Shown here piece after piece: positions 1-64,000 of a stretch of DNA of 64,000 nt. The position numbers and the translations under genes are program-made. Under the pieces are notes generated by a model that saw nothing but the letters and a program-made list of their open reading frames with translations, made no database searches and was not told where the DNA came from. Position 1 is the stretch's first letter; each line of letters starts with the position of its first letter. The stretch lies in contig JAIEQJ010000073.1 in the NCBI GenBank assembly GCA_019747815.1, positions 1 to 64,000 on the forward strand. The letters are read 5' to 3'. The DNA comes from Hyphomonadaceae bacterium. Its GTDB lineage: Bacteria > Pseudomonadota > Alphaproteobacteria > Rhizobiales > Hyphomicrobiaceae.

Positions 1-229
1 GCCCAGGGTGCCGAAGCGGCACCCGCGTACCCGTCGCACCCTCGGGGGGCATCCCGCGGGGCGGACGGCGCGTGCGCGCTGCTTGCGGCCCCTGGGTCCT
101 GGATCGTCTCCGGCGCAGGCTTCCGGAATGACAGCGCGGAGCGTGCAGGCACAACCAGCATGGCGCCGGCTGCTGAGCTTCGCTAGGGTAGCGCGCCGAG
201 GAAAATCCAAGGAGCGCGCCCCCGTGTCC

Positions 230-1363
230 ATGCCAAGCAGGCTTTACAAAGAGGAGCACGAACTCTTCCGCAAGACCGTCAAGGCCTTCATCGAGCGTGA
301 GATCGCGCCCAACTACGAACGCTGGGAGAAGGACGGCCAGGTCAGCCGCGAGGTGTGGCGGAAGGCCGGTGCCGAGGGCCTGCTGCTCACCGACATTCCG
401 GAGGCGTACGGCGGCGGCGGCGCCGACTTTCTCGCCAGCGCCATCATGATCGAGGAGATGTCCAAGCGCGTGTTCGCCGCGCCGGGCTTCCGCCTGCACT
501 CGGATATCGTCGCGCCCTACATCTACAACTACGGCAGCGAGGAGCAGAAGCGCACCTGGCTGCCGAAGATGGCCAGGGGCGAGGTGGTCACCGCCATTGC
601 CATGACGGAGCCCGGAACGGGCAGCGACCTGCAGGCGATCCGCACCACCGCCCATCGCAAGGGCAACGAGCTTCTCGTCAACGGCCAGAAGACCTTCATC
701 ACCAACGGCGGGCAGGCCGATCTCGTCATCGTCGCGGCCAAGACCGATACGGCGGCCGGTGCCAAGGGCGTGACGCTGGTGCTGGTGGAGACCGACCGGC
801 CGGGCTTCAAGCGCGGGCGCAACCTGAAGAAGATCGGCCAGAACGCGCAGGACACGGCCGAGCTGTTCTTCGAGGACGTGCGCGTGCCGCCCGCCAACAT
901 CCTGGGCGAGGAAGGCCGGGGCTTTGCCTGCCTCATGCAGCAGCTGCCGCGCGAGCGCATGCTGGTCGCCATCGGCGCCGTCGCCATGATGGAGGCGGCG
1001 CTGGGGTGGACGGTGGAGTACACGCGCGAGCGCAAGGCCTTCGGCAAGGCGATCGCCGACTTCCAGAACACGCGCTTCAAGCTGGCCGAGGTGAAGACCG
1101 AGGTGGTCGTGGCCCGCACCTTCCTCGACCGCTGCCTGGAGCTGTTCCTGGACGGCAAGCTCGACACCACCACGGCCGCCATGGCCAAATGGTGGCTGAC
1201 GGAGCTGGAGAGCCGGGTGATCGACACCTGCCTGCAGCTCTTCGGCGGCTACGGCTACATGGTGGAATACCCGATTGCCCGCGCCTATGCGGACGCGCGC
1301 GTGCATCGCATCTATGCCGGCACCACCGAGATCATGAAGGAGCTGGTGGCGCGGTCGCTGTGA
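230..1363 (+). CDS. acyl-CoA dehydrogenase
   Basis: Frame of ORF 8..1363; likely start ATG 230 (MPSRLYKEEHELFRKTVKAFIERE). ACAD motifs AMTEPGTGSDLQAIRT and QLFGGYGYMVEYPIARAYADARVHRIYAGTTEIMKELVARSL. Upstream part of the ORF is probably non-coding. Confidence 0.93.
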   Translation: MPSRLYKEEHELFRKTVKAFIEREIAPNYERWEKDGQVSREVWRKAGAEGLLLTDIPEAYGGGGADFLASAIMIEEMSKRVFAAPGFRLHSDIVAPYIYNYGSEEQKRTWLPKMARGEVVTAIAMTEPGTGSDLQAIRTTAHRKGNELLVNGQKTFITNGGQADLVIVAAKTDTAAGAKGVTLVLVETDRPGFKRGRNLKKIGQNAQDTAELFFEDVRVPPANILGEEGRGFACLMQQLPRERMLVAIGAVAMMEAALGWTVEYTRERKAFGKAIADFQNTRFKLAEVKTEVVVARTFLDRCLELFLDGKLDTTTAAMAKWWLTELESRVIDTCLQLFGGYGYMVEYPIARAYADARVHRIYAGTTEIMKELVARSL

Positions 1364-1465
1364 GGTATTGGACCTTCCGGGTCCGACATCCCGGCCGGGA
1401 CCGAGGTTGGAGCCATGGTGTCGGAGCATGGGGATCCGGCGCCGATTGTTCGGGGGTGAGAGCCG

Positions 1466-2890
1466 ATGCGCTTCGATGAGTATCGCAAGCACGATGCCAC
1501 CGCCCTTGCGGGCTTGATTGCAAGGGGTGACGTGAGCGCCGCCGAGGTTCTGGAGACGGCGGTGGCGCGCGCGGAAGAGGTCAATCCCGCCATCAATGCC
1601 ATCGTGCACAGGCAGTACGCGCAGGCGCGCAAGGCGATTGCGGCAGGGCTGCCGGACGGCCCGCTCAAGGGCGTGCCCTATCTCATCAAGGATCTTGGCT
1701 TTTTCGAGCGGGGCGAGCCGGCGACGCTGGGCAGCAGCCTGTTCAAGGATTTCGTGGCCGATCACGACAGCGCCTATGTGCTGCGCTGCAAGCAGGCCGG
1801 TCTCGTCTTCATGGGGCGCAGCGCGAGCCCGGAGTTCGGCTTGAACCCCAACACCGAGCCGCGTCTCTATGGCTCCTGCCGCAATCCCTGGAATCTCGAG
1901 CATTCGGCGGGCGGGTCCTCGGGCGGCGCGGCGGCGGCTGTCGCGGCCGGCATTCTGCCCATGGCGCACGCGACCGACGGCGGCGGCTCCATCCGCATCC
2001 CGGCGGCGCAATGCGGCCTGTTCGGATTGAAGCCCTCGCGCGGGCGCATCTCGTTTGCGCCCGACGCCGGCGAGGGCTGGGGCGGGCTGTCGGCGGGACA
2101 TGTGGTGAGCCGCAGCGTGCGCGATTCGGCACTCATGCTCGACTGCACGGCGGGTCTCGAGCCCGGCGATCCCTATGCCGCGCCGACGCCCGAGCAATCC
2201 TTCCTCGAGGCGCTGTCCCGCCCACCGGGCAAGCTCAGAATTGCGCTGATGCTCAAGGACCATCGGGGCGCGAAGCTGCACCCCGAGTGCGAGACGGCCG
2301 TGCGCGGTGCCGCCCGGCTGTGCACCAGTCTCGGCCACGTGGTCGAGGAGATGGACCCCAACCTCGATCTCGTGGCGCTGAGGACCATGAACGCCAGGAT
2401 TGCAGCGGCCAACACGGCGCGCACTTGCCTCCTGCGCTGGAAGGCGCTCGGCCGCGAGCCCGAGGCTCGGGATGTGGAGGCCGGCACCTGGGCCACCTAT
2501 CAGCGCGGGCTGAAGGTGACGGGCGTCGAGTACGTGGCGGCCATCGCCGCGGCGCATGCGATGGGGCGCAGGATGGCGCAGTTCCTTACCGGCTACGACC
2601 TGATCCTGTCGACCGTGCTGGCTGGGCCGCCGCCCAAGCTCGGCTATTTCGACCAGAACAGCGGCGACGTCGTGACGTTCGCCGAGCGTGTGAACACCTA
2701 TCTCTCCGTCACGCCGCTGCACAACGCCACCGGCACGCCGGCCATGAGCGTGCCGCTGCACTGGACGGCGGACGGCCTGCCGGTCGGCGTGCATTTTGCG
2801 GCGCGCTACGGCGAGGAAGCCACGCTGCTGCAGCTTGCGGCCCAGTTGGAGCAGGCGCAGCCCTGGTTCGATCGAGTGCCGGCGCTCTAA
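1466..2890 (+). CDS. amidase (amidase signature family, GatA-like)
   Basis: GVPYLIKDLG, SAGGSSGGAAAAVAAGILPMAHATDGGGSIRIPAAQCGLFGLKPSRGR amidase signature. Confidence 0.93.
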   Translation: MRFDEYRKHDATALAGLIARGDVSAAEVLETAVARAEEVNPAINAIVHRQYAQARKAIAAGLPDGPLKGVPYLIKDLGFFERGEPATLGSSLFKDFVADHDSAYVLRCKQAGLVFMGRSASPEFGLNPNTEPRLYGSCRNPWNLEHSAGGSSGGAAAAVAAGILPMAHATDGGGSIRIPAAQCGLFGLKPSRGRISFAPDAGEGWGGLSAGHVVSRSVRDSALMLDCTAGLEPGDPYAAPTPEQSFLEALSRPPGKLRIALMLKDHRGAKLHPECETAVRGAARLCTSLGHVVEEMDPNLDLVALRTMNARIAAANTARTCLLRWKALGREPEARDVEAGTWATYQRGLKVTGVEYVAAIAAAHAMGRRMAQFLTGYDLILSTVLAGPPPKLGYFDQNSGDVVTFAERVNTYLSVTPLHNATGTPAMSVPLHWTADGLPVGVHFAARYGEEATLLQLAAQLEQAQPWFDRVPAL

Positions 2891-2972
2891 TGCCGCGCCA
2901 CTCGGCCTGCCAGGCCGGCCTCGCGTGGCAGCGCGAATTCCGAGATGACAGGGCCGCCCGGGCAGGCCGGCG

Positions 2973-4784
2973 TCACGTGGCTTTCTCGGGATTGGCGGTC
3001 TTGGCGCGGATGGAGTGCGTGCCTGTCACTCCGGCCTTGCCGGCGGCCTCCTGCAGCTCGTGCCGGAACTCGTCGCGCTTCTCGTGGATCGAGGCGATGG
3101 CGGGACCGGTCGGCACGCCGAGGCCGACGAGAGCCGCTTCCGAGAGCTGCAGGCTGGCCTCGATGGTTTCGGGCACCGCGTCGGTGACGCCGATCGCATA
3201 GAGGTGGCGGGCATGACCCGCGTCGCGGGCGCGCGACACGATCGGGATGTCGGGCCGCAGCGCGCGCACCACGCGCACGATCTGGTCGATCGCCGGCCGG
3301 TCGTGAATGGTGACGATGACGCCGGCAGCGTCCATCACGCCGCAGCTTTTGAGAAACGCCTCGTTGGCGGCATCCCCGTAGTAGACCTCGCGATTGCGCC
3401 GGCGCTGCTGCGCCACCGTGGCCGGGTCGCGGTCGGTGGAAATGAACCGCACGCCGTGCTGCTCCAAGAGGTCGCAGACGACCTGACCAACGCGTCCATG
3501 CCCCACGACGATGGCGCGGCCTGCGGCATCGGGCGGCGGAGCGACCAGTAGCAGGGGGTCGAGCGCCTTCCTGTCCTCGGTCACGGCCGTGATCCGCCGC
3601 GCCGCGGTGGCCAGCAGCGGGATGAGAGCCATCGTCAAGGACGTGACGGCCAGCGTGAAGCTGGCGGTTGAGGCGCTGACGAGCTTGAATGCCGCCGCCA
3701 GGCCGATAACGACGAAGGCGAACTCGCCGCCCGGGCCGAGCAGCAGCCCGGTCTCGATGGCCGCGGGCATCGGCACGCGAAAGCCGCGTGCCAGCAGGGC
3801 GATCAGCGCCGCCTTGCCGATGATCAGGGCGCCAACCGAGATCAGCAGCAATGCCGGCTCACGCGCCAGCTCGCGGAAGTCGATGGTCATGCCGACGGTG
3901 AAGAAGAACACGCCGAGCAGCAGGCCCTTGAAGGGCTCGATGGTGGTTTCGATGGCCTTGCGGTATTCCGTCTCCGCCAGCAGCAGGCCTGCGACGAACG
4001 CGCCCAAAGCCATGGACACGCCGGCCAATCCGGCCGCCACGCCGGTCGCGACAATGACGAACAGGATGGCCGCCACGAACAGCTCGTCGGTGCCGGTGGA
4101 CGCCACCAGGCGAAACAGCGGCCGCAGCAGCAGCCGCCCGAAAATGATGATGAACCCCAGCGCCAGCGCGGCCTGCGCCACGGCGAGCACGAGCCCCTTC
4201 ACGATCGAGCCGTCCGCACCGTTGCCGAGAATGGAGACGAACATGAGGATCGGCACCACGGCCATGTCCTGCGCCAACAGGATCGAGAAGCTGGTGCGGC
4301 CGGTGGCGGTCGACATGCGCCGCTGGTTGGAGAGGACCTCGATGACGATGGCCGTCGACGACAGGGACAGGCACGAGCCGATGATGACCGCGGCTGCCGG
4401 CGGCGCGCCGGCCAGCGCCACGATGCTGCCGATCACCACCGTGGACAGGGCGACCTGCAGGCTGCCGAGGCCGAACACCAGGCGCCGCATGGTGAGCAGC
4501 CGCTCGTAGGACAGCTCCAGGCCGATGAGAAACAGCAGGAATACGACGCCCAGGTCGGCGATGACCGACACGTTCTGGGCATCGATCACAGTCACCCAGC
4601 GCAGGAACGGCACCTCGTCCTTGAACGAGCCGAGAGCAAGCGGGCCCAGGATCGCGCCGGCGCCGAGATAGCCGAGCACCGGGCTGAGGCCGAACCGCCT
4701 GACCAGCGGCACGACGATCCCTGCGGTTCCGAGCACCACCAGGGCATCGGAATAGGCGTCGAGATTGATCGTCGGCGCGGCCAT
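2973..4784 (-). CDS. Kef-type monovalent cation:proton antiporter (CPA2) with C-terminal TrkA-N/RCK domain
   Basis: Multi-TM Na_H_exchanger region (GYLGAGAILGPLALG, FLLFLIGLELSYERL) followed by Rossmann AIVVGHGRVGQVVCDLLEQHGV. Confidence 0.9.
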   Translation of the reverse strand: MAAPTINLDAYSDALVVLGTAGIVVPLVRRFGLSPVLGYLGAGAILGPLALGSFKDEVPFLRWVTVIDAQNVSVIADLGVVFLLFLIGLELSYERLLTMRRLVFGLGSLQVALSTVVIGSIVALAGAPPAAAVIIGSCLSLSSTAIVIEVLSNQRRMSTATGRTSFSILLAQDMAVVPILMFVSILGNGADGSIVKGLVLAVAQAALALGFIIIFGRLLLRPLFRLVASTGTDELFVAAILFVIVATGVAAGLAGVSMALGAFVAGLLLAETEYRKAIETTIEPFKGLLLGVFFFTVGMTIDFRELAREPALLLISVGALIIGKAALIALLARGFRVPMPAAIETGLLLGPGGEFAFVVIGLAAAFKLVSASTASFTLAVTSLTMALIPLLATAARRITAVTEDRKALDPLLLVAPPPDAAGRAIVVGHGRVGQVVCDLLEQHGVRFISTDRDPATVAQQRRRNREVYYGDAANEAFLKSCGVMDAAGVIVTIHDRPAIDQIVRVVRALRPDIPIVSRARDAGHARHLYAIGVTDAVPETIEASLQLSEAALVGLGVPTGPAIASIHEKRDEFRHELQEAAGKAGVTGTHSIRAKTANPEKAT

Positions 4785-4886
4785 AAGGTTACCAGGGCGG
4801 AGTGCTTGAAGGCATTAGTGCACACATCGTCCGCGCCCGATAGCGGGGCAAGCCGGTTTGGGTGGGAGAACGTCAGCGGCCTGGCG

Positions 4887-6578
4887 TCACGCGTAGCCCA
4901 GGCTGCGCGGCACGTCCGCCAGCATGGCGATGGCGATTTCATGCTCGCCCATGATGACCTTGGTGGCGCCGTGGTTCATGAGATGCTCGCTCTCCTCATC
5001 CGAGTGCGAGCGCGCGATGATGGGCAGCACGGGGTTGAGCGCCCGCGCCTGGGCGACGGCCTGGCAGCCCTCGAAGGCATCGGGAATGGCGACGAGAAGG
5101 CAGCGGGCGCCCGGAATGTTGGCGGCCTGCAGGATATCGGGGTCGGTGGCATTGCCATGCATGACCTCGAGGCCGGCTTCCCGCGCCTGCTGTGCCGTGG
5201 GTCTGATCTCCTCGATGAGCACGAGCGGGACCTGCTGCTCCAGCAGGTCGCGGGCGACGATGCGTCCAACCCGGCCGTAACCGACCAGGACGACGTGATT
5301 GGTGGCACTGGTTGCGGGGATCGGCTCGCGGCTGGCCGCTTCCGCCGGTGCGCCGTCGGCTGGCGGAGCCGATGCGGGCTCGGCTGTCGGCTTGACCTTC
5401 GCCAGGTGCCAATCGAGGCAGACGAACAGAACCGGGTTGAGCAGGATCGAGATGATGGCGCCGGCCAGGATGAGGTCGCGCGCCCGGTCGGGCAGCAGGG
5501 CCAGGCTGACGCCGAGGCCGGCCAGAATGAACGAGAACTCCCCGATCTGGGCGAGGCTGGCCGAGACGGTCAGCGCATGCGAGGTCGGATAGCCGAACAG
5601 CCGCACGATCAGGAAGGCCGCGATCGACTTGCCCAGGACAATGATCAGCACGGTTGCCAGCAGAGGGAGCGGCTCGCGCACGAGGATCATGGGATCGACC
5701 AGCATGCCGACCGACACGAAGAACAGCACGGCGAAAGCATCGCGCAGCGGCAGCGTTTCCGATGCCGCGCGCTGGCTGAGCTCGGATTCGCTCAAGATCA
5801 TGCCGGCGAAGAAGGCGCCGAGCGCAAACGACACGCCAAACAGCACGCTGGCGCCGTAGGCGACGCCGAGTGCAATCGCCAGCACGCACAGCCGGAACAG
5901 CTCGCGCGAGCCCGTGTGGGCGACGGCATGCAGCACCCAGGGGATCACCCGCTTGCCGATGACAAGCATCACCACGACAAAGGCGGCCACCTTCCCCAGA
6001 GTGACGAGGACGGACATGGCCACAGCACCGAAGCCAGTGCCGCCGGCGCCCTTCATAATGCCCGCCAGCGCCGGCAGCAGCACGAGGGCGAGGATCATCA
6101 CGAAGTCCTCGACCACCAGCCAGCCGACCGCGATACGGCCGCGCTCGGTCTCGATCAGCCGCCTGTCCTGCAGGGCACGCAGGAGAACGACGGTGCTGGC
6201 AACCGACAGTGCCAGCCCGAACACGAGGCCCGCACCGATCGACCAGCCGAGAAGATAGGCAAGACCCATGCCCAGCAGCGTGGCGCTGGCGATCTGAGCA
6301 ACGGCGCCGGGCACCGCGATGGTGCGCACCGACAGCAGGTCCTCCAGCGTGAAGTTGAGGCCGACGCCGAACATCAGCAGGATGACGCCGATCTCGGCCA
6401 GATCGTTGGCGAGGTTCTGGTCGGCGACGAACCCCGGCGTAAAGGGACCGATCAGCACGCCGGCAAGGAGATAGCCGACCAGCGGCGAGAAGCGGAATCG
6501 ATTGGCGATCGCGCCGAGAATGAAGGCCAGCACCAGCGCCACCACAATCATGGAAATCAGGGGCGTCTCGTGCGGCAT
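4887..6578 (-). CDS. second Kef/YbaL-type cation:proton antiporter with TrkA-N domain
   Basis: GYLLAGVLIGPFTPGFVAD, LLMFGVGLNFTLEDLL, HVVLVGYGRVGRIVARDLLEQQVPLVLIEE. Confidence 0.92.
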   Translation of the reverse strand: MPHETPLISMIVVALVLAFILGAIANRFRFSPLVGYLLAGVLIGPFTPGFVADQNLANDLAEIGVILLMFGVGLNFTLEDLLSVRTIAVPGAVAQIASATLLGMGLAYLLGWSIGAGLVFGLALSVASTVVLLRALQDRRLIETERGRIAVGWLVVEDFVMILALVLLPALAGIMKGAGGTGFGAVAMSVLVTLGKVAAFVVVMLVIGKRVIPWVLHAVAHTGSRELFRLCVLAIALGVAYGASVLFGVSFALGAFFAGMILSESELSQRAASETLPLRDAFAVLFFVSVGMLVDPMILVREPLPLLATVLIIVLGKSIAAFLIVRLFGYPTSHALTVSASLAQIGEFSFILAGLGVSLALLPDRARDLILAGAIISILLNPVLFVCLDWHLAKVKPTAEPASAPPADGAPAEAASREPIPATSATNHVVLVGYGRVGRIVARDLLEQQVPLVLIEEIRPTAQQAREAGLEVMHGNATDPDILQAANIPGARCLLVAIPDAFEGCQAVAQARALNPVLPIIARSHSDEESEHLMNHGATKVIMGEHEIAIAMLADVPRSLGYA

Positions 6579-6757
6579 TCATGGTCTCCTATCGCGCGCG
6601 GGCGAGGCGCTTTGGTGCTGGCAGTCCGTTCGCTCCTATGCAGCAAGCGACAGGGCAATAAACCAGACAGGCGCGTCCATTGCCACGATTGAATCGCGTG
6701 TTGGCAGAAGGCAGGCGGCGGTGCATCGTGTGCATGGCCGAGCCGGAGCAACAGCCC

Positions 6758-7924
6758 CTATGAGCCCTCGGCCTTGGCGGCGCCGATCACGCCGCTCTTC
6801 CTCAGCGCGTCGATCTCGCCAGCAGAGAACCCGCAATCGCCGAGCACAGCATCGGTGTCGGCGCCGATCGGCCTGGGCGGGGCGCCCAGCTCCGGCACCG
6901 TACGACCAAAGCGCGGTGCGGGTGCGGGCTGCAGCACGCCGTCGCGTGAAGTGAAGGTGCCGCGCGCCGCATTGTGCGGATGGTCAGCCACCTCGCCGAG
7001 CGACAGGATGGGGGCAACGCAGGCATCGCTGCCCGCAAAGATGCGCTCCCACTCGGCGCGCGTCTTCGACTTGATGGTTGCGGTGAAGCGCCGGCGCAAG
7101 TGCGGCCATCCCTGGCGGTCGTGCTGCTTGGGCAGATCGCTGGCCTGCAGACCCAGGCGCTCGATGAACGCGGCATAGAAGCGCTGCTCGATGGCGCCGA
7201 CCGCCAGCCACTTGCCGTCCTTGGTCTCATAGGTGTCGTACCAGGGCGCTCCGGTATCGAGCACGTTGACGCCGCGCTCGTCCTTCCAGCCGCCCTGCGA
7301 GAACAGGCCGTACATGAGCGCCATCAGCGTGGCCGAGCCGTCGACCATGGCGGCATCCACCACTTGGCCTCGGCCCGAGCGCTGCGCCTCGAGCAGCGCG
7401 CACACCACGCCGAAGGCCAGGAACATGCCGCCGCCGCCGAAGTCGCCGACGAGATTGAGAGGCGGCACCGGCGCTTCGCCTTGGCGGCCGATGGCGTGCA
7501 GGGCGCCGGCCAGCGCGATGTAGTTGATGTCGTGGCCTGCGGCCTGGGCGAGCGGCCCGTCCTGGCCGAACCCGGTCATGCGGCCGAACACGAGCTTGGG
7601 ATTGATGCCCATCAGGATGTCGGGGCCGAGCCCCAGGCGCTCCATCACGCCCGGCCGAAAGCCTTCGATGACCGCGTCGGCCTTGGCAACGAGCCGTTTG
7701 ACGACATCGCGGCCGGCTTCCGATTTCACATCGACGGCGATGGCGCGGCGGCCGCGATGCAAAACGTCGAACTTCGGGGAGCGCCCCGGCAGGCCGAGAT
7801 CGGTGGTCTCGCGCCGGTCGACGCGGATGACCTCGGCGCCCATGTCGGCAAACAGCATGGCGGCGAAGGGTGCCGGGCCGATGCCCGCCATCTCTACGAT
7901 CCGGAAACCCGCCAGAGGTCCCAT
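6758..7924 (-). CDS. CaiB/BaiF family CoA transferase (alpha-methylacyl-CoA racemase-like)
   Basis: MGPLAGFRIVEMAGIGPAPFAAMLFADMGAEVIRVDR; DVKSEAGRDVVKRLVAKADAVIEGFRPGVMERLGLG. Confidence 0.93.
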   Translation of the reverse strand: MGPLAGFRIVEMAGIGPAPFAAMLFADMGAEVIRVDRRETTDLGLPGRSPKFDVLHRGRRAIAVDVKSEAGRDVVKRLVAKADAVIEGFRPGVMERLGLGPDILMGINPKLVFGRMTGFGQDGPLAQAAGHDINYIALAGALHAIGRQGEAPVPPLNLVGDFGGGGMFLAFGVVCALLEAQRSGRGQVVDAAMVDGSATLMALMYGLFSQGGWKDERGVNVLDTGAPWYDTYETKDGKWLAVGAIEQRFYAAFIERLGLQASDLPKQHDRQGWPHLRRRFTATIKSKTRAEWERIFAGSDACVAPILSLGEVADHPHNAARGTFTSRDGVLQPAPAPRFGRTVPELGAPPRPIGADTDAVLGDCGFSAGEIDALRKSGVIGAAKAEGS

Positions 7925-8038
7925 CTATGGTTACCTTTCCGTTGCCGCTTCGTCGGCAAACCCCCGTAATTGCTGGATAAACAGAGCAGCCGTCACGCCA
8001 TCCGTGTGCGTTGCCGGTAAACGTTTCTCAATGCCGGC

Positions 8039-10318
<2,280 letters not shown>

Positions 10319-10321
10319 GCC

Positions 10322-10377
10322 GTCATCCTGCTCCACCTGGCTCCCGGATATTCGCCTGCGGCGAATTCCGGGATGAC
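10322..10377. terminator. stem-loop between convergent genes (likely bidirectional terminator; member of GTCATCCCGG repeat family)
   Basis: GTCATCC...CCCGGATATTCGCC-TGC-GGCGAATTCCGGG...GGATGAC is an inverted repeat lying between convergent HK and maeB genes. Confidence 0.6.
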
Positions 10378-10387
10378 AAGGTAGGCA

Positions 10388-12658
10388 TCAGCCGTTGATG
10401 TCGTAGGCCGCCAAGGCTGCCATGTTGACGATGTCGCTGTCCTTGGCGCCGAGGGGGCAGATCTGCACCGAGTGCGTGAGCCCCACCAGCATCGGGCCGA
10501 CGAGCGTGGCGCCGCCCAGCTCCTTCAGCATCTTGGTGGAGATGGATGCCGAGTGGAATGCCGGCATGATCAGCACGTTGGCCGTGTCCTTGAGGCGGCA
10601 GAACGGGTATTTCTGCAAAGCCTCGCGGTTGAGCGCGACATCGGCGGCCATGTCGCCGTCGTACTCGAAGTCAACCTGGCGCCTGTCCAGGATGGAGACG
10701 GCTTCGCGCACCTTGTCGGAGCGTTCCCCGCGCGGGTGGCCGAAGGTGGAGTAGGCGAGCAGGGCGACGCGCGGCTCCATGGCCAGCCGGCGGGCGACGC
10801 GCACGGCTTCCTCGGTGATGTCGGCGAGCTGGGGCCCGTCCGGCATGTCGATCACGCTGACATCGGCCACCAGCACCGCGCGCCCGCGGATCAGCACGAT
10901 GGAGACGCCGATCACGCGCCGGCCGGCTCTGGGGTCCAGAACTTTGCGCACGTCCTCGTAGGCCGTGTACCAGTTGCGCGTGACGCCGGTGACCATGCCG
11001 TCGGCGTGGCCCATGGCCACCATGCAGGCGCCATAGACGTTGCGGTCGTTGTTGACCAGGCGCTGGCAGTCGCGCAGCAGATAGCCCTTGCGCTGCAGGC
11101 GGCTGTAGAGGAACTCCGCATACTCGTGGCGGCGGTCGTCGCGGCTGGTGTCGTGCGTTTCGATGGCATCGGTGAACTCGATGCCTGCCGAGGCGAAGGC
11201 GTCCTGAATGGGAGCAAGCCGCCCGATCAGCACGGGTTGCCCGAGCCCCATGTTGTGGAAGGCGTTGGCGGCGCGTGCGATCTGCGGCTGCTCGCCTTCG
11301 GCGAAGATGATGCGCTTGGGCGAGTTGCGCACCTGGGAGAGGATGTTGCCGAGCCAGCCGGCCACGGGATCGAGCCGGGCCGAAAGCAGGGTGACGTAGC
11401 CCTCCATGTCGACGATCGGCTTGCGGGCCACGCCCGTCTCCATGGCAGCCTTGGCCACGGCCGGCGGCACGTGCGTGATGAGCCTCGGGTCGAAGGGGGC
11501 CGGAATGATGTAGTCGGGGCCGTATGTCACCTGCCGGCCGAGGAACGCCGCGGCGACCTGGTCGGGCACGTCCTCGCGCGCCAGCTCGGCCAGCGCCTGG
11601 GCCGCGGCGATCTTCATGGCCTCGTTGATGGTGGAGGCCTGCACGTCAAGCGCGCCGCGGAAGATGAAAGGAAAGCCCAGAACGTTGTTGATCTGGTTGG
11701 GGTAGTCCGAGCGTCCGGTGGCCACGATGGCGTCGGTGCGCACCTCGGCCACCTCCTCCGGCGTGATCTCGGGATCGGGATTGGCCATGGCGAAAATGAT
11801 CGGCTTGTCCGCCATGGAGCGCACCATGTCCTTGCTGACGGTGCCGGCCGCCGACAGGCCGAAGAACGCATCCGCACCCTTGAGCGCGTCACCGAGCGAG
11901 CGCGCCTTGGTCTCGATGGCGAAGGCCGATTTCCACTGGTTCATGCCCTCCTTGCGGCCGCGATAGATGACGCCCTTGGTGTCGCACAGCACCATGTTGG
12001 ACTTGGGCATGCCCATGGCCGCCAGCAGCTCCATGCAGGCGATGCTGGCTGCGCCCGCACCGTTGACCACCAGCTTGAAGGTCTTGAGGTCGCGGCCCGT
12101 CAGCTCCAGCGCATTGATGAGGCCCGCCGCGGCGATGATGGCCGTGCCGTGCTGGTCGTCGTGGAACACGGGGATGTTGAGCAGCTCCTTGAGCTTCTCC
12201 TCGATGATGAAGCAGTCGGGCGCCTTGATGTCCTCCAGGTTGATGCCGCCGAAGCTGGGGCCCAGGTAGCGCACGCAGTTGATGAAGGCATCGACGTCCG
12301 GGGTGTCGACCAGCAGGTCGATGCCATCGATGTCGGCAAATCGCTTGAAGAGCGCGCCCTTGCCCTCCATCACCGGCTTGGAGGCCTGGGCGCCGAGGTT
12401 GCCGAGGCCGAGGATGGCGGTGCCGTTGGACACCACGGCGACCAGGTTGCCCTTGTTGGTGTAGTCGTAGGCGCGCTGGGGGTCCTCGGCGATGGCCTGC
12501 ACCGGCACGGCGACGCCCGGCGAATAGGCAAGCGACAGGTCGCGCTGGGTGGTGAGCGGCTTGGTCGGCGTGATCTCGAGCTTGCCCGGCTTGCCCTGGC
12601 TGTGGAATTGCAGGGCCTCTTCCGCCGTGAAGCGGGCAGCATCGAACTTGAGCGGCAT
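10388..12658 (-). CDS. maeB: NADP-dependent malic enzyme with C-terminal phosphotransacetylase-like domain
   Basis: [35 protein letters not shown]; malic enzyme core ([31 protein letters not shown]) and PTA-like C-terminus ([16 protein letters not shown]). Start set at ATG 12658. Confidence 0.94.
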
Positions 12659-13016
12659 GGGTGCCTTCCCCTCTGGCGGGACTTTCCCGCTGAAAACAAA
12701 CGAGCAATCACGATAGAGGGGGCGCCGGGGCGACACAACTGGCACGGTGGCGCAGTATCCATCCCGACCCCTGATGCGTGAGCGGCCAGCCTCGAGATAT
12801 CGCCATCTGGCAAGTCGGGAGGCAGACCGAGAGGCTGCCGGTCGCCGCCGGCCTGGCCCAATTCGCAAGCAGCTTGTTGCAAGCGGTGTGATGCAAGCAG
12901 CGTGCCCGGGATGTGCGCCGTCGGCCCATGTGGACGGTTTGTTTGTGGACTGATACGATCACGCCCTTTCCGTAGCCTGCAAAATCGCCTAGTCAGCGCG
13001 GATCAGGTGGGAGGGG

Positions 13017-13424
13017 GTGGCTGTGCTTGCGCGATCGACGCTTGTTGCCGTTGTGCTCATGGCTGGATGTGCGACCATAACGCGGGGCACCATGCAGAGC
13101 ATTTCGGTCAACACGCCGGGGGTCACGGGCGCGACGTGCACGCTGTCCTCTGCATCGGTGGGCAAGAGGACGATCACAGCGCCGGCGACGATTGCCATCG
13201 AGAAGGGCTCGGACAACATTGCGGTGCACTGCAAGAAGGAGTGCCATCACGATGGCGTCGGTGTCATCGCCTCTTCGGTGGAGCCGATGACGGCCGGCAA
13301 CATCCTGATCGGAGGCGTGGTGGGTCTCGGCGTCGACGCCGTCAGCGGCGCGATCAACAAGTACGAGCCCGAGGCCACGATTCAAATGACGCCCATTCCC
13401 GGTTGCAGGCCGCGCGTCGTGTAG
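13017..13424 (+). CDS. putative lipoprotein
   Basis: GTG start; MAVLARSTLVAVVLMAGCATITRG has signal peptide with LMAGC lipobox; plausible outer-membrane/periplasmic small protein. Confidence 0.7.
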   Translation: MAVLARSTLVAVVLMAGCATITRGTMQSISVNTPGVTGATCTLSSASVGKRTITAPATIAIEKGSDNIAVHCKKECHHDGVGVIASSVEPMTAGNILIGGVVGLGVDAVSGAINKYEPEATIQMTPIPGCRPRVV

Positions 13425-13569
13425 CCGCACGGGTCGCCGTCGAGGTTTTGCCCGCTCCAACGTCTGCTAGCCCCACTGCAGGCTCCCGGGCCCTCCGGTC
13501 GCCGGGCCGCAGTCCACCCATGCCTGCTGGGGGTTGCAGCATCAGACGCAACAGGCGAATACCTCGGGC

Positions 13570-14448
13570 ATGCCGCTCTACAAGCTCCGCATCGAAGCCG
13601 CCGATCTGGCCACCGGCCGGCCCATCGCCGACCTCCTCGAGGCGGCATCGACCCCGCCGGCGCTCGCCGTTGCGCTGTTTGAGCTTGCGCCGCCGACCTA
13701 TGTGGTCGAGGCCTACTATGATCAATCGCCGTCACTCGACGCGATCGCGCGCCTGCTGGACGGCCTGGGTGCCGGATTGGGCGGGCCGGTGCTGGAGGCG
13801 GTGCCGGACACCAATTGGGTGGCGCTGTCGCAGGCGGCGCTGCCGCCGATCAGCGCCGGCAGGTTCATCGTGCACGGCAGCCATGACCGCGCGTGCTTTG
13901 CCATGCATCGCCGCGCGATCGAGATCGAAGCCGGCGAGGCGTTCGGCACCGGTCACAATGCGACGACGGCGCTGTGCCTGGAGGCGCTGAGCGAGCTGGT
14001 GCGCACGCGGCGGTTCGCGCACGTGCTCGATCTGGGGTGCGGCACAGCCATCCTCGCGATTGCCGCCGCGCGTGCCCTGCCGGATGCTCGCGTGCTGGCC
14101 AGCGACAACGACGCCATCGCCACCGCCATCGGCCGGGACAACGCCCGGCTCAACCGCGTGGCGCAGCGGGTGGAGATCGTCACGGCGACCGGGTTTGCCC
14201 ACGCGCGCCTGCGCCGCGCGCAGCCGTTCGATCTGGTGCTGGCCAACATCCTTCCCGGACCTCTCATCGCGCTGGCACAGCAGATGCGGCGAGCCTTGGC
14301 CCGCAGCGGTGTCGCCGTGTTGTCGGGGCTGTTGGATCACCAGGTGCGCGAGGTGGTCCAGACCTATCGCGCCTGCGGCTTCCGTCTCCTGCGCTGCACC
14401 CGGAGTGGGGGGTGGGCGGCGCTGACCCTTCTCAACACGCGCGCGTGA
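13570..14448 (+). CDS. prmA: ribosomal protein L11 methyltransferase-like SAM methyltransferase
   Basis: MPLYKLRIEAADL...; GTGHNATTALCLEAL, VLDLGCGTAILAIAAA, LVLANILPGPLIALA (PrmA-like order of motifs). Confidence 0.8.
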   Translation: MPLYKLRIEAADLATGRPIADLLEAASTPPALAVALFELAPPTYVVEAYYDQSPSLDAIARLLDGLGAGLGGPVLEAVPDTNWVALSQAALPPISAGRFIVHGSHDRACFAMHRRAIEIEAGEAFGTGHNATTALCLEALSELVRTRRFAHVLDLGCGTAILAIAAARALPDARVLASDNDAIATAIGRDNARLNRVAQRVEIVTATGFAHARLRRAQPFDLVLANILPGPLIALAQQMRRALARSGVAVLSGLLDHQVREVVQTYRACGFRLLRCTRSGGWAALTLLNTRA

Positions 14449-14473
14449 TTCTTTGGCTGGCTGGAGCGGCGCG

Positions 14474-15559
<1,086 letters not shown>

Positions 15560-15581
15560 GGTCCGCCGCGGCGGGCGTGGC

Positions 15582-16172
15582 TCAGGCCGGGCCGCCTGCA
15601 ATGCGGCTCAGCCATGTACGCCAGCGCGCGGCTGGATGTACCGTCTTCATGTGCGGCGGCAGCATATGCATGGCGTGCTTGGCGCTCAGCCAGTAGGTCA
15701 GCGCCTCCACGTCGTGTCCGCGCGCGACGCTGATGATCAAGCCGCGGCCGATCGGCTCGAAGCCAAGCTTGCGCAGCACGCCTGCCGAGGCCCAGTTGTC
15801 GACAAAGTGCGACGAGGTGAAGCCCGGCAGCCGGCGCGCCCGAAAGCCGTAGTGGACGATGGCCCGCGTTGCCTCCGTCGCGTAGCCGCGGCCCCACCAA
15901 GGGCGACCGAGCCAGAAGCCGAGCTCGGCGGCACCCGAGCGTCGGCGGTAGTACCCGGCGCCGCCGATCAGCCGACCCTCCAGCTCGATGGCAAATCGCA
16001 CCTCTCCGCGGCCTGGCTTGAGCCAGCCGATGGCCTGCGATTGCGTCAGGGGGTAGGGAATGTCGCTCGTCATGGCAGCGACGGCCCAATCGCCGGCCAG
16101 GCGCGTGAACTCGGCCGCATCGCTGCGCCGGAAGGGCCGCAGAAGCAGACGCTCGGTTGCAAGCGTAACCAT
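15582..16172 (-). CDS. GNAT family N-acetyltransferase (RimJ/RimL-like)
   Basis: MVTLATERLLLRPFRRSDAAEFTRLAGD...GFWLGRPWWGRGYATEATRAIVHYGF. Confidence 0.9.
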   Translation of the reverse strand: MVTLATERLLLRPFRRSDAAEFTRLAGDWAVAAMTSDIPYPLTQSQAIGWLKPGRGEVRFAIELEGRLIGGAGYYRRRSGAAELGFWLGRPWWGRGYATEATRAIVHYGFRARRLPGFTSSHFVDNWASAGVLRKLGFEPIGRGLIISVARGHDVEALTYWLSAKHAMHMLPPHMKTVHPAARWRTWLSRIAGGPA

Positions 16173-16307
16173 GGACTGAGCGTCGCCGCGTGCGAGGGGT
16201 TAGTCAATCTCCGTCAACGCGCGGCTGCCATCAGGCCGGCGCACGAAAAAGACGGGCCTGGCTGGCCCGCTATCGCCACGCGTGCCGGCGGCCTTGGCGG
16301 GCCCCGG

Positions 16308-16580
16308 CTATTCCGCCGCGCTCTTGACCGCCGGCTTCACGGATACATAGACCCGTCCGCCGCGCTTGGTCGCATATTCAACACTGCCTTCGGCCAGCGC
16401 GAACAGGGTGTGATCGGTGCCCATTCCCACGTTCGGTCCGGCATGCACCTTGGTGCCCCGCTGGCGGACCAGGATGTTGCCTGCCAACACCTGCTCGCCG
16501 CCGTATTTCTTGACGCCGAGGCGCCGGCCGGCAGTGTCGCGGCCGTTGCGGGAGGAGCCGCCTGCCTTCTTATGTGCCAT
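16308..16580 (-). CDS. rpmA: 50S ribosomal protein L27
   Basis: [48 protein letters not shown]. Confidence 0.98.
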
Positions 16581-16613
16581 CAGTCACGTTCCTTGCTCTG
16601 GCCGGGCCGCTCT

Positions 16614-16931
16614 TCAGGCGCCGACGATCTCCTTGATGCGCACGACCGTCTGCTGCTGGCGGTGTCCGCGCTTGCGGCGCGAGTTCTTGCGGCGCCGCTT
16701 CTTGAAGGCGATGACCTTGGGAGCGCGGTTCTGCTCGACGACCTCGGCAATCACCTTGGCGCCCTGCACAGCCGGCGCGCCCACTTTCGTGCCGCCGTTG
16801 CCGCCGCCCAGCATCAGAACCTCGGTGAATTCGACCTTGGCGCCGGCGTCGCCAGCCACCTTCTCCACGGCCAAAACCTCGTCCGCGGCCACACGATACT
16901 GCTTGCCGCCTGTCTTGATGACAGCATACAT
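16614..16931 (-). CDS. rplU: 50S ribosomal protein L21
   Basis: [43 protein letters not shown]...; start ATG at 16931 within larger ORF 16614..17285. Confidence 0.97.
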
Positions 16932-17200
16932 CGTTGATTTCCTTTGAATTTCGCGTTCCGCGTGCGGACAGCACTGCGCCGCGCCAATCTCGCGCGGCAC
17001 TATTATCGAGGCCCCATACAAAGTCAATGCGGGTCTGCCCCGGAGGCGCAAACGACGCGCTGCGCCCGTGGGTTGCCGGCTGGCACTATGAGTGGGCTCG
17101 GAGCGATCACCAGCGCCCAGCCGGGTGTTCCGGCCTCGTGGACACAGCAAGAACGCCGCGGTGGCAGCCGCGGCGCTTGGCGCTGTGGACGATCGGCTGC

Positions 17201-17428
17201 TCAGCAGCCGTGGCGGGCCATGCAGCGGCGGAAACGGTGGCCGCCGCCCCACCGGGCGCGGCATTCGCGATACCAGCGGCGGCAATAGCCGGCCTGCGCC
17301 TTCTCGACGAGGCTATCGGCGCGCGGGGTCTGGCCGGCCGGGACTGCCGGTGCGGCAGAGGCCTGCTGGGCAGAAAACATGAGGCCGCCCATCATCAAAC
17401 CCGAGGCAACAGCAAGGCAACGCAACAT
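17201..17428 (-). CDS. small secreted Cys/Arg-rich protein (75 aa)
   Basis: [32 protein letters not shown]... signal peptide; strong SD AAGGAGG before ATG 17428; C-terminus [28 protein letters not shown]. Confidence 0.65.
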
Positions 17429-17950
17429 CGTAACCTCCTTGAGCTTATTATGACTGCCGAGATCGGCGCGAAGGTGCATGCGGCTCGACCCGCACACACC
17501 AACGTGCAGGCTATGCGGGGGTTCCTGCATCAAGCAAGGGTTTTGCAGCCACGCGGCCGAACCTTATGGAGTGGCGCGCCGAGGCTGCTGCAGCCCTTTG
17601 TCCCCCTTTGTCCACGGCCGGCCTCCTTGTCGCGCAATGGGTTGTGCTTGCAGGCGGTGGGGGGCAGGTGTGCGGGTCATCCCGGCGCAATCAGGATGAC
17701 ACTGGCGGCGACAGGGGGAGCACCTCGCCGCGGCATGCGGCGGGGAATTGCATCGCCGGCGCCTTGGATGCCGTTGCAGCTCGGGCTTGCCCCAGAGACG
17801 AGTTTCCCCTATGTCCACGCGCACTCCCCAACCGTCGTCACTGGATTTGTCCGTGGCCGGCACGCGGGTGAGGGGCTTGAGGATACCGCGCATCCCCGAC
17901 GACGCTCTAAGGGAGCGGGCGGTATTGATGAGCCCGGTGGACTGCGGTCC

Positions 17951-18040
17951 GGAGAGGTGGTCGAGTGGTTGAAGGCACCGCACTCGAAATGCGGCATACT
18001 CGCAAGGGTATCGTGGGTTCGAATCCCACCCTCTCCGCCA
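17951..18040 (+). tRNA. tRNA-Ser(CGA)
   Basis: GGAGAGGTGGTCGAGTGGTTGAAGGCACCGCACTCGAAATGCGG...GGTTCGAATCCCACCCTCTCCGCCA; long variable arm; encoded CCA. Confidence 0.97.
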
Positions 18041-18184
18041 ATGGCCGCCGATAGCGCGACAGTCTGCGGGATGGCGACCCGATCGCCGCCCGCTTCCGCG
18101 GGGCTTGACTTGAGCGGACATGGCTTCTCCTCCACCCGTCTTGATGCCGAATAGGGCAAGGCCGCGATCTGGGTAGCAAGCATC

Positions 18185-18823
18185 ATGAGCATAGCGAGCG
18201 ACGCCCGTTTCTGGGACCGGACCGCGCGGACGTACGCCAGGGGTGCAATTGCGGATCAGGCCGGATATGAGCGCACGCTGGACCGGACCCGCGCCCTGTT
18301 GGGATCGGGCGACAGGGTGTTGGAACTGGGCTGCGGAACAGGAACAACGGCGCTACGGCTCGCGGGCGGTGTTCGAGACTATCTTGCGGCGGATATTTCC
18401 GCTGCAATGATCGCGATTGCCAGTGAGAAACACGCCGCCGGCCCCATCCCGGGCCTTGTCTTCCGCACCGCGACCGCAGAAGCGCTGAGGCCTGACGCGG
18501 CGCAGTTCAACGCGGTTCTGGGGTTCAGCTATCTCCATCTGGTCCGCGACCTGCCGGGCACGCTGCGCCACATCCACGCCTTGCTTGCAGCAGAGGGCTT
18601 GTTCATCTCCAAGACACCCTGCGTCGGGGATATGAACCCGCTCATCCGGCTTGCCGTGTTGCCCGCGATGCGCGCGATCGGCAAGGCACCTTATGCAGGC
18701 GTCTTTCGGGCGGCGGATCTCAGCCAGCACATACGTGCCGCAGGCTTCGACAGTCTTGCTATTGAAAGCCACGCCACCAAGGGCAATGACAATCGTCCTT
18801 ACATCGTGGCGCGCAAGCGGTGA
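18185..18823 (+). CDS. class I SAM-dependent methyltransferase
   Basis: SGDRVLELGCGTGTTALRLAGGVRDYLAADISAAMIAIA. Confidence 0.9.
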   Translation: MSIASDARFWDRTARTYARGAIADQAGYERTLDRTRALLGSGDRVLELGCGTGTTALRLAGGVRDYLAADISAAMIAIASEKHAAGPIPGLVFRTATAEALRPDAAQFNAVLGFSYLHLVRDLPGTLRHIHALLAAEGLFISKTPCVGDMNPLIRLAVLPAMRAIGKAPYAGVFRAADLSQHIRAAGFDSLAIESHATKGNDNRPYIVARKR

Positions 18824-19008
18824 CGTGAACGGCCGAGGCTGCGCTGGAAACCCGCCCTGTCCTACTTTTCGACGCAAGTCAGAGAGCTGCTCGATACCCC
18901 GCACGGCCCGCCAACGCATGGTCTGGCGGGAGTGCGCGATAACCCACGCAATCGTGGGGGTGCAACACCCTCTGATAGATCGGCGGTTTGATCGATCAGA
19001 CGTTTGTA

Positions 19009-19063
19009 CGTACGCGCCCGTGTTGGCTAATATCCTCTCATAGAACGTACGCTTGGACGTACG
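19009..19063. promoter_or_regulatory. cluster of three CGTACG palindromes upstream of FAD monooxygenase
   Basis: CGTACG at 19009-19014, 19046-19051 and 19058-19063, just upstream of the gene at 19097. Confidence 0.45.
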
Positions 19064-19096
19064 CAGGCCTGAAGGCCAGGGAGGGGAGCCAACGTC

Positions 19097-20431
19097 ATGG
19101 GGCGCACCATCCACCGCGTGTCGCCGCACGTGATCATAGTCGGCGGGGGCATCGGCGGCCTGACGCTCGCCCTGATGCTGCACGGGCGCGGCATCAGGTG
19201 CCAAATCTATGAAGCCTCGCCCAGGATCCGCGAGCTCGGGGTCGGCATCAACGTGCTGCCGCATGCGATTGCCGAGCTGGCGGAGCTGGGGCTGCTGGCG
19301 CAGCTCGACAAGGTCGCCATCCGCACGCGCGAGCTGATCTATGCCAACCGCTTCGGCCAGGAAATCTGGCGGGAGCCCCGCGGGCTGGAAGCCGGCTACC
19401 AGGTGCCGCAGTTCTCCATCCACCGGGGCCACCTGCAGGGTGTGCTGCGTGATGCGGCGATCGATCGGCTGGGACGCAAGGCGATCCATACCGGGCACGT
19501 CCTTGCTTCCTTCGCGCAGGAGGAGGGCGCGGTCAAAGCCCGCTTCAAGCGGCTCTCCAAGGGCGCGCGTGCCACGGTGTCCGGCGACGTTCTGGTCGGC
19601 TGCGATGGCATTCACTCGACCGTGCGGCGGCAGCTCTATCCCGACGAGGCCGGGTTGAAATGGAATGGGGTCCTGATGTGGCGCGGCGCCACCGTCGCCA
19701 GGCGCTTCCTCGATGGGCGCACGATGATCGTCGGCGGCGGCTTCAACAACAAGCTGGTGCTGTACCCGATCGCTCCGGGCAAGGGCGGCAAGCAGCTCAT
19801 CAACTGGGTCGTCACCCATCGCATGGGTGACGGCTCCAGCCCACCGCCGCGGCGCGAAGACTGGAATCGGCGTGGCACGCTCGGCGAGCTCATGCCGCAC
19901 GTGCAGCGCTTCAGCACGCCGCACGTGAACCTGCCGAAGCTGGTGAAGGGCGCGCCGGTGTTCTACGAGTACCCGATGGCCGACCGGGATCCGCTGCCGC
20001 GCTGGACGCACGGTCGCGTGACGCTGCTCGGCGATGCCGCCCATCCCATGTATCCGGTCGGCTCGAACGGCGCCAGCCAGGCGATCCTCGATGCGCGTTG
20101 CCTGGCCGATCTGCTGGTCTCGAGCGAGCATGCCCGGGCGGCTCTGGCGGCCTACGAGGCGGATCGACTGCCGAAGACGGCAGAGATCGTGCGCAACAAT
20201 CGCAAGGGCGGGCCCGAAGGCGTGATCGATGAAGTGGAGCGCCGCGCGCCGGATGGCTTCGACGACATCGACGACGTGCTGAGCTACGGCGAGCGGGAGG
20301 CGATCGTGAAGGGCTATGCCCAGCTCGCGGGGTTTGCCAAGGAGCAGGTGAACCGGCGTCGGCCGACAGGCATGACCGCGACGGGGCGCACGACAGCGCC
20401 CGCACGGGCATCGCGACGGCGACGGTCCTGA
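19097..20431 (+). CDS. FAD-dependent monooxygenase (salicylate hydroxylase-like)
   Basis: VIIVGGGIGGLTLALMLHGRGI dinucleotide fold; GDVLVGCDGIHSTVRRQLYPDE; VTLLGDAAHPMYPVGSNGASQAILDA. Confidence 0.93.
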   Translation: MGRTIHRVSPHVIIVGGGIGGLTLALMLHGRGIRCQIYEASPRIRELGVGINVLPHAIAELAELGLLAQLDKVAIRTRELIYANRFGQEIWREPRGLEAGYQVPQFSIHRGHLQGVLRDAAIDRLGRKAIHTGHVLASFAQEEGAVKARFKRLSKGARATVSGDVLVGCDGIHSTVRRQLYPDEAGLKWNGVLMWRGATVARRFLDGRTMIVGGGFNNKLVLYPIAPGKGGKQLINWVVTHRMGDGSSPPPRREDWNRRGTLGELMPHVQRFSTPHVNLPKLVKGAPVFYEYPMADRDPLPRWTHGRVTLLGDAAHPMYPVGSNGASQAILDARCLADLLVSSEHARAALAAYEADRLPKTAEIVRNNRKGGPEGVIDEVERRAPDGFDDIDDVLSYGEREAIVKGYAQLAGFAKEQVNRRRPTGMTATGRTTAPARASRRRRS

Positions 20432-20496
20432 CACAAGCAGCCGCTACGTCATGCCTGCGCGCCGAGGGCTCCGCCTGTCATTTCCGAACTCAACCT

Positions 20497-20621
20497 GTCA
20501 TCCCGGCATGGCGCGAAGCGCGATCCTAGACTAGGGGTCCATGCCGCAAGTCAATCGCGGGCCAATCCTCGGCCCTGGGTCCCGGCGCTCCGCGCTCACG
20601 CGCTCTGGCCAGGATGACAGG
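20497..20621. repeat. GTCATCCCGG-type dispersed palindromic repeat at a convergent junction
   Basis: TGTCATCCCGGCATG...CCCTGGGTCCCGG...CCAGGATGACAGG between convergent genes 20431(+) and 20639(-). Confidence 0.6.
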
Positions 20622-20638
20622 TGCTGCATCCCGACGGC

Positions 20639-21475
20639 TCATTGGCGATCGTAGGCACCGTTGAGGGCATCGGCGTAGCGCTGGATCGATGCCTGCAGGA
20701 TGCGCTTGCCGCCTGCCGGTATGACCCGATCGAAGAAGTGGCCGTAGATCGCCTCGAACGCGAACGGCTCCAGCGCCGCGCCGATGGCCGAGACTTGTGT
20801 GATGGAGAGCGGAATGAGGTTGGGATAGCTGCGCATGAAGGTGAGGAACTTGCGGTCCGTGGTCACAGTGGCGATGTCGGACGAGCACAGCACTCCGCGG
20901 CCGTCGGCACCATCGGCCCAGTGCAGCACGCTGCCGCCGGCAAAGTGGCCGCCGCAGCGGATCAGCGTCACGCCCGGCAGCACCTTGAGTGTTTCGCCGG
21001 TCCAGAGGTTGATGGCCGGATCGGGCCGCATGATCCAGCGCTCGTCATCGGCGTGAATGTGCACCGGGATGCCGCCGAAGGCGCGGCTCCATTCCACCAT
21101 GGTCGTGTAGAAGTGGGGATGAGAGATGCCGATCGCCTTCAGGCCGCCCAGTCCGTTGATCAGGGTGAGGGTGGCTGGGTCCAGCATCGAGATGCAGTCC
21201 CACAGGATGTTGCCGCCGGGCGTGCAAATGATCAGCGCGCGCTGGCCGATGGCGAAGGCTGGCTGCGTGCCGATGCCGATGACGCCCGGCTCGTGCTGGC
21301 GGTAGGCGTTGCAATGTCCGGTGGCCAGCGCCTGCAAGGTCGTCCAGGCTTGGCCGCCCGGCGGCACGTATTGCCGCTCCTCCTCACAGATCGTGCACTG
21401 CGGCGGGGGCGCCGTGCTGGGTGGATACTGCGTGCCGCAGGCCGTGCAGATATACGCTTGCATCGCATGCTCCAT
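20639..21475 (-). CDS. MBL-fold metallohydrolase with N-terminal CxxC...CxxC zinc-ribbon/rubredoxin-like segment
   Basis: MEHAMQAYICTACGTQYPPSTAPPPQCTICEEERQYVPPGGQAW; downstream GISHPHFYTTMVEWSRAFGGIPVHIHADDERWI. Confidence 0.7.
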   Translation of the reverse strand: MEHAMQAYICTACGTQYPPSTAPPPQCTICEEERQYVPPGGQAWTTLQALATGHCNAYRQHEPGVIGIGTQPAFAIGQRALIICTPGGNILWDCISMLDPATLTLINGLGGLKAIGISHPHFYTTMVEWSRAFGGIPVHIHADDERWIMRPDPAINLWTGETLKVLPGVTLIRCGGHFAGGSVLHWADGADGRGVLCSSDIATVTTDRKFLTFMRSYPNLIPLSITQVSAIGAALEPFAFEAIYGHFFDRVIPAGGKRILQASIQRYADALNGAYDRQ

Positions 21476-21504
21476 CCGCTTCGCCGCCGCCGATCAGGCG
21501 TTGC

Positions 21505-21957
21505 TCACCCCTTCTCCGCTGGCGGCGGCAGGAAGTTGACGTCGTGCAGGGCGGCGAGGCGCGTCACCTCGGCCGGATCGGGCACGTTGTGGATCTGCCT
21601 GAAGAGATCGAACAGCTTGCCGGTCGGCGACACCCAGAACAGGCATTTGATCGGCTGGTCGCTCTTGTTGAAGAGGCCGTGCATGATCTTCATCGGCAGT
21701 CGGATGAAGTCGCCGGCCGTCGCCGTCGCCTCCTTGCCGTCCAGGATCAGATCGAAGCGGCCCTCCAGCACGTAGATGAACTCGTCCTGGTTGGTGTGAA
21801 TGTGCGGCGGCACGAACGTGCCGGGCGGCAGCAGGGCGTGCCAGGAAAAGGCGCTCTCCGTCAGCGCCTTGGGCACGTAGGTCTGGCCGAGAATGTTCCA
21901 CGATAGGGTGTCGATGCCTTTGCCGGCCTTGGTAACGCCGGCTTTCATGGGCTTCAT
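21505..21957 (-). CDS. cupin-domain protein
   Basis: FSWHALLPPGTFVPPHIHTNQDEFIYVLEGRFDLILDGKEATATAGDFIRLPMKIMHGLFN. Confidence 0.9.
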   Translation of the reverse strand: MKPMKAGVTKAGKGIDTLSWNILGQTYVPKALTESAFSWHALLPPGTFVPPHIHTNQDEFIYVLEGRFDLILDGKEATATAGDFIRLPMKIMHGLFNKSDQPIKCLFWVSPTGKLFDLFRQIHNVPDPAEVTRLAALHDVNFLPPPAEKG

Positions 21958-21978
21958 GCACTGTCTCCGTTGCTGGGC

Positions 21979-22688
<710 letters not shown>

Positions 22689-22692
<4 letters not shown>

Positions 22693-23438
22693 GCTGTCTC
22701 TCCGAGGTAGGCCGCGCGGACCGCCGGATTGGCACGAACCGATGGCGGGTGGCCGGTGGCGATGATGCGGCCTTCAACCAGCACCGAGATGCGATCGGCA
22801 AGGGCGAACACAGCCTGCATGTCGTGCTCGACGAGCACCATGCTGCAGCGGCGCTTCAGGCTCTTGAGCGTCGCCAGCAGGCGGTGCGCCTCTTCGGCGC
22901 CGGCGCCTGCCATCGGCTCATCGAGCAGCAGCAGCTTGGGCGCCTGGGCAAGCGCGATGGCGATCTCGAGCCGGCGCTTCTCCCCGTGCGCGAGGACGCC
23001 TGCGCAGACATGCGCGCGACCGGCCAGGTCGACCACGCCGAGGGCCTCCATCGCCGGCATATTGAGCGCCGGCTCGCGCGCGGCCGGGCGCCAGAAATGA
23101 AAGCTGGAGCCGGAGCGCCCCTGCACGGCAAGCGCCACGTTCTCCAGCGCCGTGAAGCGCGGCAGCACCTGAGTGATCTGGAACGAGCGGGCGAGGCCCA
23201 GATGCGCGCGGGCGGGCATCGACAGATGCGTGACGTCGCGGCCGTCGAAGGTGATGCAGCCCGCGTCGGAGGCGAGCGCGCCGGAGATCTGGTGGATGAG
23301 GGTGCTCTTGCCGGCGCCGTTGGGGCCGATGACGGCATGGGTCTCGCCGGCGGCGACATCGAGGGTGATGCCGTCCGTCACCTTCAGCGCGCCGAACGAC
23401 TTGGCGAGATGCCGCAGGCTGAGGACCGGCTGGCTCAT
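22689..23438 (-). CDS. livG: branched-chain-type ABC transporter ATP-binding protein (LivG)
   Basis: MSQPVLSLRHLAKSFGALKVTDGITLDV...VIGPNGAGKSTLIHQISG; start ATG 23438. Confidence 0.9.
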
Positions 23439-24685
23439 CGCCGCCTCCAGCGGTCGAAGGCGAGAGTGATGCCCCGCTCGGCGGACTGTGCCAACCCTGC
23501 GAGCCGGCTGCCAAGCGCCGTCCTCCCCTGCGTCCAGCGGGCGGCGGCTGCAGCGGCTGCGCGTTTGGCCGGCGGCTGCAGCGCCTCGCGCCGACGCCGC
23601 ACGATCATGCGCCACGACAGCCAGCGCCTCGCGCCGCTGGCAAGGGCTCTGCGGGCGCGGCGCTCGGCCTCCGCCAGCAGCCGTGCCGGCGTCATCTTCT
23701 CCCGCCGCCAGGTCGCGATGGCGCCGGCGATGCCGCCCCTGGCGAACAGCACGATCAGGACCAGCAGCGGTCCCAGGATCACCTTCCAATGCTCGGTCAG
23801 GCGCGACAGCGCCTCCTCCAGGAAGAAGAAGGCAAGGGCGCCGGCAATGGGCCCGTAGAGCGTGCGGGTGCCGCCCAGCAGCACCATGATGATCAACTCG
23901 CCGGATCGCTGCCAGTGCATGTAGGCGGGGCTGACGAACTCAGCCTGGTTGCCGAGCAGGAAGCCGGCAAGCCCACACGTCGTGCCGGCGATGACGTAGG
24001 CGGTCAGGCGGTAGGGTAAGGGTGTGAAGCCGAGGGCCTGCATGCGGGTTGGATTGTCGTTGAGCCCGCGCAGCACGCGGCCAAAGCGCGAGGCGATGAG
24101 CCGGCTCAGGAGCAGATAGGTGGCAGCGAGCAGGGCGAGGGTGACATAGAAGAACACCGTCTCGCTCTTGAGCAGGCGCGTGCCGAGCACCAGCGTCCGG
24201 GTTGGCCAGTTGAGACCATCATCGCCGCCGTAGGGCGCCAGCGAGGTGGCGACAAAGAAGGCCATCTGGCAGAACGCCAGGGTGATCATGATGAAATGGA
24301 CGCCCTGCGTCCGCACGGCGATGGCGCCGGTGGCGAGCGCGAACAGGGCCGAGGCGGCAAGCGCCGCCGGCAAGGCCACGGACAGGGTGCCGAGACCATG
24401 GCTGGCCGCGATGCCCGCGCCGTAGGCGCCAATGCCGAGGAATGCCGCGTGACCAAACGACACCAGGCCGCCGACGCCGATCAGCAACTCGAGCGAAAGC
24501 GCGGCGATGGCAAAGATCATGATGCGCTCGCCGACCAGCAGCAGGTAGCTGCCGCCGAGCACGGGCGCCAGAAGCGGCAGCGCGGCCATCAGCACGAGCA
24601 GGCCTGCCGCCATGCGCTGATCGAAGGTGAGCCTGTCAAGCGCAGCGGTGGCGGCCTGCGTGACACTGCGCGCCGCGGTCGGCAT
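23435..24685 (-). CDS. livM: branched-chain-type ABC permease (LivM)
   Basis: LLIGVGGLVSFGHAAFLGIGAYGAGIAAS; GLNDNPTRMQALGF; C-terminal extension. Confidence 0.88.
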   Translation of the reverse strand: MPTAARSVTQAATAALDRLTFDQRMAAGLLVLMAALPLLAPVLGGSYLLLVGERIMIFAIAALSLELLIGVGGLVSFGHAAFLGIGAYGAGIAASHGLGTLSVALPAALAASALFALATGAIAVRTQGVHFIMITLAFCQMAFFVATSLAPYGGDDGLNWPTRTLVLGTRLLKSETVFFYVTLALLAATYLLLSRLIASRFGRVLRGLNDNPTRMQALGFTPLPYRLTAYVIAGTTCGLAGFLLGNQAEFVSPAYMHWQRSGELIIMVLLGGTRTLYGPIAGALAFFFLEEALSRLTEHWKVILGPLLVLIVLFARGGIAGAIATWRREKMTPARLLAEAERRARRALASGARRWLSWRMIVRRRREALQPPAKRAAAAAAARWTQGRTALGSRLAGLAQSAERGITLAFDRWRRR

Positions 24686-25611
24686 CAGGCGCGCCCCTTG
24701 GCCGGAAAGAGACCTGCAGGCCGCACCGCAAGCACGATTGCCATCAGCAGATAGATCGTCATGGAGGCCAGCGCCGGTCCGATCACGCGCGCCGTGCTGG
24801 GGGCAAGCACCAGGCGCAGCATGTCCGTCATGAAGGACCGGCCCAGGGTGTCGATGACACCGACGAGGAGCGCCGCGATGAAGGCGCCGCGGATCGAGCC
24901 GATGCCGCCGATGACGATGACCACGAAGGCGAGGATCAGAATCTGGTCGCCCATGCCTGGTTCGACGGACAGGATCGGCGCCACCATCGCACCGGCGAAG
25001 CCCGCCAGCATGGCGCCGAACCCGAACACGATCATGAACAGGCGCTTGATGTCGACGCCAAGCGCCGACACCATCGGCGCGTTGGTGGCGCCGGCCCGCA
25101 CCAGCATTCCGACCCTGGTGGCCGTGACGAACACATAGAGCGCCACGGCGACCGCCAGGCCCGCCGCGATGATGGCGAAGCGGTAGACCGGGTAGCGCAA
25201 CCCCTCCATGAGCGGGATGGAGCCGGAGAGGATATCGGGGATCGGCATGTTGAGCGGCGCCGCACCCCAGACGATCTTCACGCCCTGGTTCAGGAACAGG
25301 ATGACGCCGAACGTCGCCAGCACCTGCTCCAGGTGGTCGCGCTCGTAGAGGTGCCTGAAGATCGCCACCTCCAGCGCCAGGCCGAATACCATCGAGGCCG
25401 GCAGCGCCAGCAGGACGCTGGCGAAGAAGCTGCCGGTGAGGCGGTAGAACGTCACCGCCAGATAGGCACCCAGCATGTACTGCACGCCGTGGGCGAGGTT
25501 GATGAAATCCATCACCCCGAAGACGAGCGTGAGCCCGGCTGCGACCAGGAACAGCAGGACGCCCAATTGCAGCCCGTTGAACAGTTGGACGACGAACAGA
25601 GGCGTGGACAT
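24685..25611 (-). CDS. livH: branched-chain-type ABC permease (LivH)
   Basis: FVVQLFNGLQLGVLLFLVAAGLTLVFGVMDFINLAHG; start ATG 25611. Confidence 0.9.
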   Translation of the reverse strand: MSTPLFVVQLFNGLQLGVLLFLVAAGLTLVFGVMDFINLAHGVQYMLGAYLAVTFYRLTGSFFASVLLALPASMVFGLALEVAIFRHLYERDHLEQVLATFGVILFLNQGVKIVWGAAPLNMPIPDILSGSIPLMEGLRYPVYRFAIIAAGLAVAVALYVFVTATRVGMLVRAGATNAPMVSALGVDIKRLFMIVFGFGAMLAGFAGAMVAPILSVEPGMGDQILILAFVVIVIGGIGSIRGAFIAALLVGVIDTLGRSFMTDMLRLVLAPSTARVIGPALASMTIYLLMAIVLAVRPAGLFPAKGRA

Positions 25612-25684
25612 GGTATCGCCGGGATCAGCCCGCTCGCACATCCGCTTGCGGCAAGAGTGCCAACGCGCCGGTCCCCGTTGGATG

Positions 25685-26857
25685 TCACTTCAGCGGGCAG
25701 TCGGCGGCGTGGCTGTCGGCATAGCTTGAGAACACCTTTTGGACGATCTCGGTCTGGAACTTGCCGTCTGGGCGCTTGGCCACCTTCACCAGATAGAAGT
25801 CCTGGATCGGGAAGCCGTTGCTGTTGAACTTGAAGGCGCCGCGCACCGATGGGAAATCGGCCTTTCTGAGGGCAGCGCGCATCGCCGCCTTGTCGGCAAG
25901 CTTGCCGCCGACCGCCTTGACCGCGCTGTCGATCAGTTGTGCGGCATCATAGGCCTGCATGGCGTAGCTGCCGGGCACGTAGCCGTACTCCCTCTCGAAG
26001 TCGGCCACGAACTTCATGTTTGCGGGCGTGTCGGTATTGGGCGCCCAGGTCATGCCGGAGAAGAAGCCGACCGCTGCATCCTGCTGCGCCGGCAGCGTCG
26101 ACTCATCGACCGTGAACACCGACAGGAAGGGGATCCTATCGAGGCCGGCCTGACGGTATTGCTTGACAAGGTTGACGCCCATGCCGCCCGGCATGAATAC
26201 GAAGAAGGCATCCGGCTTGGCGGCGGCGATCCTGGCAAGCTCGGCCGCGAAGTCGAGCTGGCCGAGCGGGGTGTAGACCTCATCGGCAATCTCGCCTTTG
26301 AAGTGCTTCTTGAAGCCGCCGATCATGTCCTTGCCGGCCTGATAGTTGGGCGCCAGCAGGAAGGCCTTCTTGAACCCCTTGTCCTGCGCAAACTTGCCGA
26401 GCACCTCCGGCGGCTGGTCGTTCTGATAGGAGGTGTTGAAGAAGAACGGATTGCAGCTCTTGCCGGCGAGCGGGGAGGGACCCGCATTCGGACTGATCAG
26501 GAAGACGTTGGCCTCGGTGATCGGTCTTTGGATCGCCAACAGAATGTTTGAGAACACCGGCCCGACCACGAAGTCGACCTTGTCACGCTCGATGAGCTGC
26601 CGGGCCTTGCCCACGGCCACGTCCGGCTTCAGCTCGTCGTCCTGCACGATGACCGTGGTGGCCAAACCGCCGAGCTTGCCGCCGGCGTGCTTGATGCCCA
26701 GGTTGAAGCCGTCGCGGAGCTGCCCGCCGAGCACCGCCTGCGGTCCCGACAGCACCGCCATGATGCCGATCTTGAGCTCTTGGGCCTGTGCCGCGGCAGT
26801 TGCGAGTGCGGCGATCGTGAAAATTCCGGCGCCGGTGAACCCCTTGATCGTCGGCAT
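25685..26857 (-). CDS. ABC transporter substrate-binding protein (LivK-like)
   Basis: MPTIKGFTGAGIFTIAALATAAAQAQELKIGIMAVLSGPQAVLGGQLRDGFNLGIKHAGGKLGG; signal peptide. Confidence 0.9.
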   Translation of the reverse strand: MPTIKGFTGAGIFTIAALATAAAQAQELKIGIMAVLSGPQAVLGGQLRDGFNLGIKHAGGKLGGLATTVIVQDDELKPDVAVGKARQLIERDKVDFVVGPVFSNILLAIQRPITEANVFLISPNAGPSPLAGKSCNPFFFNTSYQNDQPPEVLGKFAQDKGFKKAFLLAPNYQAGKDMIGGFKKHFKGEIADEVYTPLGQLDFAAELARIAAAKPDAFFVFMPGGMGVNLVKQYRQAGLDRIPFLSVFTVDESTLPAQQDAAVGFFSGMTWAPNTDTPANMKFVADFEREYGYVPGSYAMQAYDAAQLIDSAVKAVGGKLADKAAMRAALRKADFPSVRGAFKFNSNGFPIQDFYLVKVAKRPDGKFQTEIVQKVFSSYADSHAADCPLK

Positions 26858-27097
26858 GTGCGTCACCCCCGATGAAAATATCATCCCATTCCATCGTGCC
26901 GGCGGCGCAATGCTCCGCCGCCGGACCGGCGCACTGTACGGGGACTGTCAGACCTCGGCAACGCCGCTGGCGTGCCGCGCGGTCGCCAGGCGCCGTCTCC
27001 GACCGATGATGCGCCACTGGCGCGGAGGCCGTCCGCGTTCTGTGTGGAAGGGCGAAAATGCCGGTGACAGAGGGGCTTGGTGCCCGGCCGCTGCCCG

Positions 27098-27946
27098 TCA
27101 TGTCGCGCCGCGATGCCGGCTCAGCCGCTTGCGCGCTTCGGCAGCCGCATCTTCCATGGTCATGAAGATGGCGCCTTCGGCCGACAGTTGCGTTACGAAG
27201 TCCTCCATGGCCAGCATGCGATAGCCGCGGCCGATGACATAGGGGTGCATGGTGTAGGTGAGGATGCCCCAATCGACCTCCCTCTTCATGTAGCGAAACT
27301 CGTCCAGCCAGTTTGCCATCACCGCGCGCGCCGGCTGCAGGCTTGCCAGGATGGTTTGCGGCGTGCGCACGAACTCGAAATGCGGATAGTCGTCCAGCGA
27401 CCAGCTGATCGGCATCTCGAGTAGCGCTGTTTCCTCGCCGAACTGATAGGGCTTGCCAAGATCGGCCACGTCGCCGCGTCGCGTCCAGTATGGCGCGTAG
27501 TCGCCGCCCATCAGGCTGCTGTCGTAGTGAAAGCCGTGCGCGATCAGGAGCTCGATGGTGTTGTCGCTCAAATCCCATGACGGGGAGCGGTAGCCGCGGG
27601 CCTTGCGGCCGCTCAGGCGTGCAATCGCGTCGTTGGCGCGCACAAGGTCGGCCTGCTCGGCCTCGCGGCTCAGGCTCGCCGGCGGAACGTGCGCCCAGCT
27701 ATGATGCGCAATCTCGTGTCCCCGCGCGATCACGGCCTCGCATTCCCTGGGAAAGCTCTCGATGGTGAAGCCGGGGATGAACCAGGTCGTGCGGATCGCA
27801 CGTGCCTCCAGAAAGGCAAGAATGCGGTGGGCGGCGCGCGCACCGAATTCGCCCCGCGACAGCGCCGTGGGCGTGGTCATGCCGCGGGCGATGAAGCCGG
27901 ACATGGTGTCGAAGTCGAACGTGAGGCAGACGATGTGGCGCGGCAT
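27098..27946 (-). CDS. polysaccharide deacetylase (CE4) family protein, PuuE/HpPgdA/cyclic-imidase-like subgroup
   Basis: MPRHIVCLTFDFDTMSGFIARGM...TTWFIPGFTIESFP...GHEIAHHSWAHVPP...GYRSPSWDLSDNTIELLIAHGFHYDSSLMGGDYAPY. Start ATG 27946. Confidence 0.85.
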   Translation of the reverse strand: MPRHIVCLTFDFDTMSGFIARGMTTPTALSRGEFGARAAHRILAFLEARAIRTTWFIPGFTIESFPRECEAVIARGHEIAHHSWAHVPPASLSREAEQADLVRANDAIARLSGRKARGYRSPSWDLSDNTIELLIAHGFHYDSSLMGGDYAPYWTRRGDVADLGKPYQFGEETALLEMPISWSLDDYPHFEFVRTPQTILASLQPARAVMANWLDEFRYMKREVDWGILTYTMHPYVIGRGYRMLAMEDFVTQLSAEGAIFMTMEDAAAEARKRLSRHRGAT

Positions 27947-28028
27947 GGCATTGCTCGATCGGCGATGGAACGCTAGAGCGAGTATAGCAGCGAGCCCGCC
28001 TCCCTCGACGTCGAAGGTGAACAAGCGC

Positions 28029-29195
28029 ATGGCGACACGGACGATCGGCATCATCCTGAACGGAGCCACGGGGCGCATCTGTTCGACGCAGCATCTGCAA
28101 AATGCCCTCGTGCCGATCCGCGACGAGGGCGGCCTCATCGTCGGCGATGATCGGGTGGTGCCCAGGCCTGTTCTCGTCGGCCGCGGCGCCGATCGCCTTG
28201 CCGAGATTGCCGCCGCCCACGGTATTGCCGATTGGACCACGGATCTCGACGCCGTGCTGGCCGATCCCGCGTTCAGCGTCATGTTCGACGCGGGCGTGAC
28301 CGGACATCGTGGGGCCGTGCTCGGCCGGGCCATCGCTGCGGGCAAGCACATCTACAGCGAGAAGCCGGTCGCTGCCTCCGTCGCTGAGGGGCTGGCTTTG
28401 CTGCGGGCGGCCGAGGCCCGCGGCCTCAAGCATGGCGCGGTCGAGGACAAGCTCTATCTGCCCGGGCTGCAGGAGCTTGCGCGCCTGGCCCGGGGCGGCT
28501 TTTTCGGCCGGATCATCGGCTTTCGTCTGGAGTTCGGCTGGTGGGTGTTTGATGGCGTCGATGAGCCGTGCCAGCGGCCCAGCTGGAACTACCAGCGCGC
28601 CGGAGGCGGCGGGCTGATCCTGGATATGTACCCGCATTGGCGCTATGTGCTGGAGGGCGTGGTGGGGCGCATCGGGCGGGTGGTATCGGCGGCTTCCACC
28701 GCAACGCCGGTGCGCGTTGACGAGCGGGGGCAGCGCTATGCTGTCGACGTCGAGGATACGTCTGTCACGCTGATCGAGCTCGAGAGCGGCGCCTGCGGCA
28801 CGGTTCTGAGCTCCTGGGCCACCCGCGTCCGTCGCGACGACCTCTTCACCTTCCAGGTCGATGGCAGCAAGGCCTCCGCAGTCGCCGGCCTGCACCGGTG
28901 CTGGACGCAGACCAATGCGCAGATTCCCGGAACAAGCCATGTCAACGTCGCAACCGACATCGGCGCCGACTACCGCGCCGCGTGGGATGAGGTGGTAAGG
29001 CCGGGTCCCCACCGCAATCCCTATCGTATCGGCTGGGAAAGCTTTCTCAGGCACCTCGTGGCAGGCAGCCCGATTGAGGCCGACCTCGCCGCAGGCGTGC
29101 GCGACATCGCGCTGGCTGAGGCCTGCTATCGCAGCATGGCCGAGGACAAATGGGTTGCACTCGACGACGTTGTGCAGCCCTCAGTGCGGGCCTAG
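28029..29195 (+). CDS. Gfo/Idh/MocA family oxidoreductase
   Basis: VTGHRGAVLGRAIAAGKHIYSEKPVAASVAEGLALLRAAEARG; start ATG 28029. Confidence 0.9.
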   Translation: MATRTIGIILNGATGRICSTQHLQNALVPIRDEGGLIVGDDRVVPRPVLVGRGADRLAEIAAAHGIADWTTDLDAVLADPAFSVMFDAGVTGHRGAVLGRAIAAGKHIYSEKPVAASVAEGLALLRAAEARGLKHGAVEDKLYLPGLQELARLARGGFFGRIIGFRLEFGWWVFDGVDEPCQRPSWNYQRAGGGGLILDMYPHWRYVLEGVVGRIGRVVSAASTATPVRVDERGQRYAVDVEDTSVTLIELESGACGTVLSSWATRVRRDDLFTFQVDGSKASAVAGLHRCWTQTNAQIPGTSHVNVATDIGADYRAAWDEVVRPGPHRNPYRIGWESFLRHLVAGSPIEADLAAGVRDIALAEACYRSMAEDKWVALDDVVQPSVRA

Positions 29196-30410
29196 CAGCT
29201 CCGCCGGCCGCCAGACAGACGTTTGCCTGCCGTTCTTGAACGTCGCAACCGGCTGCGCGATCTCGGCGACCGCCTGCTCCGGCGATTGCGCGTTGATGAT
29301 GACGATATCGGCCGGATGGCCAACCTTGAAGCCGTAGTCTTTGAGATTGAGCAGTTGTGCCGATCGCTCGGTCAGCATCTGGAAGCATTCGCGCAGCTGC
29401 GCCGGCCGATCGATCTGCAGAATGTTGGCATAGAGGTTGGCCATGCGGATCAGCGAGCAGTCGCCGTAGGGCGTGGCCGGATTGAGGATGTTGTTGGAGG
29501 AGAGCGAGCAGTTCACCCCCTGCTCGATCAGCAGATTTGCGTCCGCCACACCGCGCCGGACGTTGTGTGTCTGGTCGCGCCCCATGAGAAACAGATCCGT
29601 TGCCGGCAGGACCGTGACGGCTATCCCGGCATTGGCGAGCTGCCGGCCGAGTGCGGCCACCTGATCCGGCGGCAGCAGCGAGAGCTTGGCCATGTGGCCC
29701 ACAACGACACGGCCGCCGCGCTTGTATTTCTCCGTCAGCTCGCGCACCAGATGGATGTTCATGGCGTCCGGCGTCGGGCCGACGTCCAGATGCATGTCGA
29801 TGTCGACATCGAACTCGCGCGCGAGTTCGAAGATGCGCCGGATCTGGCCGGCCTCGTCGGAGTCATAGCGCGGCGCGCCGCCGATCAGCTTGGCGCCGCG
29901 CTTGAGCGCTTCGATCAGCAACGCATCGGTGCCGGGGTAGTTGAGCAGCCCTTCCTGCGGAAAGACGCAGATCTCGATGTCGATCGCCCACCTGTAATCG
30001 GCAATCAGCGATTGCACCCCTTCGAAGCCGCGCATGCCGATGCCCGGATCGACCTCGACCTGGGTGCGCATGCGCGTGGTGCCGTGCAGAATGCATTGCT
30101 CGAGGGTGCGCTCGGCGCGCGCACGCACGTCCTCCACCGACATGCCGGGCTTCAAGGGCGTCACGCCTTTGACGGGGCTCAGCTGCGCGCGCGCCTGCGG
30201 GGCGCAGCGATCGATGATGCGCGACTTGTCGAGATGGATGTGGGTCTCGATCAGGCCGGGGCAGGCGAGCCGTCCGTCGGCGGCATAGATCCGGGCCGCG
30301 GCGTCGAGTTTGGGTTCGATGGCGGCGATGCGGCCCTTGCTGACGCCGATGTCGAGAGGCCCTGCGGAGATGCGGTCGGCCAAACGAGCCCCGCGGATGA
30401 TGAGATCCAT
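29181..30410 (-). CDS. amidohydrolase, cytosine deaminase/AtzC-like
   Basis: CPGLIETHIHLDKSRIIDRCAP; TRMRTQVEVDPGIGMRGFEGVQSLIADYRWAIDIEICVFPQEGLLNYPG; DIDMHLDVGPTPDAMNIHLV; VVVGHMAKLSLLPPDQ. Start ATG 30410. Confidence 0.87.
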   Translation of the reverse strand: MDLIIRGARLADRISAGPLDIGVSKGRIAAIEPKLDAAARIYAADGRLACPGLIETHIHLDKSRIIDRCAPQARAQLSPVKGVTPLKPGMSVEDVRARAERTLEQCILHGTTRMRTQVEVDPGIGMRGFEGVQSLIADYRWAIDIEICVFPQEGLLNYPGTDALLIEALKRGAKLIGGAPRYDSDEAGQIRRIFELAREFDVDIDMHLDVGPTPDAMNIHLVRELTEKYKRGGRVVVGHMAKLSLLPPDQVAALGRQLANAGIAVTVLPATDLFLMGRDQTHNVRRGVADANLLIEQGVNCSLSSNNILNPATPYGDCSLIRMANLYANILQIDRPAQLRECFQMLTERSAQLLNLKDYGFKVGHPADIVIINAQSPEQAVAEIAQPVATFKNGRQTSVWRPAELLGPH

Positions 30411-30442
30411 GGCTGTGTCCTTCCTGGGCGCGCCGGCCGCTT

Positions 30443-31426
30443 CTATTTGCCGGGCTCGACCTTGATATTCGCGCCCTTGATGATGGGCCACCACTTCTCG
30501 ATCTCGGCCTTGTGATGCGCGCCGAGCGCCTTGGCGGTTTGCTGCTCGGGGGGTGGAATCTCCTGGCCGAGGCCGGCCAGCCGCTGACGCACGGTGGGAT
30601 CGGCGAGGGCGTCCATGGCGGCGGCGCTGAGCTTGGCTATGGCATCGGGCGGTGTGCCCTTGGGCACCCAGAAGCCGTTCCACGTCGAGATGTAGAGGCC
30701 GGGCGCACCCGCCTCATCCACGGTCGGAATGTCCGGGGCAGCCGCCAGCCGCGCGCCGGCCGTCACGGCGTAGGCCTTGACGTCCCCGTTGCGGATGTAG
30801 GGCAGGGCCGTGATCGCCTGATCGAACGTCAGATCGATGTGGCCGCCGACCAGATCGCGCATGATGTCGGACGATCCCGCGCGATAGGGCACGAACTTGA
30901 AGCGGGCCCCCGTCATGCTCTGGAAGTAGATGCCGCTGACGTGCTGGCCCGACCCGGGTCCGGCCGTGCCCTGTGTTGCAGTCTCCGGGTTGGCCTTGAG
31001 CCAGGCGATAAGGTCCTTGAGGTTCGCTGCAGGCAAACCTTTCTTTCCCACGAGGACATACGGATTGCTGGAGAGGCGTGCGACCGGGTCGAAATCGTTC
31101 AGAAGATCGTATTGCAGCGGGAATACTGCGCCGTTGACGACATGGGTGGGCCAGTTGCCGATGTTGAACGTGTAGCCATCGGGGGCCGATCGCGCGACCC
31201 GGCCGATCGCAATCGCTCCCGAGGCGCCCGTCACATTCTCCACGACCACGTTCTGACCGAGGGGCACCCGCATGCGCTCGGCCATCGTGCGCGCAACCGT
31301 ATCCAAGGGACCGCCCGCGCCGAACGGTACAATCAAAGTGACCGGACGCGACGGGTAGGGTTGCGCCTGGGCCACGCCGATGCTGGCCAAAACGACGCAC
31401 GCCAGGAAGAAGCATTGCCTTGTCAT
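30443..31426 (-). CDS. tripartite tricarboxylate transporter (Bug/TctC) substrate-binding protein
   Basis: QAQPYPSRPVTLIVPFGAGGPLDTVARTMAERM; signal peptide MTRQCFFLACVVLASIGVAQA; start ATG 31426. Confidence 0.92.
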   Translation of the reverse strand: MTRQCFFLACVVLASIGVAQAQPYPSRPVTLIVPFGAGGPLDTVARTMAERMRVPLGQNVVVENVTGASGAIAIGRVARSAPDGYTFNIGNWPTHVVNGAVFPLQYDLLNDFDPVARLSSNPYVLVGKKGLPAANLKDLIAWLKANPETATQGTAGPGSGQHVSGIYFQSMTGARFKFVPYRAGSSDIMRDLVGGHIDLTFDQAITALPYIRNGDVKAYAVTAGARLAAAPDIPTVDEAGAPGLYISTWNGFWVPKGTPPDAIAKLSAAAMDALADPTVRQRLAGLGQEIPPPEQQTAKALGAHHKAEIEKWWPIIKGANIKVEPGK

Positions 31427-32166
31427 CTTAGTCTCCGCGCGCTCGGCGCAACATCCGTGGATGAGCTGTGAGGTGTCATTGGTTGTCCACCCGATCCCAC
31501 GGAGGAGACTGGCGGTGCTGACGCTGCCGTGCGCCGCGGGGATCCGATGGACAAGCGCGACAATGCACGTTCGAGGCTGCGCCGTCGAGGCTTGCGCGTC
31601 CGCCGCCGCGAATGAAGACAGTCGTGCGCCGGCGGCAAAGATCGGGCCACGCCAGCCCCGCCCAGATCGCTGACGATAGCCGACATATCGCCAGTCAACA
31701 GCATCCTGATCGGCAACGGCCGCCGGCGATCTTTCCGCTGAGACGTGCACGCTGCAGCCACGTGTCGTTCGGAGCGGTGCATTGCGATCTCGCCGCGGGG
31801 TCTCGGGTGCCCTTCTGCGTGCGTCGTTCTCGGTAAGCTGCGGCTGCTGCGGCGGCGACGCATCGACGCTCATATTCGATGAATTGGAAAATATCGAAAA
31901 AATTGGCTAGACACGATATATCCACCGACATACCATGAGGGCAAGCTCCAGCAGCAACAGGAGCGAAGATGATTTCGCCGCCAAGCGTCCGAGCCAACAA
32001 TGATCGGGGCGTTTGTTGCACGGGGAGTGAGACGCGTGGTGACGGCCCGACCGGGCGAGCTATTCGCCCATCCAACCGATGTCGGGGGGCGTGACGCCTC
32101 TCTCCCAGCTTTGTGGCATGGGCTGCTCAGCAGCGCCCGCAGATCGTCCAATAGCCGCGTTTGCGC

Positions 32167-33492
32167 ATGGGGAGAACAGCCGTGACGACACAGACGCTGT
32201 CACATTCACAGTCGCAGGAGGCCGTCAGCGCCTATCGCTGGCTCCAGCTCGTCGTTGGCGTGGTGTGCATGGTGGCCGTCGCCAACCTGCAATACTCGTG
32301 GACCCTGTTTGTCCCCGACATCCAGAAGACCTACGGCTGGTCGCGCGCTTCGATCCAGACCTCGTTCACGATCTTCGTCTTGATGCAGACCTGGGCCACA
32401 CCGCTCCTTGGCATCCTCATCGACCGCTACGGCCCGAGACCGGTGATGTTGCTGGGCGGCCTTGCAGCGGGATCGGCCTGGATCGTCAATTCGTATGCCA
32501 CATCCCTCACGGGCTTCTACATGGGTGCCGCCGTCGGGGGCATCGGAGCCAGCTGCGTCAATGCCTGTGCCGTCAACAACGCGCTGAAATGGTTCCCTGA
32601 TCGGCGCGGTCTTGCGGTCGGTCTCACAGCCGCGGGATATGGGGCGGGGGCAATCTTCACGACCTTGCCGATCGCCCAGATGATCAAGAGCAGCGGCATC
32701 TCGCCCACGTTCTTCCTGTTCGGCCTGATCCAGGGCGCGATCATCCTGGCTGCCGGCGCCTTCATGCGCGCGCCGCAGGCGCGGGAGGTGCGCTTCTCCG
32801 AGCACGTCCTGCAGTCGCGGCGCGACTACACCCTGGGTGAAGCCGTGCGCACGCCGGTGCTGTGGGTGTTGATGCTCATGTTCACGTGCACGATCACCGG
32901 CGGGCTGCTGGCGGTGGCGCAGCTGAGCTTGATCGCGCAGGACTTCGGCGTGAAGGACATGCAGGTCAACGCCGTATTCTTCACCATGGCGGCCTTGCCC
33001 TTCGCCTTGATGCTCGATCGCTTCATGAACGGACTTTCGCGACCGCTGTTTGGGTGGATTTCAGACTCCATCGGGCGCGAGAAGACGATGTTCTTCGCCT
33101 TCTCTCTCGAGGCCATCGGCATTCTTGCCCTCGCCAACTTCGGCGCAAATCCATGGGCGTTCGTCATCTTGTCAGGCGTCGTCTTCCTGGCGTGGGGTGA
33201 GGTCTACAGCCTATTCGGTGCGATCACCGGCGATACGTACGGAACCAAGCACGCCGGTAAGATCTATGGGCTGCTGTTCTTGTCAAAGGGGTTCGCGGCG
33301 CTGTTCGTGCCGGTCGGCAATTTGATCATGGAGGCAACCGGCACCTGGACGACGGTGCTCTACATCGTTGCCGGCATGGACCTGGTTGCAGCCTTCTCGG
33401 CCATCCTCATCCTGCGGCCGCTGCTGGTGCGCCACCACGCCCGCGATGCGGCGACCAAGGCAGCCTTGGGCGGCGCACTCAAGACCCATTGA
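32167..33492 (+). CDS. MFS transporter, oxalate/formate antiporter (OFA)-like
   Basis: 12-TM-like; NLQYSWTLFVPDIQKTYGWSRASIQTSFTIFVLMQTWATPLLG; MNGLSRPLFGWISDSIGREKTM. Confidence 0.88.
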   Translation: MGRTAVTTQTLSHSQSQEAVSAYRWLQLVVGVVCMVAVANLQYSWTLFVPDIQKTYGWSRASIQTSFTIFVLMQTWATPLLGILIDRYGPRPVMLLGGLAAGSAWIVNSYATSLTGFYMGAAVGGIGASCVNACAVNNALKWFPDRRGLAVGLTAAGYGAGAIFTTLPIAQMIKSSGISPTFFLFGLIQGAIILAAGAFMRAPQAREVRFSEHVLQSRRDYTLGEAVRTPVLWVLMLMFTCTITGGLLAVAQLSLIAQDFGVKDMQVNAVFFTMAALPFALMLDRFMNGLSRPLFGWISDSIGREKTMFFAFSLEAIGILALANFGANPWAFVILSGVVFLAWGEVYSLFGAITGDTYGTKHAGKIYGLLFLSKGFAALFVPVGNLIMEATGTWTTVLYIVAGMDLVAAFSAILILRPLLVRHHARDAATKAALGGALKTH

Positions 33493-33578
33493 CGATGGCC
33501 GCGGGCCGGGGGTTCAACCGGCCCGCTGACCGCCGACGATGGGGATGTGAAGCGCCGGACCTGAGACGGAACCCGCCC

Positions 33579-34151
33579 TCACATCCATTTCGGCGTGGTC
33601 ACGGGCGTGAATGTGCGAAACGCCTGGAGCAGCGGCCGCGGATCCGACTGCACGATGATCATGCCCTTTTGCTGTGGCGGCAAGAAGCCGTGCTCGATCA
33701 TGTCGTCGATGAAGCGCAGCAGGTTGTCGTAGAATCCGCCGACATTGTAGAGGCCGAGCGGCTTCTTGTGGCCGTCGAACTGCGCATCGACCCACATCTC
33801 GAACAGCTCCTCGACCGTTCCGACCCCGCCCGGCATGGCGATGAAGCCGTCTGAGACGGCTGCCATGCGCAGCTTGCGGGCAGACCGGGTATCAACAATC
33901 TCGGCCTCGGTGAGGTTGGGATACTGCTGGCCCTTCTCGACCAGAAGGCGGGGGATGATGCCGTGCGCCCGGCCGCCGGCCTCCAGCGCGGCATCGGCAA
34001 CGATCTTCATCAGACCCTTGCTTGTGCCGCCGAAGACGAGCTCGATACGCTGCTCGGCAAGGGCCCGGCCGAGCGCCGCGGCGGCGTGGCGGTAGATATC
34101 GCCCTTGCCGAAGTTGGAGCCGCAAAACACCGCAATCTTCATCAGGCCCAT
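33579..34151 (-). CDS. LOG-family (TIGR00730) protein, putative nucleoside 5'-monophosphate phosphoribohydrolase
   Basis: MKIAVFCGSNFGKGDIYRHAAAALGRALAEQRIELVFGGTSKGLM...GFIAMPGGVGTVEELFEMWVDAQ (PGGxGTxxE). Confidence 0.92.
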   Translation of the reverse strand: MGLMKIAVFCGSNFGKGDIYRHAAAALGRALAEQRIELVFGGTSKGLMKIVADAALEAGGRAHGIIPRLLVEKGQQYPNLTEAEIVDTRSARKLRMAAVSDGFIAMPGGVGTVEELFEMWVDAQFDGHKKPLGLYNVGGFYDNLLRFIDDMIEHGFLPPQQKGMIIVQSDPRPLLQAFRTFTPVTTPKWM

Positions 34152-34204
34152 GCCTCCTTCGCCGTTTCGGGTTCCGTCGCGAGGTGCCAGCGTTGGTGTC
34201 GCCC

Positions 34205-34627
34205 TCAGTCGAACGATCTTGCACCTTCGATGGCCGCCAGGCCAGCCTTGGCGGCCTCCAGGTCCTCCTCGCCGGTCTGCGAGCCTACTCCTATGCCGCC
34301 GATGGTGACGTTGTCGACGATGACCGGCAGACCGCCCTTGAGATTGACGAGACGCCCCGAGGTGGCGTGCGCCAGGCGAAACTCCAGATCGCCGACGATG
34401 CCGCCTGTCGGGCCCCGGCTGGAGGCGGCGGTCGCCGCCTTGCGGATGGCGGATTCGATGCTCAGGGTCTTCGCACCGTCCATGCGCGTGAAGGCGAGCA
34501 AGTTGCCGCCGTCGTCGACCACGGCGATGCACTGCGGCTTGCCCATGGCCACCGCCTTCTTGACCGCGGCATCAATGATCTTCATCGCCCCGGCGTGGGT
34601 CAGACGCAGATGCTTCTCGACATTCAT
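34205..34627 (-). CDS. GlcG/HbpS (heme-binding) family protein
   Basis: HAGAMKIIDAAVKKAVAMGKPQCIAVVDDGGNLLAFTRMDGAKTLSIESAIRKA; start ATG 34627. Confidence 0.9.
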   Translation of the reverse strand: MNVEKHLRLTHAGAMKIIDAAVKKAVAMGKPQCIAVVDDGGNLLAFTRMDGAKTLSIESAIRKAATAASSRGPTGGIVGDLEFRLAHATSGRLVNLKGGLPVIVDNVTIGGIGVGSQTGEEDLEAAKAGLAAIEGARSFD

Positions 34628-34652
34628 CCTGGTTCTCCGTGAGGCGTGGCAA

Positions 34653-35768
34653 CTAGGTCTTGGCTTCGGCAATGACGCAAATGAGATTGGCGCCGGGGGG
34701 ACCCTGGTGCTCCGCGCCGGCAGACGCCAGGAACATCGTATCGCCGACAATGGAGGCGACGACGGCGTGCGCCACGGCCTTGGCCTGGATGCCGCTGAAA
34801 GGGGCCAGGAAGTCCGAGTGCAGGACATGCCGCCGGCCGCGCACGTTGGTGACATAGTCGGCGCCGGCATTGACAAGCACGCCGGCGATGCGCTTGCGGT
34901 CTGTCTCTGCAACCATGCCGTCCCGCAATTCGAGCCCCGCCTGGCTGAAGGCCTTGCGAGCGCCGCCGGCGTCCAACTGGTCCGTCATGACGCCGTGCGA
35001 TGCCATCAGGTGACCGGGGGCGCCCTCGACATTGCCGATCACAAGAACCCGGCAGGCCACTTGCTCGCCGCCGGCCGAGGTCGATGCAACCGAGGAATAG
35101 AGCGACTTTTCGACATTGATCACGCCGTCCTTGAGCTTGCCCCGCTCCACCTCTCCCGTCGCCACCGCAACGCCCAGGGCGCACGCGCCCTTCGCCAGCG
35201 AGGATGCGACCGCCGGATTGGTGTTGACGACCTTCTGATTGCGCTTCTCGGCGTCGGCGATGCGCGCAGGCGTCATCGCGGGGCATTTCACCTCGACGCA
35301 TTCGACTTGCGAGGGGTGGGTGATGCCGGCATCGCGCATGGCCTGCCGCACGGTCTCGGCAACGAGATCGACCTGGACCATCGTGCCGTACTCTTCCGGC
35401 TTCAGCTCGCGGGAGCTCGCAACGCCAAGCGCCAGGCGCTTGCCCTGTGCCGGTGCGCCGCCCGGCTGCTTGATGAACAGGTAGATGTGCGGCGACATGA
35501 TGCCGCCTACGCCGCCGATCATCATCATCGGGATCTTAGCGAACACCTCCTGGCGAGAGAGCCCCAGCCGTTCCGACAGCAGGACTTCCATGGCCAGGGT
35601 GGCATAGCCGCGGGCGTAAGGATCGCCCTCCGTCTGCGCCATGATGGCCACGACATGTGCCGGATCCACGGCCTTGCGATCGAACAGTGCTGCAACCTGC
35701 GATACGTCGCCGGGCGAGCTCATCGGCACGCAAAACACCTTGGCTTCCAGTTTCTGCTTATCGGACAT
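34653..35768 (-). CDS. ring-opening amidohydrolase (cyanuric acid amidohydrolase/barbiturase family)
   Basis: MSDKQKLEAKVFCVPMSSPGDVSQVAALFDRK...SSVASTSAGGEQVACRVLVIGN...GRRHVLHSDFLAPFSGIQAKAVAHAVVASIVGDTMFLASAGAEHQGPPGANLICVIA; triplicated-domain family. Substrate (barbiturate vs cyanurate vs other) not assignable by eye. Start ATG 35768. Confidence 0.9.
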   Translation of the reverse strand: MSDKQKLEAKVFCVPMSSPGDVSQVAALFDRKAVDPAHVVAIMAQTEGDPYARGYATLAMEVLLSERLGLSRQEVFAKIPMMMIGGVGGIMSPHIYLFIKQPGGAPAQGKRLALGVASSRELKPEEYGTMVQVDLVAETVRQAMRDAGITHPSQVECVEVKCPAMTPARIADAEKRNQKVVNTNPAVASSLAKGACALGVAVATGEVERGKLKDGVINVEKSLYSSVASTSAGGEQVACRVLVIGNVEGAPGHLMASHGVMTDQLDAGGARKAFSQAGLELRDGMVAETDRKRIAGVLVNAGADYVTNVRGRRHVLHSDFLAPFSGIQAKAVAHAVVASIVGDTMFLASAGAEHQGPPGANLICVIAEAKT

Positions 35769-35920
35769 GGGCTCCCTCCTGGCGTCATGGCACGGCATGC
35801 GCCGCCGCTGGCTTGGCCGGCTATTTTCCACATGGCACGCACCCGAGCGCGCCTGAGAGGGTGCGCGCGGCGCCTGGCCGGTCGCGATTGATAAACTTAC
35901 GATAATGCGACATGTCAAGA

Positions 35921-43438: not shown

Positions 43439-45250
43439 ATGTCGAAGCCGCACATCTATGTCTTGGGCATCAATGCCTACGACCACGACGTCAGCGCCTG
43501 CCTGCTGCGCGACGGGGAGATCGCATTCGCCATCGGCAAGGAGCGCATTACGCGCGAAAAGCACGACACCGGCTTCTATAAGGAGGTCGTCGACTACTGC
43601 CTGAACGCGGAGGGCATCTCCCTCGACGACATCGATTTGGTGGTGCGCAACTGCTACGTCCTGCCGGTCGAGGACATCGAGGAGCGTCTGACGCACCAGA
43701 ACGAGCCGCATTTCCTGGACGGCAAGGAGCGCGCCCAGGCGCTGAAGCATCCGCTGTATCTGACCAGCTCCGGAAACGTCCGGACGATATCCCATCATCT
43801 GGCGCATGCCTACAGCGCCTTCGCGGTGTGTCCGTTCAGCGAAGGCGTCGTGATGGTCGTGGACGGGGTGGGCAGCTACAGCGCGGACGTGACCGAAAGC
43901 GAGGAGCTGTCCGGCAGCGTCCATCCGCTCGCCCGCGAGTCGGAGAGCTACTACAAGTTCGAGGGCGCGAAGCTGCAGCCGATCAAAAAGGTGTGGATGG
44001 GGCCCAGCCGCGGGTTTCTGAGCGACGAGTTCTACAACATGCCGGGCCTTGGCGCCCTGTACAGCCGGGCATCCACCTACGTCTTCGGCGACTGGAACAA
44101 GTGCGGCGAGCTGATGGGGCTGGCACCCTATGGCCGGCCCGAAAGACTGAAGCCGCTCTTGAAGCTCAACGGCGGCGACCTGCACGTTCCCGAGTGGCCC
44201 AAGGACTTCACGCGGCCCTGGCTGGAGGAGAGCGAAGGGCCCTGGGAGAAAAGCCCGGCCATGCCGCATTGGGAGGACCTGGCATGGCGGATCCAGGATG
44301 ACACCGAGCAGGTGCTGCTGCATCGTGCGCGCTGGCTGCGCGAGATCACCGGCGCGAGGAACCTGTGCCTTGCGGGCGGGGTTGCCCTGAACTGCGTGGC
44401 GAACGGCAAGATTGCGCGCGAGGCCGGCTTCCAGAACGTGTGGATTCAACCGGCGGCAGGCGACGACGGCATCGCCATCGGCTGCGCCTACTATGGCCAT
44501 CTGGAAGTTCAAAGGAACCCGCGCTCGTTCGAGATGAAGCATGCCTACCTCGGGGTGGGGTACAAGGACGAGGATATCCATAGGGCCACGCGCAGGGGCC
44601 TCGCCCGCATCGGCACCAAGATGGCCGCCAGCAACCATATCTGCGCAGAGACCGCCAAGGCGCTGTCTGCAGGCAAGGTGGTCGGCTGGTTCCAGGGCCG
44701 ATCCGAGTTTGGGCCTCGGGCGCTCGGGAACCGGAGCATCCTTGCCGATCCGCGCACGCCGGAGATGAAGGACATCCTCAACAGGCGGGTGAAGCATCGG
44801 CAGCCGTTCCGGCCGTTCGCTCCCATTGTCCTCTGCGAGCGGGCGAAGGACATCTTTGAGGGCGACGAGGAGTCTCCCTTCATGCTGCTTGCACAGCGCG
44901 TCCGCCCCGAATGGCAGAGCCGGATTCCGGCCGTCGTTCACATTGACGGCACGGCGCGCGTGCAAACCGTTCGGCGGGAGGACAACGACGTCATGTACAG
45001 GCTGCTGGAGGAGTTTGCCGCCATGACCGGCGTTCCCGTGCTGGTCAATACGTCCTTCAACATCAAGGGGCAGCCCATCGTCGAAACGCCGGCCGATGCC
45101 ATGGACTGCTTCCTCACCACAGGCATCGACACATTGGTCCTGCATGACAGGCTGATCGAGAAGAACGCCCTGCACCGGGTCTTGGCGCCCATCGTCAAGG
45201 TGTGCGCGGATGTGCGCATGATCGTGCGCGCGGAGATGGGCGCGGACTGA
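43439..45250 (+). CDS. NodU/CmcH-type carbamoyltransferase
   Basis: YVLGINAYDHDVSACLLRDGEIAFAIGKERITREKHD; ISHHLAHAYSAFAVCPF; LAGGVALNCVANGKI; GRSEFGPRALGNRSILADPR; VNTSFNIKGQPIVETPADAM. Confidence 0.94.
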   Translation: MSKPHIYVLGINAYDHDVSACLLRDGEIAFAIGKERITREKHDTGFYKEVVDYCLNAEGISLDDIDLVVRNCYVLPVEDIEERLTHQNEPHFLDGKERAQALKHPLYLTSSGNVRTISHHLAHAYSAFAVCPFSEGVVMVVDGVGSYSADVTESEELSGSVHPLARESESYYKFEGAKLQPIKKVWMGPSRGFLSDEFYNMPGLGALYSRASTYVFGDWNKCGELMGLAPYGRPERLKPLLKLNGGDLHVPEWPKDFTRPWLEESEGPWEKSPAMPHWEDLAWRIQDDTEQVLLHRARWLREITGARNLCLAGGVALNCVANGKIAREAGFQNVWIQPAAGDDGIAIGCAYYGHLEVQRNPRSFEMKHAYLGVGYKDEDIHRATRRGLARIGTKMAASNHICAETAKALSAGKVVGWFQGRSEFGPRALGNRSILADPRTPEMKDILNRRVKHRQPFRPFAPIVLCERAKDIFEGDEESPFMLLAQRVRPEWQSRIPAVVHIDGTARVQTVRREDNDVMYRLLEEFAAMTGVPVLVNTSFNIKGQPIVETPADAMDCFLTTGIDTLVLHDRLIEKNALHRVLAPIVKVCADVRMIVRAEMGAD

Positions 45251-45383
45251 TCCCTCGGTGCCTGTGCACCAGGTTTCCGCCTCACTCACATGCGCCATGG
45301 GGCGCGGCGAGAGCATCCTCGGTGTTGCTTCCGGCCTGTGGCAGCACCTAGGATATGGGCACCAGCGACAATCAGGAGGGCCC

Positions 45384-46442
45384 ATGCAGCACGCTTGCTA
45401 CAGTGTCACCGCGCACAATCACCCTCTGGAGCGCAGAGAGGTGCCGACACCCGAGCCCAAGGGCGCGGAGGTCTTGATCCGAACGACAGGGGCCGGGGTC
45501 TGCCACAGCGACATTCATATCTGGGAAGGCGTCTATGATCTCGGCGCCGGCAACACGCTGACGCTCAAGGATCGAGGCGTCACCTTGCCCCTGACCATGG
45601 GGCACGAGATCGCCGGCGAGGTCGTCAAGGCGGGTCCCGAGGCCAAGATCAAGGCGGGAGCCAGTTGCGTGGTCTATCCCTGGCTCGGCTGCGGTGAATG
45701 TGCCACCTGCAAGCGCGGCGAGGAGAATCTCTGCACCGTCAAGGCGCGGTCCATCGGCGTGTTCCAGCCGGGCGGGTATGCCGAGTACGTCCTCGTTCCC
45801 CACGAGCGCTATTGTGTCGATCTCGGCACGCTCGATCCGGCGCAGGCGGCGCCGTTGGCCTGCTCGGGCGTCACCACCTACTCGGCGCTCAAGAAGCTCG
45901 GCCCCAGGATCAAGGACCAGCCCGTCGTCATCATGGGCGGCGGCGGCCTCGGCCATATGGCCCTCACCGTGCTGCGCGCCATGCAGGGCAAGGGCGCCAT
46001 CGTCGTCGACATCGATGCCGAGAAGCGCAAGGCGGCCCTGGAGGCGGGCGCGCTCGCCGCCATCGATGGTGCGGCCACCGACGCAAGCAAGCAGATCATC
46101 GAGGCGACAGGTGGCGGCGCAGCCAGCGTGCTCGATCTCGTCGGCGCCTCGGCCACCGTGGGTCTAGGGATCGCCAGCCTGAAGAAGGGCGGGGAGATCG
46201 TGGTGGTCGGCCTCTACGGTGGCGAGCTGAAGCTGCCGCTCGTCTATCTTCCCCTGCGCGCCATGGGGCTGCGCGGCTCGTATGTGGGCAGTCTGCCCGA
46301 GCTCAAGGAACTCGTGGCCCTGGCGCAGGCGGGATCGCTCAAGCCCGTGAAGGTCACGCGCCGCAAGCTCAGCGAAGCCAACCAGGCCCTGTCCGACCTG
46401 AAGGCCGGCAAGGTGGTGGGACGCGTCGTGCTGGTGCCCTAG
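45384..46442 (+). CDS. zinc-dependent alcohol dehydrogenase
   Basis: MQHACYSVTAHNHPLERREVPTPEPKGAEVLIRTTGAGVCHSDIHIWEG; GHEIAGEV; CGECATCKRGEENLC; VVIMGGGGLGHMAL. Stop codon TAG lies in the CTAG of the adjacent repeat. Confidence 0.94.
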   Translation: MQHACYSVTAHNHPLERREVPTPEPKGAEVLIRTTGAGVCHSDIHIWEGVYDLGAGNTLTLKDRGVTLPLTMGHEIAGEVVKAGPEAKIKAGASCVVYPWLGCGECATCKRGEENLCTVKARSIGVFQPGGYAEYVLVPHERYCVDLGTLDPAQAAPLACSGVTTYSALKKLGPRIKDQPVVIMGGGGLGHMALTVLRAMQGKGAIVVDIDAEKRKAALEAGALAAIDGAATDASKQIIEATGGGAASVLDLVGASATVGLGIASLKKGGEIVVVGLYGGELKLPLVYLPLRAMGLRGSYVGSLPELKELVALAQAGSLKPVKVTRRKLSEANQALSDLKAGKVVGRVVLVP

Positions 46443-46603
46443 TGTGATGATCGAGAAATTCGCCCTTCCTCGCAGCACGCCTGTTGAGCGAATTTCTCGA
46501 TCTGAATCACACTAGAACCATGAGCTTGCTAGTGTCCTTTCGATCGCGAAGTTCGTTCAGCGCCGGCTGCGAGATCCGGCGAACTTCGCGATCGGGACAC
46601 TAG
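46439..46603. repeat. 165-bp twin-hairpin CTAG-bounded element, copy 1
   Basis: CTAGTGTGATGATCGAGAAATTCGC...GCGAATTTCTCGATCTGAATCACACTAG + 13-nt spacer + CTAGTGTCCTTTCGATCGCGAAGTTCG...CGAACTTCGCGATCGGGACACTAG; same length as 60738-60902 with 5 substitutions. Confidence 0.95.
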
Positions 46604-46635
46604 GACCTTGCGATGGTGGCAGCTTCAGCCCAGGT

Positions 46636-46775
46636 GTCATCCCGGATGGCAACAGGCCGATCCGGGAGCCAGGGGCCCAGAGCCAAGAGCCAGAGCTAAG
46701 AGCACCAGCAGAGCACCAGTCTCGCGCCTGTGGCCTCTGGGTCCCGGCTCTGCGCTGCGCTCCGGCCGGGATGAC
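46636..46775. repeat. GTCATCCCGG-type dispersed palindromic repeat at a convergent junction
   Basis: GTCATCCCGGATGG...CTGGGTCCCGGCTC...GGCCGGGATGAC between ADH(+) and TetR(-). Confidence 0.6.
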
Positions 46776-46798
46776 GCCAGGAGGCGAGGGCTCCCGGC

Positions 46799-47476
46799 TC
46801 ACCGCGACTTGCGGGATCGGCGCGCGCGCGTCTTGACGTCTCCCTTGGCCAGGAACGACACCTCCAAGGTGTCGAACAGCGCGCGCCCTTTCTCCACCAG
46901 GTCGTACGGGCGGCCGTAGAGAAGCCAGACCGCCGTCAGGTGGCACATGCCCCCCATCAGCAGGGACATCGCCAGGTAGGGATCGAGCTGCCGGCGATAG
47001 TCGCCCGAGGCGATCGCGTGGCGCACGAGATCGACATAGCGCAGCGCATAGCGATCGACCGCCTTGCGGATGCGGCCTTCCGCCACGGCCACGCTCGGCC
47101 AGATCTCGAGAAAGAACACGCGCCCCCAATCGGGATTGTCACGGATGTAGGCGAAGTTGCCGAGATAGATCGCCCGCAACTGTTGCCGGGGATCGGCGGC
47201 GCCCTCCTCCGGAGGATCGGCGAGCAGATTATAGAGCGCCAGATAGTTTTCCTCCGGCACGGTGGCGACAAGGTCCTGCTTGTCCTTGAAGTAGTCATAG
47301 AGGCTGGGCAGCGGAATGCCGGCCGCCTGCGCCACGTCGGTGAGCGAGGTCTGGGCGATGCCGCGATCGCCGAACAGACGCGTCGCCGCCGCCACGATCT
47401 TCTCCCGGCGCTCCTGACTGCGCTTCTGCTTCAGCTTCAACGTCGGTGCTGACACGGGTCCTCCGCCATCGCTCAT
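46799..47476 (-). CDS. TetR/AcrR family transcriptional regulator
   Basis: RSQERREKIVAAATRLFGDRGIAQTSLTDVAQAAGIPLPSLYDYFKDKQDLV. Confidence 0.93.
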   Translation of the reverse strand: MSDGGGPVSAPTLKLKQKRSQERREKIVAAATRLFGDRGIAQTSLTDVAQAAGIPLPSLYDYFKDKQDLVATVPEENYLALYNLLADPPEEGAADPRQQLRAIYLGNFAYIRDNPDWGRVFFLEIWPSVAVAEGRIRKAVDRYALRYVDLVRHAIASGDYRRQLDPYLAMSLLMGGMCHLTAVWLLYGRPYDLVEKGRALFDTLEVSFLAKGDVKTRARRSRKSR

Positions 47477-47538
47477 CGACTCTCAGCTTAGACAGGAATC
47501 GACCGGTGGGCATTGCCAGAATAGCGCGTCTGAAAAAA

Positions 47539-47555
47539 TTCGAAGAACATTCGAA
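47539..47555. promoter_or_regulatory. candidate TetR operator TTCGAA-N5-TTCGAA (site A)
   Basis: TTCGAAGAACATTCGAA in the divergent tetR/livK intergenic region; same architecture at 56737-56753. Confidence 0.6.
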
Positions 47556-47638
47556 ATTTGTTGACGCGGTCCGGACCTTGTCGCTAGTGTCGCTCACGTG
47601 CCCATCGAGAAGACGTCAAGCCAGGAGGAGGACGCCGC

Positions 47639-48862
47639 ATGTCCATGTCAGTGAGCCGCAGAAAGATATTGCGCCTTGGAGGTGCGGCCGCTGCAGCGAC
47701 GGCAACGTACGGGCTGAGGCTCGCCGGTCCCGCGCAGGCCGCGCCGGACGCCTTCACGCTTTGCGGCACCTGGGAGATGACCGGCAGCCTCGCCAACACG
47801 GGGCTGCTGTGCGACCGGGGGTCGCGCCTGGCGGTCGAGACGCTGGCTCCCAAGCTCGGCCTGAAGGCGACCTATGTCACGGTCGATACCGAGGGCGATC
47901 CCGGCAAGGCGGTGCGCAAGGCCGGCGAGCAGATGAGCCAGCGCGGGACGAGGTTCTTCGTCGGCGGCGCCTCCTCGGCGATTGCGCTGGCCGTGAGCAA
48001 GGAGGTGAACAAGGCCGGCGGCGTCTATGTCACCACCGGCGGCGCGGATGAGCTGACCGGGTCGGAGTGCACCAAGGCCACCTTCCGCTGGCCGGTGGCC
48101 ACCTTCGGGGCCGTCGAGCAGACCGTGCGGCCGCTGCGCCAGCGCCTGCCCAATGCCAAGCGCTGGTACACGCTGACACCCAAATACGTCTTCGGTGAAG
48201 CTCTGCTCCGCAACGTGCGGCGGGTGCTGGGGGAGACCGGCGCCGAGCTGGTGGGCAACGCCTACCACGGCCTGGGCGACCGCGAGTTCTCGGGCTATCT
48301 GACGGAGGCGCAGGCGGCGCGCCCCGACGTGCTGTGCCTGCTGAGCTTCAGCGGCCAAACCGCGGACACGCTGCGCCAGGCCGTTGACTTCGGCCTCAAG
48401 ACCTCAACGACCGTGCTGGTCGTGTGGTCGGCCGGCCTCGACCAGTATCGGGCGATCGGCGCCGACGTGCTGGATGGCGTCTATCTCGGAGCCCAGTACT
48501 GGCACGAGCTCGACACGCCCCAGAACAGCGAGCTCGTGCCGCTGTTCCGCAAGGCCTTCGGCGGGCCGCCGACCTATTCGGAGATCAGCGGCTACATGCT
48601 GGCCCGCCTGATCCTGGAGGGCGTCGCCAAGGCGCAATCGACCGACAGCCGGCAGGTGATCGGCGCGCTCGAAGGCCTGCGCTACGAGGGGCCGACCGGG
48701 CCTGAGGAGGTGCGCGCCGCCGACCACCAGTGCCTCAAGAACTACTACCTGCTCAAGGGCAAGCCGGCCAAGGCCATGCGCTCGCCCGACGACTTCGTGG
48801 AGATCTTGAGTGCCGGCAAGTCGTTCCCGCCGCCGGCGGAGACGGGCTGCAAGGCGATCTAG
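47639..48862 (+). CDS. ABC transporter substrate-binding protein (branched-chain type, Tat-like signal)
   Basis: MSMSVSRRKILRLGGAAAAATATYGLRLAGPAQAAPDAFTLCGTWEMTGSLANTGLLCDRGSRLAVETL. Confidence 0.9.
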   Translation: MSMSVSRRKILRLGGAAAAATATYGLRLAGPAQAAPDAFTLCGTWEMTGSLANTGLLCDRGSRLAVETLAPKLGLKATYVTVDTEGDPGKAVRKAGEQMSQRGTRFFVGGASSAIALAVSKEVNKAGGVYVTTGGADELTGSECTKATFRWPVATFGAVEQTVRPLRQRLPNAKRWYTLTPKYVFGEALLRNVRRVLGETGAELVGNAYHGLGDREFSGYLTEAQAARPDVLCLLSFSGQTADTLRQAVDFGLKTSTTVLVVWSAGLDQYRAIGADVLDGVYLGAQYWHELDTPQNSELVPLFRKAFGGPPTYSEISGYMLARLILEGVAKAQSTDSRQVIGALEGLRYEGPTGPEEVRAADHQCLKNYYLLKGKPAKAMRSPDDFVEILSAGKSFPPPAETGCKAI

Positions 48863-48898
48863 GGGCCGCCCGGCACGCTGAGCGAGGAACATCTCTTC

Positions 48899-49771
48899 AT
48901 GCAGCTCTACATGTCCCAGCTCCTCAACGGGATCGGGCTCGGGATGATCTACTTCCTGGTGGCCGTGGGGCTGACGCTGGTGTTCGGCGTCATGCGCTTC
49001 GTCAACTTCGCCCACGGCGCCTTCTATCTGCTCGGTGCCTACGGCACGTTCACCGTCATGCAGGTGACGGGCAGCTTTGTGCTGGCGGTGGCGGCCGCGG
49101 TGGCGGCCGTGGCGCTGCTGGCGCTGGTGATGGAGCGGGCCGTGCTCGCCCGGATCTATGCGCTTGCGCCGACCTACCACATCCTGGCGACGTTCGGCGT
49201 GACGCTCATCCTGGAGGAGGCCGTCAAGCTGCTGTGGAGCCCGGCGCCGCAGCGGGTGGCGACGCCGGAGATGCTGCGCGGCCTGACGCAGATGGGGCCG
49301 TTCGCCTATCCCACCTACCGGCTGACCATCATCGCGGTCGCCGCCCTGTGCGCGCTGGGGCTGTGGTATCTGCTGGAGCGCACCCGCTATGGCGCGCTCG
49401 TGCGCGGGGGCGCGGAATCCCGCGAGGTGGTGTCGCTGCTGGGCATCGACGTGAGGCGCCTCTTCACTGTCAATTTCGTGCTGGGCGCGGCGCTGGCGGC
49501 GTTTGCCGGCGCGCTCGTCTCGCCGATCCGCGGCGCAGACCCCGGCATGGGCACCGAGGCGCTGGCGGTGGCCTTCGTCGTCTGCGTGGTCGGCGGCTTG
49601 GGCAGTTTCTCCGGCGCGCTGGCCGGGGCATTGGCGGTCGGCATCCTGCAGAGCCTCGCCACCAGCCTGTGGGGCGCGGGCGCCGGACTTGTCGCCTATA
49701 TCGCCATGGCGCTGGTGCTGCTGGTGCGCCCGGAGGGTCTCATGCCCCGGGCATCGCGAGGCGCAGCATGA
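48899..49771 (+). CDS. livH: branched-chain-type ABC permease (LivH)
   Basis: QLLNGIGLGMIYFLVAVGLTLVFGVMRFVNFAHGAFYLLGAYG. Confidence 0.92.
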   Translation: MQLYMSQLLNGIGLGMIYFLVAVGLTLVFGVMRFVNFAHGAFYLLGAYGTFTVMQVTGSFVLAVAAAVAAVALLALVMERAVLARIYALAPTYHILATFGVTLILEEAVKLLWSPAPQRVATPEMLRGLTQMGPFAYPTYRLTIIAVAALCALGLWYLLERTRYGALVRGGAESREVVSLLGIDVRRLFTVNFVLGAALAAFAGALVSPIRGADPGMGTEALAVAFVVCVVGGLGSFSGALAGALAVGILQSLATSLWGAGAGLVAYIAMALVLLVRPEGLMPRASRGAA

Positions 49772-49796
49772 CCCTCTCTCGTACACGCAGGTGGCC

Positions 49797-50837
49797 ATGA
49801 CGCCCGTCGTCCTGACGTATGCGGCGGCGGTGATCGCCCTGCCGGTTGTGGCGCCGTCCGTGCCGCTCGCCACCGAGATCCTCATCTTCGCGCTGGCGAC
49901 GCTGGGGTGCCATCTGCTGCTGGGATACGGCGGCCTGCTGTCGTTCGGCCAGGGCGCGTTCTTCGGTCTCGGCGCCTACGCCGGCGGGCTCTACGCGCTC
50001 TATGGCTCGGGCCCGTGGGGCGCCAATGCCATCATCTGTGTTTTGGGCGGGACGATGGTGGGCGCGGTGGCGGCGGCGCTGGTGGGGCTGGTCGCCATCC
50101 GCCGCGTCGGCGCGGGCAATCGCGGCCACGGCGGCGCCGTCGCGTTTCTGATGCTGACGTTCGCCGTGGCGCAGGTGGCCTATTTCGCGGCCTACAACAT
50201 GACGGGGGTGACGGGGGGCGAGAACGGCTTGCTCGACGTGCCGCGCCCGCCGGTGTCGCTCGGCGGGGCCGCGCGCTTCAATCTCGATGCGCCGCTGGCG
50301 TTCTACGCCTTTGTCGCCGGGGTGCTCATGCTGGCCGTGGCCCTCCTCGACCGCCTCGTGCGCTCGACGGCCGGGCGCGCCTTGATTGCCATCCGTGAGA
50401 ACGAGGGCCGTGCCGCCGCCGTCGGCTACGATGTGGCGCGCTTCCGGCTCTCGGTCTTCACGCTGAGTGGCGGCTTGGCGGGCTGTGCGGGTGCGCTCTA
50501 TGCGATCTTTCTGGGGCTCGTGCCGCTGAGCGCTATCGATGTCATGCAGAGCGAGCGCATCGTGGTGATGACCGTGCTGGGCGGAACGGGCTCGCTGATC
50601 GGCGCCCTGCTCGGCACGGCCTCCTTCATCATGGCCGCCGACGCCCTGTCCAACATCTGGCCGCACTGGCCGCTGGTGCTGGGGGTGGGCATCGTGCTGA
50701 TCGTGTTCTTCGCGCGGGGCGGCCTGTGGAGCATCGGGGCGGGCCTCGTGCAGGGTCTCGCGCCGGGACGCGCATCTCGGCGCGGCAAGCCCGCGCCGGA
50801 CGGCACCATCGGGCTGCAGCCGGGCGCACGGTCCTGA
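49797..50837 (+). CDS. livM: branched-chain-type ABC permease (LivM)
   Basis: MTPVVLTYAAAVIALPVVAPSVPLATEILIFALATLGCHLLLGYGGLLSFGQGAFFGLGAYAGG; start ATG 49797. Confidence 0.92.
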   Translation: MTPVVLTYAAAVIALPVVAPSVPLATEILIFALATLGCHLLLGYGGLLSFGQGAFFGLGAYAGGLYALYGSGPWGANAIICVLGGTMVGAVAAALVGLVAIRRVGAGNRGHGGAVAFLMLTFAVAQVAYFAAYNMTGVTGGENGLLDVPRPPVSLGGAARFNLDAPLAFYAFVAGVLMLAVALLDRLVRSTAGRALIAIRENEGRAAAVGYDVARFRLSVFTLSGGLAGCAGALYAIFLGLVPLSAIDVMQSERIVVMTVLGGTGSLIGALLGTASFIMAADALSNIWPHWPLVLGVGIVLIVFFARGGLWSIGAGLVQGLAPGRASRRGKPAPDGTIGLQPGARS

Positions 50838-51620
50838 TGTCCCTACCAGCCGACATGCCCGTGCCTGTGCCGCCGCCGCTCGACGTCAGGGGATTAACCA
50901 AGTCGTTTGGCGGTTTCCGTGCGGTGGACGGCGTGAGCCTCACCGTGCGGGCGAACGAGATCCACGCCCTGATCGGCCCCAACGGCGCGGGCAAGAGCTC
51001 GCTCATCGGCTGTCTTGCCGGTGCGTTGCGGGCCGATGCCGGCACGATTGCCCTCTACGGTGCCGACGTGACACGCCTGCCCCTGCACCGGCGCGTGCGC
51101 AAGGGGCTGGCCCGCTCGTTCCAGATCACCTCCATCTTCCAGGAGATGACGGTCGAGGACAACGTGCGGTCGGCCGTTGCCGCCGTGCACGATTGGACCT
51201 GGGCTGAGGCGCTGATGCCGGCCTCGCGCCACGGCGATGTCAACGCGCAGGCCGAGGCGATCCTGGCCCGCCTCGGGCTCGGCCACCGCCGGGCTGCGCT
51301 GGCCGCCGAGCTGTCGCACGGCGAGCAGCGTCGGCTCGAGCTGGGGCTGGCGCTGGCCAGCGGCGGCAGCATGCTGCTGCTCGATGAGCCCACCGCGGGC
51401 ATGGGCGTGGACGATATCCGCGGCATGACGGCGCTGATCGATGGATTGCGGCAGACCTGCAGCCTGCTGCTGGTGGAGCACAACATGGGGCTGGTGCTGG
51501 GCATCAGCGATCGCATCACGGTGTTGCGCCAGGGTGCGGTCATCGCCAGCGGCACGCCCGATGAGATCCGGCGCAATGAGACGGTGAAGGCGGCCTATCT
51601 CGGCCGCAAGGCGGGGGATC

Positions 51621-51634
<14 letters not shown>
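50837..51634 (+). CDS. livG: branched-chain-type ABC ATP-binding protein (LivG)
   Basis: LIGPNGAGKSSLIGCLAGALRADAGTIALYGADVTRLPLHRRVRKGLARSFQITSIFQEMTVEDNV; start ATG 50837. Confidence 0.92.
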
Positions 51635-52343
<709 letters not shown>

Positions 52344-52492
52344 CGCGGCGATGTTGGCCCAGGCCGCCTCCGGGCCGCGGGCCCGCCTCCTGGCCGGCTC
52401 GATGTCGCTGGCGATGCTCGCCCGGCCCGTCGCGCATGTTGGCGCACCGCAAGGCGGAGCCGCCCGCAACGGCTGGGCTCCAGCGGACAGCA

Positions 52493-52948
52493 TCACGGCA
52501 AGCGCGCATTCCTTGCCGCCTCGCTCCCCTTCCCCAGGGCATCAAGAATTGGGCAATCGGGCACCGTTGAGCCCCGGCACTGTCCCGCAAGCTCGCTGAG
52601 CACTCTGTCCAGCCTCCGCAAGTCGCGAATCTTGCCGCGAATGTCGGCGATGTGCTGCTCGGTCAAGGCCTTGACCTCGGCACAGGTCAGGTCATGACCA
52701 CGCGCGAGCCCCAACAGGTCGCGGGTGTCATTGAGAGAGAAGCCAAGCGCGCGCGATCTGCGAATGAAGGCCAGCCGTCGGCGGTGCAGATCCTCGTAGA
52801 GGCGCTGTCGTCCCTGGCTGCGTGGCGGGGCTGGCATCAGGCCGATGCGCTCATAGTAGCGGATGGTCTCGATGTTGACGCCGGTCTCTTGAGAGAGCTT
52901 GCCGATGGTCAGCCCGGTGGGTCGCGATCTTGTGACGGCGCGCGGCAT
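52493..52948 (-). CDS. merR: MerR family regulator, Hg-type cysteine pattern
   Basis: LTIGKLSQETGVNIETIRYYERIGLMPAPPRSQGRQRLY; TCAEVKAL...KIRDLRRLDRVLSELAGQCRGSTVPDCPILDAL resembles the three-Cys mercury site of MerR. Confidence 0.88.
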   Translation of the reverse strand: MPRAVTRSRPTGLTIGKLSQETGVNIETIRYYERIGLMPAPPRSQGRQRLYEDLHRRRLAFIRRSRALGFSLNDTRDLLGLARGHDLTCAEVKALTEQHIADIRGKIRDLRRLDRVLSELAGQCRGSTVPDCPILDALGKGSEAARNARLP

Positions 52949-52958
52949 GCGAAAGTCC

Positions 52959-52989
52959 TTGAACCTGTAGGAGCTACAGGAATTAGTCT
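52959..52989 (+). promoter_or_regulatory. MerR-type promoter/operator for merT
   Basis: TTGAAC (52959-52964), 19-nt spacer containing palindrome CCTGTAGGAGCTACAGG (52964-52980), TAGTCT (52984-52989); merT ATG at 52996. Confidence 0.75.
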
Positions 52990-52995
52990 GATGCG

Positions 52996-53379
52996 ATGTC
53001 GGATGCAGTGCAACAGGCGCATCGGGAAGCCGAGAGGGGAACGCGGTCTGCTGGCGTCGTCCCTCAGGTTGGGCTGGTCGCGGCGATCGCAGCCCTGGCG
53101 GGCGCGTCGTGCTGCGTCCTCCCGCTTGCGCTGGCGTGGCTCGGCCTGACGGGGGCGTGGCTCGCCAATCTTGGGGTTCTCGTCGTCTACCGGCCCTACG
53201 TGACCGCGTTTGCCATCATCGTCATTGCGCTCGGCTGGGCCGTTGCGCTTCGCCGGCGCGCGTCGGTGCGCACGTTGATGGTTCTCGGCGCTGCCAGCGT
53301 TCTGGTCGTGGCCGCGCTGCTGATCGCGCATTATGAGACGGAGCTGGCCCGCTACCTGATTGCGTTGCGCCGCAAGTGA
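52996..53379 (+). CDS. merT: mercuric transport protein MerT-like
   Basis: VAAIAALAGASCCVLPLALAWLGLTGAWLANLGVLVVYRPYVTAFAIIVIALGWA; downstream of merR and its promoter. Confidence 0.88.
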   Translation: MSDAVQQAHREAERGTRSAGVVPQVGLVAAIAALAGASCCVLPLALAWLGLTGAWLANLGVLVVYRPYVTAFAIIVIALGWAVALRRRASVRTLMVLGAASVLVVAALLIAHYETELARYLIALRRK

Positions 53380-53394
53380 CCTGATGAAGGAACC

Positions 53395-53649
53395 ATGCAA
53401 GAGACAGCCATCACCTTGGAGCTCGGCTCGACGATCACGTGCCCGCACTGCGGCCATCAGGCGACGGAGACGATGCCGACCGATGCGTGCGTGGGGTTCT
53501 ACCCCTGCAAGGGTTGCGGCCGGATGTTGAGGCCCAAGCCTGGCGACTGCTGCGTGTTTTGCAGCTATGGAAGCGTCGTCTGCCCTCCAATCCAGGAGGA
53601 GCGTGCCGGCGTTGCAGGTCGCTCTTGCTGCGGACCCGGCGACGCGTGA
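53395..53649 (+). CDS. GDCCVxC domain-containing (mer-associated) protein
   Basis: ITCPHCGHQATETMPTDACVGFYPCKGCGRMLRPKPGDCCVFCSYGSVVCPPIQ. Confidence 0.88.
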   Translation: MQETAITLELGSTITCPHCGHQATETMPTDACVGFYPCKGCGRMLRPKPGDCCVFCSYGSVVCPPIQEERAGVAGRSCCGPGDA

Positions 53650-53854
53650 CGGCCCAGGGGCGGATTGGGCAGGCAGCCATCGAGGCCAGCCGGCGTCGCC
53701 GCATCTCGCACCAAGCCTGCAGCTCGCACTCCATGCTTTTCCGCGCGTCCGTGGGCACAAACCCTAATGGTTCCGCCCTTCGGCAGGGCCTAGAGTCAGT
53801 CGACCGGCACGACGATGCTGGTGACATCGCCGCTGCACGATTGAAGGGGTGAGC

Positions 53855-55313
53855 ATGAGAAACGCATCGCTCCGCGCATGGCTGCCCGCACTGACCATGG
53901 TCCTGCTGGCCGCGATGGCTGCGGCACAGACCGCGCCGCAAGCCTCGGGGGCATCTGAGCAGCTCGCCCGCGAGGTTGCGCGCGAGGCCTACGTCTACGC
54001 CTACCCGATGGTGCTGATGGACGCGACCCGGCAGCAGATGAGCAATTATGCGGAGCCGCCGGCGGAGATACCGGGCGCCGGGCCTCCCAATCGGTTCATT
54101 CACATCCGGCAGTTTCCGGCTCCCGACTTCAAGATCGTGATCCGGCCCAACGTGGACACGCTCTATTCTCCCGCCTGGCTCGATCTCAAGGCAGAGCCCG
54201 TGGTGCTGTCGGTGCCGGCGACGAACCGCTACTTCATGCTGCCGATGCTGAGCATGTGGACCGACGTGTTCGCGGTGCCCGGCACGCGCACCACGGGGGC
54301 CGACACCGCACGCACCTTCCTCATCACCGGACCGGGCTGGAGCGGCAACGTCCCAGCCGGCATGGAGGTGATCAAGAGCCCGACGCGCCACGTGTGGTTC
54401 ATCGGCCGCACCCAGACCAACGGCAGGGCGGATTATGCCAACGTCCACAAAATCCAGGACGGCTACACGCTGACGCCGCTGAGCGGCTGGGGCAAGGCCG
54501 ACTACGTGCCGCCCAAGGGGAGTGTGGACCCCGCCGTCGACATGAAGACCCCGCCGCCGGAGCAGGTCGAGACCATGGATGCGGCAACCTTCTTCGCCCG
54601 CTTTGCCGAGGTCCTGAAGGACAATCCGCCGAACCAGGTCGACTATCCGACGATCGACCGCCTGGAGCGGGTCGGCTTCAAGGTGGGCCAGACCTTCGAT
54701 CTCAACTCCGCTCCACCCGGCATCAAAGAGGCCTTCGAACGCGGCTATGCCGACGGGCGCGCGCTCCTGGCGGAAGGGGCCAAGAAGGCCTCCGGCGCCG
54801 GCTGGACCTACCGAACCGACGGCGGCGCCTACGGAGTGAACTACCCCTTCCGCGCGACGATCGCGAGATGGGGTCTCGGCTACAACCTGCCGCAGGATGC
54901 CGTCTATCCCTCGCTGGCAACAGACAGCAAGGGCCGCAGACAGCAAGGGCCGCCCGCTCGACGGTCGCAACGCCTATGTGCTGCGCTTTGAGAAGGGCCG
55001 GCTGCCGCCGGTCGAGGCGTTCTGGTCGGTGACGGCCTACGACGCGCAGGGCTACTTCATCCCCAACGCTCTCCAGCGCCAGGCGATCGGCGACCGCGAC
55101 AAGCTCACTTTCAACCCCGACGGCTCGCTCGACCTCTACATCCAGGCCGCGTCGCCCGGGAAGGACCGGGAGGCCAACTGGCTGCCCGTTGGCAAGGGAC
55201 CGTTCAATCTGCTGCTGCGCTTGTACTCGCCGAGGAGCGAAATTTTGGATCGCACCTGGACACCGCCGCCCGTGCAGCTGCGAGAGGGCGCAGGCAGCCG
55301 CGCGCTGAAGTAG
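53855..55313 (+). pseudogene. DUF1254/DUF1214 protein interrupted by a 16-bp tandem duplication frameshift
   Basis: Signal peptide and DUF1254 part in frame of 53849..54991; DUF1214 C-terminus (GRPLDGRNAYVLRFEKGRLPPVEAFWSVTAYDAQGYFIPN...) continues in frame of 54897..55313. Exact duplication AGACAGCAAGGGCCGC x2 at 54922-54953; deleting one copy restores ...ATDSKGRPLDGRNAYVLRFEKG. Confidence 0.9.
54922..54953. repeat. 16-bp exact tandem duplication
   Basis: AGACAGCAAGGGCCGC|AGACAGCAAGGGCCGC. Confidence 0.98.
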
Positions 55314-55548
55314 ACGGTCATCCCGAGATGGCGCACATGCCGAGGTCGGCCCATGCGCATGGCGGATCGCTCTGTGCCTGACAGTCTCCCTGCCGGCAGC
55401 CTGGCGACGGCTGTAGCCCTGGGCGCCCGGCAGGGCATCAAGCACACGCGGTGCTGTCGTCGCTGAGGCGGTGCCGCCCGGATCTGAAGGCACTCCCTGC
55501 GCCAAACCCGCGCCTGGTGCGGCATCTGCGCCGGCATGGCGCCTGCGT

Positions 55549-56724
55549 TCAGAGGGGGGCGTTGCGCCGCTCGGCGGTGCGGAACAGGTCGCGGGCCACG
55601 ATGCGGCGCATCATCTCCGACGTGCCGTCGAGGATGCGCACCACGCGCGTCTCGCGCCAGATGCGCTCGATGGGCAGGTCCTTGGAGTAGCCCGCGCCGC
55701 CGAAGATCTGCAGCGTGGCATCGGCGACGCGCTGCACCATGTCGGCGCCGATCAGCTTCGACATGGCCGCCGCCCGGGTGCGCTCGCCGGGGCCGCCGTG
55801 GTCGTAGCGCCAGGCCGCCTCGTAGGCCACCAGCCGTGCCGCATGCACGGCAGCCGCCATGTCCGCCAGCATCCATTCGATGCCCTGGTGCTCGCGCAGC
55901 CGGCGGCCGAACGTCTCGCGCGCCGTGGCGCGCTCGACCGCCAGCTCGAGCAGCTGCTGCGCCGCGCCGACGCAATAGGCGCCCCAGTGGGTGCGGCCCG
56001 CATCGAGGCATCGCATGGCGATCTCGAAGCCCTGCCCTTCGGCGCCGATGCGGCATGCGGCCGGCACCCGGCAGTCCTCGAACGTCACCTCGGCGTGTCC
56101 CACCCCGCGTCCCGCCGCCATCTCGATGGCGCGGCCGACGTTAAGGCCCGGGGTGTCCGCGGCAACCGCGAAGGCGCAGATGCCCCGCGTGCCGAGCGCG
56201 GGATCGAGCGTTGCAAACACGGTGAAGACGCCCGCCGCCGGCGCATTGGTGATGAAGGTCTTGCAACCGTTGAGCACGTAGTGGGACGGCCCGTCGCGGC
56301 GCACGATCGTCTTGAGGCGGGCCGCGTCCGAGCCGGCATCGGGCTCGGTCAGGGCGTAGGCACCGATGGTGCGGCCGGAGGCCAGCTCCGGCAGCCAGCG
56401 CTGCTTCAGCGCCTCGCTGCCTGCAAGCTCGATCGCCTTGGAGCCGATGTGCACATTGACGCCGCTCAGGTAGTAGAAGGCGGCATGCGCCTTCGCCAGC
56501 TCCTCGATGGCAAGGCAGCTGCCCAGCATCGACAGGCCAAGGCCGCCATAGGCAGACGGCGTGTTGGTGCCGAACAGGCCCATCCGGCGCAATCCGGCAA
56601 TCGCCGTCTGCGGCACGATGCCGGTCTCCTCGATCGCGGCGTCGTGCGGTTGCAGCTCGCTGGCGACGAACTGTCGAACCTGGTGCTGCCAGCGGCCGAG
56701 CTCGGGCGGAAGCGCGAAATCCAT
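55549..56724 (-). CDS. acyl-CoA dehydrogenase
   Basis: MDFALPPELGRWQHQVRQFVASELQPHDAAIEETG; YALTEPDAGSDAARLKTIV; QIFGGAGYSKDLPIERIWRETRVVRILDGTSEMMRRIVARDLF. Start ATG 56724. Confidence 0.93.
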   Translation of the reverse strand: MDFALPPELGRWQHQVRQFVASELQPHDAAIEETGIVPQTAIAGLRRMGLFGTNTPSAYGGLGLSMLGSCLAIEELAKAHAAFYYLSGVNVHIGSKAIELAGSEALKQRWLPELASGRTIGAYALTEPDAGSDAARLKTIVRRDGPSHYVLNGCKTFITNAPAAGVFTVFATLDPALGTRGICAFAVAADTPGLNVGRAIEMAAGRGVGHAEVTFEDCRVPAACRIGAEGQGFEIAMRCLDAGRTHWGAYCVGAAQQLLELAVERATARETFGRRLREHQGIEWMLADMAAAVHAARLVAYEAAWRYDHGGPGERTRAAAMSKLIGADMVQRVADATLQIFGGAGYSKDLPIERIWRETRVVRILDGTSEMMRRIVARDLFRTAERRNAPL

Positions 56725-56736
56725 GCGACCTCGTTT

Positions 56737-56753
56737 TTCGAATATTATTCGAA
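56737..56753. promoter_or_regulatory. candidate TetR operator TTCGAA-N5-TTCGAA (site B)
   Basis: TTCGAATATTATTCGAA between divergent ACAD (56724) and acyl-CoA ligase (56852). Confidence 0.6.
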
Positions 56754-56851
56754 AATTCTTGCCCCGTCGGTCCGGCGATGTCAAGTTGCGGCTCGCCCGC
56801 CCCGACAAGGTACAAAGCTCGCCCCAGCAGCCACTGTGAGAACCGGCCGCA

Positions 56852-58552
56852 ATGCTTCAGAGCCTCATGCAGGATGTCCCCCTCACGCTCAATCTGGTGC
56901 GCGAGCGCGTGGCTTTCCTCTACGCCGACAAGACGGTCACCACCCGCACCGCCGCGGGCATCGAGACCGCGAGCTATCAGCGGCTGCTTGAGAGAAGCGC
57001 GCGGCTGGCGGACGCCCTGCGCCGCCTCGGCGTGCAGCCGGGCGACCGGGTGGCGACGCTGGCCTGGAACTCCCAGCGCCATCTGGAGCTCTATCTGGCG
57101 GTGCCCTGCATGGGCGCCGTGCTGCACACCATCAACGCGCGGCTTTCTGGCGAGGCGGTCGCCGCGCTGCTTGGCCATGCCGGCGACCGCATCCTGTTCC
57201 TCGAAGCGTCGCTGCTCTCCGTGCTGCAGACGGCTAGGCTCCCCGCCGCCGTGCACCATGTCGTTGTCATCAGCTCCGAGCCCGGCGACGGCCCGGATGG
57301 AGGCATGGCGGATCAGTTGCCCGGCGTCACCGTGATCGACTACGAGGCGCTGCTGGGCGCCGCCCCATCCGAATTCGCCTGGCCCGAGCTCGACGAGCGG
57401 ATGCCCTCGGGGCTGTGCTACACCTCGGGCACCACGGGCACGCCCAAGGGCGTCCTCTACAGTCATCGCTCGGCGACGCTGCACACGCTGGCCTGCCTGT
57501 TCGCCGACGGCATTGCCATGCGCGAGCGCGACGTGTGCATGCCCGTCGTGCCGATGTTTCATGCCAGCGCCTGGGGTTTTCCCTACGCGGCCCTGATGGC
57601 GGGCGCGGCGCTGGCGCTGCCCTGCCGGCAGACGGATTGGGAGAGCCTCGCCGCCCTCATCGAGGCCGGCGGCGTGACCATGGCCACCGCCGTGCCGACG
57701 GTCTGGCTCGAATTTCTGGAGGCGCTGAAGACCGGCCGGATCGCGCGGCAGCGCATCAAGTCGCTCACCCGCATTCCCATGGGCGGGGCCGCCGTCACCA
57801 AGGCGCTGATTGACGGCTTTGCCGATTTCGGCATCGAGGTCACGCACTGCTGGGGCATGACGGAGATATCCCCGCTCGGTCTCGTCAATGTCCGCACATC
57901 GGCCTTGAGCGAGGCGGAGGCCGCCGCCGCCCGGTCGGCCCAGGGCCTGCCGATCCCCGGCTGCGCGCTCCGCATCATGAGCCCCGACGGGCGCGAGGCG
58001 CCGCGCGACGGCGCCACACCGGGCGAATTGCAGATCCGCAGCCCGTGGGCGGCCGACGCCTACTTCGACGCCGGGGCACCCGGCAATCGCTCGACGGAGC
58101 CGGGTGCGGTCGAGGCCTTCGTTGGCGACGGCCGCGGACGGCGCTGGCTGCGCACCGGCGACGTCGCCACCATCGACCGGCACGGCTATGTGCGGATCGT
58201 GGACCGCACCAAGGATCTCATCAAGTCGGGTGGCGAATGGATCTCGAGCCAGGCGCTGGAGGCCAAGCTGCTGGAGCATCCCGACGTTCGCGAGGCCGCC
58301 GTCGTCGCCAGGGTTGACCCGAAGTGGCAGGAGCGGCCGGTGGCCTTCGTCACGCTTGGGAGCGCGGCGGCAGCCGCGGGCCAGGACCGCCTCATCGGCG
58401 ACCTGCGCCGCAGCCTCGCCGCCGTCTTCGCCAAATGGCAGTTGCCCGACGCGTTCATCGTGCTGGCCGAGCTGCCGAAGGGGAGCACCGGCAAGATCGA
58501 CAAGATCGCGCTGCGCGCGCAATTGCGCGCGGGACCCGCCGCATCGGCGTGA
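56852..58552 (+). CDS. AMP-dependent acyl-CoA synthetase/ligase
   Basis: LCYTSGTTGTPKGVLYSH; HCWGMTEISPLG; RWLRTGDVATIDRHGYVRIVDRTKDLIKSGGEWISSQALE. Confidence 0.94.
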   Translation: MLQSLMQDVPLTLNLVRERVAFLYADKTVTTRTAAGIETASYQRLLERSARLADALRRLGVQPGDRVATLAWNSQRHLELYLAVPCMGAVLHTINARLSGEAVAALLGHAGDRILFLEASLLSVLQTARLPAAVHHVVVISSEPGDGPDGGMADQLPGVTVIDYEALLGAAPSEFAWPELDERMPSGLCYTSGTTGTPKGVLYSHRSATLHTLACLFADGIAMRERDVCMPVVPMFHASAWGFPYAALMAGAALALPCRQTDWESLAALIEAGGVTMATAVPTVWLEFLEALKTGRIARQRIKSLTRIPMGGAAVTKALIDGFADFGIEVTHCWGMTEISPLGLVNVRTSALSEAEAAAARSAQGLPIPGCALRIMSPDGREAPRDGATPGELQIRSPWAADAYFDAGAPGNRSTEPGAVEAFVGDGRGRRWLRTGDVATIDRHGYVRIVDRTKDLIKSGGEWISSQALEAKLLEHPDVREAAVVARVDPKWQERPVAFVTLGSAAAAAGQDRLIGDLRRSLAAVFAKWQLPDAFIVLAELPKGSTGKIDKIALRAQLRAGPAASA

Positions 58553-58568
58553 GCCGCCGCTGGCGCCT

Positions 58569-58682
58569 GTCATCCCGGAATTCTGCGCAGCAGAATCTCC
58601 GGGACCCAGGGCCGCAAGCGATCGCGGTCCACGCGCAATCCCTGGGTACCGGCTCTCGGCCTGCGGCCTCGGCCGGCATGAC
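58569..58682. repeat. GTCATCCCGG-type dispersed palindromic repeat at a convergent junction
   Basis: GTCATCCCGGAATTCTGCGCAGCAGAATCTCCGGGACCCAGGG...CCTGGGTACCGG...GGCATGAC between acyl-CoA ligase(+) and dctM(-). Confidence 0.65.
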
Positions 58683-58694
58683 ATCTGGGCGGCC

Positions 58695-60101
58695 TTACGG
58701 CCCGATCCTGAGGCTGGCCGCCTCCAAGGCGGCGTTCAACGGCTGGCGCGGCTCCATCTGCGCCGACCGCGCTGCAGTGCGGCGCTCCTGCAGCCAGTTT
58801 GGAAACCACATGGCGATCGACGGGAAGATGAGAACCAGCACCACGCAGATGACCTGGATGACCATGAAGTCCGCCATGCCGCGGTAGATGAGCTTCAGGT
58901 TCCACTCCTTGACCACCTGCTTCAGGTAGTAGGCCGACATCGCCACCGGCGGAGACAGAAATGCGGTCTGCAGAACCACGGCCACGATGCAGCCGAACCA
59001 CACCATGTCGTAGCCCAAGCCCTTGGCCACGGGCGCCAGCAGCGGCAGGAAGATGAGCACGATCGCCGGCCATTCGAACGGCCAGCCGAGCAGGAAGATG
59101 AGCAGCAGCAGAAGTGTCATCGTGCCCCAGGCCGGCAGCGGGGCCGCCAGCAGCGTGTTGGTGATCCAGCTCGCCGTTCCGAGCCACGCGAACACGGCGC
59201 CGAACACGTTCGAGGCGACGGCGAGGAACAGCACCATGCTGGTGGTCGCAAGCGTCAGATTGCAGGCATTGAAGAAGCCCTTCCAGGTGAACTTGCCGTA
59301 GGCGATGACCAGCAGGATGGCCCCGAGCGCGCCGAGTGCTGCTGCCTCGGCCGCGGTCGTCAGGCCGGCGAGAATGGCGCCGAGCGTGACGATGGTCAGC
59401 ACCGTCACGGGCACCAGGCCGACCAGGCATTCCCACAGCACGATCCCCAGCGACTCCGGCCGCTCCTCCTTCGGCACCGGCGGCCCGAGCTTCGGATTGA
59501 GGAAGCTGCGGCCCATGGTGTAGGCGATGTACATGGCCGATAGCAGGAAGCCGGGCCCGAACGCGGCTGCGTACAAATCGATCACCGAGATGTCGAGAAC
59601 CGGCGCCATCACCACCAGCATGACCGAAGGCGGAATGAGGATGCCGAGCGTCCCGCCGGCGGCAATGGCGCCCGCAGACATGCGCACGTCGTAGCCGGAG
59701 CGGATCATCATGGGGCCGGCCATGATGCCGAGCAGCGCCACCGTGGCCCCAACCGTGCCGGCGGCGATGCCGAACAGCGTCGCCGTTGCGATGACGACCA
59801 TGTACAGCGCGCCGCGCACGGGCGCGAACAGGTCGCGGAACGCCTTGAACAGGCGCTCCATCAAGCCGCCCTGGTCGCACACGTAGCCCATCAGGATGAA
59901 CATGGGCACGGCGACGAACTCATCCTGCTTCATGAGGCCGAACGTCTGCAGGTAGGTGAGGTTGAAAACCCTGACGCCGAGGCCCATGAAGCCGAAGATC
60001 AGCGCCAGGAACAGCAGGGTGAAGCTGATCGGCAGGCCGATGAAGATCGCCCCCAGCATCACCAGCAGCATCACCATTCCGAGCAGCTCAAGGCCGGTCA
60101 T
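58695..60101 (-). CDS. dctM: TRAP transporter large permease (DctM)
   Basis: MTGLELLGMVMLLVMLGAIFIGLPISFTLLFLALIFGFMGLG; AGAIAAGGTLGILIPPSVMLVV; start ATG 60101. Confidence 0.93.
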   Translation of the reverse strand: MTGLELLGMVMLLVMLGAIFIGLPISFTLLFLALIFGFMGLGVRVFNLTYLQTFGLMKQDEFVAVPMFILMGYVCDQGGLMERLFKAFRDLFAPVRGALYMVVIATATLFGIAAGTVGATVALLGIMAGPMMIRSGYDVRMSAGAIAAGGTLGILIPPSVMLVVMAPVLDISVIDLYAAAFGPGFLLSAMYIAYTMGRSFLNPKLGPPVPKEERPESLGIVLWECLVGLVPVTVLTIVTLGAILAGLTTAAEAAALGALGAILLVIAYGKFTWKGFFNACNLTLATTSMVLFLAVASNVFGAVFAWLGTASWITNTLLAAPLPAWGTMTLLLLLIFLLGWPFEWPAIVLIFLPLLAPVAKGLGYDMVWFGCIVAVVLQTAFLSPPVAMSAYYLKQVVKEWNLKLIYRGMADFMVIQVICVVLVLIFPSIAMWFPNWLQERRTAARSAQMEPRQPLNAALEAASLRIGP

Positions 60102-60712
60102 ACGTCGATCTTTTCCCTGTGCTCGAACTCGCGCCCGAAGCGGATCTGGTAGAGGCACTTGAGCGCCTCGGAGATGCCTTGGATCATGAACAGCAGCGCC
60201 GCGAGGGGGATCGAAGCGCGGAACGGCCACATGATCGCCCGCCACACGCTCTCCTGGGAGCGCTCGCGGATGGAGTAGGAGAGCCAGGCGTCGTCGATGC
60301 TGATCGCCATCAAGGTGATCATCGCCGGGAAGAACAGGACGAGATAGGAGAAGAGATCGATGATCCCTTTCTTGCGCTCCGAGTAGTTGTCCCAGAAGAT
60401 GTCGGTGCGCACGTGCGCGCCTTTCAGCAGGGCGTAGGCGCACCCCAGCATGAAGGCGGCGCCGTTCACCATGTAGCTCGACTCGTACACCCACACGGTC
60501 GGCGCGTTGAACAGATAGCGCGCGCACACCTCGTAGGTGATCATGCCGACGAGCAGCGCCATCCCCAGCGCGATCAATTGGCCGGTGAGGTCGGAAAAGC
60601 GGTCGATCCAGCGGATGGCGGCATAGAAGGCCGGCGGGAAGTCGCGACTTGCGCCGTCTGCGCGCGACGCTCGGGTGTCTGCCGGCATCGGTCCTCCCCT
60701 CGGCCCACTCAT
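60098..60712 (-). CDS. dctQ: TRAP transporter small permease (DctQ)
   Basis: 4-TM; VGMITYEVCARYLFNAPTVWVYESSYMVNGAAFMLGCAYALLKGAHVRTDIFWDNYSERKKGIIDLFSYL. Confidence 0.9.
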   Translation of the reverse strand: MSGPRGGPMPADTRASRADGASRDFPPAFYAAIRWIDRFSDLTGQLIALGMALLVGMITYEVCARYLFNAPTVWVYESSYMVNGAAFMLGCAYALLKGAHVRTDIFWDNYSERKKGIIDLFSYLVLFFPAMITLMAISIDDAWLSYSIRERSQESVWRAIMWPFRASIPLAALLFMIQGISEALKCLYQIRFGREFEHREKIDV

Positions 60713-60737
60713 TGTTCGAGCGCGGGTGGGCGCGCCT

Positions 60738-60902
60738 CTAGTGTGATGATCGAGAAATTCGCCCTTCCTCGCAGCACGCCTGCTGAGCGAATTTCTCGAT
60801 CTGAATCACACTAGCACCATGAGCTTGCTTGTGTCCTTTCGATCGCGAAGTTCGTTCAGCGCCTGCTGCAAGATCCGGCGAACTTCGCGATCGGGACACT
60901 AG
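60738..60902. repeat. 165-bp twin-hairpin CTAG-bounded element, copy 2
   Basis: Ungapped alignment to 46439-46603 with 5 substitutions by eye; located between dctP and dctQ. Confidence 0.95.
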
Positions 60903-60977
60903 AAGAAAGCGCCGGGTTGCGGCGGATGCCGCCATCCGGCATCCGCCGCGCATCGAAATTGGGTCTGCTCCGCCAGC

Positions 60978-62102
60978 CTATTTGCTGCGGTAGACCTTGT
61001 CCTTCCAGTAGTAGTTGCCGGCGAACTCATACGGCGGGAACCAGGAGAGCCGGAATGGCACCACCTGCTCCGCATACTTCTTCTGGCTGTCCATCACCTT
61101 CTTGTAGAAGGCATCCTTCGCCGCGTAGTCGGCCTGGATCTTCTCCCATTCGTTGAGGAAGTTGATCAGCACCTCGTCCGGGGTCCGGTGAATTTGCACC
61201 CCCTCCTTGAGGAGCTCCTGGCAGGCGTCGGCCGTTTCGCGATTGAAGGCGAAGTTGCGCATCGTCGTGGCGTAGACGGACGCCACCTTGACGATCTCCT
61301 GCAGGTCGGGAGCGAGCTTCTTCCAGACGTCGGCATTGATCATGAGCTGCCCGCCCGTCACCGGCTCGTGCATGCCCGGCGTATAGTAGTGCTTGGCGAT
61401 CTTGTGCAGTCCGAGCTTCCTGTCCTCCAGGCAGTTGATCCACTCCGCGCCCTCGATCACGCCGCGCTCCAGGGCCGGCACGATCTCGCCGCCGGGGATG
61501 GTCACCACCGCAACGCCGAGCTTGCCGTAGGTCTCCGCGCCGATGCCGTAGATGCGGTACTTCATGCCCTTGAGGTCGGCCAGGCTCTTGATCTCCTTCT
61601 TGAACCAGCCGAGCCCCTGCGGGTAGTCGGTGGGAATCGGGAAGCCGACGACGTTGAGCTTGATGATGTCGCGGTAGAACTCCTCGAGCAGCTTCATGCC
61701 GCCGCCGTCGTAGTACCAGGCGTAGTAGTCCTGTCCGTCCATGCCGAACAGCGGCCCGTGCGACATGGGGATGGTGGCCGTGTGCCGGCCCTGGATGTAG
61801 CCGAAGGGCGCCATGCCGACGTCGAGCACGCCCTTGGACGTGGCATCGAACACCTCGAAGGCCGGAACGATGGCGCCGGCGGGCAGGGTCTCGACCTTCA
61901 GGCGGCCGCCCGACATCTTCTCGACCGTCTCGGCCCAGACCTTGAAAATGAGATGCAGGTTGGCCGACGCGGGGTGCGAGGACTGCCCTTTGAGGACCAG
62001 CTTGGTGGTCTGCGACACGGCCGGCCCTTGCGGAGCCAGCACGACACCTGCCGCCGCCAGGGCAAGCAGGAAGGCCGATACGGCCAATGCGCGTCTGAAC
62101 AT
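60978..62102 (-). CDS. dctP: TRAP transporter substrate-binding protein (DctP)
   Basis: MFRRALAVSAFLLALAAAGVVLAPQGPAVSQTTKLVLKGQSSHPASANLHLIFKVWAETVEKMSGGRLKVETLPAGAIVPAFEVFDATSKGVLDVG. Confidence 0.93.
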   Translation of the reverse strand: MFRRALAVSAFLLALAAAGVVLAPQGPAVSQTTKLVLKGQSSHPASANLHLIFKVWAETVEKMSGGRLKVETLPAGAIVPAFEVFDATSKGVLDVGMAPFGYIQGRHTATIPMSHGPLFGMDGQDYYAWYYDGGGMKLLEEFYRDIIKLNVVGFPIPTDYPQGLGWFKKEIKSLADLKGMKYRIYGIGAETYGKLGVAVVTIPGGEIVPALERGVIEGAEWINCLEDRKLGLHKIAKHYYTPGMHEPVTGGQLMINADVWKKLAPDLQEIVKVASVYATTMRNFAFNRETADACQELLKEGVQIHRTPDEVLINFLNEWEKIQADYAAKDAFYKKVMDSQKKYAEQVVPFRLSWFPPYEFAGNYYWKDKVYRSK

Positions 62103-62276
62103 GTTCCGTCTCCTCCCTTTATGTCACTGCAGGTCACTGCGAGTGTTGCAATCGGCACCAGCGCGTGCGCTCGAGACGGCCCTTTGGGCTCATTATCTTG
62201 TCAAATCAATCGCATGTGAGGCTCGGTCACTCCCATCTTGCGCGCACGCGGGATCAGTCGTAAGTGCAGTTGTACG

Positions 62277-63056
62277 ATGACCAGACAAAGGCGAAGTCTA
62301 GTTGCGGCCCCGTCCGCTGGCAAGCGTGCCCTGCTGCGGCCGCTGCCTCCCGCGCGCAATCTCACCGACGAGGTGATCGGGCGCATCGCCAAGGAGATCC
62401 GCGGCGGGCGGCTGGCGCCGGGTGCGCGCCTGCCGACCGAGCAGGCCCTCATGACGGCCATGGGCGTCAGCCGCACCGTCGTGCGCGAGGCGGTGGCGGC
62501 GTTGCGGGCCGACGGCCTGGTCACGACCAGACAGGGGTCGGGCGCCTATGTGGCCGATGCCAGTCGTGTCCCCTTCCGCATCGATCCCAGGGGCCTGAGC
62601 ACGATCGAGGACGTTCTGGAGGTGATGGAGTTGCGGCTCGCCCTCGAGGTGGAGGCGGCGGCGCTGGCGGCGGAGCGCATGACGCCGCAGCGGCTCCTCC
62701 CCATCACGCGGGCCTTGCGGGCCATCGAGGACGCCATCCGCAAGGGCGAGGCGGCCGTGAACGAGGACTTTGCCTTCCATCGGGCGATTGCCGAGGCCTC
62801 CGGCAATGGCCGCTTTGCGGAGCTCTTGGAGTTTCTCGGGCGCCATGTCATTCCCCGGCAAAGCGTGCGTGTCGCCCTGGTCACGCCGGCCGAGCAGCGG
62901 CAGTATCTGATGCGCATCCAGCAGGAGCATGCCCGCATCTATGCCGGCATTCGCGACGGCGACCCGGGCGAAGCCCGCAAGGCCATGCGCAGCCATCTGC
63001 GGCGCGGCCTGATGCGCTACCGCCGGCTCGCCGAGCGGCAGCAGCGCGTGGCCTGA
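62277..63056 (+). CDS. FadR/GntR family transcriptional regulator (FCD domain)
   Basis: NLTDEVIGRIAKEIRGGRLAPGARLPTEQALMTAMGVSRTVVREAVAALRADGLVTTRQGSGAYV; start ATG 62277. Confidence 0.93.
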   Translation: MTRQRRSLVAAPSAGKRALLRPLPPARNLTDEVIGRIAKEIRGGRLAPGARLPTEQALMTAMGVSRTVVREAVAALRADGLVTTRQGSGAYVADASRVPFRIDPRGLSTIEDVLEVMELRLALEVEAAALAAERMTPQRLLPITRALRAIEDAIRKGEAAVNEDFAFHRAIAEASGNGRFAELLEFLGRHVIPRQSVRVALVTPAEQRQYLMRIQQEHARIYAGIRDGDPGEARKAMRSHLRRGLMRYRRLAERQQRVA

Positions 63057-63165
63057 TGCACGCACCTGCCGCGGCTTGCCGGTTTGGGTAGAGCGCGTTC
63101 CGCGCAAAGGGATCCCTGCTGAGGGCGCGCTGCAGGCGGGCTCGCGTGCGCCGGGTCCGAGGCCG

Positions 63166-64000: not shown

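Follow-up and report, generated by a model that had tools for sequence, protein, structure and literature searches.

A CTAG-inserted twin-palindrome element with IS630-type ends, probably a non-autonomous MITE, across an alphaproteobacterial order

Introduction

MITEs derived from IS630/Tc1-mariner transposons include RUP of the pneumococcus and the Correia elements. These resemble the element described here in being non-coding, short and mostly intergenic, but the present element has two bulged palindromes, a conserved 13-nt spacer and CTAG-bounded modules, and it differs further in that its arms covary across the order and its old copies keep their palindromes. The Rhizobium intergenic mosaic elements (RIME) and bacterial interspersed mosaic elements are alphaproteobacterial and, like the element, combine two large palindromes with a mosaic joining of modules; they differ from it in length and probably in sequence.

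Insertion by IS630 transposases takes place at TA, which becomes duplicated (PMC2170065), and IS630/Tc1-mariner transposons such as ISY100 (PMC2170065) offer a likeness in that a resident IS630 has similar ends and the TA target lies inside CTAG. MITEPsy1 of Pseudomonas syringae (PMC3189936) is also a small MITE with a duplicated CTAG (or YTAA) target, but it measures 100 nt, has ends like those of ISPsy2 (possibly listed as IS5), and is not described as having twin palindromes. REP/REPIN sequences and their RAYT partners (PMC3116915, PMC3733652) share with the element two inverted palindromes around a spacer, a high copy number and a mostly extragenic position. REPs, however, are palindromes of 20-40 bp tagged with GTAG/CGTC, whereas the hairpins here are 75-77 nt and lack a free tag, many hosts of the element are without a Y1 transposase, and the target duplication is at CTAG.

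The element was found in a window of 64,000 nucleotides (positions 1 to 64,000 of contig JAIEQJ010000073.1, assembly GCA_019747815.1, Hyphomonadaceae bacterium), where a sequence-only reading had described a duplicated twin-hairpin unit that it could not assign to any named family. That assessment agrees with the absence of a match in Rfam, the literature or the sequence collections searched, and no description of the element was found in the literature on IS630-CTAG MITEs, Hyphomicrobiales repeats or the end sequence. An order-wide family of IS630-type MITEs whose twin-palindrome design is kept after insertion is considered real and apparently undescribed.

Results

The two copies in the window occupy, to the base, the positions first given for them (46439-46603 and 60738-60902, each 165 nt), and most of the early description of their architecture was accurate. 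Arms estimated at about 24-25 bp consist of 10 + 15 bp in hairpin 1 and 9 + 15 bp in hairpin 2, the single 3-nt bulge lies on the right arm of hairpin 1 (TGA) and on the left arm of hairpin 2 (TTT), and the predicted 13-nt spacer spans element positions 78-90. The five substitutions counted by eye between the copies fall at element positions 46, 78, 93, 127 and 133, four of them in loops or spacer, where most had been placed, and one in a CTAG. The description of CTAG at every hairpin border applies to copy 1 but fails for copy 2, in which hairpin 2 begins with CTTG. The features of the two loci are as follows.

45384-46442, plus strand: zinc alcohol dehydrogenase gene ending on the left CTAG of copy 1 (start codon inferred)
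46440-46442, plus strand: TAG stop of the alcohol dehydrogenase gene, within the left CTAG
46439-46603, plus strand: twin-palindrome MITE copy 1, CTAG-H1-CTAG-spacer-CTAG-H2-CTAG (181.9 bits, family covariance model)
46439-46442, plus strand: left CTAG of copy 1, the target site (second CTAG at 46600-46603)
46439-46515, plus strand: hairpin 1 (H1) of copy 1, element positions 1-77
46439-46463, plus strand: outer (left) arm of hairpin 1, the left terminal inverted repeat
46488-46515, plus strand: inner arm of hairpin 1, with the bulge TGA at 46503-46505
46516-46528, plus strand: 13-nt spacer AACCATGAGCTTG of copy 1, conserved in sequence across the order
46529-46603, plus strand: hairpin 2 (H2) of copy 1, element positions 91-165, with the bulge TTT of its inner (left) arm at 46538-46540
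46580-46603, plus strand: outer arm of hairpin 2, the right terminal inverted repeat
60738-60902, plus strand: twin-palindrome MITE copy 2 (H1 60738-60814, spacer 60815-60827, H2 60828-60902)
60098-60712, minus strand: DctQ gene, one flank of the intergenic copy 2
60978-62102, minus strand: TRAP-type substrate-binding gene, named by eye, the other flank of copy 2

The bulged arm of each hairpin is the one next to the spacer, and the outer arm is without a bulge. All 49 pairs of the consensus of genome-wide copies are canonical, which together with the number of copies puts the element well beyond chance, and the 165-nt element, which lacks coding capacity, matches its own reverse complement from end to end at about 70%. 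The spacer has a consensus near AATCATAGACTTG and is recognisable across the order in either orientation. Elsewhere in the window, an IS481-like transposase remnant (HTH_32, LZ_Tnp_IS481) lies at 41738-42292, an inverted repeat of two perfectly matched 13-bp arms around a 5-nt loop stands just past copy 2 (60919-60949), and a dispersed repeat of about 150 bp adjoins copy 1 (46611-46775, equivalent to L001:1673-1837; also present at L003, L004, L008 and L183), its pieces being 79-94% identical across several loci.

Searches of the source genome (G000; 5.4 Mb, 111 contigs), whose closest relatives by protein are metagenome bins of Hyphomicrobiales and Hyphomicrobiaceae, returned 40 scored copies at 96-100% identity by blastn and about 66 full-length places by covariance model, along with fragments, many of which lie at contig ends. 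The flanks of these copies are unrelated to one another, and the genome-wide search that the sequence-only reading had proposed extends the family to about 66 dispersed copies, beyond a two-copy duplication. Short, non-coding, bounded by terminal inverted repeats and present in many dispersed copies, the element has the attributes of a MITE.

The element is also modular. Within the source genome there are copies without H2 (L151, L153, L154) or without H1 (L156), solo hairpins of H1 or H2 alone (L152, L215; L157, L158), copies with a doubled spacer (L165, L166, L169, L217) and 74-nt hairpins in which neither arm has a bulge (L211-L214). Another CTAG-bounded repeat, about 150 bp long and itself with two palindromes (CTAGAGCAGGATCGCTTCGG...GATCGCGCTCTAG; L011:1354-1504, L188, L168, L153, L162), abuts the twin-palindrome element in several places with one CTAG common to both. 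A further repeated module ending in GTCGATTCAGC stands directly before the CTAG of the element (L156, L157, L214, L215), which suggests a mosaic of CTAG-bounded modules. The CTAGAGC... repeat beside the element may be nearer to the RIME group.

CTAG is present at both ends of nearly all copies. The sequence-only reading had pointed to target-site duplication and empty sites as a check, and one clean case was found at the end of an alcohol dehydrogenase gene in a Hyphomicrobiales bin (L042), where the orthologous site holds a single CTAG and no element (...GTCCCCTAGGCC / ...GTGCTGGTCCCCTAGGCC); the occupied site in the window reads CTGGTGCCCTAG[element]CTAGGACC. CTAG is palindromic around TA, so that with CTAG on both sides of the element a duplication of TA and a duplication of CTAG look identical. 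Tandem copies that have one CTAG in common occur as element arrays in G064 and as IS arrays in the source genome; at L195 (G064:C70), about three tandem copies are joined, neighbour to neighbour, at one CTAG.

An amber stop codon is the exact site of 26 of the 60 non-edge copies in the source genome, the copy at 46439 among them, and the reading frame is preserved. For comparison, 206 CTAG sites elsewhere (464 kb) comprise 33 amber stops, 101 intergenic sites and 72 sites in ORFs. The excess at amber stops (26/60 vs 33/206; Fisher p = 3e-5, or p = 0.003 against non-ORF sites only) depends on the simple codon-usage gene caller from which the amber and ORF classes were taken, and over other intergenic CTAGs it is moderate. 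Only 5 of the 60 copies lie inside ORFs, against 72 of the 206 CTAGs elsewhere (Fisher p = 4e-5), an avoidance that can reflect selection after insertion. On Roseibium plasmids, the RefSeq annotation has an SDR oxidoreductase CDS ending on the first CTAG of the element.

A pattern scan with the end motif led to contig C84 of the source genome, which carries two tandem 1172-bp IS units encoding a 377-aa transposase of IS630 type (PF13358 DDE_3 + HTH_29 + HTH_32), with the ends CTAGTGTCCTGATTCCGAAGTTTTCC and CTAGTGTCCTGATCGATAAATTTCCC. The outer arms of the element are identical to these ends at 20-21 of 25-26 positions, and the H2 arm from a relative at 23 of 26, where CTAG-anchored background matches to the arms peak at 11-12 with a single best of 18. 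Nine further IS630 relatives, from the host family and one other, have CTAGTG or CTAGTA ends at CTAG. Genome G005 encodes a transposase 70% identical to that of C84 and holds copies at separate sites with no more than one differing position between them, as in a burst; their H1 arms are nearest to the IS end of G005 itself (22/25), and their H2 arm fits the source-genome IS as well as their own. Outside these two genomes the match between arms and resident IS ends is weak (e.g., G374), and no close IS630 (E <= 1e-15) was found in 17 of 20 element-rich genomes, including the complete G013 and G245. Two nearly identical copies at different sites occur in G245, where no close IS630 is present. 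The absence of the IS from element-rich genomes is read as IS loss or as a second agent.

In the host family, 56 of the 104 genomes and 20 of the 26 genera carry the element, and it extends to about 16 further families of the order; the copies read measure 160-172 nt. Named carriers include Martelella, Ochrobactrum, Rhizobium, Aminobacter, Agrobacterium (partial) and Roseibium, and the median pairwise identity among 50 copies from across the order is 62%. A plasmid search with the window copy itself gave no match, and two order-wide variants matched named records. Outside the order, a Sphingopyxis plasmid (L400, NZ_CP009430.1) carries one 75-nt hairpin on its own, of the Roseibium type and 3 bases past a gene end.

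Covariation, which the sequence-only reading had named as a check on the stems, is extensive, with changes on both sides of 35 of the 49 pairs in 36 order-wide sequences. Two-sided changes in this set amount to 286 cells, compared with 73.6 when shuffled and with maxima of 16 pairs and 35 cells when slid; among 14 sequences of the host family, 15 of 49 pairs show them versus 0-3 when slid. These counts are far beyond the controls. Pairing is kept in 97.8% of cells, a percentage that leans towards the structure because the structure was derived from the same 36 sequences, and outside one column G-U makes up about 1% of cells, in contrast to typical RNA families. In the young burst of the source genome the stem changes are uncompensated (0 compensated vs 51 broken).

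An exhaustive scan of the complete genome G013 gave about 34 copies (33 full-length), few of them decayed, with a median identity of 74%. Its type A copies (n = 25) depart from their consensus at 6.4% of paired and 25.8% of unpaired positions and include 49 compensated pairs against 6.7 when permuted. Insertions common to species were recognised by matching flanks on both sides. Across six of these, differences number 3 of 548 at paired and 21 of 448 at unpaired positions (p = 2.6e-5), or 5 versus 19 (p = 7e-4) under a conservative correction in which two positions broken in one species are counted as stem, so that change affects 0.5-0.9% of stem sites and about 4-5% of unpaired positions. One of the six falls between genes identified by eye as nuoL and nuoM, and four sister species lack it; their empty sites read CTAA or CTGA instead of CTAG. 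Three candidate common insertions (L197/L144, L317/L149, L301/L341) were left out, as their alignments represent separate nearby insertions or unrelated sequence.

Discussion

The reading preferred here, to which we attach a probability of roughly 70%, is that of a non-autonomous MITE with IS630/Tc1-mariner-type ends, inserted at CTAG across the order, with palindromes that are constrained in the older insertions. The suspicion of a mobile element in the sequence-only reading is borne out by the approximately 66 dispersed, mostly near-identical copies, the single-CTAG empty site and the IS630-type ends; the element is mobile, or was recently, and the family has gone through a recent burst in the source genome. 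Mobility and target are well supported, and from the resemblance of the ends an IS630 transposase is the likely mobilising agent.

In the mechanism that follows from this reading, the outer arms would be the terminal inverted repeats (CTAG followed by TGTSNNGATC...) of a CTAG-targeting IS630/Tc1-mariner-type transposon, and the IS-encoded transposase would excise the element and insert it at the TA within another CTAG, leaving CTAG on both sides. Each hairpin comprises one end sequence and, after it, an imperfect copy of that sequence in inverted orientation. The 3-nt insertion between tip and body of the inner copies would shift the phase of the tip and make the transposase favour the outer ends; the inner-arm bulge may in this way keep the transposase off the inner ends. 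CTAG is scarce in genes but contains the amber TAG, and the positions of the copies show that insertions often fall on stop codons, with the stop recreated and the frame intact. Comparison of older lineages points to single insertions that are inherited, their palindromes apparently kept by matched changes in the two arms as the loops drift.

Several alternatives bear on how the copies arose and why their arms stay complementary. Duplication of one locus within the window, suggested by two near-identical copies only 14 kb apart, can be set aside with near certainty as a simple account given about 66 copies with unrelated flanks. Spread of a REP/REPIN-like element on single-stranded hairpins by a Y1 HUH (RAYT-type) transposase is very unlikely: the two inverted bulged palindromes, the high copy number, the mostly extragenic position and a structure conserved more than sequence all recall that system, but here the tetranucleotide at the ends forms part of the paired stem and occurs on both sides, in contrast to the GTAG tag of REPs, which is free, and the empty site shows that CTAG is duplicated. 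Additionally, a PF01797 search of the source genome and 40 related genomes, with positive controls in E. coli and Caulobacter, left most carriers without a hit, among them the source genome and G004, G005, G010, G012, G013, G018, G019, G020 and G023. Complementarity without selection, through template switching between the arms during replication (quasi-palindrome correction) in a decaying MITE, has somewhat more in its favour and is still improbable. Variants of the source genome in which H1 is inverted or both arms are of one kind (L190, L191, L159, L213, L214) are what such switching would give, and even the CTAG that derives from the target changes together with its inner partner (CCAG..CTGG, CGAG..CTCG). 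Template switching alone, however, should barely lower the change at paired sites, which is 4-fold lower in G013 and 5-9-fold lower in the insertions common to species, and the bulge, which it should remove, is retained throughout the order. Template-switch correction may contribute.

The question of what maintains the palindromes also involves the level at which they act. Host-selected RNA structures (a terminator, attenuator or mRNA-stabilising hairpin), with mobility secondary, are doubtful as the main explanation. The stems are conserved locus by locus and many copies sit at 3' ends or between co-oriented genes, the nuoL/nuoM site included, yet compensation is almost all Watson-Crick with the G-U share already noted, one-sided changes on the gene strand are 11 GT vs 7 AC (p = 0.48), the element is oriented 10 vs 8 relative to its flanking genes, and Rfam covariance models gave only a chance-level match, outside the element. 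A terminator is further opposed by the lack of a T run after the hairpins and by the small number of convergent gene pairs in G013 (2). The near absence of G-U pairs and the lack of strand bias weigh against the RNA-processing unit offered by the sequence-only reading. Its other suggestion, of a selected element, is in keeping with the covarying stems and the slow stem change in common insertions; the palindromes appear to be constrained after insertion, probably as DNA, since the one-sided changes are without strand bias. A low mutation rate in palindromes and exchange between copies are less likely alternatives. More tentatively, hosts might have adopted these order-wide, transposon-derived units on stop codons as DNA-level twin palindromes, the bulged repeats and 13-nt spacer being selected across species at individual loci for a job of the DNA itself, such as binding a dimeric or cruciform-reading protein.

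As a rule, MITE families have a narrow distribution and their copies decay once inserted; here an architecture of 160-172 nt persists across many families. CTAG targeting also illustrates how a mobile element can enter a dense genome at little cost, through insertion on amber stops that are thereby restored. With this family one can test whether small transposons turn into permanent parts of the chromosome, and whether the selection that keeps them acts at the level of DNA or RNA.
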